Assembly: GCF_900177375.1 (NCBI RefSeq)
Contig: NZ_FWZU01000002.1
Location: 1-64,000, forward strand
Direction: 5' to 3'
DNA from: Desulfovibrio gilichinskyi
Lineage (GTDB): Bacteria; Desulfobacterota; Desulfovibrionia; Desulfovibrionales; Desulfovibrionaceae
DNA: 64,000 bases
Part shown: positions 1 through 64,000 of the stretch, one piece after another
Layout of the letters: every line of letters starts with the position of its first letter
Position numbering within the stretch: position 1 is the first letter of the stretch
The notes under the pieces: generated by a model
Told to the model about the DNA's origin: nothing
The model's input: only the letters and a program-made list of their open reading frames with translations
The model's database searches: none
Made by a program: the position numbers and the translations under genes

Positions 1-97
1 CAGCAATGGCTGGAAGTCACCTGCTGAATTTGAAACCAACTGTCAGGAAAATATTTTTGTGGCTTAACTCACTGTCCAGAAAAGTGTGGCAGGATCA
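1..97 (+). mobile_element. Right end of an IS3-family insertion sequence
   Basis: The first 67 bases encode a transposase tail, and the sequence at about 73-97 read on the minus strand begins TGATCCTGCC and continues to TGGACA, the form typical of IS3-subgroup terminal repeats. The element probably ends at 97. The rest lies outside the window, so its left repeat, target duplication and intactness cannot be judged. The call rests on the pairing of the tail peptide with the terminal sequence. Confidence 0.6.
2..67 (+). CDS. Transposase C-terminal fragment, IS3 family (partial)
   Basis: An open frame entering from the left edge encodes 21 residues and ends with TAA at 65-67. The peptide contains NGWKSPAEFE, which matches the end of IS3-family DDE transposases (OrfB), where a short segment of the form G-x-x-S/T-P-x-E-F/Y lies just before the C-terminus. 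The catalytic residues are outside the window. The position just inside the presumed terminal inverted repeat is normal for these elements. It could belong to an intact or a decayed copy. Confidence 0.55.
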   Translation, partial: SNGWKSPAEFETNCQENIFVA

Positions 98-309
98 TAA
101 ACCTAATATTAAATCTGCACATATTTATATCCTTACTCGATCATTTCTATCTAATAATATCTAAATTTATATTTATCTAAAAATATCAGCTCAGTTCTTT
201 TACTTTAACAGCCGGATCAGGTCCAGTTTTTCTATATAGAAAATAATACAATGGCATCCCTTTAAACAATCCTCTTTACGGCTGCCAACAATAATTCTAC
301 AAAGCGCGA

Positions 310-1494
310 ATGAACAACGATATTAACACTGAATTTGACGTAATTATTTTAGGTGCGGGCGCATCCGGTCTTTACTGTGCCATGCATGCTGCCAAACGTG
401 GCAAACGTGTGCTGGTTCTGGACCATGCGGGTAAGGCTGCCCGTAAGCTCCGGGTTACCGGCGGCGGAAAATGTAACTTTACCAATTTGAATGTCGAGCC
501 TGAGAATTACCTCGGTGCTAACCCTCATTTTTGTAAATCTGCGCTGGCCCGTCATAACCAGTGGGACTTTATAGAATTTATTACCGAAGCGGGTATTGCT
601 TACGAAGATCGCAACGAAGGTGAGCTTTTCACTTTGGACGGTGCAGGGCAGATTGCCGGACTTCTGGTTTCTAAATGCCATCGCTTAGGCGTTGAAACTT
701 TGCTCGACCGCAACATTGACTTAGTTGAAGGGCGTGGTCCTTTCACCGTGACAACAGGCGTAGAAATATTTGAAGCTCCTTCGCTGGTGGTTGCTCTCGG
801 TTCACCTACTTGGCCTTCGGTCGGAGCGACAACTCTCGGCTATAATATTGCCGACCAGTACGCACACCGCATTATTTATCCTCACCCCGGTCTTGTTCCG
901 CTCATGATCGGCGGCCCTAACGGTAAAATATGTGAAGAGCTTAGCGGTAATTCACTGCCTGTGCGTATTAGTTGCGAAGGTGTTAGTTTCACTGGTGACA
1001 TGCTCTTTACTCACAAAGGTATTTCCGGTCCTGCTGCGCTTCAGATTTCATCCTACTGGCGCAAAGGTTCCAGCATTGATATCGATCTTCTGCCCGGTCA
1101 GAATTTCGGGGATGTGCTTGAAGATTTCCGCACTGAAAATATTGCATTGCATTCTTTTATGGCTAGATATTTCACCCGCAAACTGGTGGATGTTTTACTG
1201 GCAGGTGAAGATGGCGAAACTCCGGTAAGTCAGCTTACCAAAGAACGTCGCCTTGCTTTGTCCGAGCGGATTCATTGCTGGACATTAAAGCCTGAAGGAA
1301 CTGAAGGATACGCTAAAGCTGAGGTTGTTGTCGGCGGAGTAGATACTAATCAGGTGTCATCCAAGACAATGGAATCGCGCAAAGTGCCGGGACTTTATTT
1401 TATAGGCGAAGTTCTGGATGTAACAGGCTGGCTCGGCGGATATAATTTGCAATGGGCATGGTCATCTGCTTTTGCCGCCGCTCAGTATGTTTAG
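310..1494 (+). CDS. HI0933/YhiN-family FAD-dependent oxidoreductase
   Basis: A 394-residue flavoprotein of the HI0933 family (YhiN, BaiN-like). Residues 10-38 form an N-terminal Rossmann dinucleotide-binding segment with a G-A-G-A-S-G core ending in an acidic residue. A TGGGKCNFTN stretch near residue 50 is typical of the family, and a C-terminal GLYFIGEVLDVTGWLGGYN segment is the second FAD-binding motif. Length is normal for the family (about 390-420). The physiological substrate of most members is unknown; some reduce bile-acid intermediates, but nothing here supports that role. It stands alone between the IS end and a convergent receiver gene. The start has only a weak ribosome binding site. 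Confidence 0.85.
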   Translation: MNNDINTEFDVIILGAGASGLYCAMHAAKRGKRVLVLDHAGKAARKLRVTGGGKCNFTNLNVEPENYLGANPHFCKSALARHNQWDFIEFITEAGIAYEDRNEGELFTLDGAGQIAGLLVSKCHRLGVETLLDRNIDLVEGRGPFTVTTGVEIFEAPSLVVALGSPTWPSVGATTLGYNIADQYAHRIIYPHPGLVPLMIGGPNGKICEELSGNSLPVRISCEGVSFTGDMLFTHKGISGPAALQISSYWRKGSSIDIDLLPGQNFGDVLEDFRTENIALHSFMARYFTRKLVDVLLAGEDGETPVSQLTKERRLALSERIHCWTLKPEGTEGYAKAEVVVGGVDTNQVSSKTMESRKVPGLYFIGEVLDVTGWLGGYNLQWAWSSAFAAAQYV

Positions 1495-1547
1495 GGAAAA
1501 GAATTAAGAATCCGGTGATTGGATAATCACTACTGTTTTTGCTAAAA

Positions 1548-1940
1548 TTAAATCGACTTTCGGTAAAGATTGCTGGAAGTCGATTTTTCTATGGTCTGGA
1601 CCAAATCTTCTATGTCGAACGGCTTGCTGACATAGTGCTTTATACCTGCTTTCTCAAAATCTTCTTTTGAATCTTTGAAAGAATGTCCGGTCATAGCGAT
1701 GATCGGCGTTTTGGATTTATCGCCGAAAACGGAGCTGTCCTGAATCTGTTTAGCTGTTTCCAAACCGTTGAGAATCGGCATTTCAATATCTAAGACGATG
1801 CAGTCGAAGGCCTGATCTTTCAGCAGATTGAGCACTTGCAAACCGTTAACTGCCGTAACTACGGTATGTCCGCGGTTTTCAAGCAGCTTTGATGCAGAAA
1901 GAAGATTAATTTTCTCGTCGTCTGCTAAAAGTATTTTCAT
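1548..1940 (-). CDS. Single-domain response regulator (CheY-like receiver)
   Basis: A 130-residue protein that is almost entirely one receiver domain. It has the acidic pair D7/D8, the phospho-acceptor D51 in VLDIEMP, T84 in AMTG and K106 in SKPF, so all residues needed for phosphorylation are present. There is no output domain, so it should act through protein-protein contact or as a phospho-relay intermediate. It lies downstream of flxA on the same strand, separated by 60 bp that contain a strong stem-loop, so it may be partly co-transcribed with the hdr-flx operon. No histidine kinase is encoded nearby, and the partner is unknown. Confidence 0.85.
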   Translation of the reverse strand: MKILLADDEKINLLSASKLLENRGHTVVTAVNGLQVLNLLKDQAFDCIVLDIEMPILNGLETAKQIQDSSVFGDKSKTPIIAMTGHSFKDSKEDFEKAGIKHYVSKPFDIEDLVQTIEKSTSSNLYRKSI

Positions 1941-1963
1941 CGGACTTGCGCTTCTTTTTTTAT

Positions 1964-1994
1964 CAGTGCCCCGTCTTTTGGAAACGGGGCACTG
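1964..1994 (-). terminator. Stem-loop between flxA and the receiver gene
   Basis: An 11-bp perfect stem (CAGTGCCCCGT pairing with ACGGGGCACTG) with a 9-nt loop. On the minus strand it is followed by an A-run rather than a U-run, so it is not a textbook intrinsic terminator. It may end or stabilise the hdr-flx transcript, or modulate read-through into the receiver gene. Confidence 0.5.
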
Positions 1995-2000
1995 AAATTA

Positions 2001-2831
2001 TTACATTTCGTTAGGAAGAGCTTTCAACTGCGCGTACGTGTAAACAGGACCGTCCATGCAAACATAGCTGGTTCCGATGTTACAACGTCCGCATATGCCG
2101 ACACCGCATTTCATGCGTTTTTCAAGGGTTGTGTAAATCTGTTCATCCTTGAAACCGAGTTTTGCGAGCGCCTGAACCGTGAATTTAATCATGATCGGCG
2201 GACCGCAGGTAACTGCAACACAATTTTGGGGTGAAGGGTTGATGTCCAGCAGCACGTTAGGGATAAGACCCACATTGTGCTTCCAGCCTTCATATTCAGC
2301 ATCGATGGTCAGATGCGTATCTAAATCATCACGTTCCATCCACTCCGGCAGCTCGTAGCTGAAAGCCATATCTACAGGGCTTCTTGCTCCGTAAAGCAGA
2401 GTTATTTTACCGTAATCTTTACGATTATCCAGCATGAAAAGCAGCAGTGTGCGAAGCGGTGCCATACCGATCCCGCCACCGACAAAGACGATATCTTTGC
2501 CTTTCATGTCTTCGTAAGGGAACGCATTGCCAAGCGGCGCACGGACTCCGATCTGATCTCCGGCACTTAAAGTGTGAAGCATTGAAGTAACTTCGCCGGT
2601 TCTCATTACGCTGAATTGCAGGTAGTCCATGCGGGTAGGTGAGGAGTTGATTACGAAAGTAGCCTCACCGATTCCGAATGCGGACAGCTGTCCGACCTGG
2701 CCGGGCTTGAACGTGAACTCTTTTCTAATATTCGGGTTGTTCAGCGTAACGCGGAACGTTTTGATATTAGGAGTTTCATCAATTACTTCCTGAATGGTCG
2801 CCATTGCCGGCAGATAAGGATTACCAGTCAT
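2001..2831 (-). CDS. flxA: FlxA: FAD/NAD(P)H-binding electron-transfer subunit
   Basis: A 276-residue protein of the ferredoxin-NADP reductase-like family that includes AsrB, PyrK and Hdr-associated FlxA. An N-terminal flavin-binding barrel (about 10-105) is followed by an NAD-binding domain with VGGGIGMAPLRTLL (about 118-131). A C-terminal cysteine set (CGVGICGRC, then a fourth Cys in SYVC) suits a [2Fe-2S] cluster. In studied Desulfovibrio FlxABCD-HdrABC complexes this subunit is taken to exchange electrons with NAD(H). It is the last gene of the hdrCBA-flxDCBA run, 2 bp after flxB. The A assignment follows domain content and order. Confidence 0.85.
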   Translation of the reverse strand: MTGNPYLPAMATIQEVIDETPNIKTFRVTLNNPNIRKEFTFKPGQVGQLSAFGIGEATFVINSSPTRMDYLQFSVMRTGEVTSMLHTLSAGDQIGVRAPLGNAFPYEDMKGKDIVFVGGGIGMAPLRTLLLFMLDNRKDYGKITLLYGARSPVDMAFSYELPEWMERDDLDTHLTIDAEYEGWKHNVGLIPNVLLDINPSPQNCVAVTCGPPIMIKFTVQALAKLGFKDEQIYTTLEKRMKCGVGICGRCNIGTSYVCMDGPVYTYAQLKALPNEM

Positions 2832-2833
2832 TG

Positions 2834-3898
2834 TTAGGCCTCCTTCTTGGTTGCCGGTTTGAAGGAGATTGCGCTCAGTACCAACTGGCGGATATCTACT
2901 CCTGCAGGGCAGCTCTTAATACAGCGTCCGCAACCGCAGCAGGAGATAACTCCGCCGTGCAGTTCAGGGTAGTAGCTGAATTTATGGCCGACTCTGTTTC
3001 TGAGTCTGTTCGCCTTGGCCGGACGCGGATTGTGTCCACTTGCTTCAGATGTGAACAGTGGAGACATACAGTTGTCCCATGATCTGATGCGTGTACCGGA
3101 CAATCCGTTTGTTTCATCGGTAATATTAAAGCAGTAGCATGTGGGGCACAGATAAGTACAGGCTCCGCAGCTGATGCATTTGTCTGACATTTCTTCCCAG
3201 AACGCAGGATTATCAAAAACAGCCAGAAGTTTTTCAGGGCTGCCTTTGAAATCAGGAGCTTTGTTCATGGATTTGTCAGCAGCTTTTTTATATTTGTCAG
3301 CTTCGGCTTTCAGTTTAGAACCGTCAGTCAGCAGTGAGCTGCTAAGGAGTTCTTCGCCTCTTTTGCTGACAGATTCAATGTAGTAGCCGTCATTTACAGG
3401 TGTCATGAGCAGATCTGAACCTTCGGGATCAGATGGACCGCTTCCCACTGCGTTACAGAAACAGGTGGTTTCACCTTTTTCGCACGCCAGTGTGATGAAG
3501 TAGGTGTTCTCTCTGCGGGCCTTGTAATATACGTCGACATTTTTTCCGTTGAGATACACACGGTCGAACATAGTAAAACCGCGGGCATCACAGGGGCGGT
3601 TTCCGAAGACTACGTAAGATGCGGTCGGAATTGTTTCCTTAACATCCATAGCAATCTTGGAAAGATTTTCCATGTCTTTTATCTGGCTGAATTCAAGCAG
3701 GGTTTCACTCTGCGGGAAGATGGCCTTTTTAGGCGGCGCAGTTGCTTCCCTGTCAATGAAGAAACCTTTTTCAGAATCAAAGGGGCGGAAAATGATAGAG
3801 TCGCCTTCGAATCTGGGTGCAAGCACGTTATGCTTCTGTCCCAGTTCTTCCAGCCATGCCGACAAACTTTCTTTTTTTATGAATTTAGTCTGCGCCAT
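2834..3898 (-). CDS. flxB: FlxB: two-cluster [4Fe-4S] electron-transfer subunit
   Basis: A 354-residue protein resembling AsrA and hydrogenase-type iron-sulfur subunits. The C-terminal third carries two ferredoxin-type motifs, CISCGACTYLCPTC and CGCGRCIKSCPAG, for two [4Fe-4S] clusters. The N-terminal part has further cysteines (GETTCFCNAVG) of unknown role. I start at 3898 rather than at the ATG 6 bp upstream, because AGAGGAA is better spaced to the second ATG. This start overlaps the flxC stop in a TAATG junction, implying coupled translation. It should relay electrons between the FlxA flavin and FlxC/HdrA. FlxB and FlxC labels are assigned by order. Confidence 0.8.
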   Translation of the reverse strand: MAQTKFIKKESLSAWLEELGQKHNVLAPRFEGDSIIFRPFDSEKGFFIDREATAPPKKAIFPQSETLLEFSQIKDMENLSKIAMDVKETIPTASYVVFGNRPCDARGFTMFDRVYLNGKNVDVYYKARRENTYFITLACEKGETTCFCNAVGSGPSDPEGSDLLMTPVNDGYYIESVSKRGEELLSSSLLTDGSKLKAEADKYKKAADKSMNKAPDFKGSPEKLLAVFDNPAFWEEMSDKCISCGACTYLCPTCYCFNITDETNGLSGTRIRSWDNCMSPLFTSEASGHNPRPAKANRLRNRVGHKFSYYPELHGGVISCCGCGRCIKSCPAGVDIRQLVLSAISFKPATKKEA

Positions 3899-4857
3899 TA
3901 CCATTTCCTCTCTTTGATCTTGTCTTCTTCAGTCTTGAAGGTCATCAGCGGAGGCGTTGCTTCCGGATCGATTCCTGCTTCATAATCAAAGACGTCTTTG
4001 ATCTCTTTATTCATCTTTTTCTTAAACAGAAGGATAGGGATATCTACAGGACATGCCCGCTGACATTCCCCGCACTCAGTACAACGTCCGGCAAGATGGT
4101 AGGCATGGATAACCTGGAACATCCATTTGTCACGGACATGAGCTTCCTGACTGAGCCAGTGAGGATCACGGCTCTGAGCAACACAGTGATCGCGGCAGAC
4201 ACATATGGGGCATGCGTTGCGGCATGCGTAACAGCGGATGCAACGGTCCATTTCTTTAAGCCAGAATCCGAATTTTTCGTTAGTCGGCTTTGCTTCAAAT
4301 TCAGCTACATCTTTATAGCCGTCTTCAAAGGTTGCGGTAGCTGTTACTTCTTCCCCTGCAAAGTGATCGCTGAGCACTGCATTAGGGTAACGACAGGTTG
4401 TACACTTGTCGGCAAGCACATCTCCAAGCTGGAGTTTGTGCTCTGCGCCGGACGCACTGACGTTGACTTCTGAGCCGGAGATTTCACAGGAGTCGATGTT
4501 TCCGACGTCTCCGACGATTCTGCGGATTTTAGTCTGGTCTACAACACCGCTGCAACCGAATCCGAAGATAGTTACATCTTCGCGGTCGATGAGCTTTTCC
4601 TGTAGCAGTTCTACTACAGAACGGCTGTCGCAGCCTTTAACTACAATGCCGACCTTTTTGCCGCGTAAGCCGGGCAGGTAGGTGGCAAGATTGTGAACGC
4701 AAAGTGCGCCCACTTGAAGTTTATCAATATCTTCATCCCTGCGAATAAAATGCGGAGTAGCGTGAAGCGGGTCATAACCACCCGTCCAGCCTATCACAAC
4801 ATCTAATTCCGGCAGGGCTTTCCTGATTTGTTCTTTCAGATCTTTCAGATTTTGCAC
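3898..4857 (-). CDS. flxC: FlxC: iron-sulfur subunit, F420-hydrogenase beta-like
   Basis: A 319-residue protein whose N-terminal half resembles the beta-subunit family of F420-reducing hydrogenases and related Fe-S proteins (residues about 60-110 include VGIVVKGCDSRSVVELLQE). Cysteine motifs are DKCTTCRYP near 150 and two ferredoxin motifs, CIRCYACRNACPIC and CTECGECQRACPVD, in the C-terminal half. It is predicted to pass electrons within the Flx module. It is 29 bp downstream of flxD and overlaps flxB by a few bases. All cluster-binding Cys are present. The individual function of FlxC is inferred from the complex, not known from this sequence. Confidence 0.8.
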   Translation of the reverse strand: MQNLKDLKEQIRKALPELDVVIGWTGGYDPLHATPHFIRRDEDIDKLQVGALCVHNLATYLPGLRGKKVGIVVKGCDSRSVVELLQEKLIDREDVTIFGFGCSGVVDQTKIRRIVGDVGNIDSCEISGSEVNVSASGAEHKLQLGDVLADKCTTCRYPNAVLSDHFAGEEVTATATFEDGYKDVAEFEAKPTNEKFGFWLKEMDRCIRCYACRNACPICVCRDHCVAQSRDPHWLSQEAHVRDKWMFQVIHAYHLAGRCTECGECQRACPVDIPILLFKKKMNKEIKDVFDYEAGIDPEATPPLMTFKTEEDKIKERKW

Positions 4858-4886
4858 CCTGTATCTCCTTAGTTGAAATAGGCTTT

Positions 4887-5351
4887 TTAAAGAGCCGCTT
4901 CCATCAATTTGAGAGTCTCTTCTGCATCCGCTCCGGCAATTTTCGGGGCGGGACCAAGCTCATGAATCTGCTCGGTGAATTTCGTCACAACTTCCTGCCA
5001 TCTCTGCCCTTCAGAGGCAGAAACCCAAGTGTAATCAAAACGCTGCGGATCAATTCCCATAATGGGAAGGAACCTTTTCAGCATTTCAAGTCTGCGGCGG
5101 GCATAGAAGTTGCCTTCACTGTAATGGCAGTCTCTTGGATGACAGCCGGAAACCAGAACTCCGTCCGCTCCGGACATGAGAGTCTTGACGATAAACAGGG
5201 GATCTATTCTCCCTGAACAGGGAACCTTTATAACTCGTAAATCAGTCGGTTGCTTGAATCTTCCTACTCCGGCGGTATCAGCACCGCCATAGGAGCACCA
5301 GTTACAGAGAAAACCGACGATTCTAAGTTCTTTACCTTCTAGAATCGGCAT
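4887..5351 (-). CDS. flxD: FlxD: MvhD-like [2Fe-2S] linker subunit
   Basis: A 154-residue MvhD/FrhD-type protein, the subunit that in methanogens joins the electron-input hydrogenase to HdrA. Visible motifs are FLCNWCSYGGAD near residue 14, PCSGRIDP near 45 and GCHPRDCHY near 70, giving five Cys for an iron-sulfur cluster. All are Cys; no in-frame UGA is present, although some MvhD homologues use selenocysteine. The start overlaps the hdrA stop by 13 bp, implying translational coupling and matching its job of docking on HdrA. Confidence 0.85.
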   Translation of the reverse strand: MPILEGKELRIVGFLCNWCSYGGADTAGVGRFKQPTDLRVIKVPCSGRIDPLFIVKTLMSGADGVLVSGCHPRDCHYSEGNFYARRRLEMLKRFLPIMGIDPQRFDYTWVSASEGQRWQEVVTKFTEQIHELGPAPKIAGADAEETLKLMEAAL

Positions 5352-7297
5352 ATTGCGTTAACCTCCGCGAGAATCTGGTTGTCAGTGAAATGTTGAAGCT
5401 GAACTGCGCCCTGAGGACAGGTTGAAGTACAGATTCCGCAGCCCTGACAAATGGTTTCGATCACTTCGGCCTTCTTCATGCCGCGGAATTCAACTGCTTT
5501 GATGGCTCCGAAAGGACAGGTCTGAATACATTTTCCGCATCCGATACAGCGTTTGATATCAACCACTGAAACCTGCGGATCACTTGCAAGCATGTCCTGC
5601 GAGAACAGTCCGAGAACTTTAGATGCTGCCGCGCTGCCCTGAGCTACTGAAGCAGGGATATCTTTCGGTCCCTGACAGGAACCGGCGAGATAAACCCCGG
5701 CAGTGTTTGTTTCAACAGGCTTAAGTTTTGGATGTCCTTCCATGAAAAAGCCGTATGCATCGTATGAGATACGCAGTTTCTTGGCCAGATCAGTAGCCCC
5801 GACAGCGGATTCTGCTCCGACTGCAAGAACAACGAGATCTGCATCAATTTCAACTTGAGCACCCATAAGAGTGTCAGCTCCGCGAACAACCAGTTTATCC
5901 CCTTTAGGGTAAATCATTGAAACGCGACCGCGGATATAGTTGGCTCCGTACTCTTCCATGGCGCGACGGGTAAACTCGTCGTACATTTTACCGGGAGAGC
6001 GGATATCCATATAGAATACATGTGACTGAGAATCTGGAAGATGGTCTTTGGTCAGAATTGACTGCTTAGCTGTGTACATGCAGCAGAAGCCGGAGCAATA
6101 AGGACGACCGACTGATTTATCTCTTGATCCTACGCACTGGATGAAAACAACATCTTTCGGTTCTTTACCGTCAGAGGGACGTTTGATGTGTCCTTCGCTC
6201 GGGCCGGAAGCGGAAAGCATGCGTTCGTACTGCAGGGAAGTTATAACGTCGGGGTATTTTCCGCCGCCGTATTCGCCGTATACAGTCCAGTCGAAGAGGT
6301 CATATCCTGTTGCGGCGACAACTGCACCGACATTTTCAGTGATAATCTCATCTTGCTGAGTAAAATCAATTGCTTCCGAAGGACAGACCTTAGCGCAGAC
6401 TCCGCATTTGTCTTTCTGTATTTTCATACAGAAATCAGGGTCGATTTTTGCTTTTTTAGGAATGGCCTGCGGGAACGGGATATTGATAGCAGTAGTTTTT
6501 CCAAGCTCTTCATTGAACGGATCGCGTGACTTTCTGCTTGGGCATTTTTCCATGCAAAGTCCGCAACCTGTACAGAGATTCCAATCAACATAGCTGGCTT
6601 TTTTCTTGATTTTGATTTCGAAGTTGCCGACATAGCCGTTTACTTCTTCAATTTCAGAATAAGCATGAAGCGTGATGTTCGGATGTTGAGCAACATCAAC
6701 CATGCGAGGTCCGAGGATACAGCTGGAACAGTCCACAGTCGGGAATGTTTTATCCAGTTTCGCCATCTTACCGCCGATGGTTGTTTCTCTTTCAACAAGA
6801 ACGACTTCGAGTCCGCCATCAGCGCAGTCAAGTGCTGCCTGAATTCCGGCAACACCGCCGCCGACGATTAAAACCCTTTTATTAACAGGGAATTGTTTAG
6901 AGTACAGCGGGCGGTTCTTGAGAAGTTTAGCCGCGGCCATACGAACAAGATCAGATGCCTTGTTTGTGTTGGCTTCTCTGTCTTTCCCGATCCATGAAAC
7001 GTGTTCTCTGATATTTGCCATCTCGAAAAGATAGCGGTTAAGCCCCGCTCTTTCCAAAGTACGGCGGAAAGTAGGTTCGTGCATTCTGGGTGTACAGGAC
7101 GCGACAACCACACCATCAAGATGGTGTTCTTTAATAGCTTCTATTATACCATCCTGTCCGGGTTCGGAGCAGGCGTACATTGTATCTGTTGCGAATACTA
7201 CGCCGGGAAATTCCCGGGCAGCTGCTGCAACCGCGGCAGTATCCACGGTCCCTTCAATATTAGATCCGCAGTGGCAGACAAAGACTCCTATTTTCAT
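5339..7297 (-). CDS. hdrA: HdrA: FAD and iron-sulfur bifurcating subunit
   Basis: A 652-residue HdrA-type protein. The N-terminus has VCHCGSNIEG; the FAD domain begins near residue 143 with VLIVGGGVAGIQAAL, followed by the family-typical cysteine run TFPTVDCSSCILGPRM. Ferredoxin motifs occur near 235 (CTGCGLCMEKCP) and 300 (CGVCAKVCP), with two more at the C-terminus (CIGCGKCIQTCP and CQGCGICTSTCP). In characterised systems the HdrA flavin splits electron pairs between ferredoxin and a disulfide. Here it sits between hdrB and flxD, so NAD(H) through Flx is the expected donor or acceptor. No selenocysteine position is visible. Length is normal. Confidence 0.9.
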   Translation of the reverse strand: MKIGVFVCHCGSNIEGTVDTAAVAAAAREFPGVVFATDTMYACSEPGQDGIIEAIKEHHLDGVVVASCTPRMHEPTFRRTLERAGLNRYLFEMANIREHVSWIGKDREANTNKASDLVRMAAAKLLKNRPLYSKQFPVNKRVLIVGGGVAGIQAALDCADGGLEVVLVERETTIGGKMAKLDKTFPTVDCSSCILGPRMVDVAQHPNITLHAYSEIEEVNGYVGNFEIKIKKKASYVDWNLCTGCGLCMEKCPSRKSRDPFNEELGKTTAINIPFPQAIPKKAKIDPDFCMKIQKDKCGVCAKVCPSEAIDFTQQDEIITENVGAVVAATGYDLFDWTVYGEYGGGKYPDVITSLQYERMLSASGPSEGHIKRPSDGKEPKDVVFIQCVGSRDKSVGRPYCSGFCCMYTAKQSILTKDHLPDSQSHVFYMDIRSPGKMYDEFTRRAMEEYGANYIRGRVSMIYPKGDKLVVRGADTLMGAQVEIDADLVVLAVGAESAVGATDLAKKLRISYDAYGFFMEGHPKLKPVETNTAGVYLAGSCQGPKDIPASVAQGSAAASKVLGLFSQDMLASDPQVSVVDIKRCIGCGKCIQTCPFGAIKAVEFRGMKKAEVIETICQGCGICTSTCPQGAVQLQHFTDNQILAEVNAICRF

Positions 7298-7339
7298 TTA
7301 AGTCTTCTCCTTAACGTTCTTAACCGGAGTGGAGCTGGC

Positions 7340-8230
7340 TTAGGAAGCCTCATCCCTGCCGATGGCATTAATGACTTTGCGAGGGCTTACGCAGAGCTTG
7401 TCAATTCCGAGTTCCTTTTCGCTTAGTCCAAGAGCCAATCCAATAAGCTGGGTGTAGTAAAACACCGGAATATTAAAATTGGTTCCGCCTGCTGAATTGA
7501 TCTGACCTTGTCTCAGATCCAGATTCATCTGGCACAAAGGACATGCTGTAGCCAGTGCGTCGGCTCCGATGTCTTTTGCTGCGTCAAGCAGTTTGCCGGA
7601 TAGGCTCATGACAATATCCTTACGTGGGATACCGAATGAAGCTCCGCAGCATTCAACTTTAAGCGGGAAAGGAAGGACTGTCGCTCCTAGAGCTGTCAGG
7701 ATATTATCCATAGCCATGGGGTGCTCGGGGTCATCAAAATTCATGACTTCCGGTGGACGGTTCATGATACAACCGTAATATGCTGCGACTTTCAGTCCTT
7801 TAAGCGGTTTGACAGTCTTGTTTTTCAGAGCTTCCAGCCCCATATCTTCAACAAGGATCTGCAATACGGACTTAGTTGCAACTCCGCCGTTATAGGGAGT
7901 GTCGAGCAGTTTATTAACCTTGTCACGAAAGCCGTCCTTTTCCATTCTATGGGTGGCTGTCTTGAGGTTGGTTAAACAACTGGGACAAGGAGTTATTGCT
8001 GTGTCCAGGTTCATTCTTTCAACCAGCGCAAGGTTGCGGGCTGAAAGGGCTGATGACAATGTGTGATCAACTGTGTGAGCCGGGGTGGAACCGCAGCAAC
8101 TCCAATCAGGAATTTCCGTCAAAGTTATGCCCAGCTCTTCGCAGACAGCGCGAGTGGACATATCATATTCAATAGATGTTCCGGTGCCGGAGCATCCGGG
8201 GTAGTACGCATAAGTTAAGGAATCACTCAT
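7340..8230 (-). CDS. hdrB: HdrB: disulfide-reductase subunit with two CCG domains
   Basis: A 296-residue protein with the two cysteine-rich CCG domains of HdrB. The first has PGCSG near the start, SCCGS near 45 and CPSC near 82. The second has GCIMNRP near 150, ECCGA near 190 and CPLC near 232. These bind the noncubane [4Fe-4S] clusters that reduce disulfides in methanogen HdrB. In Desulfovibrio the proposed partner is the DsrC trisulfide/thiol protein rather than CoM-S-S-CoB; that is inference. Its start overlaps the hdrC stop in ATGA, and 42 bp separate it from hdrA. Confidence 0.9.
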   Translation of the reverse strand: MSDSLTYAYYPGCSGTGTSIEYDMSTRAVCEELGITLTEIPDWSCCGSTPAHTVDHTLSSALSARNLALVERMNLDTAITPCPSCLTNLKTATHRMEKDGFRDKVNKLLDTPYNGGVATKSVLQILVEDMGLEALKNKTVKPLKGLKVAAYYGCIMNRPPEVMNFDDPEHPMAMDNILTALGATVLPFPLKVECCGASFGIPRKDIVMSLSGKLLDAAKDIGADALATACPLCQMNLDLRQGQINSAGGTNFNIPVFYYTQLIGLALGLSEKELGIDKLCVSPRKVINAIGRDEAS

Positions 8231-8787
8231 TTACGAGACTCCTCTCTAAAACGGTTAAAGATCTTTTTGACTTCTTCTTTACCCTGCATCTTCGGTGGAG
8301 TGAAATGCATTTTGCCCTTCGGCAGAATTTTCGGTCCCAGATCAAGGTCTGTCCAAAAGCGTCCTGTTTTAGCAATGTAGGACACTAAAAGTCCTATTTC
8401 AAATGCTCGTCCGTTATTTTCCACGGATGACAGGAAGCTGTCCCAGAATGATTTAACAGTGGGCACCGGAGCGTAGCCTTCACGGCGTGCCATATGGCGT
8501 AATACGTCCATTATATGTGCTACATCAATGTTATTAGGACATCTGGTTGTGCATGACTCGCATGTTGCACATAGCCAAAGAGATTTAGACTTTAGAACAG
8601 TTTCTTTTTGCCCGGCTTGCACAAGGCGCATAATCTGATTCACAGGCTGGTCATATACAAAGGTATATGGACAACCTGCGGTACAGTTACCGCATTGGTA
8701 GCACTGGCTCATAATCTGCCCGCTTTCTTCTTCGACTTGCCTTACAAAATTAGCGTCGTAAGATTTGGTAATATTTACTATTTCCAT
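8227..8787 (-). CDS. hdrC: HdrC: two-cluster ferredoxin-like subunit
   Basis: A 186-residue HdrC-type protein with two ferredoxin motifs, CYQCGNCTAGCP near residue 30 and CATCESCTTRCP near 73, which wire HdrA to HdrB. The N-terminus contains the usual Q-C-Y-Q-C-G-N-C signature. There is no membrane segment, so the complex should be soluble. It is the promoter-proximal gene of the seven-gene operon. An AAAGGCGG ribosome binding site precedes the ATG, and a compact stem-loop lies about 27 nt upstream of it. No alcohol dehydrogenase gene lies upstream, unlike the D. vulgaris locus. Confidence 0.88.
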   Translation of the reverse strand: MEIVNITKSYDANFVRQVEEESGQIMSQCYQCGNCTAGCPYTFVYDQPVNQIMRLVQAGQKETVLKSKSLWLCATCESCTTRCPNNIDVAHIMDVLRHMARREGYAPVPTVKSFWDSFLSSVENNGRAFEIGLLVSYIAKTGRFWTDLDLGPKILPKGKMHFTPPKMQGKEEVKKIFNRFREESRK

Positions 8788-9304
8788 AAATGAGTAGCCG
8801 CCTTTACGCGTTTAAGTTCGGTGGAGCGAACTTTTTTGTGTGTAGATTGGCTTAAAGATTCATAACAGAGGATGGATTCTTAAGATGAGGCATAGTGCCA
8901 GAAGATCTATCCTTACCGCAAGTAGTAATCACATTTTTGGACCTTTGTATAAAAACATAATTTTGTCAAAGCACTAAATTGATTGTGTAATCAGACTTGA
9001 ATAAGTGGAGGTGTTTGTAAATTCGGCGGTTAAGGTATATCGAATAATTGAATAGGTTATATTTTTTAAATCTTTAAATATAGAATAAGAATAATCACTA
9101 CAACTGTGATTATATTTATCTTCACATGGGGCTGTAAAACTAGTACGCATTTGTCAAAACAGAAGTGGAATGAATATGAATTATCTGTGCAGTGGTGATG
9201 CAATATCTTTTAATTCATACGAAAATTGTTTTTAAATGGTGGGCTTATTTAAAAATTAAAAGGGATATGTAACTTCTTATTTTTAAAGATCGGGGTAAAT
9301 CTTT
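8788..9304. other. Divergent intergenic region, hdr-flx and cytochrome/MCP operons
   Basis: About 517 AT-rich bases without a credible gene separate hdrC (minus) from the cytochrome gene (plus), so promoters for both should lie here. I see a perfect 14-bp inverted repeat TGATT-GTGT-AATCA at 8980-8993 and TTTGTCAAA twice (8962-8970, 9150-9158). I could not define a convincing -35/-10 pair, a Rex operator or an FNR/HcpR box. Confidence 0.5.
8814..8833 (-). promoter_or_regulatory. Stem-loop in the hdrC leader
   Basis: AAGTTCG pairs with CGAACTT across a 6-nt loop. Read on the plus strand it is followed by a T-run like an intrinsic terminator, but no plus-strand gene precedes it. Read on the minus strand it lies in the presumed 5' leader of the hdr-flx mRNA, about 27 nt before the hdrC start. 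Confidence 0.4.
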
Positions 9305-9784
9305 ATGCGGATAAAAAACTATTTCGCTAGGGTCGGCGTTTTTTTAGCGTTAGTAGGCATTTACGGATTGTCATGCGTTAATTATGGTATCACAGATTCT
9401 GCAACCTATGTAGGTTCGAAGGCCTGCTCAGAATGTCACGCGAAAGAGTATTCAAATTATAGTAAGTTTTCTAAAAAAGCTCATTCCAGTGCCAGTGTTA
9501 AAATTATGGCTTCTGATCTTGATTCTGAAGAAGTTAAAGATTGTTATGGGTGTCATGCTACCGGTTACGGAAAACCCGGCGGATTTGTTTCATACGAAGA
9601 AACTCCTGATTTAGCCGATGCAGGCTGTGAAGTATGTCATGGCCCTGGTTCCCTTCATATACAGGACGGAGATCCTGAACTTATCAAACGAAAACTAGAT
9701 GTTAAGGATTGTGAAGTTTGCCATAATGCTGACAGAGTTGAAAATTTTAATTTTAAACCGCTGATTTTCGGCGGGGCACACTAA
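9305..9784 (+). CDS. Exported tetraheme cytochrome c (c554-like)
   Basis: A 159-residue protein with four CXXCH heme-binding motifs at residues 41-45, 80-84, 108-112 and 136-140. The pattern [30 protein letters not shown] and a last CEVCH matches the cytochrome c554-type multiheme fold. The N-terminus is a hydrophobic export signal; C24 (GLSC) could be a lipidation site, but the preceding residues fit the lipobox poorly. It should be periplasmic or membrane-anchored. The chemoreceptor gene starts 10 bp after its stop, so the two are almost surely co-transcribed. The redox partner is unknown. Confidence 0.85.
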
Positions 9785-9794
9785 GGGAGATCTT

Positions 9795-11798
9795 ATGAAT
9801 TTTATCAAAACCTCCCTTGGAAGCAAAGTCCTGCTTTTGACCTCGTTGTTGACTGCAATAGTTTTTATCTGTTTGTTCATAGCAAATTCTTACTGGCAAA
9901 AAAATGCAATGGTGCATGAGATTGAAGGTGCCGCCGTACGATCAGCTGATTTAGTTCAGCTCGCTATCAGGGAGCCTATGGCTAAAGGAAATAACAAAGG
10001 CACAACTGAAAAATTTGCGGTAGTTGCAGAGAATTATAAAGAAATAAATGCTTACCTGACTAACTATAAAGGTAATATTACTTATTCGACTTCCCAAAAA
10101 GATTTACGCTCAGATTTGGCTCCTAAATTTACTAATCCAGATGTTCAAGAACTTTACCTGAAAAGTCTTACCTCAGATGTAAAGCATGGAATGCTTTCCG
10201 AGATAGCTGGTAAGAACGTTTTTGTTCAAGTTGAGTCCATAAAAAATGAAAAACGTTGTTATCATTGTCATGGCAGCAAGCGACCGATTCTTGGTTCGTT
10301 AGTAATGGTTCAGGATGTGTCCAGTCAGTTTGGAGCCTTGGTAAATTCTCAGATTAAAGGGGCTTTACTGTCATTTACGGGATTTATTGTTTTACTTGGG
10401 GCGTTATTGTTCTTCATGCGTAAATCAATTGTTAACCGGATTAAGGTTATTACCGGCGCAACAAATGATTTTACCGGCGGTAACCTTGATGCTCATTTTG
10501 ATGTACCGGGTAGTGATGAACTCGGCCTGCTCGGTAAGAATCTTGCTGAGATGGCCAGACAGATCAAAGATCAGCTGCAATATAATAAAGGTGTTCTAAG
10601 CGGGATTACCGTGCCGATCATTGTGACTGATGCGAATAATGACATCGGGTTTGTAAATGAACCGATGCTTAAAATATTGCAAAAATCAGAATCAGATGTC
10701 GCCGGTAGTTCTATCGGACATTTTTTCATGAAAGACGGTAGAGCTATTACTGCCGAAGTTTTTGAAAGCAATGAAAGCCCGCAAGGTTTGATTCGCTATA
10801 AAAGAGAAGATGGAATTGAATTTCCGCTTAAGTATCAGGTTTGTGCTCTTTTAAATGCTGAGGAGAAGGCCGTAGGAGCAATTGCTGTTATGGTTGATCT
10901 CACAGAAGAAGAAGAAAATAGGGTGCGCATTGAGAAGCAACAGGCGGATCTGCTTGATGTTGCTAATGAAGTTACTGAAGTTTCAGCGAAACTGCTTTCA
11001 TATTCAGGGAAATTGTCGCAGCAGATGAATGAACTTACGATCGGAGTGGACACTACTGCAATGCAGACCGGACAGGTTGCAACAGCCATGGAACAGATGA
11101 ATGCCACTGTTTTAGAAGTTGCGCAGAACACCGGAGAAACCGCTGAAGCATCTGAAAGAGCGAATACTGTTGCCCATGAAGGTGGTGACGTCGTACGAAA
11201 TACGGTTAAAGAAATTCACATGGTTACTGACACCACAGATAGACTTGCAGAGCTTTTGAAAGATTTATCTGTCCGGGCTGAGAATATCGGAGCAGTAATG
11301 TCGGTAATTAATGATATTGCAGATCAGACTAACCTGCTTGCTCTTAACGCCGCGATCGAAGCCGCCCGTGCCGGAGATGCTGGGCGAGGGTTCGCTGTTG
11401 TTGCGGATGAAGTCCGCAAACTTGCTGAAAAGACGATGTCCGCAACTGATGAAGTTGAAGGGGCTATCAACCTTATTCAGCAGAGCACAAAAAAAGTTGT
11501 GTCCGAAATGTCGGATGCCCGTGAGCGGGTCCGTAAAACGGTTACGATGGCAGAAGGAGCCGGAGGCGTTCTTGAAGCTATTGTCAAGGAATCTGAAACC
11601 ATAGCAGACATGGTCAGAGCAATTGCTACGGCGGCTGAAGAACAGTCTGCAACAAGCGATGAGGTTAACAACAGTGTTACTGAAATTAACAACCTCTCAC
11701 AGACTCTTTCGCAGGGAATTTTAAATGCGAATGGTGGTATTCAGGAAGTTGCTGAAATAGCGAAACATTTAAGTGAGCTTGTTTCTAAGTTCAAATAA
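9795..11798 (+). CDS. Methyl-accepting chemoreceptor with a c-type heme sensor domain
   Basis: A 667-residue transducer. TM1 is at about 12-31. The periplasmic domain (about 32-188) contains one CYHCH heme-c motif at 155-159, and TM2 is at about 189-208. HAMP (about 209-262), a PAS domain (about 265-375) and a long methyl-accepting signalling domain follow; the hairpin tip near 510-545 carries [20 protein letters not shown]. This resembles DcrA of D. vulgaris and heme-c chemoreceptors of Geobacter, which sense oxygen or redox state. The tetraheme cytochrome immediately upstream is a natural candidate for handing electrons to the sensor heme; that link is inference. A good GGGAG ribosome binding site precedes the ATG. 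Confidence 0.9.
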
Positions 11799-11820
11799 AA
11801 ATTAATATTAAGAATTGAAT

Positions 11821-11862
11821 AAAAAACGGCCCGCTGAATAGCTATTCAGCGGGCCGTTTTTT
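11821..11862 (+). terminator. Bidirectional intrinsic terminator
   Basis: A perfect inverted repeat (CGGCCCGCTGAATAG with its complement) flanked by A6 on the left and T6 on the right. It lies between the convergent chemoreceptor and the 139-aa exported protein gene and should stop transcription both ways. Confidence 0.92.
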
Positions 11863-11878
11863 ATTGCGGAAATAAATA

Positions 11879-12298
11879 TTAACGCCAGCCTTTGCCGGTG
11901 TTACTGAAAATTTCTGTAATGCGAATCCGCTTAGTCGGTTTGAAATGATTGCTTCTGGCTATCTGAGGCGTTTTGCCGCTGCTTTCGTATATTGTTTCTA
12001 TGTATTTAAGAAGTCCGATAAGACCATTTTTCTTTGAGCTCGTTTTTTTGACCGTACACTGGATGCTTTCCGGATCTATGGCATGATATCTGGCGAGATA
12101 GGCTCCGTCTTCGAGCGGAAGGATTTCCATGTGCTGGATTCCTTTAATATGACTCCGGTTGAGTTTTACTACCCAGCTCTGGGAAAAGTTTTGAAAGTGG
12201 TTCAACTCATTTGTATCAGCCGCTTCACGGGCGAATGCTGTTGAAGCTGATAGCAGGCAAAAAATAATTGCAAACGTGTTTATTTTAGAAAGTTTCAT
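11879..12298 (-). CDS. Small exported protein of unknown function
   Basis: A 139-residue protein. I start at 12298 because GGAGA is well placed before this ATG and the product then opens with a signal peptide (MKLSKINTFAIIFCLLSASTAFA is cut to residues 1-23 ending A-F-A). The longer upstream frame would bury that signal. The mature part is basic near its end and shows no cysteine pairs, repeats or membrane segment; I do not recognise a family. It follows the VWA-OmpA gene on the same strand, about 110 bp downstream and beyond a stem-loop, so a shared envelope role is possible. Confidence 0.6.
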   Translation of the reverse strand: MKLSKINTFAIIFCLLSASTAFAREAADTNELNHFQNFSQSWVVKLNRSHIKGIQHMEILPLEDGAYLARYHAIDPESIQCTVKKTSSKKNGLIGLLKYIETIYESSGKTPQIARSNHFKPTKRIRITEIFSNTGKGWR

Positions 12299-12315
12299 TT
12301 GGTTCTCCATAGTAA

Positions 12316-12352
12316 AATAGGTTGGAAAGAACAACGCCCTTTCCAACCTATT
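12316..12352 (-). terminator. Stem-loop between VWA-OmpA and the 139-aa gene
   Basis: A 14-bp perfect stem (AATAGGTTGGAAAG with its complement) with a 9-nt loop; on the minus strand it is followed by TTTTAC. It probably attenuates or ends the upstream transcript. It also occupies the leader of the next gene. Confidence 0.6.
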
Positions 12353-12410
12353 CTTTAGTATAAATCCGCCTTGAAAACAAGAACCAGACAAGATGTCCTA
12401 ATTGTTAGTT

Positions 12411-13484
12411 TTATTCCTTTACGTCAATTTCAACACGACGGTTGAGCTTGCGCCCTTCCTTAGTGTTGTTGTCGTATTTAGGACTCATTTCGCCGTAACC
12501 GGTAGCTACAATACGGTCTTTGGAAATACCGTTTTTAGCCATCCATGTTGCGACAGATTGAGCTCTGCGCAGAGAGAGGGCCTGATTGTATTTTTCAGGT
12601 CCGGTACTGTCTGTGTGTCCGCCGACCATAACCTTAAGATTAGGATATGATTCGAGCATTGCAGCAGCTTCAACTAATGAAGGTTCCATTTCGTCGGTAA
12701 TCTGGTATTTGTCGAAACCAAAGTTCAGATTACGGAAAACAATTTTTTCCTGCATAGATTCATCTACTACAGCAACCGGAACAGGAATGATTTCGACAGT
12801 TAGTTCTTCTTCCTGAGTGTAGAAAACATCCTGTGCAAACTTATCAAGTACAGCTTTGTTGGAAAGAGCAGAAGCTTCAACGAAGATTCCGCAAGGAGTA
12901 AGTGAAGCTAGCTTCTTCATAACAGCGATTCCCTCAGGAGTGTCGGCTACACTGATAGTGTGCAGACATAAGCGGTCGCCGTATTTTTTAGCGAGATCGG
13001 AAACAATTGTTGCAGGTTTTCTACCGGCATTGGAAAGACCGTCCGAAACAAAGATTACAGCCATTTTACCTTTCCATGTGGAAAGGACAGTGTCTAAATC
13101 AGTGAAGCCTCCTCCGATAGGAGTGGACTGGAAAAACGGCAAATCAGTAGAGATTGAAGACAACCCTTTCGCAATTGCACTTTTATTGTAAGTGGCTTTA
13201 GGAGAGTAGGTTGTGAACTCAGGCATTGTGTAAAGTGCTGACTGGTAACCGAGGTTCGGGATAATTCCGTTCAGTTGTTTCAGGGCGTTAATCCCTGCAA
13301 CAATCTTGGGAGTTCCTGTTGCTTTGTATGACTCCGCCATTGATGGTGAAGTATCAACAAACAATGCAAAAGCATCCACTTTCGGTTTAAGTACGATTTT
13401 GCTTTCGGCTGAAGCGAGCGAGCCCATCGCCATTAAAGCGATAAGTGTAAGAGTTAGAAGTGAAATCAATTTTTTAGTTTTCAT
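12411..13484 (-). CDS. Exported VWA-OmpA fusion protein
   Basis: A 357-residue protein beginning with a signal peptide (cleavage near AMGSLASA). Residues about 37-215 form a von Willebrand factor A domain with a DTSPS metal-site motif and a second FVSDGLSNAG strand. Residues about 245-357 form an OmpA-type peptidoglycan-binding domain with GHTDSTG and NRRVEI. It should be periplasmic or outer-membrane associated, holding a metal-dependent adhesion domain on the cell wall. I start at 13484, 9 nt after GGAGG, because the upstream extension would precede the signal peptide. It stands apart from known secretion or pilus genes; the specific function is unknown. Confidence 0.8.
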   Translation of the reverse strand: MKTKKLISLLTLTLIALMAMGSLASAESKIVLKPKVDAFALFVDTSPSMAESYKATGTPKIVAGINALKQLNGIIPNLGYQSALYTMPEFTTYSPKATYNKSAIAKGLSSISTDLPFFQSTPIGGGFTDLDTVLSTWKGKMAVIFVSDGLSNAGRKPATIVSDLAKKYGDRLCLHTISVADTPEGIAVMKKLASLTPCGIFVEASALSNKAVLDKFAQDVFYTQEEELTVEIIPVPVAVVDESMQEKIVFRNLNFGFDKYQITDEMEPSLVEAAAMLESYPNLKVMVGGHTDSTGPEKYNQALSLRRAQSVATWMAKNGISKDRIVATGYGEMSPKYDNNTKEGRKLNRRVEIDVKE

Positions 13485-13717
13485 TATTACAATCCTCCAA
13501 GTAGTAGGGTAATAGGTTTTAAAATTATATTTATGAAACAATTATTAATGTATAACTTATTTTTAAGCAATAGATTTGTATTTTTTTATCTAAAAGTTAG
13601 TCATTTGTAGCAATAAAGTGATTTTACCTCATAATTTTGAGTATAGCCCTATTAGTTTTTAGCATTCATTGTTTGCTGCGTGTATCTATGGTCTGCATCG
13701 TTTTTTCGGGGATGTGT

Positions 13718-13996
13718 CTATATGGAACATCTATTGAGTGTGCATTTACTCCGTGTGTCATAGAGTTCAGCCTGAACAGCCGTTCCTCCTGCAGTTGCCA
13801 GTTTTACTGCACAACCTGATTTTGCTCCGTCGCAGATTCTGCCTGCAAGGCTCTCCATGAATTCATAGCCGGCAGTTTTCTTCTGTTCAATCTGGCTGCT
13901 GCCTCAGAAGTCTTGGCTAGAACTCTTGCTATAGGTTAGGTGCATCCCGACCTGGGAGACATCAAGATCGAGTCTTTCTTTTACAGTGTATTTCAT
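13718..13996 (-). pseudogene. UGA-interrupted ORF, probable remnant
   Basis: From an ATG at 13996 the minus strand encodes 30 codons, an in-frame TGA at 13904-13906, then 61 more sense codons before TAG at 13718. Both halves look protein-like (KERLDLDVSQVGMHLTYSKS, then KKTAGYEFMESLAGRICDG) and stay in frame, so this was or is coding. I do not recognise the family. Decay is the simplest reading, since the ORF stops short and the surroundings lack genes. Selenocysteine decoding cannot be excluded in a genome that uses it. Only a weak, badly spaced ribosome binding site is visible. Confidence 0.4.
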
Positions 13997-14622
13997 ATCC
14001 AGCTTGTTGTTACCTCTATGAAATTGTTATGAAAAAAAACATATGATTAAAATATACAGTTAATATTAATAAAGTCTAGAAAAAATCATGATATACATGC
14101 AACTTTATTTCATTATAGCATCAAATTAGAATGAATCAAGTGTTAAAATTAAAATTCTTAGATTTAAATAATTAATTTTATGAAAGTATGTAGTTTAATT
14201 CTCTTCAAAATCATTATTTATTATTTTAAAAGTCTTTATATTATGAAAAATATTATTAAATTTAATGTGTAATACATTAATAATTACTGCATAAAATAAT
14301 TACTGCGAAATTATTCAATGCATTATTTGCAAAAATATACTCTTTTACACTGTTAGATAGCTTTTGCCAGAAGGGTTGACCGTAAAGAGATAACCTGATT
14401 TTACACAATTTTTACAGCTAGATAATTGCAAATGGTCATTTCAAGAAATTATTTTTTATCTGTTATATTCATGTCCTGAGGGGGTAGTAGCAGTGAAACT
14501 TTGTTTAACTGTAGAAATGTAGTTGAAAAAAGATAAAAAAATAAGTAACATCCGGCAACTTGAACTGTGCAATTACTTAGAAAATCAGTCATATCTGCTT
14601 AAAAAAGCTGGAGAATTGAAAT
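13997..14622. other. AT-rich intergenic region
   Basis: About 620 very AT-rich bases with no credible gene on either strand. It holds a short direct repeat at 14279-14306 and must contain the promoter of the hldD-lptD unit, but I could not define it with confidence. Confidence 0.5.
14279..14306. repeat. 12-bp direct repeat, 16-bp period
   Basis: AATAATTACTGC occurs at 14279-14290 and 14295-14306. The spacing is about one and a half helical turns. It might be a regulatory site or chance in AT-rich DNA. Confidence 0.3.
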
Positions 14623-15600
14623 ATGTATATAGTTACCGGCGGAGCCGGTTTCATCGGCAGTGCTATGGTTTGGAAGCTCAATCAGATGGGTATAGATGAT
14701 ATTTTGATTGTTGATAACCTTGCCAAAACCGATAAATGGAAAAATTTAGTTAATCTTCGTTATGAAGATTATGTTCATAGAGATCAGTTTTATAAAATCA
14801 TTCTTGAAGGTGAAGATCCTTTTCAGACTGACGCAATCATTCATATGGGAGCTTGTTCCTCCACTACAGAACTGGACGCAGATTTTCTGATGGAGAACAA
14901 CTACCGCTATACGCAGATGCTTTGCCGCTTCTGTCTCCAGCACGATGTCCGTTTTATAAATGCCTCAAGTGCTGCTACATACGGCGACGGGCGTTTCGGT
15001 TTCAATGATAACCATGACGGCATCATGCAGCTTAAACCCATGAATATGTATGGTTATTCCAAACAGCTTTTTGATTTATGGGCCCTTCGCGGCGGGATTC
15101 TGGATAAGCTGGTCAGCCTCAAATTTTTTAACGTTTTCGGACCTAATGAATACCATAAAGATGATATGAGAAGTGTCATCTGCAAGGCTTACCGCCAGAT
15201 AAGCGATTCAGGTGAAATGAAGCTTTTCAAATCATATAAACCGGAATATACCGACGGCGGACAGAAGCGTGACTTTGTTTATATCAAAGATTGCGTGGAT
15301 GTTATGTGGTGGTTCCTTCAGAACAAAGATAAAAACGGTATTTTCAACATCGGAACCGGACAGGCCCGTCAGTGGAATGAGCTTGCCCGCTCTGTATTTG
15401 CCGCTATGGATGTTGAGCCTGATATAAGCTACATAGAAATGCCTGAGTCGATTAGAGATAAATATCAATATCTGACTCAAGCCAATATGAGTAAACTTGT
15501 TGCCGCAGGATACGATAAACCGTTCACTCCACTTGAAGATGCGGCGAAAGATTATGTGCAGAATTATCTTGCGCAAGAAGATCCTTATTTAAAAAGCTAA
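14623..15600 (+). CDS. hldD: ADP-L-glycero-D-manno-heptose-6-epimerase
   Basis: A 325-residue extended short-chain dehydrogenase of the HldD (RfaD) family, which inverts C6 of ADP-D-glycero-D-manno-heptose for the lipopolysaccharide inner core. The nucleotide-binding GGAGFIGS is at residues 6-13. The family segment NLAKTDKWKNL is near 32, the Y-x-x-x-K motif is in MYGYSKQLF near 143, and FNVFGPNEYHK is near 168. Length fits. lptD begins 35 bp downstream, so sugar supply and LPS export are probably co-expressed. Other heptose genes are not in the window. Confidence 0.92.
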   Translation: MYIVTGGAGFIGSAMVWKLNQMGIDDILIVDNLAKTDKWKNLVNLRYEDYVHRDQFYKIILEGEDPFQTDAIIHMGACSSTTELDADFLMENNYRYTQMLCRFCLQHDVRFINASSAATYGDGRFGFNDNHDGIMQLKPMNMYGYSKQLFDLWALRGGILDKLVSLKFFNVFGPNEYHKDDMRSVICKAYRQISDSGEMKLFKSYKPEYTDGGQKRDFVYIKDCVDVMWWFLQNKDKNGIFNIGTGQARQWNELARSVFAAMDVEPDISYIEMPESIRDKYQYLTQANMSKLVAAGYDKPFTPLEDAAKDYVQNYLAQEDPYLKS

Positions 15601-15635
15601 CAAGTAACATTGTTGAATAGCAGAGGTATGTCGTT

Positions 15636-17948
15636 TTGAAATCAAGGTTTATCATACTCATAGTTTGCCTGCTTTTGTGCATCTCTGGATATGCCTATGC
15701 TCAAGAGTTGGTGGTTGTATCCAGGCCGGACGGTAACGGTACAGCTCAGGCAGAGCAGGAGTGGCACTTCTCCGCAGATAAAGTTGTTGCCGAGAATGAC
15801 AGTGAGTATGTTCAAGCCTACGGTAATGTAACTGTCCGAAGCGGGAAAAGTTACCTTAAAGCTGATTTTGCACGCTTTTATCAGGCCACCAAATGGATTT
15901 ACCTGAAAGGCAACGTTAAAGCTGAGTGGAAAGGAGATTTCTACAATGCTGCTGAAGCTGAATTCGATCTGAATAATATGGTCGGATGGCTTAAGAAAGG
16001 GCGCGTTTTTGTTGCAAAACCTCATGTTTATTTTGAAAGCGAATTTATAGAAAAGCACAACGGAGCTACTTACAGCTTTAAAGATGCAAAAGTTACTGCC
16101 TGTGACGGGGAGAATCCCGCTTGGTCTTTTGAGGCCGGAGAAGGCGATATCACTCTGGACGGGTATGCAAGACTTTGGCATTCCAAATTTAAAATAAAAG
16201 GTGTGCCTGTAGCATATACACCGTTTATGAGCCTCCCGATAGATCAGAAACGCCAGTCCGGTATCCTGACTCCTGAATTAGGTTCGTCGCAAAAGAAAGG
16301 TACAAGAATCAGTATCCCCTACTACTGGGCCATAAACGACGAAATGGATCTTACCGCTTACGGTGAGTATATGGACAAACGCGGTTTCAGACCCGGCGTT
16401 GAATTCCGCCATACTGAAGATGCAAACTCAAAGGGTGAATGGCGGGCCGACTGGTTGTATGACGGTAAAACATACAATAACTCAGCTGATGCCGACAGTG
16501 TATTTAAAGACGATGGAATGATCAGACCTAATCATAACAGATGGTGGGTCAGGTCAAAATATAACGGTTATGTAGGTTCTCCAGACTGGCAGACTATTGT
16601 TGACCTTGATGCTGTTTCTGATCAGGATTACCTGCGTGAATTCAGTTCCGGGGCAAACGGATATGATTCAACCCGAGATAGTTTTCTGGAAGAATTCGGC
16701 CGTGACATTGAGGCGGCAGATTCTGATCATAGAATCAGTACTGCGTTGATTGCTAAAAGCTGGAATAATTATTCGATTTCGGGCCTTGTTCAGTATGATG
16801 AAAATCTGAATTATCGTAATGGTAATAATCCAGGCGATAAAAATCCTACCTTGCAAAAATTGCCTCAGTTAAATGCATATGCCTTTAAAGGTAATTTGTT
16901 CGGAACGCCTCTTGAGTGGGAAGGCGAAGCAAGTGCCAACTATTTCTGGCGTGAATACGGTATGTCCGGCGGAAGGTTTGATATGCATCCTGAAGTAAGC
17001 ATGCCGCTCTCAGTCGGAGGGGTAACTTTTATTCCGAGCGCAGGGGTAAGGGCAACGGCTTATGCTATGGATTCTTTCCAGAATGCAAGCTCTAAGATCA
17101 GCAGAGATTCAACTCAGGGGCACATTCTTGCTGATGCCGGCGTCAGCGCATTTTCAGATTTTTTCAGAGTTTTTGATTTAGGTTCAGCTCCGGTTGTTTC
17201 TAAAGAAAATATCGGTAAAAGCAGCTGGACAAAGATAAAACATAATTTTGTACCACGTCTTGATTACAACTGGGTGCAGGATGATCCTGATCAGGAAAAA
17301 CTTCCGTACTTTGATTCAAGAGACCGTATTACGAAAGCAAATGATATTACTTTCTCGCTGACAAACGTACTTGACCGCAGCAGGTCGATGGTCACAGCCG
17401 GTAAAGACGGCGAGGCTGTTCTGGAAGATGAATATCTCGAATTTTTCAGATTTCGTGTTGAAGAAGGGTACGACATTGATGAGGCTGACCGTTCAGCAGA
17501 CTTAAGTCAGTATGAACGCCGCCCGTTCTCTGATTTAATGGGTGAAATTATTCTTACTCCTTATAATTTCGTGAGCCTGACTTCTAAAACATACTTATCG
17601 CCGTATCTTGGTGATATCACTGAACACGAAAATATTTTGAAATTTTTCAATGATACATATGGTGAAATCCTGTTCGGTTACGACTACCTGCGTAAGATAG
17701 ATGAATATAAACGTCAGCAGGATACCGATATGCAGATTATGAGATATGCTGCTAAAGCGTATCTGCCGTGGGGACTTGTTGTTACAGGTCAATACCGTGT
17801 CGATGTCGATAATAACAGAGACCTTGAAAAAACGGTTGCGCTTGGCTGGAATCATCAATGTTTCTCTGTTGAAGTCCTTGCTTCAACGACAACAATTGAT
17901 GAACGTTACAGCGTAAACTTTAATCTTATTGACTTCAGTTCATTCTAG
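15636..17948 (+). CDS. lptD: LPS-assembly protein LptD
   Basis: A 770-residue outer-membrane beta-barrel that inserts lipopolysaccharide into the outer leaflet with LptE. A signal peptide spans residues 1-22. The N-terminal OstA/LptA-like jelly-roll domain (about 40-165) is followed by the conserved segment PVAYTPFMSLPIDQKRQSG near 190-208, then a long barrel region of alternating beta strands that ends in a terminal aromatic, as outer-membrane proteins do. The start is TTG at 15636 with AGAGG 9 nt upstream; the nearby ATG is out of frame. The partner lptE is far away at 44716-45222. The barrel is diverged, but domain order is right. Confidence 0.88.
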   Translation: MKSRFIILIVCLLLCISGYAYAQELVVVSRPDGNGTAQAEQEWHFSADKVVAENDSEYVQAYGNVTVRSGKSYLKADFARFYQATKWIYLKGNVKAEWKGDFYNAAEAEFDLNNMVGWLKKGRVFVAKPHVYFESEFIEKHNGATYSFKDAKVTACDGENPAWSFEAGEGDITLDGYARLWHSKFKIKGVPVAYTPFMSLPIDQKRQSGILTPELGSSQKKGTRISIPYYWAINDEMDLTAYGEYMDKRGFRPGVEFRHTEDANSKGEWRADWLYDGKTYNNSADADSVFKDDGMIRPNHNRWWVRSKYNGYVGSPDWQTIVDLDAVSDQDYLREFSSGANGYDSTRDSFLEEFGRDIEAADSDHRISTALIAKSWNNYSISGLVQYDENLNYRNGNNPGDKNPTLQKLPQLNAYAFKGNLFGTPLEWEGEASANYFWREYGMSGGRFDMHPEVSMPLSVGGVTFIPSAGVRATAYAMDSFQNASSKISRDSTQGHILADAGVSAFSDFFRVFDLGSAPVVSKENIGKSSWTKIKHNFVPRLDYNWVQDDPDQEKLPYFDSRDRITKANDITFSLTNVLDRSRSMVTAGKDGEAVLEDEYLEFFRFRVEEGYDIDEADRSADLSQYERRPFSDLMGEIILTPYNFVSLTSKTYLSPYLGDITEHENILKFFNDTYGEILFGYDYLRKIDEYKRQQDTDMQIMRYAAKAYLPWGLVVTGQYRVDVDNNRDLEKTVALGWNHQCFSVEVLASTTTIDERYSVNFNLIDFSSF

Positions 17949-17974
17949 TTTTTTTAAAAAATGATTAAAATTTT

Positions 17975-18009
17975 AAGGCCCCCTGTTCACATGATGGACG
18001 GGGGGCCTT
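17975..18009 (+). terminator. Intrinsic terminator after lptD
   Basis: A GC-rich stem (AAGGCCCCC with GGGGGCCTT) followed by a pyrimidine-rich CCTTCTTG. It separates lptD from mutL. Confidence 0.75.
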
Positions 18010-18094
18010 CCTTCTTGTAGGCTGTTTCCAGTCGCAATAATCAAACTAAGTTTTAATTAAAATATGCCAACATTAAGGATTTAAGTATCTGGAT

Positions 18095-20032
18095 ATGAGT
18101 AGAAGTAAAATTCACGTTCTTCCTGCCGCACTGAGAAATCAGATTGCTGCCGGTGAGGTTGTCGAGCGTCCGTCCAGCGTTGTTAAAGAACTTGTTGAAA
18201 ATTCCATTGATGCCGGAAGTTCTCAGGTTGACGTAATTGTTGAGCGCGGCGGACAGGGGATTCTAGCCGTGCGTGACAATGGTTCCGGAATACCTTCAGA
18301 TGAACTTAATCTGGCGGTTACAAGGCATGCCACAAGTAAAATATCGGCTGTCGATGATCTTTCCGCCATTACAAGTTTCGGTTTCAGAGGTGAAGCTCTG
18401 CCAAGTATTGCATCTGTTTCAAGATTTAAAATGTCCTCCTGCACGGCCGAGTCTCAGGAAGGTTGGTTCATAAATGTTGAGGGCGGAGATGTTGTTGATG
18501 AAGGCCCGACAGTCATGCCAGGTGGTACGTGGGTTGAAGTTAAAGATCTTTTTTATAATATTCCGGCCCGCCTCAAATTTTTGAAAAATGAATCAACTGA
18601 AGCACGCCGGTGCAATCAGGTCCTGTTTAAAGTCAGCCTTGCGAATCTTGAAACAGGATTTTCGTTTACTTCAAACGGAAAGGAGCAATTCAGACTTCCG
18701 CCTAATCAAACTCTCCCAGACAGACTTGCAGTTTTCTGGCCGCGCAACATTTGTGAGTCTCTGCTGACTTTTTCCTACGCGGTAGGAGAGATGAAAGTGT
18801 CAGGATGCGCAGGAGTTCCTTCACTGGCTCAGGGGCGCGGAGACAGGATTCTCATGTTTGTTAACGGCCGTCCAGTTCAGGATAAGCTCCTGCTGAGCGC
18901 GATCAGGGGAGCGTATAAAGGAAGACTCATTTCCAGAGAATATCCTCAAGCTGTAATTTTTTTGGAGCTGCCGCCGGAACTCGTTGATGTAAATGTTCAT
19001 CCTGCTAAAATGGAAGTTCGTTTTCAGGATGAACGCTCAATTTACAGCATTATTCATAATGGAATTTCGCAGGCTTTATCCCGCTATGAGCTTGGAGTTA
19101 TTGAAGGCGAAGATGTTTCACAGACACGAGCTGAGCACTCATCAGCTAAAAGCCCGCTGACAGCTTCGCCTAAAAATATACCGACAGCCTCCCATGTGAG
19201 TTTGCCGATTGATCCTCGGCCTAAATTTTCCAGCTGGAATGAATTCAAGAATACTGATTATTCCAATGATCGGGATGAACACGTCGATTTTACGAGCACG
19301 CCTACTCATTCGGTAGAGGCAAGAAGAAGTCCGGACTACGTTAACGAACAGCCTTTAGAGTATGAAGCGCGGGATAATGAAAGTTCAAGAAACGAAAACT
19401 TTGAAAATTCTGAGAATGTTCCAGTTAAACATTCCGTTCAGACTGAACAACTCTTTTCTGCTCCGCGCAGTAACTTTGTACCCGGGACATCAATAGAATA
19501 TCTTGGACAGGTCGCGGATACTTATCTGGTCCTTAAGCTCGTTAACGGGTCGCTGGGACTGCTTGATCAGCATGCTGCACATGAACGGGTGATATACTAC
19601 CATATGCGTGCTGAGCGGACTAAAGGCGAGTATCGTCCACTAGCTATTCCTGTAGAACTTGCTCTTCATCCAAGTGAAGTTTCACGGGTTCAGGAAATGT
19701 GGGAAGAGCTTCGTAATGCCGGTTTTATTCTTGAACTTGAAAACGGTTCAAACCTTTCTATGCGCGGTATACCTCCAAGCCTTGAAACCGGAGAGGCAAA
19801 GGAGTATTTGAGAGCAGCGGTAGACGGACAGGCAAAAAATCTTGATGACCTCTGGATCATGCTTTCCTGCAAATCTGCCATTAAGGCAAATCAACCACTT
19901 GCTTTGGACGAAGCCTTAGCTTTGCTTGAGGCATGGGTAAAATGTCCGCAACGGGAATATTGTCCTCACGGCAGGCCGGCAATGATCAGTTGGTCCTTTT
20001 CCGAAATGGAAAAACTTTTTAAACGTAAATAG
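18095..20032 (+). CDS. mutL: DNA mismatch repair protein MutL
   Basis: A 645-residue MutL. The N-terminal GHKL ATPase has QIAAGEVVERPSSVVKELVENS (shown in part), the DNGSGI motif and GFRGEAL. A low-complexity acidic linker (about 340-460) leads to the C-terminal dimerisation domain. This domain carries DQHAAHER near 490 and CPHGRP near 622, the metal-binding elements of nicking-type MutL proteins. The last glutamate of the usual DQHA-x2-E-x4-E motif is Tyr here. The presence of endonuclease motifs fits an organism without MutH-type strand discrimination. MutS is not in the window. alr follows 32 bp later. Confidence 0.93.
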   Translation: MSRSKIHVLPAALRNQIAAGEVVERPSSVVKELVENSIDAGSSQVDVIVERGGQGILAVRDNGSGIPSDELNLAVTRHATSKISAVDDLSAITSFGFRGEALPSIASVSRFKMSSCTAESQEGWFINVEGGDVVDEGPTVMPGGTWVEVKDLFYNIPARLKFLKNESTEARRCNQVLFKVSLANLETGFSFTSNGKEQFRLPPNQTLPDRLAVFWPRNICESLLTFSYAVGEMKVSGCAGVPSLAQGRGDRILMFVNGRPVQDKLLLSAIRGAYKGRLISREYPQAVIFLELPPELVDVNVHPAKMEVRFQDERSIYSIIHNGISQALSRYELGVIEGEDVSQTRAEHSSAKSPLTASPKNIPTASHVSLPIDPRPKFSSWNEFKNTDYSNDRDEHVDFTSTPTHSVEARRSPDYVNEQPLEYEARDNESSRNENFENSENVPVKHSVQTEQLFSAPRSNFVPGTSIEYLGQVADTYLVLKLVNGSLGLLDQHAAHERVIYYHMRAERTKGEYRPLAIPVELALHPSEVSRVQEMWEELRNAGFILELENGSNLSMRGIPPSLETGEAKEYLRAAVDGQAKNLDDLWIMLSCKSAIKANQPLALDEALALLEAWVKCPQREYCPHGRPAMISWSFSEMEKLFKRK

Positions 20033-20064
20033 ATTAAATTTAAGCAAGGTATACGGTATAGAAG

Positions 20065-21189
20065 ATGACAATAGGTTATAATACTTTTGAGGTGCGCATT
20101 GATTTAAGTGCCATACGTCACAATTACAGAGTCCTTTGCGAAAAAGGTTCTAATGTTTACGGTGTAATCAAAGCTGATGCGTACGGACATGGCATGGAAC
20201 GCGTAGCCAAAGCTCTTGAAAACGAAGGTGCGAATACTTTTGCGGTTGGAACTATCGGCGAGGCTGTACAGTTACGAAATAATGGATGTGAAAAGAGAAT
20301 CATTTCGCTGGTCGGTCCTTTGAACGAAGCGGACTGTCTTGATCTTGCTGAAAATAAAATCATCCCGTTTATAGGTTCATTCGATCAACTTGATCTGCTT
20401 ACGTCAGTAGTAAAAAAGAAGAATCTTGATGTTGAAATAAGCCTTAAATTTGAAACAGGAATGTCCCGTCTCGGATTTAATACCGATGAACTTCCGGCGT
20501 TGATTGAAGTTCTTAAAACTATACCGCAGATCCACCCTGTAATGGCCAGTTCGCACCTTGCAACATCAGATGATCCGGCTTACGAAGGTTATGTTGAATC
20601 TCAGGCTGCTAAGTTCAAGTATATTTTGAAGACTCTCGAATCTGCCGGAATCAAAGTTGAAGCCAGTCTTGCTAACTCCGCCGGAATTTTAAAGCATAAT
20701 AAGCTCCACTTCTCTGCTCAGCGAGGGGGCGTGGCCCTGTATGGATCTAATCCGCTAATAGGTACTAAATGGGAAGATTTTGGCGCGAATCTCAAACCGG
20801 CAATGCAGGTTAGCACTAAGATAGCCGCCGTACGCGAACTGAAGAAAGGGCAATCGATAAGTTACGGATGCACTTATACAGCTCCAAAAGATATGAAAGT
20901 TGCCATAGTCTGCGCCGGATATGCTGACGGGTACAGCAGAGGGCTTTCCAGTAAAGGTTTTATGTGCATAAACGGTCACCGCGCTCCTATTATAGGGCGT
21001 GTGTGCATGCAGCTTACCGCTGTGGATATTAGTTCTATTCCGGACGTAAAATTCGGGGACACGGCTTATCTGCTCGGCGGTGAAGGCGCAGGGTTCATTA
21101 CTGCCGAAGACCTAGCATCTTGGTGGGGCACAATTACTTATGAAATTTTCTGTCTTCTGGGGCTCAGCCCGAAGAGTTACATTGAATAA
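20065..21189 (+). CDS. alr: Alanine racemase
   Basis: A 374-residue PLP enzyme of fold type III that makes D-alanine for peptidoglycan. The Schiff-base lysine is K36 in VIKADAYGHG. The opposite-face catalytic tyrosine lies in SYGCTYTAP near 270, and the phosphate-binding and active-site segment VCMQLTAVD is near 312. Length is typical. It sits directly after mutL in the same direction and may share its transcript. A single-copy housekeeping role is likely; nothing suggests a catabolic DadX. Confidence 0.92.
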   Translation: MTIGYNTFEVRIDLSAIRHNYRVLCEKGSNVYGVIKADAYGHGMERVAKALENEGANTFAVGTIGEAVQLRNNGCEKRIISLVGPLNEADCLDLAENKIIPFIGSFDQLDLLTSVVKKKNLDVEISLKFETGMSRLGFNTDELPALIEVLKTIPQIHPVMASSHLATSDDPAYEGYVESQAAKFKYILKTLESAGIKVEASLANSAGILKHNKLHFSAQRGGVALYGSNPLIGTKWEDFGANLKPAMQVSTKIAAVRELKKGQSISYGCTYTAPKDMKVAIVCAGYADGYSRGLSSKGFMCINGHRAPIIGRVCMQLTAVDISSIPDVKFGDTAYLLGGEGAGFITAEDLASWWGTITYEIFCLLGLSPKSYIE

Positions 21190-21246
21190 AGCGTGCATTA
21201 AATATGCTTCAAGCCGAAGTAAAAATTGTTTTAGGAGGAAGTTGAT

Positions 21247-21435
21247 ATGAGTTGGAAAGTTGCTGAAAGTCATCCCCTTAAGGATGTAGAACCTGCCGAA
21301 CTTAGATACAAATGGGAAGAAATTGCAATTGATATGGCTTTAATCCCTGAAAACAATGTCCGGGTGTACATCGAAGACGGTATTGTCCGCATCGAAGTCA
21401 GCGAAGAATTATGGGATTGTATGGCTGGAATTTAG
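21247..21435 (+). CDS. Small conserved-looking protein (62 aa), unknown
   Basis: A 62-residue acidic protein with a strong AGGAGG ribosome binding site 7 nt before the ATG. It has no signal, membrane segment or cysteine motif beyond one near-terminal Cys. The sequence alternates helix-like and strand-like stretches (VRVYIEDGIVRIEVS). I do not recognise it. It lies 57 bp after alr and is followed by a stem-loop, so it is probably the last gene of the mutL-alr unit. Codon use and the ribosome binding site support a real gene. Confidence 0.7.
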   Translation: MSWKVAESHPLKDVEPAELRYKWEEIAIDMALIPENNVRVYIEDGIVRIEVSEELWDCMAGI

Positions 21436-21438
21436 TTG

Positions 21439-21470
21439 TTTAGGGGTGGTTTTTTAAAATCACCCCTAAA
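21439..21470 (+). terminator. Stem-loop after the 62-aa gene
   Basis: TTTAGGGGTG pairs with CACCCCTAAA around a T/A-rich 12-nt loop. No U-run follows, so termination may be inefficient. Confidence 0.55.
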
Positions 21471-21520
21471 TGTTAAGACTGATTTGATCTGTAAAATATT
21501 CACCGGAGGTCATTCTGCCC

Positions 21521-22705
21521 ATGATTTTAGAAAATGGATTGATGATTTCGCGTCCCAATATTAGATGTCTGCCATTCTTATGGCTGGCGGTCTTGATGAT
21601 GTTTTTCTTATGGGGCTGCTCCGGTGACAAAGGAAAAGAAAGTCCTAAACTCAAAGTCGGAATCATTGCGGTTACCAGCGGAGAGTTGTTCAGAAAAGGT
21701 TCTTATGTAGTAGCAGCCACCCGCTACGCAGCTGATAAAGTCAATGCAGAGGGCGGAATCGACATTTCAGGTGTCAACCATCTGGTAGAGTTGTATCCGG
21801 CTGACAGCAAAGGGGCTGCAGAAGTAGCGACTCAACTGGCACTGCGTTTAATTGATAAGGAGAAAGTCTCCGTTATTGTGGGCGGAGTGAGCAGTTCTGT
21901 TGCGCTGGCTATTGCTGCCGTCTGTGAAGAAAAGAAAGTTCCCTTTATCACCCCTGTCGCAAGTTCAACCGAACTCACAAAATTTAAGTATTCATTCAGA
22001 GTTTCATATACGAATTATGTGCAAGCTGCTGCCATTGCATCCTTTGTGAGCAAAGATTTGAATCGAGAGTCGGTTGCAGTTCTATATGGAGCTGATAATC
22101 CTTACAGTGTAGAACTGGCGACCTTATTTAAAAAGAATTATGAAAATGACGGTGGAACTGTTGTTGCCTTTGAAAATTATCCTGAAGGCGCACGTGAGTA
22201 TGGCAAACAGTTAAAAAGAATTATCAAAGCTCATCCTGAAATTTTATTCCTGCCTAACAATACCAAAAAAATACAGATACAGGCTATTAATGCTCGGCAG
22301 CTCGGTTTCAAAGGTCTGTTATTGGGAGGAGATTCATGGGATCCCGTGGATCTGCTTAGAAATGCTGTTTTTAATGGATGTTATTTTGCAGACCACTGGT
22401 TTCCTGGACTTTCCATACCGGGGGCGGCTGATTTTGAAGCAGGCTATAAGAAAAAAAACGGAGTGGATGCGACAGAAGTTGAAGCCTTATCTTATGATGC
22501 CATAATGAGCCTTTTTGCCGCCGTAAGGTACGCTAATTCAACAGATCCTGTTGCAATACGGAGAGGGTTGATAGATATGCCTCCATACGCCGGGGTAACT
22601 GGTAAATTTAATTATAACAACAACGGCGATCCTGACAAAGACGTTTTTATTTCAAATATTAAGAACGGGAAGGTCGTTCTGAGCGATACTATTTTTACGA
22701 AGTAA
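21521..22705 (+). CDS. Branched-chain amino-acid-type ABC substrate-binding lipoprotein
   Basis: A 394-residue periplasmic binding protein of the Leu/Ile/Val (type I, Peripla_BP_6) class. A hydrophobic N-terminus ends in LWGCS, a lipobox with the modified Cys near residue 33, so it is a lipoprotein. The mature part starts with KLKVGIIAVTSG and shows the family's SSVALAIAAVCEEKKVPFI segment. GGAGG lies 11 nt before the chosen ATG; an in-frame ATG seven codons later is an alternative. No permease or ATPase genes are adjacent, so it is an orphan receptor, either for a transporter elsewhere or for sensing. The ligand is unknown. Confidence 0.85.
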   Translation: MILENGLMISRPNIRCLPFLWLAVLMMFFLWGCSGDKGKESPKLKVGIIAVTSGELFRKGSYVVAATRYAADKVNAEGGIDISGVNHLVELYPADSKGAAEVATQLALRLIDKEKVSVIVGGVSSSVALAIAAVCEEKKVPFITPVASSTELTKFKYSFRVSYTNYVQAAAIASFVSKDLNRESVAVLYGADNPYSVELATLFKKNYENDGGTVVAFENYPEGAREYGKQLKRIIKAHPEILFLPNNTKKIQIQAINARQLGFKGLLLGGDSWDPVDLLRNAVFNGCYFADHWFPGLSIPGAADFEAGYKKKNGVDATEVEALSYDAIMSLFAAVRYANSTDPVAIRRGLIDMPPYAGVTGKFNYNNNGDPDKDVFISNIKNGKVVLSDTIFTK

Positions 22706-22726
22706 TTAGTTTTTTGAAAAAAAAAG

Positions 22727-22764
22727 TTGATGGCCCGTATAAGATGAGTTCTACGGGCCATCAA
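22727..22764 (-). terminator. Intrinsic terminator of the ORP cluster
   Basis: A 13-bp perfect stem (TTGATGGCCCGTA with its complement). On the minus strand it is followed by a run of nine T, so it ends the mrpORP transcript. It lies between convergent genes. Confidence 0.88.
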
Positions 22765-22811
22765 TACTTAAGGAGTAGGAAGGCGATATACTTTGTACTA
22801 ACTAAAGTATC

Positions 22812-24065
22812 TTAGTGATCGCAGGTGTTTTGTCCGGTAACAAGGGTACCTGCGAGATAATTGGCAACAACATTTTCAGGAGCTTCTGCCGGAGAACCGA
22901 CAATTACTCTGACGCCTGCATCAGTGAACATGGTCTGCGCTTTTGCACCCATTCCGCCGGCAAGTACGAGCTGAACATTTTGATCGGCAATCCACTGGGG
23001 AATAACACCCGGTTCATGAGGCGGAGGTGTTTCCATGTTGATGGAAACTACACCCTTGGTCAAAGTATCAACGTCAACAAGGGCAAATTGTTCGCAATGT
23101 CCAAAATGCATGCAGAGTTTTCCGCCTGCAACTGGAACAGCTATTCTTACCATGCCGTTTTTGCCTTTAAGTTCATCAAGAGAAGGCATTTTTAAATTTT
23201 CCTGCAATGATTCTGAAAGGTTCAGCATAGATTTGATGATTACACCTAATGCTTTGCCTGTCGGACCTTCATGGTCGACTCTGACAATCGGGTACCCTTC
23301 ATCACCGGAGCGTCCGACTTCTGGATCCAGAGGAATCCTGCCGAGAAATTTTACGCCCATTTCTTTTGCAAGATCTTCACCGCCGCCGGTGTTGAAAATA
23401 TTATGAATGCTGCCGCAGTCCGGGCAGACAAAACCACTCATGTTTTCAACAATTCCAAGAATCGGGTTGCCGACCTGTTTGCAAAAGTTAACTGAACGAC
23501 GAACATCATCAATTGCAACACCTTGCGGAGTTGTAACGATTACAGCCTGAGCGTCAGGTCCGAGGGTCTGAAGAGCGGAAAGAGGTTCGTCACCTGTTCC
23601 GGGAGGGCAGTCTACAACGAGGAAATCAAGATCTCCCCATGCTACGTCCTGCACAAATTGCTTAATTAAACCGATTTTTACAGGTCCACGCCAGATAACT
23701 GGATCGTTTTTGCTCGGGAGCATAAATCCGAGAGACATTACCCAGAGATTTTTGCTGTACGAAATCGGTTCAATGATTTCGTGACCGATATGCGGTTTCT
23801 GATCTTCAAGACAAAGTAATCTCGGGATACTTGGACCATGAACGTCAACATCAAGCAAGCCTACTTGTTTACCGGCAAGAGAGAGAGCCACAGCAATGTT
23901 TGTTGCAACAGTGCTTTTACCGACTCCGCCTTTACCTGAGATAACAACAATTTTATGCTTAATTCTGGAAAGCGTTTTTTTGAGTTTCGCATCTTCAGGG
24001 CTGCAACCCTGAGATGAACATCCTGAACCGGAGGAAGAACAACTTCCGCAAGCGTGATCGCTCAT
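22812..24065 (-). CDS. MrpORP: Mrp/NBP35 ATPase fused to an ORP/NifX domain
   Basis: A 417-residue fusion. A Cys/Ser-rich N-terminus (CGSCSSSGSGCSSQGCS) leads to an Mrp/NBP35 P-loop ATPase with the deviant Walker A SGKGGVGKST near 44. Further motifs are DVDVHGPSIPRL and the Fe-S-binding VCPDC near 215. From about residue 305 there is a dinitrogenase iron-molybdenum-cofactor/orange-protein domain (VRIAVPVAGGKLCMHFGHC). Anaerobes carry this MrpORP architecture with the orp genes, where it is thought to deliver Fe-S or Mo/Cu clusters. AGGAGA gives a good start. It is the last gene of the cluster, 167 bp after the ORP gene. Confidence 0.88.
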   Translation of the reverse strand: MSDHACGSCSSSGSGCSSQGCSPEDAKLKKTLSRIKHKIVVISGKGGVGKSTVATNIAVALSLAGKQVGLLDVDVHGPSIPRLLCLEDQKPHIGHEIIEPISYSKNLWVMSLGFMLPSKNDPVIWRGPVKIGLIKQFVQDVAWGDLDFLVVDCPPGTGDEPLSALQTLGPDAQAVIVTTPQGVAIDDVRRSVNFCKQVGNPILGIVENMSGFVCPDCGSIHNIFNTGGGEDLAKEMGVKFLGRIPLDPEVGRSGDEGYPIVRVDHEGPTGKALGVIIKSMLNLSESLQENLKMPSLDELKGKNGMVRIAVPVAGGKLCMHFGHCEQFALVDVDTLTKGVVSINMETPPPHEPGVIPQWIADQNVQLVLAGGMGAKAQTMFTDAGVRVIVGSPAEAPENVVANYLAGTLVTGQNTCDH

Positions 24066-24170
24066 ATATAGTCTCCTGCCCCTTGGAAACGGGGGTTATG
24101 CTTTATCTTAAGACGCGTAAATAAACTGACGGCTTAAGTCTAAAATGTAATAAATATTAAGTTCAAAGTA

Positions 24171-24211
24171 AGACTCGTCCCGAGGATGTCAACATCCGGC
24201 GGAACGAGTCT
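24171..24211 (-). other. Imperfect stem-loop between ORP and mrpORP genes
   Basis: A long hairpin whose outer stem pairs AGACTCG with CGAGTCT, with a GGATGT/ACATCC inner stem and mismatches between. There is no U-run. It may set relative mRNA levels of orp and mrpORP by processing or partial termination. Confidence 0.5.
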
Positions 24212-24232
24212 GGTTGTACTTGTTTCGTCTTT

Positions 24233-24592
24233 CTACCAATGGCCCGGTTTGTCAGCGCCGGAAGCTTCTTCCAGTTTACCGCCTTTGTAGGCTGCAAAAG
24301 CCTCTTCAACCGTACCTCCTTCAATAAGGTACACTTTGATTTTGCCTTTATCCAGAGCAGTGAAAGCCTTAGGGCCGACATGTCCGGTAATGATGGATTT
24401 TGCGCCTGTTGCAGCAACATTTTGCGCTGCCTGAATTCCTGCTCCCTGCGGAGCTTCCAGATTCTGAGTGTTATCTACATATTCATGTGAGTTTGTATCT
24501 GTGTCTAAAACACAAAAGCCTTTGGCGCGTCCGAAACGTGGATCTACTGAGTCACTAAGATTCGGGCCTTGGCAGCTGATTGCAATTTTCAT
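24233..24592 (-). CDS. Orange protein ORP-like, NifX/NifB family
   Basis: A 119-residue protein of the dinitrogenase iron-molybdenum-cofactor family. It opens with MKIAISCQGPNLSDSVDPRF and contains the family glycine-rich segment GAGIQAAQNVAATGAKSIIT. Desulfovibrio ORP binds an unusual Mo-Cu sulfide cluster, and its operon has been linked to cell division and septum placement; that is family knowledge. The start at 24592 is chosen for the AAGGAGA site and because the longer upstream frame overlaps the previous gene. It begins 1 bp after that gene's stop, so translation is coupled. Confidence 0.85.
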   Translation of the reverse strand: MKIAISCQGPNLSDSVDPRFGRAKGFCVLDTDTNSHEYVDNTQNLEAPQGAGIQAAQNVAATGAKSIITGHVGPKAFTALDKGKIKVYLIEGGTVEEAFAAYKGGKLEEASGADKPGHW

Positions 24593-24593
24593 T

Positions 24594-25037
24594 TTATTTC
24601 TCCTTGAGCCGGTGGTTGGAATTAAGTTCTTTAAATTTTCTTTGGTGGCATCTGCCGTGTTGTCCGGTTCTTCCGGCACAACCGGGCATGATGAAATTTT
24701 CCAGCATATTCAGTCGGCATGCTTCGAGGATTTCATCAATTGTACCTCTTACCCATGGAACTACTTTAATTCCGGCATTTTCCAGAGCGTTCCGTGTGCA
24801 GCCGCAAATAGCACCGCATATGAGATATGTTGCCCCGCAGGTCAAAGTGGCGGATGTCCTGTCCTTTGGGTCTTTTGAGGGAAGGGGCAGGAGACCTGCG
24901 GGACAAATTTTATTGTCGATTAACTGGAACATTTTAAGTTCCGTTGCGTTGTCAAAAACAGAGGCTAACCTGTTTTCAAAACAAGCCAGGCAAAGCGTTT
25001 TTGCGGGATTTATATTGCGTTCTCTGTTTCCTCTCAT
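24594..25037 (-). CDS. NifX-like protein of the ORP cluster, cysteine-rich
   Basis: A 147-residue protein resembling the DVU2107-type NifX-family member of D. vulgaris orp operons. It opens its domain with LCLACFENRLASVFDNA and has paired cysteines in CGATYLICGAICGC near 68-80 and a C-terminal CAGRTGQHGRC. The cysteines suggest metal or cluster binding. The ATG at 25037 lacks a strong ribosome binding site, and a predicted sigma-54 promoter sits so close upstream that the message would start almost at this codon. The exact start is therefore uncertain. It is the first gene of the ORP cluster. Confidence 0.72.
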   Translation of the reverse strand: MRGNRERNINPAKTLCLACFENRLASVFDNATELKMFQLIDNKICPAGLLPLPSKDPKDRTSATLTCGATYLICGAICGCTRNALENAGIKVVPWVRGTIDEILEACRLNMLENFIMPGCAGRTGQHGRCHQRKFKELNSNHRLKEK

Positions 25038-25048
25038 ACCCGCTACAA

Positions 25049-25064
25049 AGCATTGGACGTGCCT
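25049..25064 (-). promoter_or_regulatory. Sigma-54 promoter of the ORP cluster
   Basis: On the minus strand AGGCACGTCCAATGCT has GG and GC separated by exactly 10 nt and fits the -24/-12 consensus (TGGCACG-N4-TTGCW) at most positions. The sigma-54 activator gene is directly upstream. The implied transcription start falls at or next to the annotated ATG. Confidence 0.6.
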
Positions 25065-25103
25065 GTTTGAAATAGTCTTGCTATTATAGTATGTTGATGA
25101 GAA

Positions 25104-25122
25104 TAAAGTGGGTAGGACTTTA
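25104..25122. promoter_or_regulatory. Inverted repeat, possible activator site
   Basis: A perfect TAAAGT-N7-ACTTTA inverted repeat about 40 bp upstream of the predicted -24 element. Such a place could hold the sigma-54 activator, but the spacing is closer than usual for an enhancer. This is inference from position. Confidence 0.35.
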
Positions 25123-25167
25123 GAACAAAAGGCTTTTTATGCGTCTGAAAATAAAAAATAGGGCTAG

Positions 25168-26502
25168 TTATGCGCCTGTTTCTTCGCAGCGGGCAATAGA
25201 TCTGCGCAGAGTATCTTTGGAAATACCGAGTTCTCTGCAAGTAGCCATCTTTTTGCCGTTATTTCTTTCAAGAGCACGGCTGATTGCGAGACATTTAATT
25301 TCTTCAAGCGTCATCGCTTTATTTTCGTGCGAAAGATTGTTTTTTATCTGCGGCTGTAGATATTCCGGCAGGTGCTCAATTTGAATGAATCCTGAAGGGC
25401 AGAGGATAAAGGCGAATTCGAGAATATTTTCAAGTTCACGAACATTGCCGGGGTAGGGGTGGCGCATGAATATTTGCAAGGCGTCTTCGGAAATTCCGTC
25501 AATAGTTTTGCCTTGCAGTGCATTCAGTCTGTTTATGAAGTGGTTGATTAAAAGAGGGATATCTTCAGGACGCTGCTTAAGAGATGGAAGATTTAAGGTT
25601 ACAACGTTCAGTCGGTAAAACAGGTCCTGACGGAATGTTCCATTCTCAACAAGTTCTGCTAAATTACGGTTGGTGGCAGCCACAATTCTAACGTTAGCAT
25701 TAACGCTGGAGACAGCCCCAAGCGGTTCGAAGGTTTTTTCCTGAAGGACTCTGAGTAGTTTTACTTGAAGTTTAGGCGGCATGTCGCCTATTTCGTCAAG
25801 AAAAATAGTTCCGCCTGCGGCAAGTTCAAAACGTCCGGGTTTGTCTTTGCGGGCATCAGTAAAGGCTCCGGCCTTATATCCGAAAAGTTCTGATTCAAGC
25901 AGGTTGTCAGGCAGTGCTCCGCAGTTTACAGCAACAAAAGGTCCGTGTTTGCGGTCGCTTAAGTTGTGTATAGCTCTGGCAAAGAGTTCTTTTCCTGTAC
26001 CGGATTCTCCAAGAAGCAGGACCGTAGCTTCACTTTTACTCACCTGCGGCATAATCGCAAAAACTTTGGTAAGCGGCTTACTTTTTCCTATAATATCTTC
26101 AAAACGCCAGGAATCGTGAACCTTGCGGCGCATGATTTGAATGTCAGAAAGATCGCGAAAGCTTTCAACTCCGCCGATGATCTTGCCGTCCGAATCAACA
26201 AGAGGGGCTGCACTGATGGATACGGGGACTTTTTTCCCGTCAGCGTGAATGAAGAAGATGGATTTATTGCTGAGCCTTCCGTTGTGTTTCATGCAGGAGC
26301 GCAGGGCGCAGTCTCCGTCGCATAGACTGGAATGGAATACTTCCCAACACTTTGAACCGACAGCTTCTTCACAGGGAATGCCTGTAATTCTGCTGGCTGC
26401 TTCATTAAAGAAAGTAATGTTCCATTCTTTGTCTACAGTGAAGACTCCGTCTGCAAGGGAGTCAAGCACGGCAGAACAAGGAAGATTGCTGGGAAATTTC
26501 AT
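25168..26502 (-). CDS. Sigma-54-dependent activator with PAS domain (ORP regulator type)
   Basis: A 444-residue enhancer-binding protein. An N-terminal PAS domain (about 10-120) has a cysteine cluster, CWEVFHSSLCDGDCALRSC near 47-65, that could sense redox or bind metal. The AAA+ domain has GESGTGKE (Walker A), the sigma-54 contact loop as GAFTDA rather than GAFTGA, and FLDEIGDMP (Walker B). A Fis-type helix-turn-helix ends the protein (CRELGISKDTLRRSI). The D. vulgaris homologue DVU2106 controls the orp genes. Its place directly upstream of the ORP cluster supports the same role. GGAG precedes the ATG. Confidence 0.87.
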   Translation of the reverse strand: MKFPSNLPCSAVLDSLADGVFTVDKEWNITFFNEAASRITGIPCEEAVGSKCWEVFHSSLCDGDCALRSCMKHNGRLSNKSIFFIHADGKKVPVSISAAPLVDSDGKIIGGVESFRDLSDIQIMRRKVHDSWRFEDIIGKSKPLTKVFAIMPQVSKSEATVLLLGESGTGKELFARAIHNLSDRKHGPFVAVNCGALPDNLLESELFGYKAGAFTDARKDKPGRFELAAGGTIFLDEIGDMPPKLQVKLLRVLQEKTFEPLGAVSSVNANVRIVAATNRNLAELVENGTFRQDLFYRLNVVTLNLPSLKQRPEDIPLLINHFINRLNALQGKTIDGISEDALQIFMRHPYPGNVRELENILEFAFILCPSGFIQIEHLPEYLQPQIKNNLSHENKAMTLEEIKCLAISRALERNNGKKMATCRELGISKDTLRRSIARCEETGA

Positions 26503-26543
26503 TTTCCGCTCCGCACGATTCCGGTTGTTCTTATATAAATAAT

Positions 26544-26577
26544 GCGCCCCTATCGATTTGTCATCTTCAAGGGGCGC
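26544..26577. terminator. Stem-loop between hypB and the sigma-54 activator
   Basis: GCGCCCC pairs with GGGGCGC. On the minus strand ATTATTTAT follows and on the plus strand GTTTTGCTCTTTTT, so it can separate hypB from the activator gene on the minus strand. Confidence 0.7.
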
Positions 26578-26615
26578 GTTTTGCTCTTTTTCAGCTTATA
26601 AAACTTGTTACAGTT

Positions 26616-27272
26616 TTAAGCTTTTTCTGCTCTGGCTTCTCTGAGCCATTGATACCAGTCTTCAAGACCTTCGCGTGAGCGACATGAAAGCGGGAAGATA
26701 GAGATGTCAGCATTTAGTTTGCGGGCATGTCTTTTGGCGTTTTCAAGGTCAAAGTCAACATAAGGAAGAAGATCTATTTTATTAAGGATCATAACGGAAG
26801 AAATATGGAACATGAGGGGGTATTTTTCAGGTTTATCATCGCCCTCAGTCACCGTCAGCAAGGTTATTTTATGGTCTTCACCGACATTGAATTCCGCAGG
26901 GCATACAAGGTTTCCCACATTTTCAACAAAAAGTATATCAAGTCCTTTCGTATCAATAAGAGATAAAGCCTCTTTAACCTGACTTGAATTGAGGTGACAG
27001 CCGCCTTCAGTATTAATCTGCACAGCCTGTGCGCCTGTTGCCGCTACGCGGCGTGCATCGTTATCTGTCTGCAAATCGCCCTCAATAACCGCCATTTTGA
27101 ATTCGCCTTTAAGGTCAGCGAGTGTTTTTTCAAGAAGGCTGGTTTTACCGGATCCAGGAGAACTCATGAGATTAAGACACAGGATCTTATTTTTAGTAAA
27201 AAATTTATTCAGTTCTTCTGCAATTCGATCATTGGCTTCTAAAATATTCCTTATAACAGGTACTTCACCCAT
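26616..27272 (-). CDS. hypB: Hydrogenase nickel-insertion GTPase HypB
   Basis: A 218-residue SIMIBI-class GTPase that drives nickel insertion into [NiFe] hydrogenase. Walker A is SSPGSGKTS (residues 37-45), EGDLQTDNDARR is near 85, the metal-site segment GGCHL is near 109, and NKIDLLPY is near 164. It lacks both an N-terminal CxxCGC site and a His-rich tail, so nickel storage must be elsewhere. It follows hypA by 20 bp. The remaining hyp genes and hydrogenase genes are not in the window. Confidence 0.93.
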   Translation of the reverse strand: MGEVPVIRNILEANDRIAEELNKFFTKNKILCLNLMSSPGSGKTSLLEKTLADLKGEFKMAVIEGDLQTDNDARRVAATGAQAVQINTEGGCHLNSSQVKEALSLIDTKGLDILFVENVGNLVCPAEFNVGEDHKITLLTVTEGDDKPEKYPLMFHISSVMILNKIDLLPYVDFDLENAKRHARKLNADISIFPLSCRSREGLEDWYQWLREARAEKA

Positions 27273-27292
27273 ATTCGTCTCCTTAATTAATC

Positions 27293-27640
27293 TTAATCAA
27301 TCTCTAACCCTTCGATCTGTAATTCTTTACCTTGAAGAACCTTATGTCCAATTTCAAGGCCGCAGTCCGGGCAGGGCATGTAAAGCTTATCCTCAGGGGT
27401 GAATTCTTTCTGACAACCGCCGCAACTGACTTTTATAGGTATTTCATTCACAACGAGAACCGAGCCTTGAAGAGGGGTTTCCATGGTAATGGCTTCCCAT
27501 CCGAATATCAAAGCATCTGAGACGATTCCCGCAAGAGCTCCGTTAGCCACAATTACTTTTTTGAGCGTGGCGTCAGGGTGCTTCTCCATTTCCTCTTGGA
27601 CTATTGCAAGTATACTTTGAGCTATTGACATTTCATGCAT
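27293..27640 (-). CDS. hypA: Hydrogenase nickel metallochaperone HypA
   Basis: A 115-residue protein. It begins MHEMSIAQ, where His2 is the conserved nickel ligand, and has a zinc ribbon made by CGGC near 73 and CPDC near 90. It delivers nickel to the HypB-hydrogenase precursor. It is the first gene of a hypA-hypB pair. Length is normal. No regulatory site is clear in the upstream 315 bp. Confidence 0.93.
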   Translation of the reverse strand: MHEMSIAQSILAIVQEEMEKHPDATLKKVIVANGALAGIVSDALIFGWEAITMETPLQGSVLVVNEIPIKVSCGGCQKEFTPEDKLYMPCPDCGLEIGHKVLQGKELQIEGLEID

Positions 27641-27955
27641 GAATTTGGACTACCTCAAAAAGGAGTCAGGGGCAAGATACTTCAAAGTAGAAATTGAATG
27701 GGTTTAGTTATTTGCATTTAAAATAAACATTTTTTTTGAGTATATAACAGTTTAAAAGGATTGATATAAGGTAAGTCGCCGTTTGCTGTACCACTCATAA
27801 ACCTTGCGTAAGTGGTGGGAGTGTTTTATCGACCTGTAATACGTTGCAGACGTTTGGATGACGCTTTTAAAAAAGTGTATTCATATTTCAATGTTAATGC
27901 TTAAAGCATAACTTTATTACGAGTCCGGTGTTACCGGATTCTGGAGGACTAATAG
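27641..27955. other. Divergent intergenic region, hypA and CBS-ACT gene
   Basis: No gene is visible. It holds short inverted repeats: ACCACT with AGTGGT around 27790-27817, ATGCT-TAA-AGCAT at 27897-27909 and TCCGGT-GTT-ACCGGA at about 27923-27937, the last just before the ribosome binding site of the CBS gene. Their roles are unknown. Confidence 0.45.
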
Positions 27956-28612
27956 ATGTATGTAGGACTGAAAATGCTCAAGGATTTTGTTACAGTAACT
28001 CCTGAAACTTTAGTGAAGGATGCGAACAAACTTCTCGAAGATAATCAGTTGTGGATGCTTCTTGTCAAAGAAGGTGAAGAGCTGATTGGTTATGTCACCA
28101 AAGAGGATGTCCGTGCAGCTCTGCCATCCGTCATTACTTCCCTTGAGAAACATGAGCTCGGCTATTTGCTGAGTAAGCTCACTGTCAAGGATGTCGTCCG
28201 CAAAAACATAACCACAATCCCTCCTGAAACAGACATCGAATCGGCCGCGGATCTTATGTATGAGATGAATCTCTCAGGTCTGGCTGTTGTAGATAAAGAG
28301 GGGAAGCTGATAGGTTATATTAACCGGAATAAAATGCTGGAAGTTCTCGTTGAAGAAATGGGACTTAAACAAGGCGGTTCACGTATTGTAGTTGAAGCGG
28401 AAGAAAGAACCGGAGTTCTGTATGAGCTTGCAGGTATTATTTCAAATATGAAATACAGTATTATCAGCACAGGTCTGTTTTTTCATAAAAACCGCAGAAT
28501 GGTTGTTGTCCGTGTAGATACTGATGATCCTTCTCCTATAATTGAATCGTTAAGGGAACGCGGGCATAAAGTTGTAGGTCCGGATTCCTTTAAAAATGAA
28601 TGGAAATCTTAG
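27956..28612 (+). CDS. CBS-pair and ACT domain protein (AcuB-like)
   Basis: A 218-residue protein with two CBS domains (about 8-60 and 78-135, the second with VKDVVRKNITTIPPETDIESA in part) and a C-terminal ACT domain (about 143-210). This CBS-CBS-ACT order is found in AcuB-like proteins. CBS pairs bind adenine nucleotides and ACT domains bind amino acids or similar ligands, so it is a likely metabolic sensor; its target is not evident. GGAGG lies 9 nt before the ATG. It is monocistronic, closed by a terminator. Confidence 0.82.
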   Translation: MYVGLKMLKDFVTVTPETLVKDANKLLEDNQLWMLLVKEGEELIGYVTKEDVRAALPSVITSLEKHELGYLLSKLTVKDVVRKNITTIPPETDIESAADLMYEMNLSGLAVVDKEGKLIGYINRNKMLEVLVEEMGLKQGGSRIVVEAEERTGVLYELAGIISNMKYSIISTGLFFHKNRRMVVVRVDTDDPSPIIESLRERGHKVVGPDSFKNEWKS

Positions 28613-28638
28613 TTTCTGATTCCATCTTCTAAAAAAGT

Positions 28639-28672
28639 AAAAAGGGCCGTATCTTAAAGATGCGGCCCTTTT
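28639..28672 (+). terminator. Bidirectional intrinsic terminator
   Basis: AAAAGGGCCG and an inner ATCT pair with AGAT and CGGCCCTTTT, giving a strong hairpin with A- and T-rich flanks. It lies between the convergent CBS-ACT and HesB-like genes. Confidence 0.88.
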
Positions 28673-28719
28673 CTATTGGGTCTATGACCCTGGAATTTGA
28701 CGGTATAATTATTTACTGA

Positions 28720-29031
28720 TTAACCGCAGCTTCCTGAGCACGAGCCGCAAGAGCCTGCGCCGCCCATTTCCATAGCAGAAGTAATAACAAATCCGCTATA
28801 GCTCAGGTCTACTTTGAAGGGGCTTCCCTGTCCGTTAAGTTCTTTGTCTATTACAAAGTTGAATCCCGCTGCATCAAGGTTTTCGTCAGTGTCTTTTGGC
28901 TCATCCAGAGCCAATGCCAATCTTGGACCTGATCAACCACCTGTGGCGAGGTAGATGCGAATAGGGGTTTTTTCTTTATCAGCAAAATAGCTTTCCAGCT
29001 GCTTGGTGGCAGCTTCTGTGATTTCAACCAT
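28720..29031 (-). CDS. HesB/IscA-like selenoprotein (Sec33)
   Basis: A 103-residue A-type Fe-S carrier-like protein read through an in-frame TGA at 28933-28935, codon 33. The context is ATGG-U-SGPRLAL, where ordinary HesB/IscA proteins have Cys in GGCSG. Homology runs on both sides of the UGA, from MVEITEAATKQLESYF to the Cys/Gly-rich tail GSCGSCSGSCG. A GGAGGAAAC site precedes the ATG. HesB-like selenoproteins are a known family in deltaproteobacteria; their exact job is unclear, but Fe-S or redox chemistry is likely. Standard annotation would truncate this gene to its last 66 codons. selD in the same window supports selenocysteine use. Confidence 0.9.
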
Positions 29032-29223
29032 TGTTTCCTCCTTATAGGGCTTGTCTATGCAAAAGTAAGTTTTCTATTAGGTTTTGTCAAATGTACAATG
29101 TTGACCTTGAAAGTCTCTTAAGGTAGGAAATAAATTCAGTTCAGTTTTATCAACAAAATTATTTGTTTTAGATATTCCAACAAGACAAACTAAACGCTCC
29201 ATCGTTTATAGGGAGTCATTATA

Positions 29224-29778
29224 ATGAAGACTAAAGATCTCATCTTGGAAACAGCCAAAGAAATGATTTCTCAGGTGGGTTTTCATAGAGCAACTACTTC
29301 TAATTTAGCTAAAACAGCTAATATTTCAGAAGGAACCATATACAGGCACTTTGAAAGTAAAGAAGATATTCTTCTTCACATTCTAACAGGGCTTGAAAAT
29401 GAATTTTCATACTATGTTGAAAGCATTCATCAGAGAATTGATAAAGGCGAGTGCACATTTGATTTGATAATGTCAGAGTACTTTAATTTTGTTACAGCAA
29501 ATGAAGTTGACCTTAAGATCATGCTTTCCACATATGGTTTGCTGGATTCTTCTAAAAGGTTGATGGCTATTTTCCTTAAGAATCTTGAGCTTATTCTTGG
29601 TGAATGCATCAAGGACGGAATCAAAAAAGGTATTGTCAAAGATGTTCCTGTGGAAGAAAATGCCACAGTCGTCATGACAATTATTTTCGGTTTGACCAGA
29701 CTTCATTTGTACTGGCCTGATCAAGGCGATGTACGTACAGAAGCTATTGCTTTCTGCCGTCGCAGTCTGCTTAAATAG
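29224..29778 (+). CDS. TetR-family transcriptional regulator
   Basis: A 184-residue regulator with an N-terminal TetR helix-turn-helix (about 5-52, with ATTSNLAKTANISEGTIYRH in part) and a helical ligand-binding C-terminal region typical of the family. It converges on the copper ATPase gene, with a terminator between, so it is not obviously that gene's regulator. The effector is unknown. A GGGAG site precedes the ATG. Confidence 0.88.
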   Translation: MKTKDLILETAKEMISQVGFHRATTSNLAKTANISEGTIYRHFESKEDILLHILTGLENEFSYYVESIHQRIDKGECTFDLIMSEYFNFVTANEVDLKIMLSTYGLLDSSKRLMAIFLKNLELILGECIKDGIKKGIVKDVPVEENATVVMTIIFGLTRLHLYWPDQGDVRTEAIAFCRRSLLK

Positions 29779-29800
29779 ATTTTATAAAAAGTTTTTTGCA

Positions 29801-29832
29801 GGGTCGTTCAGTAATGAACGGCCCTTTTTTTT
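29801..29832 (+). terminator. Intrinsic terminator after the TetR gene
   Basis: GGGTCGTTCA pairs with TGAACGGCCC (one G-T pair) around a 4-nt loop, followed by eight T. Confidence 0.92.
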
Positions 29833-29839
29833 GATCTGA

Positions 29840-32320
29840 TTAGACCGTAAAAAACTTCAGTCGCAATGCATTGGTCACTACTGTTACTGAACTTAGCGAC
29901 ATTGCCGCGGCGGCGAACATGGGTGAAAGAGTCGGTCCACCGAAAATGTAGAGCAATCCTGCTGCAACAGGAATTCCGAGTACGTTGAAAGCAAAGGCCC
30001 AGAAAAGGTTCTGCTTGATATTTTTGACTGTAGCACGGCTGAGAGCTAAAGCTGTCAGAACCCCTGTGAGGTCTCCCTTCATCAGCACAATGTCGCCTGA
30101 TTCAATGGCAACATCAATTCCTGTTCCCATGGCAATTCCAAGGTCCGCTGAGGCCAGCGCGGGCGCATCGTTGATGCCGTCACCAACCATTGCGACTTTT
30201 CTTCCTTGAGCTTTTTCTCTGTTAACAACTTCAGCTTTGCGGTCCGGCATTACCTGCGCGACCACTTCATCTATACCTGCGCTTTTTGCTATTGTTCTGG
30301 CAACTTTCTCGTTATCTCCGGTAAGCATAACTGTTTTTACGCCTAAGTCGTGAAGTTTTTTTATTGTTGCAGGAGCTTCTTTTTTAATTTTGTCAGCAAT
30401 TGCCATAATTGCGGCAAGTTTTCCGTCTATGGCGATGTAAAGCGGACTTTGCCCGGCAGATTCGAAGCGAGAAGCTGCCTCTGTAGCATTTTTAGCGTCA
30501 AGTCCTGTTACAAAATTACGGCTCAGGTATTCTTTATTGCCGAGCAGCATTGAGTGTCCGCCTGTCTCTGTGGCAATACCGAGCCCTGCAACTCCAGTAA
30601 ATGATGTTGTTTCAGGCAGAGATACTTCTTGCTTTTCCGCCGCGCGCAGGACTGCTTTTGCAAGGGGGTGTTCAGATTGCTGTTCTGCAGATGCCGCGAG
30701 GGACAGCAGTTCTTCTCCATTTTGTCCATCCGCTAGAAATGTATCAACTAACTCAGGCTGTCCGTAGGTCAGAGTGCCTGTTTTATCGAAGATCATGGTG
30801 TTTATTTTTCCGGCTGTTTCAAGAGCTTCACCCGATTTTACAAGTACGCCGAGCTGTGCGCCGCGTCCTGTTCCGACCATAATTGCAGTAGGCGTTGCAA
30901 GTCCCATGGCGCACGGGCAGGCAATAACCATCACGCTGATAAAAATACGCAAGGCAAACGAAAAAGGTTCGTCGCTGAAAACGTACCAGCTGAGACCGGA
31001 AAGAACGGCAATAGCCATTACCGAAGGCACAAAATAAAAACTTACGGTATCCGCAAGGCTGGAGATCGGAGCTTTTGACCCTTGAGCCTCCTGCACGAGT
31101 TTAATGATGCGTGAAAGAACAGTGTTTTCACCGACATTCTTGACCCGTACTTTCAGTGCTCCGCCGCCGGTGTTTACAGTGCCGCCTGCAACGGAGTCAC
31201 CGACAGTTTTTGATACAGGCATGCTCTCACCTGTAAGCATGGACTCATCCAGTTCAGAACGGCCTTCGTACACAGTTCCGTCTGCGCCTACTCTGTCACC
31301 GGGGCGGATGAGAATATTATCGCCTGGGCCTATTTCTTCGATCGGAGTTGAAACCTGTTTATTGTTTTCAAGTAAAATGGCCATTGCCGGAGTCAGGTCC
31401 ATTAATTTTTCAATAGCTTCTGAAGTGCGTGATTTGGCGCGCCCTTCTTGAAATTTTCCCAGTAAAATAAGTGTAATAATTGTTGCGGCGGATTCAAAAT
31501 AAAGATCCATGGCCTTTACCATGGGATCAACACCGATTGCGATTTCAACAAGATTCCAGAAGGAATATACAAACGCCGCAGATGTTCCAACTGCAATCAG
31601 TGAATCCATGTTTGGAGCACCGCGCAGAATATTCGGGATACCGTGGATGTAAAAATCTTTACCGAACCAGATTACAGGCAAGGTCAAGAAAAGTTGGACG
31701 AGGGCAAATCCAAGCGGCGAATCGTGCGGATTTATAACAGATGGCAACCCCATGCCGACCATGTGGCCCATGGTTATGATGAGCAGGGGAATGGTGAATG
31801 CCAGAGCATAGATCAGCTTTTTTTTCATTAGAGCCAGTTTTGCCGCGTTATCTTCACGTCTGGCTTCAAAATTTTTATGTGCGTCCTGTGCGGATTCTAT
31901 TTCTCCGGCTTCGAATCCGATATCCTTTATGGTTTGTCTTATATCTCTCAGCGAAATAATCGCGGAATTAAATTTTATAGTTGCAGTTTCACCGGGAAGA
32001 CTGACTCCGGCTTTGATTACTCCGTCCGTATTATTTAAAACACGTTCAAGCCTCGATGAACAAGCCGAGCAGGTCATGCCGGATATTGGCAGAAGAATTT
32101 CTGTTCCTGCAATTTTTTCAGTAGCTTCAAATCCAGCATTTTCAACCATTTTAATGATTTCAGCGGTCGAAACAGCCTTTTTATCGAAATCTACGGCTAA
32201 GGATTCAGTAGCCAGATTGACGCTGGCATGCTTAACTCCTTCCACGTTATTGATGACCCTTTCGAGCCTTGATGAACATGCAGAACAGGTCATTCCTTTA
32301 ATTTCAAAAAGTGTATTCAT
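29840..32320 (-). CDS. copA: Copper-exporting P1B-type ATPase
   Basis: An 826-residue heavy-metal ATPase. Two N-terminal HMA domains each carry GMTCSACSSRLERV. The membrane CPC motif is in IACPCAMGLATP, the phosphorylation site is DKTGTLT, and TGES, the HP site (SEHPLAKA) and GDGINDAPAL are present. CPC with twin GMTCxxC is the Cu(I) export signature. I start at 32320 (MNTLFEIKG), which has AGGAA upstream; the longer frame adds 16 unlike residues. No CopZ or CueR/CopY-type regulator is adjacent. Inner membrane, about eight helices. Confidence 0.93.
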   Translation of the reverse strand: MNTLFEIKGMTCSACSSRLERVINNVEGVKHASVNLATESLAVDFDKKAVSTAEIIKMVENAGFEATEKIAGTEILLPISGMTCSACSSRLERVLNNTDGVIKAGVSLPGETATIKFNSAIISLRDIRQTIKDIGFEAGEIESAQDAHKNFEARREDNAAKLALMKKKLIYALAFTIPLLIITMGHMVGMGLPSVINPHDSPLGFALVQLFLTLPVIWFGKDFYIHGIPNILRGAPNMDSLIAVGTSAAFVYSFWNLVEIAIGVDPMVKAMDLYFESAATIITLILLGKFQEGRAKSRTSEAIEKLMDLTPAMAILLENNKQVSTPIEEIGPGDNILIRPGDRVGADGTVYEGRSELDESMLTGESMPVSKTVGDSVAGGTVNTGGGALKVRVKNVGENTVLSRIIKLVQEAQGSKAPISSLADTVSFYFVPSVMAIAVLSGLSWYVFSDEPFSFALRIFISVMVIACPCAMGLATPTAIMVGTGRGAQLGVLVKSGEALETAGKINTMIFDKTGTLTYGQPELVDTFLADGQNGEELLSLAASAEQQSEHPLAKAVLRAAEKQEVSLPETTSFTGVAGLGIATETGGHSMLLGNKEYLSRNFVTGLDAKNATEAASRFESAGQSPLYIAIDGKLAAIMAIADKIKKEAPATIKKLHDLGVKTVMLTGDNEKVARTIAKSAGIDEVVAQVMPDRKAEVVNREKAQGRKVAMVGDGINDAPALASADLGIAMGTGIDVAIESGDIVLMKGDLTGVLTALALSRATVKNIKQNLFWAFAFNVLGIPVAAGLLYIFGGPTLSPMFAAAAMSLSSVTVVTNALRLKFFTV

Positions 32321-32356
32321 AGTATTTCCTGTAATATATATTGGCTGGGTACTGTT

Positions 32357-32375
32357 CAGGGATTGCATTGCCCTG
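32357..32375. promoter_or_regulatory. Inverted repeat upstream of copA
   Basis: CAGGG-N9-CCCTG lies about 37 bp upstream of the copA start. It could be an operator in the copA promoter region, but no known copper-box consensus is matched. Confidence 0.3.
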
Positions 32376-32552
32376 TTACATTTTTTATAGCTATTTGCGA
32401 AACCAAGCGGCGCAAGATAATATCGAGAACAAGTCTACTAGAGATAAGTATAATTACCATTGTGATTGTTGCAAGTTCTTATGCCGTGGACTGAATCCTA
32501 AAATTTAAACAGTTTTGAATATAAAGTTCAATTTCTTTAAAGGCGGAGTAAT

Positions 32553-33092
32553 ATGCAAAAACAAAAAATTGTCCTTTCTGAAATAGATATGTCCCGCACT
32601 CTTGATAGACTCGCCTCCGAAGTTACTGAGCGTAGAGGTAGTAGTGAAAAGCTTGCGATTATAGGTATTCAGCGTCGCGGCGCAGATTTAGCCCAGAGAC
32701 TTAAAGATCTGCTCGACAATCGACTTGGAAGAGAAATACCCTTGGGTAAGCTTGATATTAATCTTTATCGTGATGATTGGACAAATTTAAGCCGCCAGCC
32801 AAGTCTTAATCATACCGAAATACCTTTTGATATTGAAGGCTCGTCAATTATTCTTGTTGATGATGTCCTTTTCTCAGGAAGAACAATTCGCGCTGCTCTC
32901 GAAGCTGTTCTTGATTTCGGGAGGCCGCGCAGAGTTGAGCTGCTGGTACTCATTGACCGCGGACACCGTGAATTGCCTATCCGTGCTGATTATGTAGGTA
33001 AAGAAGTGCGGACAGGTGAAGATGAGCATGTAAATGTTCTGGTAAAAGAGCGTGATGATGAAGATAAAGTTGTGCTCATTCTGCCTGAATAA
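32553..33092 (+). CDS. pyrR: PyrR bifunctional pyrimidine regulator/uracil phosphoribosyltransferase
   Basis: A 179-residue type I phosphoribosyltransferase. The PRPP-binding loop is ILVDDVLFSGRTIRAAL near 100-116, and the family RRGADLA and RDD segments are present. PyrR binds pyr mRNA leaders in Gram-positive bacteria and also converts uracil to UMP; in deltaproteobacteria the regulatory part is less certain. No pyr biosynthetic gene follows. It precedes a shikimate kinase homologue by 41 bp. Confidence 0.88.
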   Translation: MQKQKIVLSEIDMSRTLDRLASEVTERRGSSEKLAIIGIQRRGADLAQRLKDLLDNRLGREIPLGKLDINLYRDDWTNLSRQPSLNHTEIPFDIEGSSIILVDDVLFSGRTIRAALEAVLDFGRPRRVELLVLIDRGHRELPIRADYVGKEVRTGEDEHVNVLVKERDDEDKVVLILPE

Positions 33093-33133
33093 TTAATTAA
33101 AAATTGTACTAAAACCGGAAGGTTCGTTTTCAT

Positions 33134-33670
33134 ATGAGTGATAGGGAATTAGTCTTTTCAGATGAGTGCGCCGTCAGCCTTATAGGAATGGCAGGAGCAG
33201 GAAAATCAACTATTGCCCCGCTTCTTGCCGCCCGATTAGATTGGGAATTTATTGATACTGATCTGGTCGTGGAATCTTTTTATGGAAGGCCGCTTCAGGA
33301 AGTCGTGGATTACCTCGGTCTTTCGGACTTTCGTAATGCCGAAGAAGAAATCATTTCCACCCTCGGCGTTGTAAGAACAGTCGTTTCCACCGGGGGAAGC
33401 GTTGTGTATGGCGAGCGGGCAATGGAAAGGCTGAAAAGCCTCGGACCTGTTGTCTATCTGCGCATGGGATGTGAAACCTGCCTTGAGCGGGTCGGTAACG
33501 GTGACGGCAGGGGACTGGCTATAAGGCCCGATCAAAGCGTTGAAAGTCTCTATAATGAACGAGTTCCGCTTTACGAACGCTACGCTGATTTTGCAGTTGA
33601 TACAGATAAATTTTCATCTGCTGAATGTACTGAGAAAATTTCTCAGTGGTTGAAATCAATACAAGAATAA
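33134..33670 (+). CDS. Shikimate kinase-like P-loop kinase
   Basis: A 178-residue kinase of the shikimate kinase family. Walker A is GMAGAGKSTIAPLLA (residues 18-32), the acidic substrate segment is DTDLVVE near 41, and the adenosine-phosphate strand STGGSVVY is near 86. The lid is in GDGRGLAIRP near 122. The usual GExxFR motif before the catalytic Arg is altered to GLSDFR, so the substrate may not be shikimate. Chromosomal neighbours (pyrR and a Cys-cluster protein) give no pathway link. Confidence 0.72.
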   Translation: MSDRELVFSDECAVSLIGMAGAGKSTIAPLLAARLDWEFIDTDLVVESFYGRPLQEVVDYLGLSDFRNAEEEIISTLGVVRTVVSTGGSVVYGERAMERLKSLGPVVYLRMGCETCLERVGNGDGRGLAIRPDQSVESLYNERVPLYERYADFAVDTDKFSSAECTEKISQWLKSIQE

Positions 33671-33695
33671 AAAGTAAGCTAAGGTTTAATAATTC

Positions 33696-34295
33696 ATGAA
33701 AAAAAGTACCAGACAAGCAGTTTTCCGTAAGCTTGATTCCCTCTATGAACGTATGGCATCCGTTTATGCAGATACTTCCGCGCGCATAGGGCTGTCGTGT
33801 GAAAATTGTGAAGAAAACTGCTGTACCAGCTATTTTCAGCACCACACATATGTTGAGTGGCTGTATTTATGGCAGGGGTTAAATAAGCTTACTGAAGAAA
33901 AAAGAAATGAGTATGTAAGGCGGGCTGAAGATTATGTGCGTGGAGCTCGAGCTATGCTTGCAAACGGTGTGCGCCCTAAAATTATGTGCCCGTTAAATGA
34001 TGACGGTCTTTGCGGTGCGTACAAGCACAGGCTTATGATCTGTCGCATGCATGGAGTTGTGAACACTTTGCTCCAGCCTAACGGCAAGCAGCATGCTTTC
34101 CCCGGGTGTTTCAAGTGTCAGGCTCTTACAGAAAATATGGAGAACGTACCTGTGCTGGACAGGACCCCGCTTTACAGAGATTTAGTCGGGTTGGAAATGG
34201 CTTTGCTCGGCAACAAGATTAAGACCATGCCCAAAGTCGATCTCACTCTTGCTGAAATGATTCTCATGGGCCCTCCTGATCTGAATAAGAAGTAA
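33696..34295 (+). CDS. YkgJ-type cysteine-cluster protein
   Basis: A 199-residue cytoplasmic protein with spaced cysteines: CENCEENCC near 30-38, MCPLNDDGLCGAY near 91-103, ICRMHG near 110 and GCFKC near 132. This is the pattern of the YkgJ/CxxCxxCC family, predicted to bind zinc or iron; the function is unknown. It follows the kinase gene by 25 bp and may share its transcript. The ribosome binding site is modest (AAGG). Confidence 0.75.
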   Translation: MKKSTRQAVFRKLDSLYERMASVYADTSARIGLSCENCEENCCTSYFQHHTYVEWLYLWQGLNKLTEEKRNEYVRRAEDYVRGARAMLANGVRPKIMCPLNDDGLCGAYKHRLMICRMHGVVNTLLQPNGKQHAFPGCFKCQALTENMENVPVLDRTPLYRDLVGLEMALLGNKIKTMPKVDLTLAEMILMGPPDLNKK

Positions 34296-34322
34296 GATAG
34301 AGAGCCGCGCGACTGTGCTGTT

Positions 34323-35183
34323 TCAGAATTTCTGTGCTGTAGCCTGTAGAAAGCCTATGAAATCTTCCATGCCCAGTTTGCGGCATTTTATATAACGTAT
34401 GGCATATTCTCTGAAAGTCAGGTCTGTTCCGTATACATGGTAACGCGTGTCCGGACCGCAGAATTCTAAACCAAGATATTCGGCAATTTGCGGATGGATA
34501 GGCTGTTCAAAATCCGGGAACGGTTCTGGAAACGATTCTGTCTGCGCGGTTGTAAGTTTGTTTATATTCAACTCGGATAAGATTGCGTTCGCTGTATTTG
34601 TCAGCAGTTCTTTTCCGGGATGATTGATCGTGTTGAAAAGCTTACGCTGTTTGTAGTTTGCAAGAATGTAATCGACGTATTTTGCAGAGCAGAAATTTTC
34701 TTTCTGTCTTTCTATTTTTTCAGATTCAGCAATTATCGATTTAAAATCGTAGATATTTGTCAGCTTGGCATTCATAAAAAGGTGCAGAATCTGGGACTCG
34801 TCAAGATCTCTTTCAAATAGAGATTCCAGAAAAGTGTCAGGGTAGTCGAATCCTTTTTTTCGAGACCATAGCGGCCAGTAATGGATGAAAAGCATACTCG
34901 GAAAAGCGATGGTTTTGCACTCAGTGTTCAGCTTGGAACTAAGTGTTGCCGAGGACAGTTCTCCCCAACCTTCTGCAAGATGCTGGTACAGAAAAAGGTC
35001 GCACTTCGCGAGAAGTTCACCAGGTATCGGCTCTCGTATATAGTTGGTGAAACGGTGAATGTCATAACTTACCTTAAATTCAGGACTTAAACTTAAAAGA
35101 TCCTCAATTGGTTCACCTTGGCAGTTCGCCTGTAATATGCAAATTCTCTTTTTCATTATGAAGTGCAGATTAGCATAATCCAT
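34323..35183 (-). CDS. WcbI-like polysaccharide-modification protein
   Basis: A 286-residue protein whose N-terminus (ILQANCQGEPIEDLL) and later FPSMLFIHYWPLW resemble the WcbI family of putative acetyltransferases acting on capsular or surface polysaccharides. It is alone on the minus strand between plus-strand metabolic genes. Neither candidate ATG (35183 or 35156) has a clear ribosome binding site; homology begins at the second. No glycosyltransferase is adjacent, so an origin by transfer is possible. Substrate unknown. Confidence 0.62.
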   Translation of the reverse strand: MDYANLHFIMKKRICILQANCQGEPIEDLLSLSPEFKVSYDIHRFTNYIREPIPGELLAKCDLFLYQHLAEGWGELSSATLSSKLNTECKTIAFPSMLFIHYWPLWSRKKGFDYPDTFLESLFERDLDESQILHLFMNAKLTNIYDFKSIIAESEKIERQKENFCSAKYVDYILANYKQRKLFNTINHPGKELLTNTANAILSELNINKLTTAQTESFPEPFPDFEQPIHPQIAEYLGLEFCGPDTRYHVYGTDLTFREYAIRYIKCRKLGMEDFIGFLQATAQKF

Positions 35184-35287
35184 TATGGTAGCACAATAAA
35201 TAGAAGTTCCTTTCGGGAATAGCCCGGTCGATGATTTTTATAACTAAGCCCGCGGGCATCAAAGATAATTATTTAAGGTAAAATTAT

Positions 35288-36367
35288 ATGAAAAGTTACT
35301 CCAGAGCCGATTTAGAAGCAGTTATTTCAAGTGTGGCAGAAGTTGATGCCGCGCTTGAAAAACATGCGCGCGCTCATCTGGATAATTTGACCAAGCCCAT
35401 AGGCAGCCTCGGCCGTCTGGAAGACCTTGCGGTAAAAATGTATATGGCTTCCGGTGGTCATGCTCCCAAGTCTGATCCGGCCCGTATATATGCCATTGCC
35501 GGAGATCACGGTGTTAATGCTGAAAACGTCAGCTTTTTCTCGCAGGAAGTAACCCGCCAGATGGTTGAGAATTTTCTTCGCGGCGGGGCAGGTATCAACG
35601 TTCTTGCAAATACTTCCGGCGTACAGCTTGTGGTGGTTGATGCTGGATGCGCAGGCGGACCTTTTCCGGATCATCCTAATTTGATACAGCGTAAAATCAA
35701 TTGCGGCACAGAAAATATTTCTAAAGGTCCGGCTATGACTGAGGAAGATTGCTTAAAGGCTATCTTTCTTGGTATTGATCTGGCAGACGAAGCATACAGT
35801 GACGGGATTAAAACTCTTGGAACCGGTGAAATGGGAGTTTCAAACACAACCCCTTCAACAGCTTTGTATTGCGCTTTTTACGGGCTTGAGCCTAAATTTG
35901 TTACAGGACCGGGCGGTGGAATTGATGCCGAGGGTGTAGTCAGAAAAATAGGGGTTGTGTGTAATTCTCTTATTGCAAATAAGGATGCCGTCAAAACCGG
36001 AGACCCTCTTGCTATTCTGACAGCTTTAGGCGGGTATGAAATTGCCGCTCTGGCCGGGCTTATCATCGGCGGCGCAAAGAACAGGCAGATGATTTGTATT
36101 GACGGCTTTATTTCAACCGCTGCTTACGCTGCCGCGTGCAAGCTCTGTCCAGCTGTCAGCGGATATTCTGTTTTGAGCCACGCTTCAGCAGAGCCAGGAT
36201 ATGCCGGGGTTGTGAAAGAACTCGGCAGAAGACCTTTATTGCACCTTGATATGCGTCTGGGTGAAGGGTCCGGAGCCGCTTTGAGTATGTTTATGCTTCG
36301 GGCAGCTGCGAATATTTATAATGATATGGCAACATTTGATGATGCCGGAGTTGATTCCGGTAACTGA
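35288..36367 (+). CDS. cobT: Nicotinate-nucleotide:dimethylbenzimidazole phosphoribosyltransferase
   Basis: A 359-residue CobT, which makes alpha-ribazole phosphate for the lower ligand of cobamides. Visible motifs are GAGINVLAN near 99, GTGEMGVSNTTPS near 178 and the C-terminal GEGSGAALSM containing the catalytic glutamate. Length matches the family. The upstream gap is only about 100 bp and has no cobalamin riboswitch. selD follows after 23 bp, but the pathways are unrelated. Confidence 0.93.
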   Translation: MKSYSRADLEAVISSVAEVDAALEKHARAHLDNLTKPIGSLGRLEDLAVKMYMASGGHAPKSDPARIYAIAGDHGVNAENVSFFSQEVTRQMVENFLRGGAGINVLANTSGVQLVVVDAGCAGGPFPDHPNLIQRKINCGTENISKGPAMTEEDCLKAIFLGIDLADEAYSDGIKTLGTGEMGVSNTTPSTALYCAFYGLEPKFVTGPGGGIDAEGVVRKIGVVCNSLIANKDAVKTGDPLAILTALGGYEIAALAGLIIGGAKNRQMICIDGFISTAAYAAACKLCPAVSGYSVLSHASAEPGYAGVVKELGRRPLLHLDMRLGEGSGAALSMFMLRAAANIYNDMATFDDAGVDSGN

Positions 36368-36390
36368 TTTCTACTTAAAGGAGAATGACT

Positions 36391-37434
36391 ATGTCCGCTT
36401 GGGAACTGGTCAAGTCTGTTAAAGCCGCGGGTTGAGCCGCCAAGATTGCTCCGGGGGACCTGGCGCAAGTGCTTGAAGGGTTAGCCGTGGAAGACGAACG
36501 TCTGCTGACCGGACTGGGGGGGAATGAAGATTCCGCCATAGTGTCTTTTCCTGCGGGCAAAGCCCTTGTTCAGACTTTGGATTTTTTTACGCCCATTGTT
36601 AATAATCCTTATTGGTTCGGGCAGATTGCTGCTGCTAATTCTCTGTCTGATGTTTATGCCATGGGCGGTGAGCCTTGGACTGTTATGAATATAGTTTGCT
36701 ATCCCATGAAAAAAATGGGTGGCGAAGTACTGCGCGAGATTCTTAAAGGCGGCATGGATAAAACCCGCGAAGCCGGAGCTGTACTTGCCGGCGGTCATAG
36801 CGTTGAGGATGATGAAATTAAGTACGGTCTTTCCGTTACGGGTTTTGTAGATCCTACCGGTTTTGCTTCTAACAAAGGACTGCGTGAGGGCGATCAGCTG
36901 CTCTTAACCAAACCTCTTGGGACCGGAGTGCTGGCGACAGCTCTAAAGGCTGACTGGGACGGCGCAGAACGTTTTGAGAGGGATGTCTATAAATGGTCTT
37001 CCCGCTTAAATAGCGGCGGCGGAAGAGTCATTCGTGAACTCGGCTTAAAAGGAGCCACCGATATTACCGGATTCGGCCTTGGCGGACATGTTTTAGAGAT
37101 GGCGGAAGCTTCAGGCGTAGCCGTTGAACTGTGGCTTGATAAAGTGCCGTTTATGGACGACGTTATTGATCTGGCTTCTATGGGCTTGATTCCGGCAGGA
37201 AGTTTTGCCAACCGCAATTTTTGCAGTTCACAGGTGGAGACGGCGAAAGGCTCAGACCCTGTTAAGACGGACCTTGTTTTTGATGCCCAAACTTCCGGTG
37301 GATTGATTTTAGCTGTTCCTGCGGAGAAGTTGCAGCAGGCTAAAGATATGCTCCTTGAAGCCGGAGATTTGGCGGAACATATCGGACAGGTTGTTTCGTT
37401 TGATAAGCGAAGAGGGCGGCTGCGAATCGGATAG
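36391..37434 (+). CDS. selD: Selenophosphate synthetase, selenocysteine-containing (Sec15)
   Basis: A 347-residue SelD, which makes selenophosphate from selenide and ATP. From the ATG at 36391, preceded by AAGGAGA, codon 15 is TGA (36433-36435) in the context KAAG-U-AAKIAPGDL, exactly where other SelD proteins have the active-site Cys or Sec. The following conserved K18 is present, and the rest carries the usual ATP-binding GGNEDSA and AGGHSVEDDE segments. Just after the UGA, GCCAAG can pair, with one mismatch, with CCTGGC as a SECIS-like hairpin. Annotation that stops at UGA would lose the catalytic end. Confidence 0.95.
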
Positions 37435-37463
37435 TTCGGTTGTGTTACATTTATCAAATTTAA

Positions 37464-37494
37464 AAAGCGCGTATCTGTTACAGGTACGCGCTTT
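37464..37494 (+). terminator. Intrinsic terminator after selD
   Basis: AAAGCGCGTA pairs with TACGCGCTTT, with an inner CTG/CAG stem and a 3-nt loop. The following bases are not T-rich beyond CTTTC. Confidence 0.78.
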
Positions 37495-37546
37495 CGTCAT
37501 AGATAGGTCATGAGTTCTCAAACTCTCATGGAGGTGGTCCTTAATG

Positions 37547-37771
37547 CTATGCACTGCCGTGGCTGGAGGTTACAGCCTGAATCAGATTGCCGCTGGCATT
37601 GTATACCGGCGAGGATTCAATCTTAACTAGTTCACGGTGCAAGGAAGGATCCGCAAAAGCCTGTCTGTGCAATCTTCTGCGCTGCAACACCTTCATAGAA
37701 TCAGCTAATGTTTCTGTTTCCCTTTGCGGGGATACCTGAGCCACTTGTCCAAAATCTGAAGAATTAGTCAT
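37547..37771 (-). CDS. Small protein (74 aa), unknown
   Basis: A 74-residue hydrophilic protein with a strong GGAGG site 6 nt before the ATG. It is rich in Arg, Gln and Ser, contains VLQRRRLHRQAFADPSLHRE, and has no membrane segment, cysteine or known motif. I do not recognise it. It stands alone between terminators on the minus strand. The ribosome binding site and coding-like composition support a real gene. Confidence 0.6.
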   Translation of the reverse strand: MTNSSDFGQVAQVSPQRETETLADSMKVLQRRRLHRQAFADPSLHRELVKIESSPVYNASGNLIQAVTSSHGSA

Positions 37772-37942
37772 CGAAGACCTCCGTCCGTGGAAGTTATAAA
37801 TGTAATATATCGGTAATGAGATACCGTTTAAAAGTCTTATCGGTTGATCTTTATAAAACTTAATGTTTGGGCTTAAATCGTATGATTAATGATTCAGGAG
37901 TATTGCCGCGTTAAGTTAATATTTTTTAGTTTAATAATGGAA

Positions 37943-37988
37943 AAGCCTGAAATCTGTTCATCACAAAGGATGAAAAGACTTCAGGCTT
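37943..37988 (-). terminator. Stem-loop downstream of the HhH protein gene
   Basis: AAGCCTGAA pairs with TTCAGGCTT, with an inner TTCATC/GATGAA stem. On the minus strand TTCCATTATT follows, so it may close the fmdB-hemC transcript. Confidence 0.68.
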
Positions 37989-38015
37989 GAATTTAATAAA
38001 GTAAAACAGGAAAAA

Positions 38016-38285
38016 TCAGTCTTTCCAATTCCACCATTTTTCTAAGTGCGGGTCGCGTTTTACAGTGTTAACGCAGTAAACAACGCATCTGAAAACATAA
38101 AGCATGCAACGATCCACATGTTGTCCGGATAATTCTTCCAGACGCAGATACATGTCTTCCGGATCTTCACTCTTCATTTCATCAAGAGAGCGATACCCCA
38201 TATTCCAAAGATCTTCGGCAATGGACTTGCCGACTCCTGGCAGGGTGCGGAAACTTTTCAGAATATCAGGCTTTGCACTTATCAT
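38016..38285 (-). CDS. Helix-hairpin-helix protein, Cdd1-like
   Basis: An 89-residue protein. The N-terminal part has a helix-hairpin-helix ([19 protein letters not shown]) and the rest fits the small Cdd1 (pathogenicity-locus) family of putative DNA-binding proteins. I start at 38285, 20 bp inside hemC, because the family begins there; longer frames lie wholly within hemC. The C-terminus is rich in Cys and aromatic residues. Function unknown; it appears translationally coupled to hemC. Confidence 0.72.
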
Positions 38286-39198
38286 AGACGCGATCGAGAA
38301 TTTCTCTGGCTCCGGCTGCAAGAACATCGTTAGCCAGATTTGTTCCAAGTTCCCAGGCTTCATCGGCAGAGCCTGTTCTTTCGAGTCTTATCGGGCTGCT
38401 TCCGTCGATATCCGCTACAAAACCGGTAAGTTTGATTTTATTGCCTTCCAGCACGGACCATGCGGCAATAGGAACCTGACAGCCGCCGTCAAGACCTGTC
38501 AGGAAGCCGCGCTCAGCGCGAACCTGACGCGCAGTATCTTCATCGTGAAGGAATGCGAGAATGTCTTGAATCTCCGTGTCTTCGATTCTGTACTCTATTC
38601 CAAGCGCGCCCTGAGCTACAGCCGGAAGAAAGTGCGGAGGACCGAGAATTTCGCTTTTAGGAGCGGAAAGGTTAAGTCTGTTCATGCCGGCAGTTGCAAC
38701 AACTATGGCATCAAATTCTCCGGCTAAAAGCTTGCCTACACGGGTATCGAGGTTGCCGCGGAGTGATTCAATTTTAAGGTCGCTGCGCAAAGAAAGAAGC
38801 TGAGACTGTCTGCGCAGAGAACTCGTTCCGACAACTGCTCCGATCGGCAGATCTTTAAGTGAATCATACTTTACGGAAAGAAGAGAATCGGTATCCGCTT
38901 CTCTCGGCGGGATGATTCCGACTTCAAGCCCTTCAGGAAGTTCTGTTGGTACATCCTTCATGCTGTGCACAGCTAAATCAGCTTTATTGGCGAGCAGAGC
39001 TTCTTCGATTTCCTTTACGAAAAGCCCCTTGCCGCCTACTTTTGCAAGTGGAACATCCAGAATTTTATCGCCCTTGGTTTTAATCTTGAGCAGTTGCACT
39101 TCAATACCGGGGTATTCGCTGCGCAGAAGATCGGAAATATGATTTGCCTGCCAGAGAGCAAGTTTACTGCCACGGGTCGCGATGGTTATTTTTCTCAT
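38266..39198 (-). CDS. hemC: Porphobilinogen deaminase (hydroxymethylbilane synthase)
   Basis: A 310-residue HemC, which polymerises four porphobilinogens to hydroxymethylbilane for heme, siroheme and cobamide synthesis. The N-terminus has [25 protein letters not shown] is near 77, [11 protein letters not shown] is near 123, and the dipyrromethane-bearing cysteine is in DGGCQVPIA near 240. Length is normal. fmdB precedes and the HhH protein overlaps its end. Confidence 0.95.
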
Positions 39199-39233
39199 TA
39201 TGCCGCCGTTTAATTTTGAAATTAGTTACTGAA

Positions 39234-39482
39234 TCAGCCGCAGGAAGAGCAATTCCCGCCGGAACATCCCGAACAGCCGCCGCCGGATGATGGCGCAGAC
39301 GGGGCCGGTGCGCCCATATCTCTTGAGTCTGAAGATCCGCCGTTTTTGAACTTACAGGCAGAAATAAGTTTTTCTGTTCCGGTAGATTTGCACTCCGGAC
39401 AGGAAGGGCATTCATCACGGTTGAAAACAAGTTCTTCAAACACTTTCCCACAGTCTGCACATTTAAATTCGTATATTGGCAT
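39234..39482 (-). CDS. FmdB-family zinc-ribbon protein
   Basis: An 82-residue protein beginning MPIYEFKCADCGKVFE, with a second CPSCPEC, forming the FmdB-type zinc ribbon (regulatory-protein family). The C-terminus is a flexible tail rich in Gly, Ser and Cys (GGGCSGCSGGNCSSCG) that could bind more metal. The role is unproven in most bacteria. GGAG lies before the ATG. It is 35 bp upstream of hemC and likely co-transcribed. Confidence 0.85.
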   Translation of the reverse strand: MPIYEFKCADCGKVFEELVFNRDECPSCPECKSTGTEKLISACKFKNGGSSDSRDMGAPAPSAPSSGGGCSGCSGGNCSSCG

Positions 39483-39591
39483 GAATTACTCCATGTTTTG
39501 AAAGTATAGTCGAGAAAAATTGCATAGCCCAAAACTGCTTATCGGGCAATGTCCTAAGCCCATATAAGTCCGCTTACGGAAATTGCAATAA

Positions 39592-39625
39592 AAAACGCGA
39601 CCTACTTGTCAGTAAGCCGCGTTTT
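39592..39625 (-). terminator. Intrinsic terminator after lon
   Basis: AAAACGCG pairs with CGCGTTTT, with further inner pairing (TACT/AGTA). On the minus strand TTTTTTATT follows the stem. Confidence 0.85.
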
Positions 39626-39649
39626 CTGTTGAGCAATTGCGGGAAGATG

Positions 39650-42169
39650 CTATTTAGTTTTAGCTAGCGGCCATACTTCTTCTATTCTTTCAATCGGAGT
39701 GATTTCAATTCTGCTGCGCAGTTCATCCGGAATATCTTCAAGGTCTTTCGCATTCTGTGAAGGAATAAGAACCCGTTTCATTCCAAGTGATACCGCGGCA
39801 AGAATTTTTTCTTTGATTCCGCCGACTGGTAAAACTCGTCCGCGCAATGATATTTCACCTGTCATTGCAAGCTCAGGGTCAACAGGAATATTGGTCAGCG
39901 CGGAAATAAGCGCAGTTACCAGTGTAACTCCTGCTGAAGGTCCGTCTTTAGGCGTTGCGCCGTCAGGTACGTGAATATGAAGGTCCTGTTCTTCGTGGAA
40001 GTTAGGGCTGATTCCATATTCATCTGCATGGCGGCGGGCAAAAGAAACGGCGGCTTGCGCTGATTCTTTCATTACATCACCAAGCTGTCCGGTAAGGAGC
40101 AGTTTGCCCTTTCCCGGCATGGCCGACACTTCAATATGCAGAGTTGTTCCGCCGACAGGTGTCCACGCCAGACCGACTGCAACCCCCGGAGGAAGTATGT
40201 TTTCCCTTTCGTCCTCAAGATATCTTGGAATACCGAGCAGCTTTTGAAGATTATCTTTAGTCACTTCAAACGGTCCGCTTTCGCCTTCGGCTTTTTTGCG
40301 GGCCAGCTTACGGCATACACTGCCCACTTCACGCTCAAGGTTTCTAAGACCTGCTTCGCGGGTGTATTCTTTAATAATTTTAGCCAGAACTTCATCCGTC
40401 ATAACCAGTTCATTTTCACCGAGTCCGTTTTCCTTTGCCTGACGGGAAAGAAGGTAACGGCGGGCGATTTTAACTTTTTCGTGCTCAGTGTAACCGGGGA
40501 GTCTGATGACTTCCATGCGGTCAAGCAGAGGACGGGGGATGGAGTCCAAAACGTTAGCTGTGCAAATAAACATTACTTTTGAAAGGTCATAAGGAACGTT
40601 TAAGTAATGATCGGTAAAAGAAAAGTTCTGTTCAGGGTCGAGAACTTCCAGCAGGGCGGAAGAAGGATCTCCTCTGAAATCTGAACCGAGCTTATCTATT
40701 TCATCCAGCATAATAACCGGATTGCGGGTTCCGCACTGTTTCATTGCCTGAATGATGCGTCCGGGCATGGAACCTATGTAGGTTCTGCGATGACCGCGTA
40801 TTTCCGCTTCATCACGCATTCCGCCAAGAGACATACGGTGAAACTGGCGTTGCAGACTGCGTGCAATGGAGCGACCGAGGGAAGTTTTACCTACACCCGG
40901 GGGGCCCACAAAACAAAGGATAGGGCCTTTCATTGCAGGGTTCAGTTTGCGGACACTCAAGTATTCAAGGATACGCTCTTTAACTTTTTCAAGATCGTAA
41001 TGATCTTCATCTAATATTGTCTTAGCTTCTTTAATATCAAGGCGGTCACGGGACTGCTTTTTCCAAGGGATTTCAGTCATCCAGTCAAGATATGACCTGA
41101 TAACAGTTGCCTCGGATGCGTCCGGGTGCATGGTTTCAAGGCGGCGGAGCTGTTTTTCAGCTTCAACGCGAACCTCTTTAGGCATCTTGGCTTTTTTAAT
41201 GGCCTTGCGGATTTCGTCCATTTCCTCCGCTTCATCAGCGGATTCACCAAGCTCGCCTTTGATGGCTTTAAGCTGTTCGCGCAGATAAAAATCGCGCTGA
41301 GCTTTGTCCATGCCTTCTTTGGCTCTGCTCTGAATCTTATTCTGCATGGAAGCTACTTCAACTTCCTGAGTAAGCTGGGTGTTGACCAGTGTGAGTCTTG
41401 CGATAGGTTCTTCACATTCAAGTATTGACTGGGCAATAGCAACCTTCATTCTCAGATTGGAAGCTATAAGATCTGCGAGTCTGCCCGGTTCATTTACATT
41501 ATTGAGCACACTCATAATGTCAGATGAAGAAATACCGCGCAGGGTGAGAATTTTTTCACTCTGTTCGCGTGATGATCTGACCAAAGCTTCCTGCTCAGAA
41601 GAAACTTCACCTGTAGCCGGTTCAGAAATAGTCTCGATTTCAGCTATATGAAACGGTTCAGATCCGATAAATCTTTTTACCTTAGCTCTTGATACACCTT
41701 GCACCAGCACTTTAAGTCTGCCGTCAGGCATTTTGAGCATGCGCATAATCATACAAACCGTTCCGGTTGTGTAGAGATCGTCATGCTCAGGAGCCTCAAT
41801 GCTTTCATCCTGCTGTGTGAGGATCATTACGTAGCGGTCCCCGGTCATTGCGGCTTCAACAGCGCTTACTGATTTTTCGCGACCTACAAACAGCGGCAGG
41901 ATCATGTAGTTGAATACAACTATATCACGAACTGCAAGGACAGGCAGTGTTGTAGGAATATTCGCCTGCGCACTTTCAGCAATATTTCCGGCTTCATCCA
42001 GCAGATCCGCCGTGTCATGAAGAACATTCAGCGGAGAAACCGGAGGTTTGTTAAGTCCCTGATTGTTTCCGGCATCAGAGAGATTCTTTGCTTTAACATT
42101 TTTTATCGGACCGGCTTTGTCTTTTTTACGCAGCTTGAGCGGTTTAATAGGTGATTTCTTTTTTTTCAA
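39650..42169 (-). CDS. lon: ATP-dependent protease Lon
   Basis: An 839-residue LonA. The N-terminal substrate-binding domain (about 75-270) follows a basic, low-complexity leader of about 70 residues. The AAA+ module has GPPGVGKTSLGRS near 425 and VIMLDEIDKLG near 490, and the C-terminal serine-lysine protease domain contains DGPSAGVTL. It degrades misfolded and regulatory proteins. The start is TTG at 42169 with AAGGAT upstream. The lysine-rich leader is longer than in E. coli Lon. It stands alone, closed by a terminator. Confidence 0.94.
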   Translation of the reverse strand: MKKKKSPIKPLKLRKKDKAGPIKNVKAKNLSDAGNNQGLNKPPVSPLNVLHDTADLLDEAGNIAESAQANIPTTLPVLAVRDIVVFNYMILPLFVGREKSVSAVEAAMTGDRYVMILTQQDESIEAPEHDDLYTTGTVCMIMRMLKMPDGRLKVLVQGVSRAKVKRFIGSEPFHIAEIETISEPATGEVSSEQEALVRSSREQSEKILTLRGISSSDIMSVLNNVNEPGRLADLIASNLRMKVAIAQSILECEEPIARLTLVNTQLTQEVEVASMQNKIQSRAKEGMDKAQRDFYLREQLKAIKGELGESADEAEEMDEIRKAIKKAKMPKEVRVEAEKQLRRLETMHPDASEATVIRSYLDWMTEIPWKKQSRDRLDIKEAKTILDEDHYDLEKVKERILEYLSVRKLNPAMKGPILCFVGPPGVGKTSLGRSIARSLQRQFHRMSLGGMRDEAEIRGHRRTYIGSMPGRIIQAMKQCGTRNPVIMLDEIDKLGSDFRGDPSSALLEVLDPEQNFSFTDHYLNVPYDLSKVMFICTANVLDSIPRPLLDRMEVIRLPGYTEHEKVKIARRYLLSRQAKENGLGENELVMTDEVLAKIIKEYTREAGLRNLEREVGSVCRKLARKKAEGESGPFEVTKDNLQKLLGIPRYLEDERENILPPGVAVGLAWTPVGGTTLHIEVSAMPGKGKLLLTGQLGDVMKESAQAAVSFARRHADEYGISPNFHEEQDLHIHVPDGATPKDGPSAGVTLVTALISALTNIPVDPELAMTGEISLRGRVLPVGGIKEKILAAVSLGMKRVLIPSQNAKDLEDIPDELRSRIEITPIERIEEVWPLAKTK

Positions 42170-42317
42170 CGGAAGATCCTTATGTCAAAAGTGGTTATTT
42201 ATTTAACAATATGATGAACAAATATTTTCAATCTCAGGTCTTTTAAGAACGAGGCAGGAAACATTTGTTGTAAAATACATTACGAAAGCTTGGCATAAAG
42301 CTCTGGCGACTATTAAG

Positions 42318-42590
42318 TCATCTTATTTCGAATGACTCGTGCTCTGTGTCGTAATCAATCCAATCGCATTTAAGGTCTGTTACCTGTGCTAAAGGAGGAC
42401 CGACAAGAAGCCTTGACTTCATTTCTGCAATATCTGTTTCACTGCCTTGAAGAAGAATTTCAATTTTTTCACCGTCTATATTTCTAACCCAGCCGCCTAT
42501 ATTAAGGGCTACGGCCTGATCGTTAACCCATGAACGAAAGAATATTCCTTGAACCTTTCCAGCAACGACACAATGATAACTTTTAATCAT
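42318..42590 (-). CDS. acyP: Acylphosphatase
   Basis: A 90-residue acylphosphatase. The phosphate-binding loop is GKVQGIFFRSW (residues 11-21) with the catalytic Arg, and the catalytic Asn is in GGWVRNIDG near 37. It hydrolyses carboxyl-phosphate bonds. The start at 42590 has AAGGAGA 6 nt upstream; the longer frame overlaps radC. It lies 28 bp after radC on the same strand. Confidence 0.92.
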   Translation of the reverse strand: MIKSYHCVVAGKVQGIFFRSWVNDQAVALNIGGWVRNIDGEKIEILLQGSETDIAEMKSRLLVGPPLAQVTDLKCDWIDYDTEHESFEIR

Positions 42591-42618
42591 CGGGTTCTCC
42601 TTGTGGTTTGAGGTGAGA

Positions 42619-43296
42619 TTACAATCGTCCTGATTCCATAAAACTGTAATGCCTGTCTGCTGTAACAATAACATGGTCAAGCAGGCGGATATCAAGTTCC
42701 CGGCAAGCGGATTTAATTTCCATCGTTCTTGCAAGGTCTTCCGGGGACGGAGAAGGGTCTCCGCCGGGGTGATTATGGGCCAGAATTACTCCGCTTGCGT
42801 TGTGTCTGAGGGCCAGAGCAACAATTTCGCGTGGAAAAACAGCCGTTTTGTCGACAGTTCCGTCCGTGAGCTTTTCCCAGCATATCACTTTATTGCCATT
42901 GTTGACCAGTGCTACCCAGAATTGTTCAACTTCCAAATTGCCTATACGCGCTATTGCGGCTCTTGAAACAGCCTCCGGCGATGAAAGGGCATTTTGAACA
43001 TACATCGGTTCTTCGGCCATTCTTGTCCAGAATTCACGGAGAAGCTTGAAAAAAGTTAAAACACCCGGGCCGATTCCATTGATCTTTTTCAGCCTTTCAT
43101 CAGAAGCTTTAAAAACTCCACCCAGTGTTTCAAATTCTGCCAGCAGATCTTTGGCTATGGGTTTTGTGTCTTGTCTTGGGAGCACCTGTCCGAGCATAAG
43201 CTCTAAGATTTCATAGTCCGCCAAATTTTGCGAGTTATTGCAAAGCCGCTCTTTGAGCCTTTGGCGGTGTCCATGATAGTGCGGTTTGTCATTCAT
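42619..43296 (-). CDS. radC: RadC/JAB-domain protein
   Basis: A 225-residue RadC-family protein. An N-terminal helix-hairpin-helix-type region (IPRQD...KKINGIGPG) precedes an MPN+/JAB metalloprotease-like domain with HNHPGGDPSPS. The role is unsettled; despite its name, it is not required for repair in E. coli, and it is often linked to mobile DNA. I prefer the ATG at 43296, though no ribosome binding site is clear; 43323 is the upper limit. Confidence 0.85.
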   Translation of the reverse strand: MNDKPHYHGHRQRLKERLCNNSQNLADYEILELMLGQVLPRQDTKPIAKDLLAEFETLGGVFKASDERLKKINGIGPGVLTFFKLLREFWTRMAEEPMYVQNALSSPEAVSRAAIARIGNLEVEQFWVALVNNGNKVICWEKLTDGTVDKTAVFPREIVALALRHNASGVILAHNHPGGDPSPSPEDLARTMEIKSACRELDIRLLDHVIVTADRHYSFMESGRL

Positions 43297-43581
43297 AAAT
43301 AAATAGTAAGTCTGCTTTGGCAAGTCTTATTGTTAAAAAGTCGTCAAAATGAGCAAAAATAATCAAAAAAAGTGTAAAAAACATGAAATTAATGATTTTT
43401 AAGTCAATCTCTATGAGTAAGAGATAAACTGGATATCACGGCAAATCAACCTGTGCATGTATGAATTCGACCATATTCTAATCAAAAAACACTGTTTTCT
43501 ATAAAAAACATGTTTTTAAGCTTAAAAAATGGATAATTCGGCACAGAAAAATTGAAAACTCAAATTGGAAACAATTAAAGT

Positions 43582-44568
43582 TTATCTTCTACGATTTGAT
43601 GGAGATACTGCAAAAAGACTTGTAAGTGCGGCAACAAGAAGTTCGAGAGCCTGCTCCGGTCTGCGGCTTCCTGTTTTTATTCCGATTTCAGCTTCAAGGA
43701 CAATATCGAAAATTTTAGCGATGCGCGCCGGTCCTAACCGCTGAGCCAGAACTTTTTTCTGCTTTTTGACGAAAGGAGGGAGGCCCACGGAGGATTCTTC
43801 ACCGTGAAGCATCATCCATAAGGTTCTCGCTTCGCGGGTTAAGGAGGCTGTAAGCATAAAGATCATGGAATCTTTTTCCATGTGGTTTGTAAGAACTCTC
43901 CGCCAGATTTCTATAGTATCTCCGCCCTGCGACATTGCGCTCATAAACTCGAAGAAATTCATGTCTTCTGAAAAAGCAATCATGTCCAAATGGTCCATGA
44001 GCAGTTTTTTTTCAGGTCCGGCAGCAAGTTCCAGTTTATCCAGTTCAAGTTTTGCAGCTCTGGCGTCTTTGGGTAGTGCTTTAGTTAAAGCCTGTTTTAC
44101 GCTGTTCTCCATAATAATTGAGTTGCGAGCAGACCATTGATTTACGAATCCTGTGATTGATTTTTCATCAAGTCCTGCGGATTCCCATATCCAGTTCTGT
44201 TTTTCTGCGTATTGCCAGCATTTTTGCTTTTTCAAAACAGCTGGAACAGGCGCGCTTTTTTTTGTCCATGCGCCTTCAAGGCATAGAAATAGAAAAGAAG
44301 ATCCGGAAAGAGCTGATAATGCCTTATCAAGTGTCTTCCAGGTGGCTACTTTAAGAGTGTGTGCACGGCGCAATATAATTGCTTTGCTGGAACCGAAAAG
44401 AGTTTGGAGGGTAAGGTCGTCCCAGAATGTGGAAGGAAGTTCATCGTCAGCCCAGTATACTTTTTTTTCAAAATCTGAAGCGTTGTTGCTATCAAGAATT
44501 TCGGTAATGCGCCCATGGAGCAGTTCCGCATCGGGGCAGGTGAGAAAAATGTATCCCGGTCTGGACAT
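43582..44568 (-). CDS. holA: DNA polymerase III subunit delta
   Basis: A 328-residue HolA, the clamp-loader delta subunit that opens the beta clamp. The N-terminal AAA-like region, the central KLELDKLELAAG segment near 170 and the C-terminal bundle (IFDIVLEAEIGIKTG near 285) match the family. Sequence identity to the E. coli type is low, but position helps: holA follows lptE here as in many Gram-negative genomes. A good AGGAT site precedes the ATG. A 285-bp AT-rich gap follows it. Confidence 0.85.
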   Translation of the reverse strand: MSRPGYIFLTCPDAELLHGRITEILDSNNASDFEKKVYWADDELPSTFWDDLTLQTLFGSSKAIILRRAHTLKVATWKTLDKALSALSGSSFLFLCLEGAWTKKSAPVPAVLKKQKCWQYAEKQNWIWESAGLDEKSITGFVNQWSARNSIIMENSVKQALTKALPKDARAAKLELDKLELAAGPEKKLLMDHLDMIAFSEDMNFFEFMSAMSQGGDTIEIWRRVLTNHMEKDSMIFMLTASLTREARTLWMMLHGEESSVGLPPFVKKQKKVLAQRLGPARIAKIFDIVLEAEIGIKTGSRRPEQALELLVAALTSLFAVSPSNRRR

Positions 44569-44715
44569 GTTTATCCTGCTTGAGTTTTACGTCTTATTAA
44601 CTGGAAAATTGATTAAAAATAAGATTGCAAGGGGGCTTGAAATTTAATCACTATTTTGCGCATCCGGCATAAATATTATGCACGGATGCATCACTTTTCA
44701 GGGGAATTAATTTCC

Positions 44716-45222
44716 TTAGTAAGCCTGATTCATGCGGTCGACAAGTCTGCGGATCATAAGTTTTACAACCAGTCTGTTTGTAGCGTCTTCTTGGCCTGCA
44801 TAATAAGATTCGGTTACGCCCACAGTCCCTGAACTCCAGATGGTATGACCGTCTGCAGCATCGGTTACCCGCATCTGGACTCTGAGAGTTGCATCATATT
44901 TCAGTGTCTTATCGTCAACGCCAAGCACGCGGCTTCCGTTTGAAAAACTTACGATTCTGATTTTGAAAAGAGCGTCCGCTTTTGGTTTATCAACCCATGT
45001 CAGCTGCCCGCGGCGTGTGATCTCATCCCTGAGGCCTGATCTGATATAAGGTTCAAGCCAGCGTTCAAGGGTAGGGTTGGAGACTTCGGCAATAGCGACT
45101 TTTCTGAACTGCTCGGGCAGTTTGTTAGGTTCGCTTGCAGAATTTTGATAACCGCATCCGCTGACGATGAAAACGAGACATAGAAGTAACAAGAGTCGTT
45201 TTACGGTGTTAATGGCGATCAT
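44716..45222 (-). CDS. lptE: LPS-assembly lipoprotein LptE
   Basis: A 168-residue outer-membrane lipoprotein that plugs the LptD barrel. A signal peptide ends in the lipobox VSGC with lipid-bearing Cys23, followed by GYQNSAS. The mature part has the alternating strands and helix of the LptE fold. It sits between leuS and holA, the usual place. Its partner lptD is 27 kb away in this window. Confidence 0.88.
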   Translation of the reverse strand: MIAINTVKRLLLLLCLVFIVSGCGYQNSASEPNKLPEQFRKVAIAEVSNPTLERWLEPYIRSGLRDEITRRGQLTWVDKPKADALFKIRIVSFSNGSRVLGVDDKTLKYDATLRVQMRVTDAADGHTIWSSGTVGVTESYYAGQEDATNRLVVKLMIRRLVDRMNQAY

Positions 45223-45275
45223 TCTGAAGAGTCCCTGTAAGCCGCGATTTGCGGGTTGCGGTTAAATAGAAGAAA

Positions 45276-45299
45276 GCGGGACGACATAAGCCGTCCCGC
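45276..45299 (-). terminator. Intrinsic terminator after leuS
   Basis: GCGGGACG pairs with CGTCCCGC; on the minus strand TTTCTTCT follows. It may give partial read-through into lptE-holA. Confidence 0.75.
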
Positions 45300-45308
45300 A
45301 ATAATATC

Positions 45309-47807
45309 TTAATTGGCGACGATGTTGACCAGTTTACCCGGAACAACGATCACTTTTCTAACTGTCTTGCCTTCAATGTTTTTAACAACATTTTCATGAG
45401 CAAGCGCTTCTTTTTCAATTTCATCTTTCGGTGCGGAGGCCGGAACAGAAAGCTTTGCTCTCATTTTCCCGTTTACCTGAACGATAATGAGCAGCTCGTC
45501 AGTGACGAGTGCTGATTCATCATATTCAGGCCACGCAGCCGCTGCGACAGATCCTTTATACCCCATAATTTCCCAGAGCTCTTCGCAGAGGTGAGGAGTG
45601 ATTGGAGCAAGAACAGTCAGCACTGTGCTGAAAGCTGAAGATAAAGCAAATTTACCGCCGTCACTTTCAAGAAGCGTATCCTTAAGAGCATACATTTCGT
45701 TGACCAGTTCCATTGTCGCAGCAATTACCGTGTTGAACTGGAATTTGTTTTCCATGTCACGGTTTGCGCGGCTTACTGTTTCGTGTTCTTTGCGGCGCAG
45801 GTTTTTAGCTTCGGATGGAAGAGTCATTCCCTCGGGTTTTGCACAAGCGCCGACAGGAGAAATTGAACCTTCAAGATCTTCAGCGAGTCTCCAGATTCTG
45901 TTCAGGAAGCGTGAAGCTCCTTCCAGTCCCTGATCACTCCATTCGAGGTCTTTTTCCGGTGGCGAAGCAAACAGAATAAAGAGTCTTGTTGCATCTGCGC
46001 CGTATTTTGCGATCATGGCATTAGGGTCGACAACGTTGCCTTTAGATTTAGACATCTTGGCACCGTCTTTGAGTACCATACCCTGAGTAAGCAGGTTTGC
46101 AAAAGGTTCATCAAGACCTGTGTAACCTTCGTCACGCAAAGCTTTGGTGAAGAACCTTGCATAAAGCAGATGCAAAATAGCGTGCTCAATTCCGCCGATA
46201 TACTGGTCGACAGGGAGCCAGTAATCCAGAGCATCACGATTGAAAGCTCCGTCATCTTTGCGTGCGTCAGTGTAGCGCAGGAAATACCATGAAGATTCAA
46301 CAAAAGTATCCATGGTGTCGGTTTCCCGTTTGGCAGGTTTGCCGCACTTAGGACAGGTTGTGTTGATGAAAGATTCCATCTGCGGCAGCGGTGAGCGTCC
46401 GTCAGCGTTCATAACCGCATCTTCCGGCAGCACGATAGGAAGATCTTCTTCCGGAACAGGCACAATTCCGCAATGATCGCAATAGATAACAGGAATAGGA
46501 GAACCCCAGAATCTCTGGCGGGAAATATTCCAGTCACGAAGGCGGTAGTTGACGGACTTTTTGCCTTTACCGCTCTTGCCTAGATATTCAACAATTGCGC
46601 CTTTTGCTTCATCATTAGGCATATTGTTGAATTCACCGGAATTTATAAGGATTCCGGGAGAGGTGAAGGCTTCAGTCAGTTCGTTAAGGGATAAAGTTTT
46701 ACCTTCTGGCTGAATTACAATCTGCATCGGCAGGTCGTATTTTTTAGCAAAATCAAAGTCGCGCTGATCATGTGCCGGAACGGCCATTACTGCGCCTGTT
46801 CCGTAACCCATGAGAACAAAGTTTGCCACGTAGATGGGCATCTTTGCGCCGTTAAGCGGGTTGATGCAGTACGATCCAGTGAAAACACCTTCTTTTTCAA
46901 GGTCATCGCCGGAACGGACAATACGGTCCATGTTAGAAACTTTTGTGACGAATTCGCGGACCTTATCAGCTTCCGGATTGCCTGCAATAAGCTTTTCCAC
47001 CATAGGGTGTTCGGCCGCAAGAGACATGAAAGTCGCACCGTAAAGAGTATCAGGGCGGGTGGTGAAAACGCTGATGGTGTCGCTTGTTTCGGCAACTTCA
47101 AAATCAAGTTCAGCACCGATGCTTTTACCGATCCAGTTGCGCTGCATGGTCAGAACTCTTTCAGGCCATCCGCTTTCAAGCTTGTTCAAGCTTTCAAGGA
47201 GTTCTTCTGCGTAATCAGTGATACGCATGAACCACTGGGAAAGTTCTTTCTGCTCAACCTGAGTATCACAACGCCAGCAAAGACCGTCTTCAACCTGTTC
47301 GTTTGCAAGAACTGTATTACAGGTTTCACACCAGTTAACCGGAGATTTTTTGCGGTAAATTAAACCCTTTTTCAGGAAATCCAGAAAAAACTGCTGTTCC
47401 CATTTATAATATCCCGGGTGACAGGTAGCCATTTCACGTCTCCAGTCATAGGAATAACCGAGGCGTGAAAGCTGCGTACGCATGTCATCTATATTGGCAT
47501 AGGTCCATTCAGCAGGATGGGTTTTGTTTTTGATCGCCGCATTTTCAGCAGGCAGACCGAAAGCATCCCAGCCCATGGGGTGAAGGACATTGAATCCTTT
47601 CATTCTTTTGTAACGGGCAACTACGTCAGCAATTGAGTAGTTACGCACGTGTCCCATGTGAATTTTGCCGGACGGGTACGGAAACATCTCCAAGACATAA
47701 TACTTGGGACGCGATGTGTCTGTCTCTACATGGAAGGCCCCTGTATCTGTCCAAGCCTTCTGCCATTTTTCTTCAATTATTTCTGGATTATATTTCCCGA
47801 AGCCCAT
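45309..47807 (-). CDS. leuS: Leucyl-tRNA synthetase
   Basis: An 832-residue class Ia synthetase. The HIGH-type motif is HMGH in [16 protein letters not shown] near 40-55, the editing domain contains TTRPDT near 243, and the KMSKS loop is [11 protein letters not shown] near 580. I start at 47807 (MGFGKYNPE), where AAGGAT is well placed; the upstream extension is not family-like. It follows nusB by 70 bp. Confidence 0.96.
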
Positions 47808-47877
47808 TGTAGGATCCTTGCTTTTACTTTTACGAGAGCGGAAAAACGACATGCTCCCGATGAAAGGATAACTGTAA

Positions 47878-48339
47878 TTAGAATTTTTTAGTAATTGGGA
47901 ATTTTCCGCTGTCTATATCACGCGCCACAGCGTCGAGAATTCCGTTGATGAAATTGCGTGAATTATCATCACCGAATTTTTTTGCAAGCTCGATCCCTTC
48001 GTTGATACCGACTTTAAGGGGAATATCCGCCTTGTAGAGCAGTTCATATACGGAGAGTCTGAGGATAGCGAGTTCCGCTTTGGCTATGCGCTCGATTTTC
48101 CAATGCTTCGAATATTTGGTGATGATTTCATCCAATTCTTCGAGTTTATTCCAAATGCTGAGCAGAAGTTCACGAGCATACAAAATGAGGTCTTCATCTG
48201 TTTCTCTGGCAACTGCCGGGCTTTGATTATATATGCGTTCACATGTCCATCCTCCGTGAGGGGGGACAAAACTTATGCCGTAAAGAACTTGGAAAGCTAA
48301 TATACGGCCTTTTCTGCGTAAACCTTTTGTCTGGGACAT
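47878..48339 (-). CDS. nusB: Transcription antitermination factor NusB
   Basis: A 153-residue all-helical NusB. It has the N-terminal [14 protein letters not shown] and the C-terminal [20 protein letters not shown] with [12 protein letters not shown]. With NusE it binds boxA RNA and prevents early termination in rRNA operons. It lies between ribH and leuS, a common arrangement. Confidence 0.94.
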
Positions 48340-48421
48340 CTGACTTTATAATCCTGTTGGTTCGGGCGCACTTGCGCCGTGTCTGTACGATACAATTAAA
48401 TTGTTTTTAAAACAACACAAC

Positions 48422-48461
48422 GGGCAATCGGTCTCCGATTTAAACCGGAGTCCGGCTGCCC
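48422..48461 (-). terminator. Stem-loop terminator after ribH
   Basis: GGGCA pairs with TGCCC outside an inner CTCCG/CGGAG stem; on the minus strand GTTGTGTTGTTTT follows. It separates ribH from nusB and may be partial. Confidence 0.75.
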
Positions 48462-48521
48462 ATGTGGTAATTACTAAATAAATCAGCCTGATATAGGCTG
48501 AATCTGTTCAGAAAAAACTGC

Positions 48522-48992
48522 TTAGATCTGCTCAAGAACTCTGATAGTTTCAAGCATAGCAGAAGCAGCTTCAACACCTTTGTTTCCACCTTTAGAACCG
48601 GCGCGTTCAATGGCCTGTTCCAATGTATCACAGGTGAGGACTCCGAATCCGATCGGCAGATTATTATCAAGACTTACCTGAGCAATACCCTTTGCACATT
48701 CGTTTGAAACGAAGTCAAAGTGTGGTGTTGCTCCGCGGATTACTGCGCCGAGGGCGACAATTCCGTTGTACTTGTTTGTTTCTGCAACTTTCTTGGTAAC
48801 AACCGGAAGCTCAAAAGCTCCTGGAACTTTAATCAAAGTGATATTTTCTTTGTCGCAACCGTGACGTACGAGGTAGTCAACAGCTCCGCCTATCAGTCTT
48901 TCAACGATAAAATCATTGAAACGTCCGGCAATCAAAGCAATCTTGAGATTCTTGGCGTCAAGCTGACCTTCGATAGTATTGATATGATGCAT
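48522..48992 (-). CDS. ribH: 6,7-dimethyl-8-ribityllumazine synthase
   Basis: A 156-residue lumazine synthase, the penultimate step of riboflavin synthesis. It has [11 protein letters not shown] near 22, PGAFELP near 57, the substrate-binding [16 protein letters not shown] near 80 and [10 protein letters not shown] near 130. GGAGAC precedes the ATG. It is the last rib gene, 11 bp after ribBA. Confidence 0.95.
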
Positions 48993-49003
48993 GTCTGTCT
49001 CCG

Positions 49004-50224
49004 TTATTTCTTTTTGTCTTCCAGATGATCCAGAAGGTGGCCCATCTTGTCTTTCTTGGTTTTAAGATAGTCGAAATTCACTTCACACGCATCCATTTCA
49101 ATTGGAACGCGCTGAGTTACCTCAAGTCCGTATCCTTCAAGGCCTATGATTTTCTTGGGATTATTAGTCATAAGCATCATTTTAGAAATTCCGAGCTGTA
49201 CCAGAATCTGTGCACCGGTTCCGTATTCACGGAGGTCGGCCTTGAATCCCAGTTTTTCGTTTGCTTCAACAGTGTCGCAACCCAGATCCTGAAGATGATA
49301 GGCTTTGATTTTGTTGCCGAGGCCGATTCCGCGACCTTCCTGTCTCATGTAGAGCAGGACTCCCTTGCCTTCGTTGCGGATCATGCACATTGCTGAAGCA
49401 AGCTGATCTCCGCAGTCACAACGCATTGATCCGAAGACATCACCAGTCAGACATTCGCTGTGAACTCTGACCAGAGTCGGTACTGTGGGATCAAGCTCGC
49501 CCATGACCAGAGCTATATGAGTACGATTGTCTTCGCTGGAATGGAAAGCTATCGCTTTGAAATCACCCCAACGAGTCGGCAGTTCCGCTTCCGCTTCACG
49601 TTTTACAGTGTGACTGCCGAATTTCATGCGGTACTTAATAAGGTCTTTGGTGCTGCAAATTTTAAGGCCGTGCTTTTCAGCATAAATTTCGAGGTCAGGC
49701 ATTCTTGCCATTGTTCCGTCATCTTTCATGATTTCGCAGATGACGCCTGCAGGTTTTAGTCCTGACAGACGGGCAAGATCCACACTGCCTTCAGTCTGTC
49801 CTGCGCGGACCAGAACTCCGCCTTCTTTGGCGCGGAGAGGGAAGATGTGACCGGGGGAAACAATATCTTCAGCTTTAACATCGTCAGCAACAGCAGCCAG
49901 AATTGTTGTGGCTCTGTCTTGTGCGGAGATACCTGTTGTAACACCGTTACGGGCTTCGATGGAAACTGTGAAGTTTGTTCCGAACTGAGAGTCATTGTTC
50001 TGAGCCATTAAGGGAAGCTTAATCGCATCAATCATTTCGCCGGACATGGCCAGACATATAAGTCCTCTGCCGTGTGTAGCCATAAAATTGATCAGTTCAG
50101 GAGTAACTTTTTCAGCGGCGCAAACAAGATCACCTTCGTTTTCGCGGTCTTCATCATCCACCATGATGACCATGCGACCTGCGCGGAGATCTTCAATCGC
50201 TTCGTCAATAGTACATAAAGGCAT
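49004..50224 (-). CDS. ribBA: RibBA: DHBP synthase/GTP cyclohydrolase II
   Basis: A 406-residue bifunctional enzyme supplying both precursors of riboflavin. The N-terminal DHBP synthase (about 1-200) has [10 protein letters not shown] and the GQTEGSVDL segment. The C-terminal GTP cyclohydrolase II has the zinc cysteines in [17 protein letters not shown] and the catalytic EGRGIGL. I chose 50224 because GAGGAT is well spaced and the family begins there; upstream ATGs at 50248 and 50281 would add up to 19 residues. Confidence 0.94.
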
Positions 50225-50406
50225 TTTGATATCCTCATGCTCCGGCATCTCGGAGTGTTCATTATATTTTTCCGGTTCCATCTTTGCGAACAGGAGATGT
50301 CTTCTTACCTTAAAAAACAAAAAGGGTGAAATATGTTTTTCAAAGATTAAATTTAATATTATTTCAATTGGTTAACGTGTTTATTTGCAGGTTTGTTATA
50401 ATTATC

Positions 50407-50426
50407 GTCACTTAATATTAAGTGAC
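50407..50426. promoter_or_regulatory. 20-bp perfect palindrome after ribE
   Basis: GTCACTTAATATTAAGTGAC is fully self-complementary and lies 17 nt beyond the ribE stop, inside the gap before ribBA. It could be a regulator's operator or an RNA hairpin; no U-run follows. Confidence 0.45.
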
Positions 50427-50442
50427 TGAGGATTATTCAGCC

Positions 50443-51108
50443 TTAAAACCCGTTTTTTCTAAGAAAATCCATTGTTAATTTGCTTTCAGCACTGTCTGAT
50501 TTTGCTGACGCCGATTTCCCGGTCCATGGCCCAAGCATTCGTTGAACATATTTGCCGATAACATCTGTTTCCATGTTAACTCGGTAGCCTGGTTTCCAGT
50601 CTGAAATTGTGGTCTGATCCTGTGTTTCAGGAATGATGTTGACCTCTAGAAAATCTTCGCCGCAATCGTTAACTGTCAGGCTTATACCGTCGAGGCCTAT
50701 GGAACCTTTAGGCACAACGAAAGGACCGTACTGGGCCGGAAATTTAATTCTATAAATTCTGGATTCCCCGGCAGGCCGTACTGATTCGACTGAAGCAATA
50801 CAATCAACGTGTCCGCTGACTATATGTCCTCCAAGTCTGTCGCCCATAGCCAAGGCGCGCTCGTAGTTTATTTTAGATCCGGGTTTCAAGTTGCCTAGAT
50901 TGGTGCAGTCCATGGTTTCTTTACTTGCGTAACATGAAAACCAGCTGTCACTGTAAGTTTCAACTGTGAGACAAACTCCATTTATAGCAATGGATTCACC
51001 TTTGGCGTAATCTTTAATATCAGGGGCGGTGACTGTAAAACGGGTTTCTTTTCCTCTGTTTTCAGCTTTTGCGATAGAGCCTTTACCCTGAATAATTCCG
51101 GTGAACAT
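50443..51108 (-). CDS. ribE: Riboflavin synthase, alpha chain
   Basis: A 221-residue protein with the two internally repeated lumazine-binding domains. Each has the order FTG.., G..I..NG.CLTV and the second GLDGISLTVN. It dismutates two lumazines to riboflavin. The C-terminal extension of about 20 residues is Ser/Lys-rich and variable. It follows ribD by 10 bp. Confidence 0.94.
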   Translation of the reverse strand: MFTGIIQGKGSIAKAENRGKETRFTVTAPDIKDYAKGESIAINGVCLTVETYSDSWFSCYASKETMDCTNLGNLKPGSKINYERALAMGDRLGGHIVSGHVDCIASVESVRPAGESRIYRIKFPAQYGPFVVPKGSIGLDGISLTVNDCGEDFLEVNIIPETQDQTTISDWKPGYRVNMETDVIGKYVQRMLGPWTGKSASAKSDSAESKLTMDFLRKNGF

Positions 51109-51118
51109 CTTTGGTCCT

Positions 51119-52261
51119 TTATCTGTCAGCGGGTTTGAAAACTATTTTTAAATCACAGCCGCTTTGGCTTACGCGGCTGACCCTGAAATTAAGGGCTTCT
51201 TCCATAAATTGTCTGTCTGATCCTGCAAAGTTTGGTCTGCCGTGAGTGTTCCCGAGAATGCGCGGAGCCTGATACATTACGAATTCATCGATCAAATCCT
51301 GCTCTGCCAGTGATAAGGCCAGCTTGCCGCCGCCTTCACAAAGTGTGCGGAGCACTCCGTATTTTTCGCGTAGAAATTTGAATCCGTTCTCAAATATAAG
51401 TCCTTTTTCATCGCAGGGAAGACCTATAATTTCAATACCTTTATTGACCAGCTCTTTTGCTGTTTCAGACGCAGCCTGCTCTATAGTTGTCCAGAAAATT
51501 GTTTCTTTAGCGCGTGTTGTGGTCAGTGTAAATGCTTCATGATTTTCAGGAAGTTTAGTTGTTACTATCACAGCTTTGGGTTGCGCAAACCCTTCCGGCT
51601 TAATTTCAAGGCGGCAGTTAAGTGATGGATTATCTTCACGCAAGGTGTTGCCGCCGATAATTACCGCTCCGACCATGGCGCGGAGCTTTTGAACATCTTC
51701 GAAAGAATCCGGGCAGGAGACTGCTTCCTGTCTGCCTGTTGTTCCGGCAATTTTACCGTCGATTGTCGAAGCTAGTTTTAGAATTGAATATGCACGCTCA
51801 CCGGACTGCCAGAGCAGAAAATCGGAAATAAGGTCGAGGCATTGTTCTTCAAGCACGCCTGTTTCGACTTTAACTCCTTTTGATTCAAGGAATTCCAGGC
51901 CTCCGGCAGCCTTCGGATTAGGATCTCTTGTGCCGATAACAATGTGCGCAATTCCGGCTTCAATAATTCCTTCGGTGCATGGAGGCGTTTTACCGTAATG
52001 ATTGCAGGGCTCAAGTGTTACAAACATGGTACATTTTGTCATGTCCACGTTTTTGGCTTTTGCATCGGCAATGCATTCCCGCTCTGCATGCAGGCCGCCG
52101 CAATAGTGATGCCATCCTTCAGCCACAACTTGTCCGTCGCGAACCATTACAGCTCCGACGGTAGGGTTGGGAGCTGTGCGGGCTCTTCCGCGCAAGGCTA
52201 ATTTCACGGCTCGGGCCATGAACTGCTCAGAAGAATTAAATGTCGAACTGCAGAAGTTCAA
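51119..52261 (-). CDS. ribD: RibD: bifunctional deaminase/reductase
   Basis: A 380-residue enzyme for the second and third steps of riboflavin synthesis. The N-terminal deaminase has HAE near 80 and the zinc motif [11 protein letters not shown] near 110-120; the C-terminal reductase domain has [12 protein letters not shown] near 172 and [11 protein letters not shown] near 315. The start is TTG at 52261 with GGAG 6 nt upstream, overlapping the deaminase gene by 26 bp; an internal ATG at 52219 is the alternative. Confidence 0.93.
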
Positions 52262-52691
52262 ACTTTACTCCGGCTTCTTTGAACATAGCTTCAGATAATT
52301 CGTCAGGGTAGCTTTCTGCATAATACACGGCTGTTACACCTGTATTGATGAGCATTTTGGTGCAGATAAGGCAGGGCTGAGTGGTACAGTAAATTTCGCA
52401 ACCTTGAAGCTTTATACCGTGAACAGCGGCCTGAATGATGACATTTTGTTCAGCGTGCAAACCGCGGCAGAGTTCGTGGCGTTGTCCTGAAGGTATTCCG
52501 AGTGATTCACGAAGGCATCCAATGTCTGCGCAATGAGATATGTCAGAAGGTGAACCGTTATAGCCTGTGGCAAGGATTCTTTTATCCTTAACGGCAATAG
52601 CACCGACTTTGCGTCTTGTGCATGTGGCTCTTTCTGCAACTTGATGCGTTATGCGCATAAAATATTCAGGCCAAGGAAGTCTATTGTCCAT
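52236..52691 (-). CDS. dCMP/cytidine deaminase family protein (ComEB-like)
   Basis: A 151-residue zinc deaminase. The metal site is HAEQN near 74 and TQPCLIC near 101, and the [11 protein letters not shown] segment is typical of dCMP deaminases. It probably makes dUMP from dCMP, which suits the neighbouring one-carbon gene glyA. The ATG at 52691 is preferred over a GTG 9 bp upstream. A terminator-like hairpin separates it from glyA. Confidence 0.88.
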
Positions 52692-52716
52692 GAGGATCAC
52701 CCTGCTTTTGATGATG

Positions 52717-52748
52717 AGGCGGATTCGGAAAAATTTCCGAATCCGCCT
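52717..52748. terminator. Stem-loop between glyA and the dCMP deaminase gene
   Basis: A 15-bp perfect stem (AGGCGGATTCGGAAA with its complement) and a 2-nt loop. There is no U-run on the minus strand, so it may process or attenuate rather than fully stop transcription. Confidence 0.7.
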
Positions 52749-52814
52749 TTATGTCAATGAATTTGATATATAAATTAAAATATCAGCTGATTAACAACTG
52801 ATTTCAAGTTTTTG

Positions 52815-54053
52815 CTAATATGCGAATAATGGAAAGTCTTTAGCAAACTGCGCAATTTCTGTGCGAATTCCGGCAAGTTTGGTTTCATTGCTGATGGAAC
52901 CGATACCTGCGGTAATCCATGATGCAACTTTTTCCATTTCTTTTTCTTTCATTCCTCTGGTTGTGAGTGCCGGAGTTCCGATACGGATTCCGGAAGTAAC
53001 AAACGGAGAACGTGTTTCAAAAGGAATGGTGTTCTTGTTGACGGTGATTCCTGCTGCATCAAGAGCTATCTCGGCATCTTTGCCTGTGATGTCTTTATTG
53101 GTCAGGTCAACCATCATAAGGTGGTTGTCTGTTCCGCCGGATACAAGGTCGAAACCTGCATCCATAAGGTGTTTTGCTAATGCGGCTGCGTTAGCTACAA
53201 CTTGTTTCTGGTATTCGATATATGAAGGGGTGAGAGCTTCGCCTAGAGCAACTGCTTTAGCTGCAATAACGTGCATCAGCGGTCCACCCTGAATTCCGGG
53301 GAAGATATTAGAGTTCAATGCTTTTGCATTTTCTTCGCTGGAAAGGATCATCCCACCGCGAGGACCGCGAAGGGTCTTGTGGGTAGTAGTAGTTGTGTAG
53401 TGTGCGTGCTGAATGCAGGAAGGGTGAACGCCGGCGGCGATAAGTCCTGCAATGTGCGCCATATCGACCATGAGGACTGCTCCTACTTCATCAGCAATCT
53501 GACGGAAGCGGGCGAAGTCTATGATACGAGGATATGCGCTTGCACCAGCTATGATCATCTTGGGCTTGCACTCTTTGGCAATCTTTAAGACGTTATCATA
53601 GTTGATAGTTTTGGTTTCAGGGTCCACTCCGTAGAAGTGAATATCAAAGAGTTTACCTGAAAAGTTGACCGGGCTTCCATGGGTAAGGTGACCACCATGA
53701 GAAAGATCCATACCGAGAACAGTATCGCCTGGTTTAAGAGCGGCGAAGTATACAGCCATATTGGCCTGTGAACCGGAATGAGGCTGAACGTTGACATATT
53801 CGCAGCCGAAGATTTCTTTAGCTCTGTCGCGGGCTAAATCTTCAACCTGATCAACGAATTCGCAACCGCCGTAATAACGTTTTCCTGGATAACCTTCAGC
53901 GTATTTATGAGTCATTACGCTGCCCATTGCCTGACGAACCGCAGTGGAAGTAAAGTTTTCCGAAGCGATAAGTTCAAGACCGGTCATCTGGCGAGTTACT
54001 TCGCGTGCGATGGTTGCGGCCACTGCCGGATCTTTCATCATTAATTCTTCCAT
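52815..54053 (-). CDS. glyA: Serine hydroxymethyltransferase
   Basis: A 412-residue PLP enzyme converting serine and tetrahydrofolate to glycine and methylene-THF. It has [12 protein letters not shown] near 26, [15 protein letters not shown] near 50 and the PLP lysine in [14 protein letters not shown] near 225. The start at 54053 has GGAG 7 nt upstream. It lies 45 bp after fabF. Confidence 0.96.
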
Positions 54054-54098
54054 GACAAGCTCCAAGAGTTTGACGGTCCCTTACAAAGAGGGGGCCAA

Positions 54099-55337
54099 TT
54101 AATCTTCAAATTTTTTGAAGAGCATACAGGCGTTTGTTCCACCGAAACCGAATGAGTTGCTAAGGACGTAATTTGCCTGTTTTTTGCGCATTCCGTCTTT
54201 GCCGTAATCAAGGTCACACTCAGGGTCGGCTTCAAGCTGATTTGCTGTTCCGGGGATAATTCCGGTTGCAAGAGCTTTAATACTGAAAACAGCTTCCATG
54301 CCGCCGGCTCCTCCTAGGAGATGACCGGTCTGGGATTTGTTTGCGGTAATCGCGATATTGTATGCGTGATCTCCGAAAACTTTTTTAATAGCTTTAGTTT
54401 CGCAGAAGTCGTTCAGGTATGTGGAAGTTCCGTGTGCGTTAATGTGATCAACCTGTGAAGGGTCGATTCCAGCTTCACGGATAGCAGCTTCCATGGCCAG
54501 AGCCATACCGCTTCCATCTTCCGGTGGTGCTGTCATGTGGTAAGCATCGGATGAAGCTCCGAATCCTACGACTTCACCGAGAATTTCAGCTCCGCGTTCT
54601 CTTGCATGATCAAGTGATTCAAGAAGCAGTAATCCGCATCCTTCGCCCATTACAAAACCGTCGCGACCTTTATCGAACGGGCGTGAAGCACTTTCGGGGT
54701 CATCGTTACGGGTGGAAAGGGCTTTCATGGAAGTGAATCCTGCATAACCCAGCGGGGTGATGGTTGATTCAGTACCACCGCAGATCATAACGTCTGCACG
54801 GCCTAACATAATGTCAGTATATGCTGCGCCGATGGAATGTGTTCCTGATGCACATGCTGTACACATGCACATATTAGGTCCACGAGCTCCGGAAAAGATG
54901 GAAACCTGTCCGGCTGCCATATTTCCGATTATGATCGGGATAAAGAAAGGAGTGATTTTTTTAGGACCGCTTTTCTGCAGTTTAGCGTGCTGTGTTTCAA
55001 TGGTTTGAAGACCACCGAGACCAACTCCGATAACAACTCCAGCGCGTTTGCAGTCCTCACCTTCAAGCTTAAGTTTGGCACTTTCAAGCAGCATTGCGTT
55101 GGCGGCAACAGCAAGCTGTGTAAATCTTTCCATACGTTTTGCCTGTTTGGCTGGTATGAAAGCTGTTGGGTCAAAATCTTTGACTTCGCCGGCAATCTGA
55201 GATGCGAATTCACTCGCATCAAAAGATGTGATCTTAGCGATGCCGGATTTACCAGCAAGGAGGTTGTTCCAGCTGGTATCTATGTCATTACCGATAGGGG
55301 TGATGGCGGAAAGGCCGGTTACTACTACCCTGTTCAT
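54099..55337 (-). CDS. fabF: Beta-ketoacyl-ACP synthase II
   Basis: A 412-residue elongating condensing enzyme. The catalytic triad is Cys162 in TACASGTHSIG, a histidine in NAHGTSTYLND near 303 and the second histidine in KSQTGHLLGGAGG near 340. The C-terminal NSFGFGGTNAC is typical. It is separated from acpP by an intrinsic terminator. Confidence 0.96.
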   Translation of the reverse strand: MNRVVVTGLSAITPIGNDIDTSWNNLLAGKSGIAKITSFDASEFASQIAGEVKDFDPTAFIPAKQAKRMERFTQLAVAANAMLLESAKLKLEGEDCKRAGVVIGVGLGGLQTIETQHAKLQKSGPKKITPFFIPIIIGNMAAGQVSIFSGARGPNMCMCTACASGTHSIGAAYTDIMLGRADVMICGGTESTITPLGYAGFTSMKALSTRNDDPESASRPFDKGRDGFVMGEGCGLLLLESLDHARERGAEILGEVVGFGASSDAYHMTAPPEDGSGMALAMEAAIREAGIDPSQVDHINAHGTSTYLNDFCETKAIKKVFGDHAYNIAITANKSQTGHLLGGAGGMEAVFSIKALATGIIPGTANQLEADPECDLDYGKDGMRKKQANYVLSNSFGFGGTNACMLFKKFED

Positions 55338-55394
55338 GGTATGTTAGCCTGTAAGATGTGTTGGAGATTATTGTCGATGGGCAAATGAAAAAAG

Positions 55395-55432
55395 GAGCGT
55401 CTTACGCCCTTTAGGGGCCGAGTAAGACGCTC
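55395..55432 (-). terminator. Intrinsic terminator between acpP and fabF
   Basis: GAGCGTCTTAC pairs with GTAAGACGCTC; on the minus strand CCTTTTTT follows. It should raise acpP message relative to fabF. Confidence 0.88.
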
Positions 55433-55466
55433 ATTCAAAAGCCTTGCTTAGATCAAGTCCAGTCGA

Positions 55467-55694
55467 CTATTTGCCTTCAACGAAGTTGATAGCGTCTTTG
55501 ACTTTAAGGATCTTCTGAGCGTCTTCGTCTTCGATTTCGATATCGAACTCTTCTTCCATCGCCATGATGAGTTCTGTCAGATCAAGGGAGTCTGCTCCGA
55601 GATCTTCAACAAAGGAAGCGTCGTCTTTAATTTCGTCTGCGGATACGCCAAGCTGTTCTACGATAATTGCTTTTACTTTTTCAGCTGCGGACAT
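55467..55694 (-). CDS. acpP: Acyl carrier protein
   Basis: A 75-residue acidic carrier. The phosphopantetheine serine is S36 in GADSLDL. I start at 55694, after GGAGGGG; the 4-codon upstream extension would overlap the ribosome binding site. It shuttles acyl chains among FabH, FabG and FabF encoded around it. Confidence 0.96.
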
Positions 55695-55723
55695 GGTCCC
55701 CTCCAAATCATTAAGTTTGTTTT

Positions 55724-56467
55724 TTACATGTACATCCCGCCGTTAACGGCGAGAGTCTGTCCCGTAATATAACTGGAGTTTTCCGACGCAAGGAAGGAAA
55801 CGGCATTAGCTATATCATCGGATGTTCCGAGTTTTTTAAGCGGTATATTTTCCAGCATATGCGCCACAACTTCTTCGTTCAGTTCTGCGGTCATGTCTGT
55901 TTTTATAAATCCCGGAGCTACGGCATTCACTGTGACATTACGCGGAGCAAGTTCAATGGCACTGGCTTTGGTCAGTCCTATAAGACCGGCCTTGGCAGCT
56001 ACGTAGTTTGCCTGACCGACATTACCGGCCTGAGCTACTACTGAGGAAATATTAATAATTCTTCCATAGCGTTGTTTCATCATAATCTTTGCGGCTTCGC
56101 GCAGACAGGTGAACGCGCCTGTAAGGTTGATATCCAGAACCTTGTTCCAGTCATCATCTTTCATGCGGACAAGTAATCCGTCCCTGGTGATTCCGGCATT
56201 ATTCACCAGAACATCAAGTTTTACCTTTCCCTTGATTTCATCTTTGAAAAAGGAGGTAACAGCTTCACGGTCAGAAGAATCCAGCTTGTAGGATTTTGCT
56301 TTACCGCCGGCAGCTTCAATTTCGGAGCAGACTCTGTCAGCTCCGTCAGGGCGGCTTACGTATGTAATTATTACTTCAAAGCCGTCTTTAGCCAGCTTTT
56401 TGGCACAAGCTTCTCCTATGCCTCTTGACCCACCCGTTACAAGGGCGGTGCTCGGCAGATCACTCAT
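55724..56467 (-). CDS. fabG: 3-oxoacyl-ACP reductase
   Basis: A 247-residue short-chain dehydrogenase. The NADPH motif is [10 protein letters not shown] (11-20), NNAG is at 89-92, and the catalytic Ser142/Tyr155/Lys159 lie in SSVVAQ and NYVAAKAG. It reduces beta-ketoacyl-ACP. It lies 29 bp before acpP. Confidence 0.95.
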
Positions 56468-56598
56468 AGGTATTTCCTCTGTATTAATTGTCTAGTCCTG
56501 CGTCTCATAGCCTAAAGCGGCTTTGACTGCAAATTTTATATATTAACGTTCTGTGACACTCTGTTGAGGTCATGCAGAAGCTTTTTTCTCTATGAAAT

Positions 56599-57582
56599 TT
56601 AAAACTGAATTAAAGTCGAACCCCATGTCAGTCCACCACCGAAAGTAGCTAACAGTACGAGATCTCCGTTTTTTATCACTCCGACTTCCTTTGCTTCTGC
56701 AAGGGCGATTGGAATTGATGCAGCTGAGGTGTTGCCGAATCTTTCGACATTGGAAAAAACTTTTTCGGATGGAATTTCAAGTTTTTTCCCCACAGCTTCA
56801 ATGATGCGCATGTTTGCCTGATGAGGAATAAGTACATCCACATCTTCAGTTGTAAAACCATGCTTTGCTAATATCTCAAGCGAAATAGCAGACATTGATC
56901 TAACAGCTTTTCTGTAAATCGAGCGTCCCTGCATCTGGATAAAGTGATTTTCTCCGACAGTGTCACCAAGTTTGTAAGGGTAAGCAGATCCGCCGCCTCT
57001 TACATTCAGGGTTTCGCCTTCGCCTTCAGATGAAAGCAGCACGTCAATGACTTTTCCTGAATTCTGACAATTTTCAGCGGTGAGTATAACTGCTCCGGCT
57101 CCGTCTCCGAAAAGAACACAGGTGGAACGGTCTTCCCAGTTGACCCGGCTGGTCAAAATTTCACATCCGCAGACAAGAATTTTTGAATCAGGATGCAAAC
57201 AGATAAGCGCTCTGGCTACTTCTAAAGCATATACAAATCCGGAACAGGCTGCGGAAATATCCATCGGAATTCTGTTTGAGAGTCCCAGTTTTTCCATCAG
57301 CAGGCAAGCTGCCGACGGGATTACTGTGTCCGCGGTGAAAGTCGCAACTAAAATGTGCGTAAGTTCATCCGCTTCCATTCCGGAATCTTTGAGAGCTTTC
57401 TGAGTCGCTTCAAAAGTCAGGTCAAGACATGTTTCATTTTCAACAACGTGACGCTGCTTAATTCCGGTACGGGAGACTATCCATTCATCTGTAGTGTCAA
57501 CAAATTTTTCAAGATCGGCATTAGTGTAAACTCTTTCAGGGACGTGATAACCCAGCCCTCTGATGTAGGAGAAATTACTCAT
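56599..57582 (-). CDS. fabH: Beta-ketoacyl-ACP synthase III
   Basis: A 327-residue initiating condensing enzyme. The active site is Cys113 in SAACSGFVYAL, a histidine in IPHQANMRI near 252 and an asparagine in GNTSAASIP near 282. It condenses acetyl-CoA with malonyl-ACP. AGGAA precedes the ATG. Confidence 0.96.
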   Translation of the reverse strand: MSNFSYIRGLGYHVPERVYTNADLEKFVDTTDEWIVSRTGIKQRHVVENETCLDLTFEATQKALKDSGMEADELTHILVATFTADTVIPSAACLLMEKLGLSNRIPMDISAACSGFVYALEVARALICLHPDSKILVCGCEILTSRVNWEDRSTCVLFGDGAGAVILTAENCQNSGKVIDVLLSSEGEGETLNVRGGGSAYPYKLGDTVGENHFIQMQGRSIYRKAVRSMSAISLEILAKHGFTTEDVDVLIPHQANMRIIEAVGKKLEIPSEKVFSNVERFGNTSAASIPIALAEAKEVGVIKNGDLVLLATFGGGLTWGSTLIQF

Positions 57583-57695
57583 TATTACAGTTCCTGTTTT
57601 TGACTGGGAGGGAGGCAGTTCTCCTGCTTAAAAAAGCCTTCCTGAAAAAAATATCTGTATACATCCAGGCATTAAAATAAGTTTGTCCGGCTGTA

Positions 57696-58721
57696 TTACA
57701 GTGTGCTCTCAGTTATTTCACTGTGCGCTGCTAAACCTTCTTTCAAATGAGCGACAGCATCATTTTTTACAAATCGCGCGGCCATTTCGATGGCGCGTTC
57801 GATTGCAAGGCTGTCAGCTTTACCGTGGCAGACAAGGACAATCCCTTTAAGGCCGAGCAGGGGTGCTCCTCCGTATTCAGATTTGTCTACCAGTCTACCG
57901 AATCTTTTAAAAGCTTTCATTGCCAGCATTGCGCCGATTTTTGAAACAATATCGCGTTTAAGTTCTCCCTTAAGGAGATTTCCAAGGCTGTTAGCAAGTC
58001 CTTCGGAAAGCTTAAGCGCAACATTGCCAACAAAACCATCGCACACAGCAACGTCAACATCTCCGGTAAAAATATCTCTGCCTTCAATATTGCCGACAAA
58101 ATTCAGTGAAGAACTTTTGAGCATATTGTAGGTAGTCTTTACCAGAGAATTTCCTTTACCTTCTTCTTCGCCGATGGTCAGAATTCCTATGCGGGGATTC
58201 TTAAAGCCAAGGACATCACGGGCAAATACATCTGCCATAATCCCGTATTGGAAAAGGTGTTCCGGTTTGGAATCAACGTTGGCTCCAACGTCAATAAGTA
58301 CCATAGGTTTCTTTTCGGTGGGGAGGATTCCGGCCATTCCGGGCCTTAACACACCGTTAATTCTTCCTATGATAAACATGCCGGCCGCTACAGTTGCTCC
58401 TGAATTACCTGCGCTGACCACTCCGTCAGCAAGGCCGTCCTTAACAAGTCTGCATGCAACCTGAATTGACGAGTCTTTTTTTTTGCGCATGGCATCGGCA
58501 GGCTTGTCTTCCATTGTGACAACCTGTGATGCATGGACAACGTCAATAGTACATGATCCGGTATCAAGCTTTTCAAGCTCGGACCGGATCATGTACTCAT
58601 CTCCAACCAAAGTTATCGGAGTCCCTTTCTTTGCGGCACTGACCGCAGCAGAAACAATTCCCGTAAGGCCGTGATCGCCACCCATGGCGTCAACTGCAAT
58701 GCGGGGAGTTTTGTTAGGCAT
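57696..58721 (-). CDS. plsX: Phosphate acyltransferase PlsX
   Basis: A 341-residue enzyme converting acyl-ACP to acyl-phosphate for phospholipid synthesis. It opens with RIAVDAMGGDHG and has SAGNSGATVAAG near 103 and VCDGFVGNVALKLSEG near 230. Its start overlaps the rpmF stop by 8 bp. Confidence 0.95.
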   Translation of the reverse strand: MPNKTPRIAVDAMGGDHGLTGIVSAAVSAAKKGTPITLVGDEYMIRSELEKLDTGSCTIDVVHASQVVTMEDKPADAMRKKKDSSIQVACRLVKDGLADGVVSAGNSGATVAAGMFIIGRINGVLRPGMAGILPTEKKPMVLIDVGANVDSKPEHLFQYGIMADVFARDVLGFKNPRIGILTIGEEEGKGNSLVKTTYNMLKSSSLNFVGNIEGRDIFTGDVDVAVCDGFVGNVALKLSEGLANSLGNLLKGELKRDIVSKIGAMLAMKAFKRFGRLVDKSEYGGAPLLGLKGIVLVCHGKADSLAIERAIEMAARFVKNDAVAHLKEGLAAHSEITESTL

Positions 58722-58893
58722 CTTCAGATGTGATTACCTGACGACCTTTGTAGGAACCGCATGCAGAGCAAGCTCTGTGTGCAATGATAGGTTCACCGCA
58801 TTCACAAACATGAACGTTAGGTGTGTCTACGTGGTCGTGAGACCTGCGCATATTTCTACGGGACTTGGAAGTTTTCTTTTTAGGCTGTGCCAT
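58714..58893 (-). CDS. rpmF: 50S ribosomal protein L32
   Basis: A 59-residue protein. It begins MAQPKKKTSKSRRNMRRSHD and has a zinc-binding form: CEC at 30-32 and CSAC at 42-45. The TAA overlaps the plsX ATG, giving translational coupling. AGGAGACAG precedes the ATG. It follows yceD by 47 bp, the standard order. Confidence 0.96.
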   Translation of the reverse strand: MAQPKKKTSKSRRNMRRSHDHVDTPNVHVCECGEPIIAHRACSACGSYKGRQVITSEDA

Positions 58894-58940
58894 GACTGTC
58901 TCCTGAGAGTGATTTTGACCCGGTTCATTCGAACCGGAAT

Positions 58941-59459
58941 TTAGTTCTTTATCTTAAGATTGCGGAAAACCGCAAGCCTTGGATCGCCCTCTTCCTTTTT
59001 ACAGGTGCATTCGCCTTTGTTTAAATCAGCTCCGCATTTGTAGCAAAGTCCTTTGCAACGGTTGCTGCATAAGGGCTTTGCCGGTAGAGCCATGACGAAA
59101 TGCTCCCAGAGGAGAGCACCGATTTCTATTTTTAAGCCTTCTTTAGTTTTAACAACCGGAGACGGTTCTGTGTCTTCTGCTGTTGCAACCTGCTCAAATT
59201 CTTCGAACTCGGTTGAAATATTCTGCTTGTAGTCTGCCGTACATCTGTCGCAAATAATTGTTATTGCACCGGATGTTTTGCCACGGACAAGACATCCGTT
59301 ATCCTGCGGAAGTATAAATACTTCCGAAATAAGAGGGGACGCTGGGCGAGCGTCAATATTAAAGTTTTTCCATGCTTCAGTCCAGAAGGTCTGATCATCA
59401 AAAACTAAATCTTTGCCCTCTTCGGGGATGTCGTTTAATGTAATCCAAAGTTCTGACAT
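58941..59459 (-). CDS. yceD: YceD/DUF177 protein, 23S rRNA accumulation
   Basis: A 172-residue YceD-family protein, needed for normal 23S rRNA levels in other bacteria. It has the CDRCTADY site near 91 and a second cysteine cluster, CSNRCKGLCYKCG with CTCKK, near 132-157, a likely zinc site. It is the first gene of the rpmF-plsX-fab operon and has a strong promoter. Confidence 0.88.
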   Translation of the reverse strand: MSELWITLNDIPEEGKDLVFDDQTFWTEAWKNFNIDARPASPLISEVFILPQDNGCLVRGKTSGAITIICDRCTADYKQNISTEFEEFEQVATAEDTEPSPVVKTKEGLKIEIGALLWEHFVMALPAKPLCSNRCKGLCYKCGADLNKGECTCKKEEGDPRLAVFRNLKIKN

Positions 59460-59481
59460 ATTTTTCCTCGCGGAAGGGTTT

Positions 59482-59509
59482 CCTATATGAGTTTTTTTTC
59501 TAATGTCAA
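59482..59509 (-). promoter_or_regulatory. Sigma-70 promoter of the yceD-rpmF-plsX-fab operon
   Basis: On the minus strand a perfect TTGACA (59504-59509) is followed by 16 nt, including an A8 tract, and TATAGG (59482-59487). Transcription should begin about 15 nt before the yceD ATG. Confidence 0.78.
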
Positions 59510-59642
59510 GGAAAAAGAGCTTGCAATTTTCTGAGCCAACGTTTAAATGATACCTCTTTTGCGTGTCAGGAGCAATCCTTCTCGCTTAGGATTCCGGGTT
59601 ACATGCAAATATGAAAAGGTAAGATCAATAAGGAGGTTCATC

Positions 59643-59855
59643 ATGTCCCAAGTATGCGATATATGTGGTAAAAGGCCCCAAGTAGGCAACAACGTATCCC
59701 ACGCTAACAACAAGTCCAAAAGACGTTTTATGCCTAATCTTCAGAGTGTTCGCACTCAGCTCCCTAGCGGTGAAGTTAAAAGCATTAAAGCTTGTACCCG
59801 CTGCATTCGTTCCGGTTCGGTTGTAAAACCAACCCCGAATAAAAAAGCTGAATAG
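59643..59855 (+). CDS. rpmB: 50S ribosomal protein L28
   Basis: A 70-residue protein with zinc-type cysteines in CDICGKRP (5-12) and CTRC near 52. It begins at 59643 after AAGGAGG; the longer frame is not coding. It is divergent from yceD and ends before a strong terminator. A weak TTGCAA-N17-TAAATG upstream may be its promoter. Confidence 0.95.
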
Positions 59856-59897
59856 TTTAGCGAAGCAGATGTATTATTTCTGCACGGTGTCCGTGTG

Positions 59898-59931
59898 AAA
59901 AGCCCCGTTCATTTTGTTCGGGGCTTTTTTT
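59898..59931 (+). terminator. Intrinsic terminator after rpmB
   Basis: AAAAGCCCCG pairs with CGGGGCTTTT around an 11-nt loop and ends in a run of seven T. Confidence 0.93.
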
Positions 59932-60269
59932 GTCGGGTGAAAATTTATTTTATGACCCAGTTTAAAGCTTCGTTCAGTTTTTCCGGATCATAAATTTTTT
60001 TATTTTTTTCCTATTCAAAAATATTAAAATTAAGTCATGAAGCATTAAGTTGCATTTCAGGACAGTGGAGCAGATCTGAAATGACTGGTTAGTTTCATAA
60101 ATTTTCAGGAATAGTTAAATATTAATTCAGCTGCAATAAGGCTTGTGCTGATCAGTTATACGGTTTGTATGCCTATCTAACACTAATTGAGCAGGAAGCG
60201 GTCACGGGTTGTTTCCGCCCTAAAATCAGAGATACAGAAACAACCTTCAGAGTGCTTGGAAGCACTCAG
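59932..60269. other. Intergenic region with two stem-loops
   Basis: No gene is visible. The right part, just past the gamma-glutamyltransferase stop on the minus strand, has two hairpins: GGTTGTTTC with GAAACAACC (60207-60245) and GAGTGCTT with AAGCACTC (60250-60267). Neither has a clear U-run. The rest is AT-rich. Confidence 0.5.
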
Positions 60270-61940
60270 TTAGCAGAGACCTCCTGCAACTCCGTCTGAT
60301 CTGGGATCGCACCCCGCGCAAAGGGTTCCGGTTTCTTCCTCTCTGCTTATGATCTGCCCACGTCCGAAGAGCACCCGCTCATATCCTGATTTCATTTCAA
60401 CTTGATGACCCATTTCTGAAAGTTGTTTGATAGTTTCGTCAGATATGCCTTCTTCTAAGCATACCTTTCCTCCGGCATCGCCAGATTCAATACAGAAACG
60501 TAAACGATTAAGTGCTTCCTGCGGATCGGCTCCATCGTCAAGCATGGCTGAAATTACCTGCATATGGCCTTGCGGCTGCATAAACCCTCCCATTACGCCG
60601 AAAACAGAGTGGAGTGATCCGTTTTTGCGCAGACAAATCCCCGGAATAATGGTGTGATATGTCCTTTTACCGGGCGCAAGTACGTTTGGATGGTTCGGGT
60701 CCAGTGAAAAATTGTGCCCACGGTTTTGTAATGGAAAACCCAGATCTTCTGGCACAATTCCAGTTCCGAAATTCATATAGATTGAGTTGACTACAGAACA
60801 TCCGTTACCGTCCTTATCAATTACGTTGAAATAAACGGTGTCTGAGCTGTTTAACGGTACACCGTGCTCAGCATCTTGATTAGCCTTTTCGGGATTGATT
60901 TCATGCGCTCTTTTGGTTCCGTATTCTTTAGACAGCAGTGTGGTAAGTGGTGTTTTGTACACATGGGGGTCGGCAATGTGTAATCTTGCATCTGCGAAGC
61001 CGAGCCGCATTGCTTCTATCTGATAGTGCAATCTTTCAGCAGAACAAGGGTTTCCTTTGTCTGCGAGGTTGATATTTTCAAGGGTGTTCAAAGCAAGCAG
61101 TGCCGCAAGTCCCTGCCCGTTTGGCGGGCATTCGTGAACTTCATAGCCTCTGTATTCGGTCTTAATTGATTCACCCCATAAGCTTTCGTGAGCACTCATG
61201 TCCTCAGCAGAGAGCATCCCGCCATTTTCGCGGACCGCTTTAACAATCTTTTTTGCTATTTTTCCAGTGTAAAACATTTTTTTAGCTTCTTGCGGAGTGT
61301 GCAATGAAAGTTGTCGGAGAACTTCGCCAAGAGCATGGTTATGCATTATTTCTCCGGCTCTCGGAGCTTTACCGTTCAGCAGTAGATTTATTCCGCCCGG
61401 ACTTGCCATTAAAATCTCTTCTTCCCCTGTTTTCCAAAGGCTGGCCGTTACGGGACTTACGGGGAATCCTTCTTTTGCATATCTTGTTGCCGGAGCGAAT
61501 ATTTTTGAGAGCGTCAGCGTGCCATACCTGTCTATCAAATCGCACCACATTCCAAATGCTCCTGGAACATTCACAGTCAGTGCATGACGCTCAGGAAGTG
61601 AACCGTGTATGCCCATGTCTTGGATCTTTTTCAGAGTCATTTCACGAGCTGATTTGCCTGAGCCGTTTAGGGATGAAATTTTATTGTCTGCCGCGTTGTA
61701 GAAGAGTGCAAAGCCGTCTCCGCCTAATCCCGTGCTGCATGGTTCTATTACTGCGAGAGCTGCAGCTACGGCTATGGATGCATCTGCAGCGTTTCCTCCG
61801 GAGCGGAGCATTTCAAGACCTGCTTCGGTGGCTAGCGGCAGGCTGGAGGCAACCATCCCTTTGGTGGCATATACAGGCGATCTTCTGGAATTGAAGATGA
61901 ATTCCGGCTGAGAGTGTTTAGATATTTCAAAGGGGATCAT
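60270..61940 (-). CDS. Gamma-glutamyltransferase-family Ntn hydrolase, cytosolic type
   Basis: A 556-residue member of the GGT superfamily, which self-cleaves to expose a catalytic Thr. The likely nucleophile is T368 in SSDTVYFNVIDKDGNG, where classical GGT has TTHxSVVD. Other family landmarks are GGNAADASIA near 48, GLGGDGF near 71 and NFGTGIV near 390. There is no signal peptide, and the motif fits YwrD-like homologues better than periplasmic GGT, so the substrate may not be glutathione. GGAGG precedes the ATG. It is monocistronic. Confidence 0.85.
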   Translation of the reverse strand: MIPFEISKHSQPEFIFNSRRSPVYATKGMVASSLPLATEAGLEMLRSGGNAADASIAVAAALAVIEPCSTGLGGDGFALFYNAADNKISSLNGSGKSAREMTLKKIQDMGIHGSLPERHALTVNVPGAFGMWCDLIDRYGTLTLSKIFAPATRYAKEGFPVSPVTASLWKTGEEEILMASPGGINLLLNGKAPRAGEIMHNHALGEVLRQLSLHTPQEAKKMFYTGKIAKKIVKAVRENGGMLSAEDMSAHESLWGESIKTEYRGYEVHECPPNGQGLAALLALNTLENINLADKGNPCSAERLHYQIEAMRLGFADARLHIADPHVYKTPLTTLLSKEYGTKRAHEINPEKANQDAEHGVPLNSSDTVYFNVIDKDGNGCSVVNSIYMNFGTGIVPEDLGFPLQNRGHNFSLDPNHPNVLAPGKRTYHTIIPGICLRKNGSLHSVFGVMGGFMQPQGHMQVISAMLDDGADPQEALNRLRFCIESGDAGGKVCLEEGISDETIKQLSEMGHQVEMKSGYERVLFGRGQIISREEETGTLCAGCDPRSDGVAGGLC

Positions 61941-62049
61941 ATGCGTTCCTCCGATTAATTATTAGCAAACTTTACAGTATCCTATTGAAAATTAATCAGA
62001 TGATGCAAGCATTGTTTTTGGGTGGCAGATGAAATTGCGTATAGGCAAA

Positions 62050-62085
62050 AAAAAGCTCCGCACTTTTAAAAGTGCGGAGCTTTTT
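62050..62085. terminator. Bidirectional intrinsic terminator at the gltX end
   Basis: AAAAGCTCCGCACTTTT and its complement form a perfect stem flanked by A- and T-runs. It closes gltX on the minus strand. Confidence 0.92.
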
Positions 62086-62111
62086 GAGTAAACATCAACT
62101 TGGAGAGATAT

Positions 62112-63506
62112 CTAAGCGAGGGTCACAGCTCTTCTCATTCTTGCAAGAGTCTCATCTTTGCCCATAACGAGCATCAGGTCATAAAGTCCGCCGGGGCTTT
62201 GTACTTTTCCGCAAAGGGCTAAACGTACAGGCTGACCGATTACTTTGAATTTGAGTTCCTTTTCAGCAAGATATCCTGTGTGGACCGCTTCAAGAGAGTC
62301 ATGAGTGAACTCAGAGTCTGCTTCAATTCTGACTGTCAGTTCTTTCAGGTGATCTAAAGCTTCAGTAGTAAATACCTTTGCAACAGAGCTTTCATCGTAT
62401 TCCAGATTGTCCGCGCTTACTAAGAAGAAATCACACATATCTGCCATTTCTTTATAGTTTGTTGCGCGTGGCTGGAGCAATGGAATAATTTTTTCAAGAT
62501 ATTCGTCCGAAGCTTCAACCCCTTCCGGAAGGAATGAACGCATTCCGGGAATAAGTTCAGCCGGAGCTTTTGCTTTGATATATTCGCAGTTAACCCAGTC
62601 CAGTTTTTTTGTATCAAAAACTGAAGGTGAGTTGCCGAGATGTTCAGTATCGAAAAACTCGATTAACTCTTCTTTTGAGAAAATTTCCTGATCACCGTGG
62701 GACCAGCCTAGGCGGACCAGATAGTTTACAACGGCTTCCGGCAGGTATCCCATTTTTTCATATTCCATGACAGAAAGTGCGCCGTGTCTTTTGGAAAGCT
62801 TTTTCTTGTCAGGTCCCAGAATCATAGGGACGTGGCCGAAGCGGGGGATGTCCCAGCCGAGGGCTTTGTATATCTGAATCTGGCGCGGGGTATTGTTAAC
62901 ATGGTCGTCACCGCGCAGAACTTCAGTAACGCCCATGGTGTGGTCATCAACAACAACCGCAAGGTTGTATGTAGGAGTTCCGTCAGAACGACGAAGGACC
63001 ATGTCATCCATTTCTGCATTTTCTACAACGATAGGTCCTTTGATCATGTCGTTAAAGGAAGTGCGTCCATCGATAGGTGCTTTAAATCTGACAACACGGT
63101 TTTCGCCGGGGCCGATGTTTTTTTCACGGCATGAACCGTCATATTTAGGCTTGCGTTTTTCAAGCATAGCCTTTTCGCGCATGGCATCAACCTGTTCGGT
63201 GGTACAGTCGCACCAGTATGCGTGTCCGGTTTCAAGAAGTCGGTCGATGTAAGTGTTGTAAATGTCGAAGCGTTTGCTTTGGTACATCAGCTCGCCGTCC
63301 CAATCAATTCCGAGCCATTTCATTGAATCAAGGATAGCGTCGGTGTATTCCTGAGTGGATCTTTGCTGATCGGTATCTTCAATACGCAGCACAAATTTAC
63401 CGTTATTGCGACGGGCCAGAAGCCATGAAAAAAGTGCGGTTCGTGCTCCGCCGATATGTAAATGCCCGGTAGGGCTAGGTGCAAAACGTGTTACTGTATT
63501 ACTCAT
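62112..63506 (-). CDS. gltX: Glutamyl-tRNA synthetase
   Basis: A 464-residue class Ib synthetase. The HIGH motif is in PSPTGHLHIGGAR (11-23), the KMSKS-like loop is KLSKRHG near 240, and a Cys-containing zinc-like segment, YWCDCTTEQ, is near 98. The start at 63506 follows AGGAGAC; six extra codons upstream are unlikely. Single gene between terminators. Confidence 0.96.
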   Translation of the reverse strand: MSNTVTRFAPSPTGHLHIGGARTALFSWLLARRNNGKFVLRIEDTDQQRSTQEYTDAILDSMKWLGIDWDGELMYQSKRFDIYNTYIDRLLETGHAYWCDCTTEQVDAMREKAMLEKRKPKYDGSCREKNIGPGENRVVRFKAPIDGRTSFNDMIKGPIVVENAEMDDMVLRRSDGTPTYNLAVVVDDHTMGVTEVLRGDDHVNNTPRQIQIYKALGWDIPRFGHVPMILGPDKKKLSKRHGALSVMEYEKMGYLPEAVVNYLVRLGWSHGDQEIFSKEELIEFFDTEHLGNSPSVFDTKKLDWVNCEYIKAKAPAELIPGMRSFLPEGVEASDEYLEKIIPLLQPRATNYKEMADMCDFFLVSADNLEYDESSVAKVFTTEALDHLKELTVRIEADSEFTHDSLEAVHTGYLAEKELKFKVIGQPVRLALCGKVQSPGGLYDLMLVMGKDETLARMRRAVTLA

Positions 63507-63556
63507 CGGGATGTCTCCTGACATTTGGTGTGAAAAAAGGCTTATAATTGAAAAAT

Positions 63557-63620
63557 CCGCCTCGTAGGGCGGTCTGTTCTTTTTTATATTAAATTGACCG
63601 GGATAAAAACAGTCCCGGTC
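63557..63620 (-). terminator. Two tandem stem-loops after nfu
   Basis: GACCGGGA pairs with TCCCGGTC (63596-63620), followed on the minus strand by a second hairpin, CCGCC with GGCGG (63557-63572), which leads into ATTTTT. Together they should separate the Nfu gene from gltX. Confidence 0.72.
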
Positions 63621-63626
63621 ATAAAG

Positions 63627-63851
63627 CTAATCAACAGATTCTACACCTTTTAATTCTGGAATTTCTTTAAGCAAGGTGCGCTCTACAACACTTCTTAGGG
63701 TCTTTTGAGACATAGGGCATCCTTTACATGCGCCCTGAAGACGGACCATTGCAAAGCCTTCATCTGTTACCTCAACGAGTTCAACGTCGCCACCGTCAGC
63801 TTTCAAAAAAGGTCTGACTTTTTCAAGTGCAGCTTCGACTTTATCGTACAT
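63627..63851 (-). CDS. Nfu-type Fe-S scaffold (NifU C-terminal domain)
   Basis: A 74-residue protein consisting only of the NifU C-terminal domain. It has FLKADGGDVELVEV near 15 and the cluster-binding CKGC near 42 (LQGACKGCPMS). It carries [4Fe-4S] clusters to targets. GGAGG lies before the ATG. Together with the HesB-like selenoprotein and MrpORP it adds a third Fe-S handling gene in the window. Confidence 0.93.
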   Translation of the reverse strand: MYDKVEAALEKVRPFLKADGGDVELVEVTDEGFAMVRLQGACKGCPMSQKTLRSVVERTLLKEIPELKGVESVD

Positions 63852-63930
63852 GGTAAATCCTCCGGTTTGGTATGCATGGTCAAATAATGCCTTTAATGAA
63901 CCTTGTCAACGCAGGGAGAATTTATGTCCG

Positions 63931-63999
63931 TTATGCCGCCATAGTAGTCAGAATTGCGAAAGCATCATCCAGAGTGGATGTCAGATCGCTACTTAGTTC
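63931..63999 (-). CDS. C-terminal fragment of an unidentified gene (partial)
   Basis: A minus-strand frame enters from the right edge and encodes ELSSDLTSTLDDAFAILTTM plus AA before TAA at 63931-63933. The peptide is helix-like. It ends about 80 bp before nfu, so it may be an upstream gene, but 22 residues are too few to name it. Confidence 0.35.
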   Translation of the reverse strand, partial: ELSSDLTSTLDDAFAILTTMAA

Positions 64000-64000
64000 T

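Follow-up and report, generated by a model that had tools for sequence, protein, structure and literature searches.

A conserved HesB-like selenoprotein gene with a predicted IscA-type fold in Desulfovibrio gilichinskyi and related sulfate reducers

The stretch of DNA analyzed here (the window) comprises the first 64,000 nucleotides of contig NZ_FWZU01000002.1 of Desulfovibrio gilichinskyi and contains, on its minus strand, a gene for a HesB-like selenoprotein together with the features listed in Table 1. A preliminary description of this DNA had placed the gene in the same interval without giving a strand. The interval is right when read from 29031 to 28720, where translation with TGA as selenocysteine (Sec) yields a 103-residue protein with a single Sec (MVEITEAATKQLESYFADKEKTPIRIYLATGGUSGPRLALALDEPKDTDENLDAAGFNFVIDKELNGQGSPFKVDLSYSGFVITSAMEMGGAGSCGSCSGSCG), and this protein was not obtained by translation of the plus strand of 28720-29031. 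The in-frame UGA that had been reported at codon 33 is present, the homology seen on both sides of it agrees with a match to NF038090 (IscA_HesB_Se) that spans residues 1-97 of 103, and the ribosome-binding site described as good is found 5 bases 5' of the ATG and is kept in relatives. The accompanying statement that automatic annotation would retain no more than the C-terminal 66 residues appears doubtful, given that the family has an NCBI model of its own (NF038090) and that annotated HesB-like selenoproteins exist in RefSeq (PMC13188914).

Upstream of the gene, a -35-like element of its own promoter was recognized. In addition, an inverted repeat (GGTCAAC ... TTGACAAA) within window positions 29032-29223 overlaps, in most congeners, the promoter that lies between the HesB-like gene and the divergent TetR-family gene and represents a possible operator. 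Downstream, a G+C-rich inverted repeat sits between the HesB-like gene and a convergent CBS-ACT gene, so that the HesB-like gene is probably transcribed alone. Each of the 17 genomes of the genus has the TetR-family regulator next to the HesB-like gene, as do four loci from other genera. A CopA-like copper ATPase precedes the HesB-like gene on the same strand in some members of the genus; in a genus of another family (f5) and in a single genome of a third family (f6), it is the direct upstream neighbor (approximately 90-120 bp). At L082, L092, L093, L098, L100 and L103, an ATPase gene of this kind, in the same orientation as the Sec gene, ends approximately 90-120 bp before it. The location of the gene beside a copper ATPase in some lineages is a detail that has possibly not been reported. 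Neighborhood analysis gave no clear functional partner, as TetR, PyrR-like (named by eye), CBS-ACT and CopA genes vary by lineage, and no Fe-S assembly gene was prominent among the recurrent neighbors within the flanks examined.

Table 1. Features of the window around the HesB-like selenoprotein gene, with the evidence for each
Feature	Position	Strand	Evidence
G+C-rich inverted repeat with flanking A and T runs, probable bidirectional terminator	28640..28672		sequence
HesB-like (IscA_HesB_Se, NF038090) selenoprotein gene of 103 codons, with TAA (28720-28722) as stop codon	28720..29031	-	translation with TGA=Sec; NF038090 116.8 bits, curated cut-off 85
Predicted SECIS hairpin UUGGCUC-UGGAU-GAGCCAA, 7 bp stem, loop G	28896..28914	-	fold; synonymous-site conservation; compensatory changes
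UGA codon 33, predicted to be read as selenocysteine	28933..28935	-	kept in congeners and wider relatives
Ribosome-binding site AAGGAGG	29037..29043	-	sequence; conserved in relatives
Promoter of the HesB-like gene itself, -35-like element TTGACA	29085..29090	-	TTGACAAA invariant in 21 aligned upstream regions of several genera
Divergent TetR-family regulator	29224..29778	+	Pfam PF00440; tblastn
Copper-type P-type ATPase (CopA-like), upstream, same strand	29840..32368	-	TIGR01511 598 bits, cut-off 397; neighbor search
selD, selenophosphate synthetase, own in-frame UGA (codon 17), supplies selenium donor	36385..37434	+	TIGR00476 328 bits, cut-off 125; translation

A selenocysteine reading of UGA33 would have been refuted, according to the preliminary description, if SelA, SelB and tRNA-Sec were missing from the genome. 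All three were found, tRNA-Sec with 80.1 bits (over its cut-off), SelB with 386 bits and SelA with 602 bits, and SelD is encoded in the window itself. The selD gene, directly downstream of a cobT-like gene, is a selenoprotein gene too, with UGA codon 17 within the motif AAGUAAKI; ordinary ORF calling starts it at 36469, as against 36385 when the UGA is read through.

The family search revealed one single-TGA copy and one Cys copy per genome in 17/17 genomes of the genus, so that homologues with Sec and homologues with Cys at codon 33 both occur, and family members in 56 of 58 relatives, most of the 58 having a single-TGA copy. The UGA stands at the identical codon in all 65 distinct aligned Sec copies, and its position is kept in approximately 95 homologue copies overall. 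Across a sample of the phylum, a family match was obtained in 165 of 297 genomes (in 125 of them above the NF038090 cut-off), with a single TGA in most copies among the matches listed.

The comparison of bacterial SECIS elements that had been proposed for the region behind the UGA led to a hairpin with a loop G shortly downstream of UGA33. When the gene region was scanned with Rfam, all matches were sub-threshold and no SECIS family was among them. In the first comparison set (the 58 relatives plus loci from further genome contigs, mostly of the same order), the hairpin GCUC-UGGAU-GAGC is common to 65/65 distinct UGA copies, and the segment from base 24 to base 36 after the UGA's U is near-invariant (GCTCTGGATGAGC). 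The sequence Ala-Leu-Asp-Glu is encoded in 64 distinct Sec copies, as GCT CTG GAT GAG in 59 and as GCT CTG GAC GAG in 5, whereas among 45 distinct Cys copies the same residues are encoded in 22, with 15 different codon sets, the first of the two sets just named occurring in none of the 22 and the second in two. All four inner pairs of the stem can be made by 65/65 Sec copies versus 2/45 Cys copies, and the fold is more stable relative to synonymous-codon shuffles in Sec copies (mean z -1.92, 66 sequences) than in Cys copies (-0.52, 47 sequences; Mann-Whitney p = 9e-10 for sequences that are not independent). Compensatory changes were detected in three pairs: pair 26-34 (T-A to C-G, with Glu to Gly) in L085, pair 25-35 (C-G to T-A, with Ala to Val) in L169 and L172, and pair 23-37 (G-C to T-A, with Pro to Gln) in approximately 21 copies. 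Since such paired stem changes alter the amino acid, the hairpin is, to judge from these alignments, overriding the protein sequence.

These observations bear on the simplest alternative, namely that the UGA is a true stop or that the gene is decaying and gives a truncated product only. A nonsense mutation in one genome would indeed look like an in-frame UGA, but the UGA is kept at the same codon in so many copies, followed by a hairpin that is itself conserved and flanked by coding sequence that is intact both before and after it, that this reading is extremely improbable, and a pseudogene or nonsense mutation was rejected on the same conservation. With tRNA-Sec, SelA, SelB and SelD present, the UGA and the SECIS element conserved and Cys homologues available, we are nearly certain, on comparative evidence, that the product is a selenoprotein.

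The genome of D. gilichinskyi carries, elsewhere, a Cys paralogue of the same family (G000:C2:416968-417258, corresponding to L010:1414-1725); the Cys paralogue of the congeners has an AraC-type regulator upstream. A tree of 110 sequences with the tail left out requires at least 20 changes between the Sec and Cys labels by parsimony, 13 of which are forced by well supported branches; as it is based on 89 columns and midpoint-rooted, the direction of change is deduced mainly from remnant hairpins. In many cases a Cys copy groups with the Sec copy from its own genome as its sister, on a longer branch, and the Cys copies of the window's genus form one clade. Same-strand pairs of a Sec and a Cys copy, 68-648 bp from each other, occur in 13 fetched loci (L020, L021, L022, L023, L039, L052, L054, L055, L057, L058, L062, L084 and L103). 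The tree suggests that such pairs arose repeatedly rather than once. Two Cys copies keep the stem, one in genome G025 that adjoins a Sec copy and has an intact loop and another in G031 that has lost the loop G, as expected if they derived from Sec genes. A remnant SECIS is known from a Cys-containing HesB-like gene of Desulfitobacterium hafniense, and two Sec-to-Cys conversions were counted among 11 HesB-like selenoproteins in the 2006 survey (PMC1794560), so the trend was already known on a small scale; the repeated rise of Cys paralogues beside Sec copies is a possibly unreported detail. In addition, two genomes (G017 and G027) are each rich in diverged members (such as L136, L137, L139, L140 and L141), several of which have an in-frame UGA behind Gly or Cys-Gly (motifs such as GGUGG, CGUGG and CGURG), and most of which are without the cysteine-rich tail.

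The family itself is not new, as the preliminary description had already stated. The product passes the NF038090 cut-off and does not differ from other IscA/HesB family proteins with Sec or Cys that this model describes, having Sec33 where its paralogue has Cys. HesB-like selenoproteins were listed in 2006 for two Desulfovibrio species and for Geobacter (Zhang et al. 2006, PMC1794560), and a 2026 review lists the HesB-like family under the motif UxGP and assigns it no settled role (PMC13188914). A relative in Methanococcus maripaludis is a selenoprotein by mutagenesis and 75Se labeling, its gene can be disrupted, and the mutant still fixes nitrogen (PMC11097638). With this HesB-like selenoprotein of the literature (TIGR01911) the product shares Sec at the first Cys position and the UxGP motif (here USGP), but its score of 37.1 bits is below the curated cut-off of 66.35, and it thus belongs to the sister model. 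Judged from its sequence, the gene is a true selenoprotein gene and an ordinary member of the known HesB-like family, and not a new kind.

In the AlphaFold model, the product is IscA-like (pLDDT 81) with a disordered tail (pLDDT approximately 43), and the best Foldseek matches were IscA with a [2Fe-2S] cluster (1x0g, E 1e-6), E. coli IscA (1r94 and 1s98, the latter with TM 0.71) and SufA. Profile alignment (GGUSG versus GGCSG) agrees with the earlier placement of the UGA at the first conserved Cys of A-type carriers, so that the fold and the first ligand position in the GGCSG-type loop are those of IscA, SufA and ErpA, with Sec replacing Cys. The C-terminal motif of IscA is CGC. This ligand pair, CGC(G), is not found in the product, which has CGSCSGSC instead, i.e., three tail cysteines (C95, C98 and C102) that are invariant, spaced more widely than in CGC and set in a Gly/Ser-rich stretch. 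Invariant positions among 73 diverse members are Met1, Arg25, Cys/Sec33, Gly35, Asp43, Asp49, Gly80, Cys95, Cys98 and Cys102. The likeness to A-type carriers extends to a weak match to Pfam PF01521 in the protein scan (31.1 bits, cut-off 26.3), but the score for TIGR00049 is 36.6 bits against a cut-off of 58.8, and those for the IscA, SufA and ErpA models are lower still, all far below their cut-offs.

The search of the 58 relatives for canonical A-type carriers gave no match above the TIGR00049 cut-off, as compared with matches in 8 of 14 control genomes, and those weak matches for which a comparison of positions was made belong to the HesB-like family. Searches of the D. gilichinskyi genome with PF01521 and TIGR00049 gave no match, though the product matches PF01521 as a protein; diverged members thus escape whole-genome searches of this kind, and the statement is limited to canonical carriers above the cut-off. 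In this form, the lack of canonical carriers in the relatives is a further detail that may be unreported.

As a whole, we consider the following explanation likely. The gene encodes a selenoprotein of a known family with an IscA-type fold, and among the possible roles of the product the leading one, although it has slightly less than even odds, is that of an A-type carrier. SelB with Sec-tRNA(Sec) would decode UGA33, guided by the mRNA hairpin just behind it. Sec33, a possible Fe-S cluster ligand, and the three tail cysteines provide four potential soft ligands per monomer, and the selenolate and thiolates would hold iron or an Fe-S cluster and then hand it over, in anaerobes whose genomes gave no canonical IscA, SufA or ErpA; the Cys paralogue would then serve as a selenium-independent version. 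Binding and transfer of a cluster or of iron is our best guess for the function, if a tentative one. Against it speak the C-terminal motif unlike that of IscA and the low confidence with which the tail is modeled, as well as the viable, nitrogen-fixing M. maripaludis mutant and the lack of a prominent Fe-S assembly neighbor in the flanks examined.

The same tail could be read differently. If the IscA fold no longer carried clusters, Sec33 might be joined to one of the cysteines of the CxxC-type tail in a selenenylsulfide, making the protein a redox enzyme or switch, a reading that fits the three invariant cysteines in a flexible Gly/Ser-rich tail devoid of CGC and the redox roles expected for most uncharacterized selenoproteins (PMC13188914); as the homology and fold point to Fe-S carriers, Sec occupies a ligand position and the Pfam scan found no oxidoreductase domain in the product, we regard it as somewhat unlikely. 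The four invariant thiol or selenol groups might also bind a soft metal such as Cu(I) or Hg(II) in an efflux-linked buffer or chaperone, in keeping with the CopA-like ATPases upstream. However, most loci are without copA linkage, neighbors vary between genera and the synteny may be merely inherited, which makes this role less probable still.

Several aspects of these results are worth keeping, namely the repeated Sec/Cys pairing, the lack of canonical carriers and a hairpin that appears to override the protein sequence. The comparative set makes the function of the family testable, since it offers natural Sec/Cys pairs within single genomes and since no A-type-carrier-like proteins other than the HesB-like ones were found in this order. 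If the HesB-like proteins do carry clusters or iron, a step in Fe-S supply would be selenium-dependent. It is even conceivable, although we consider it improbable, that the Sec/Cys pair took over the job of A-type carriers in this order of sulfate reducers, delivering Fe-S clusters or iron via a selenolate/thiolate site with four ligands, and that the Cys copy evolved anew again and again to serve when selenium is scarce.
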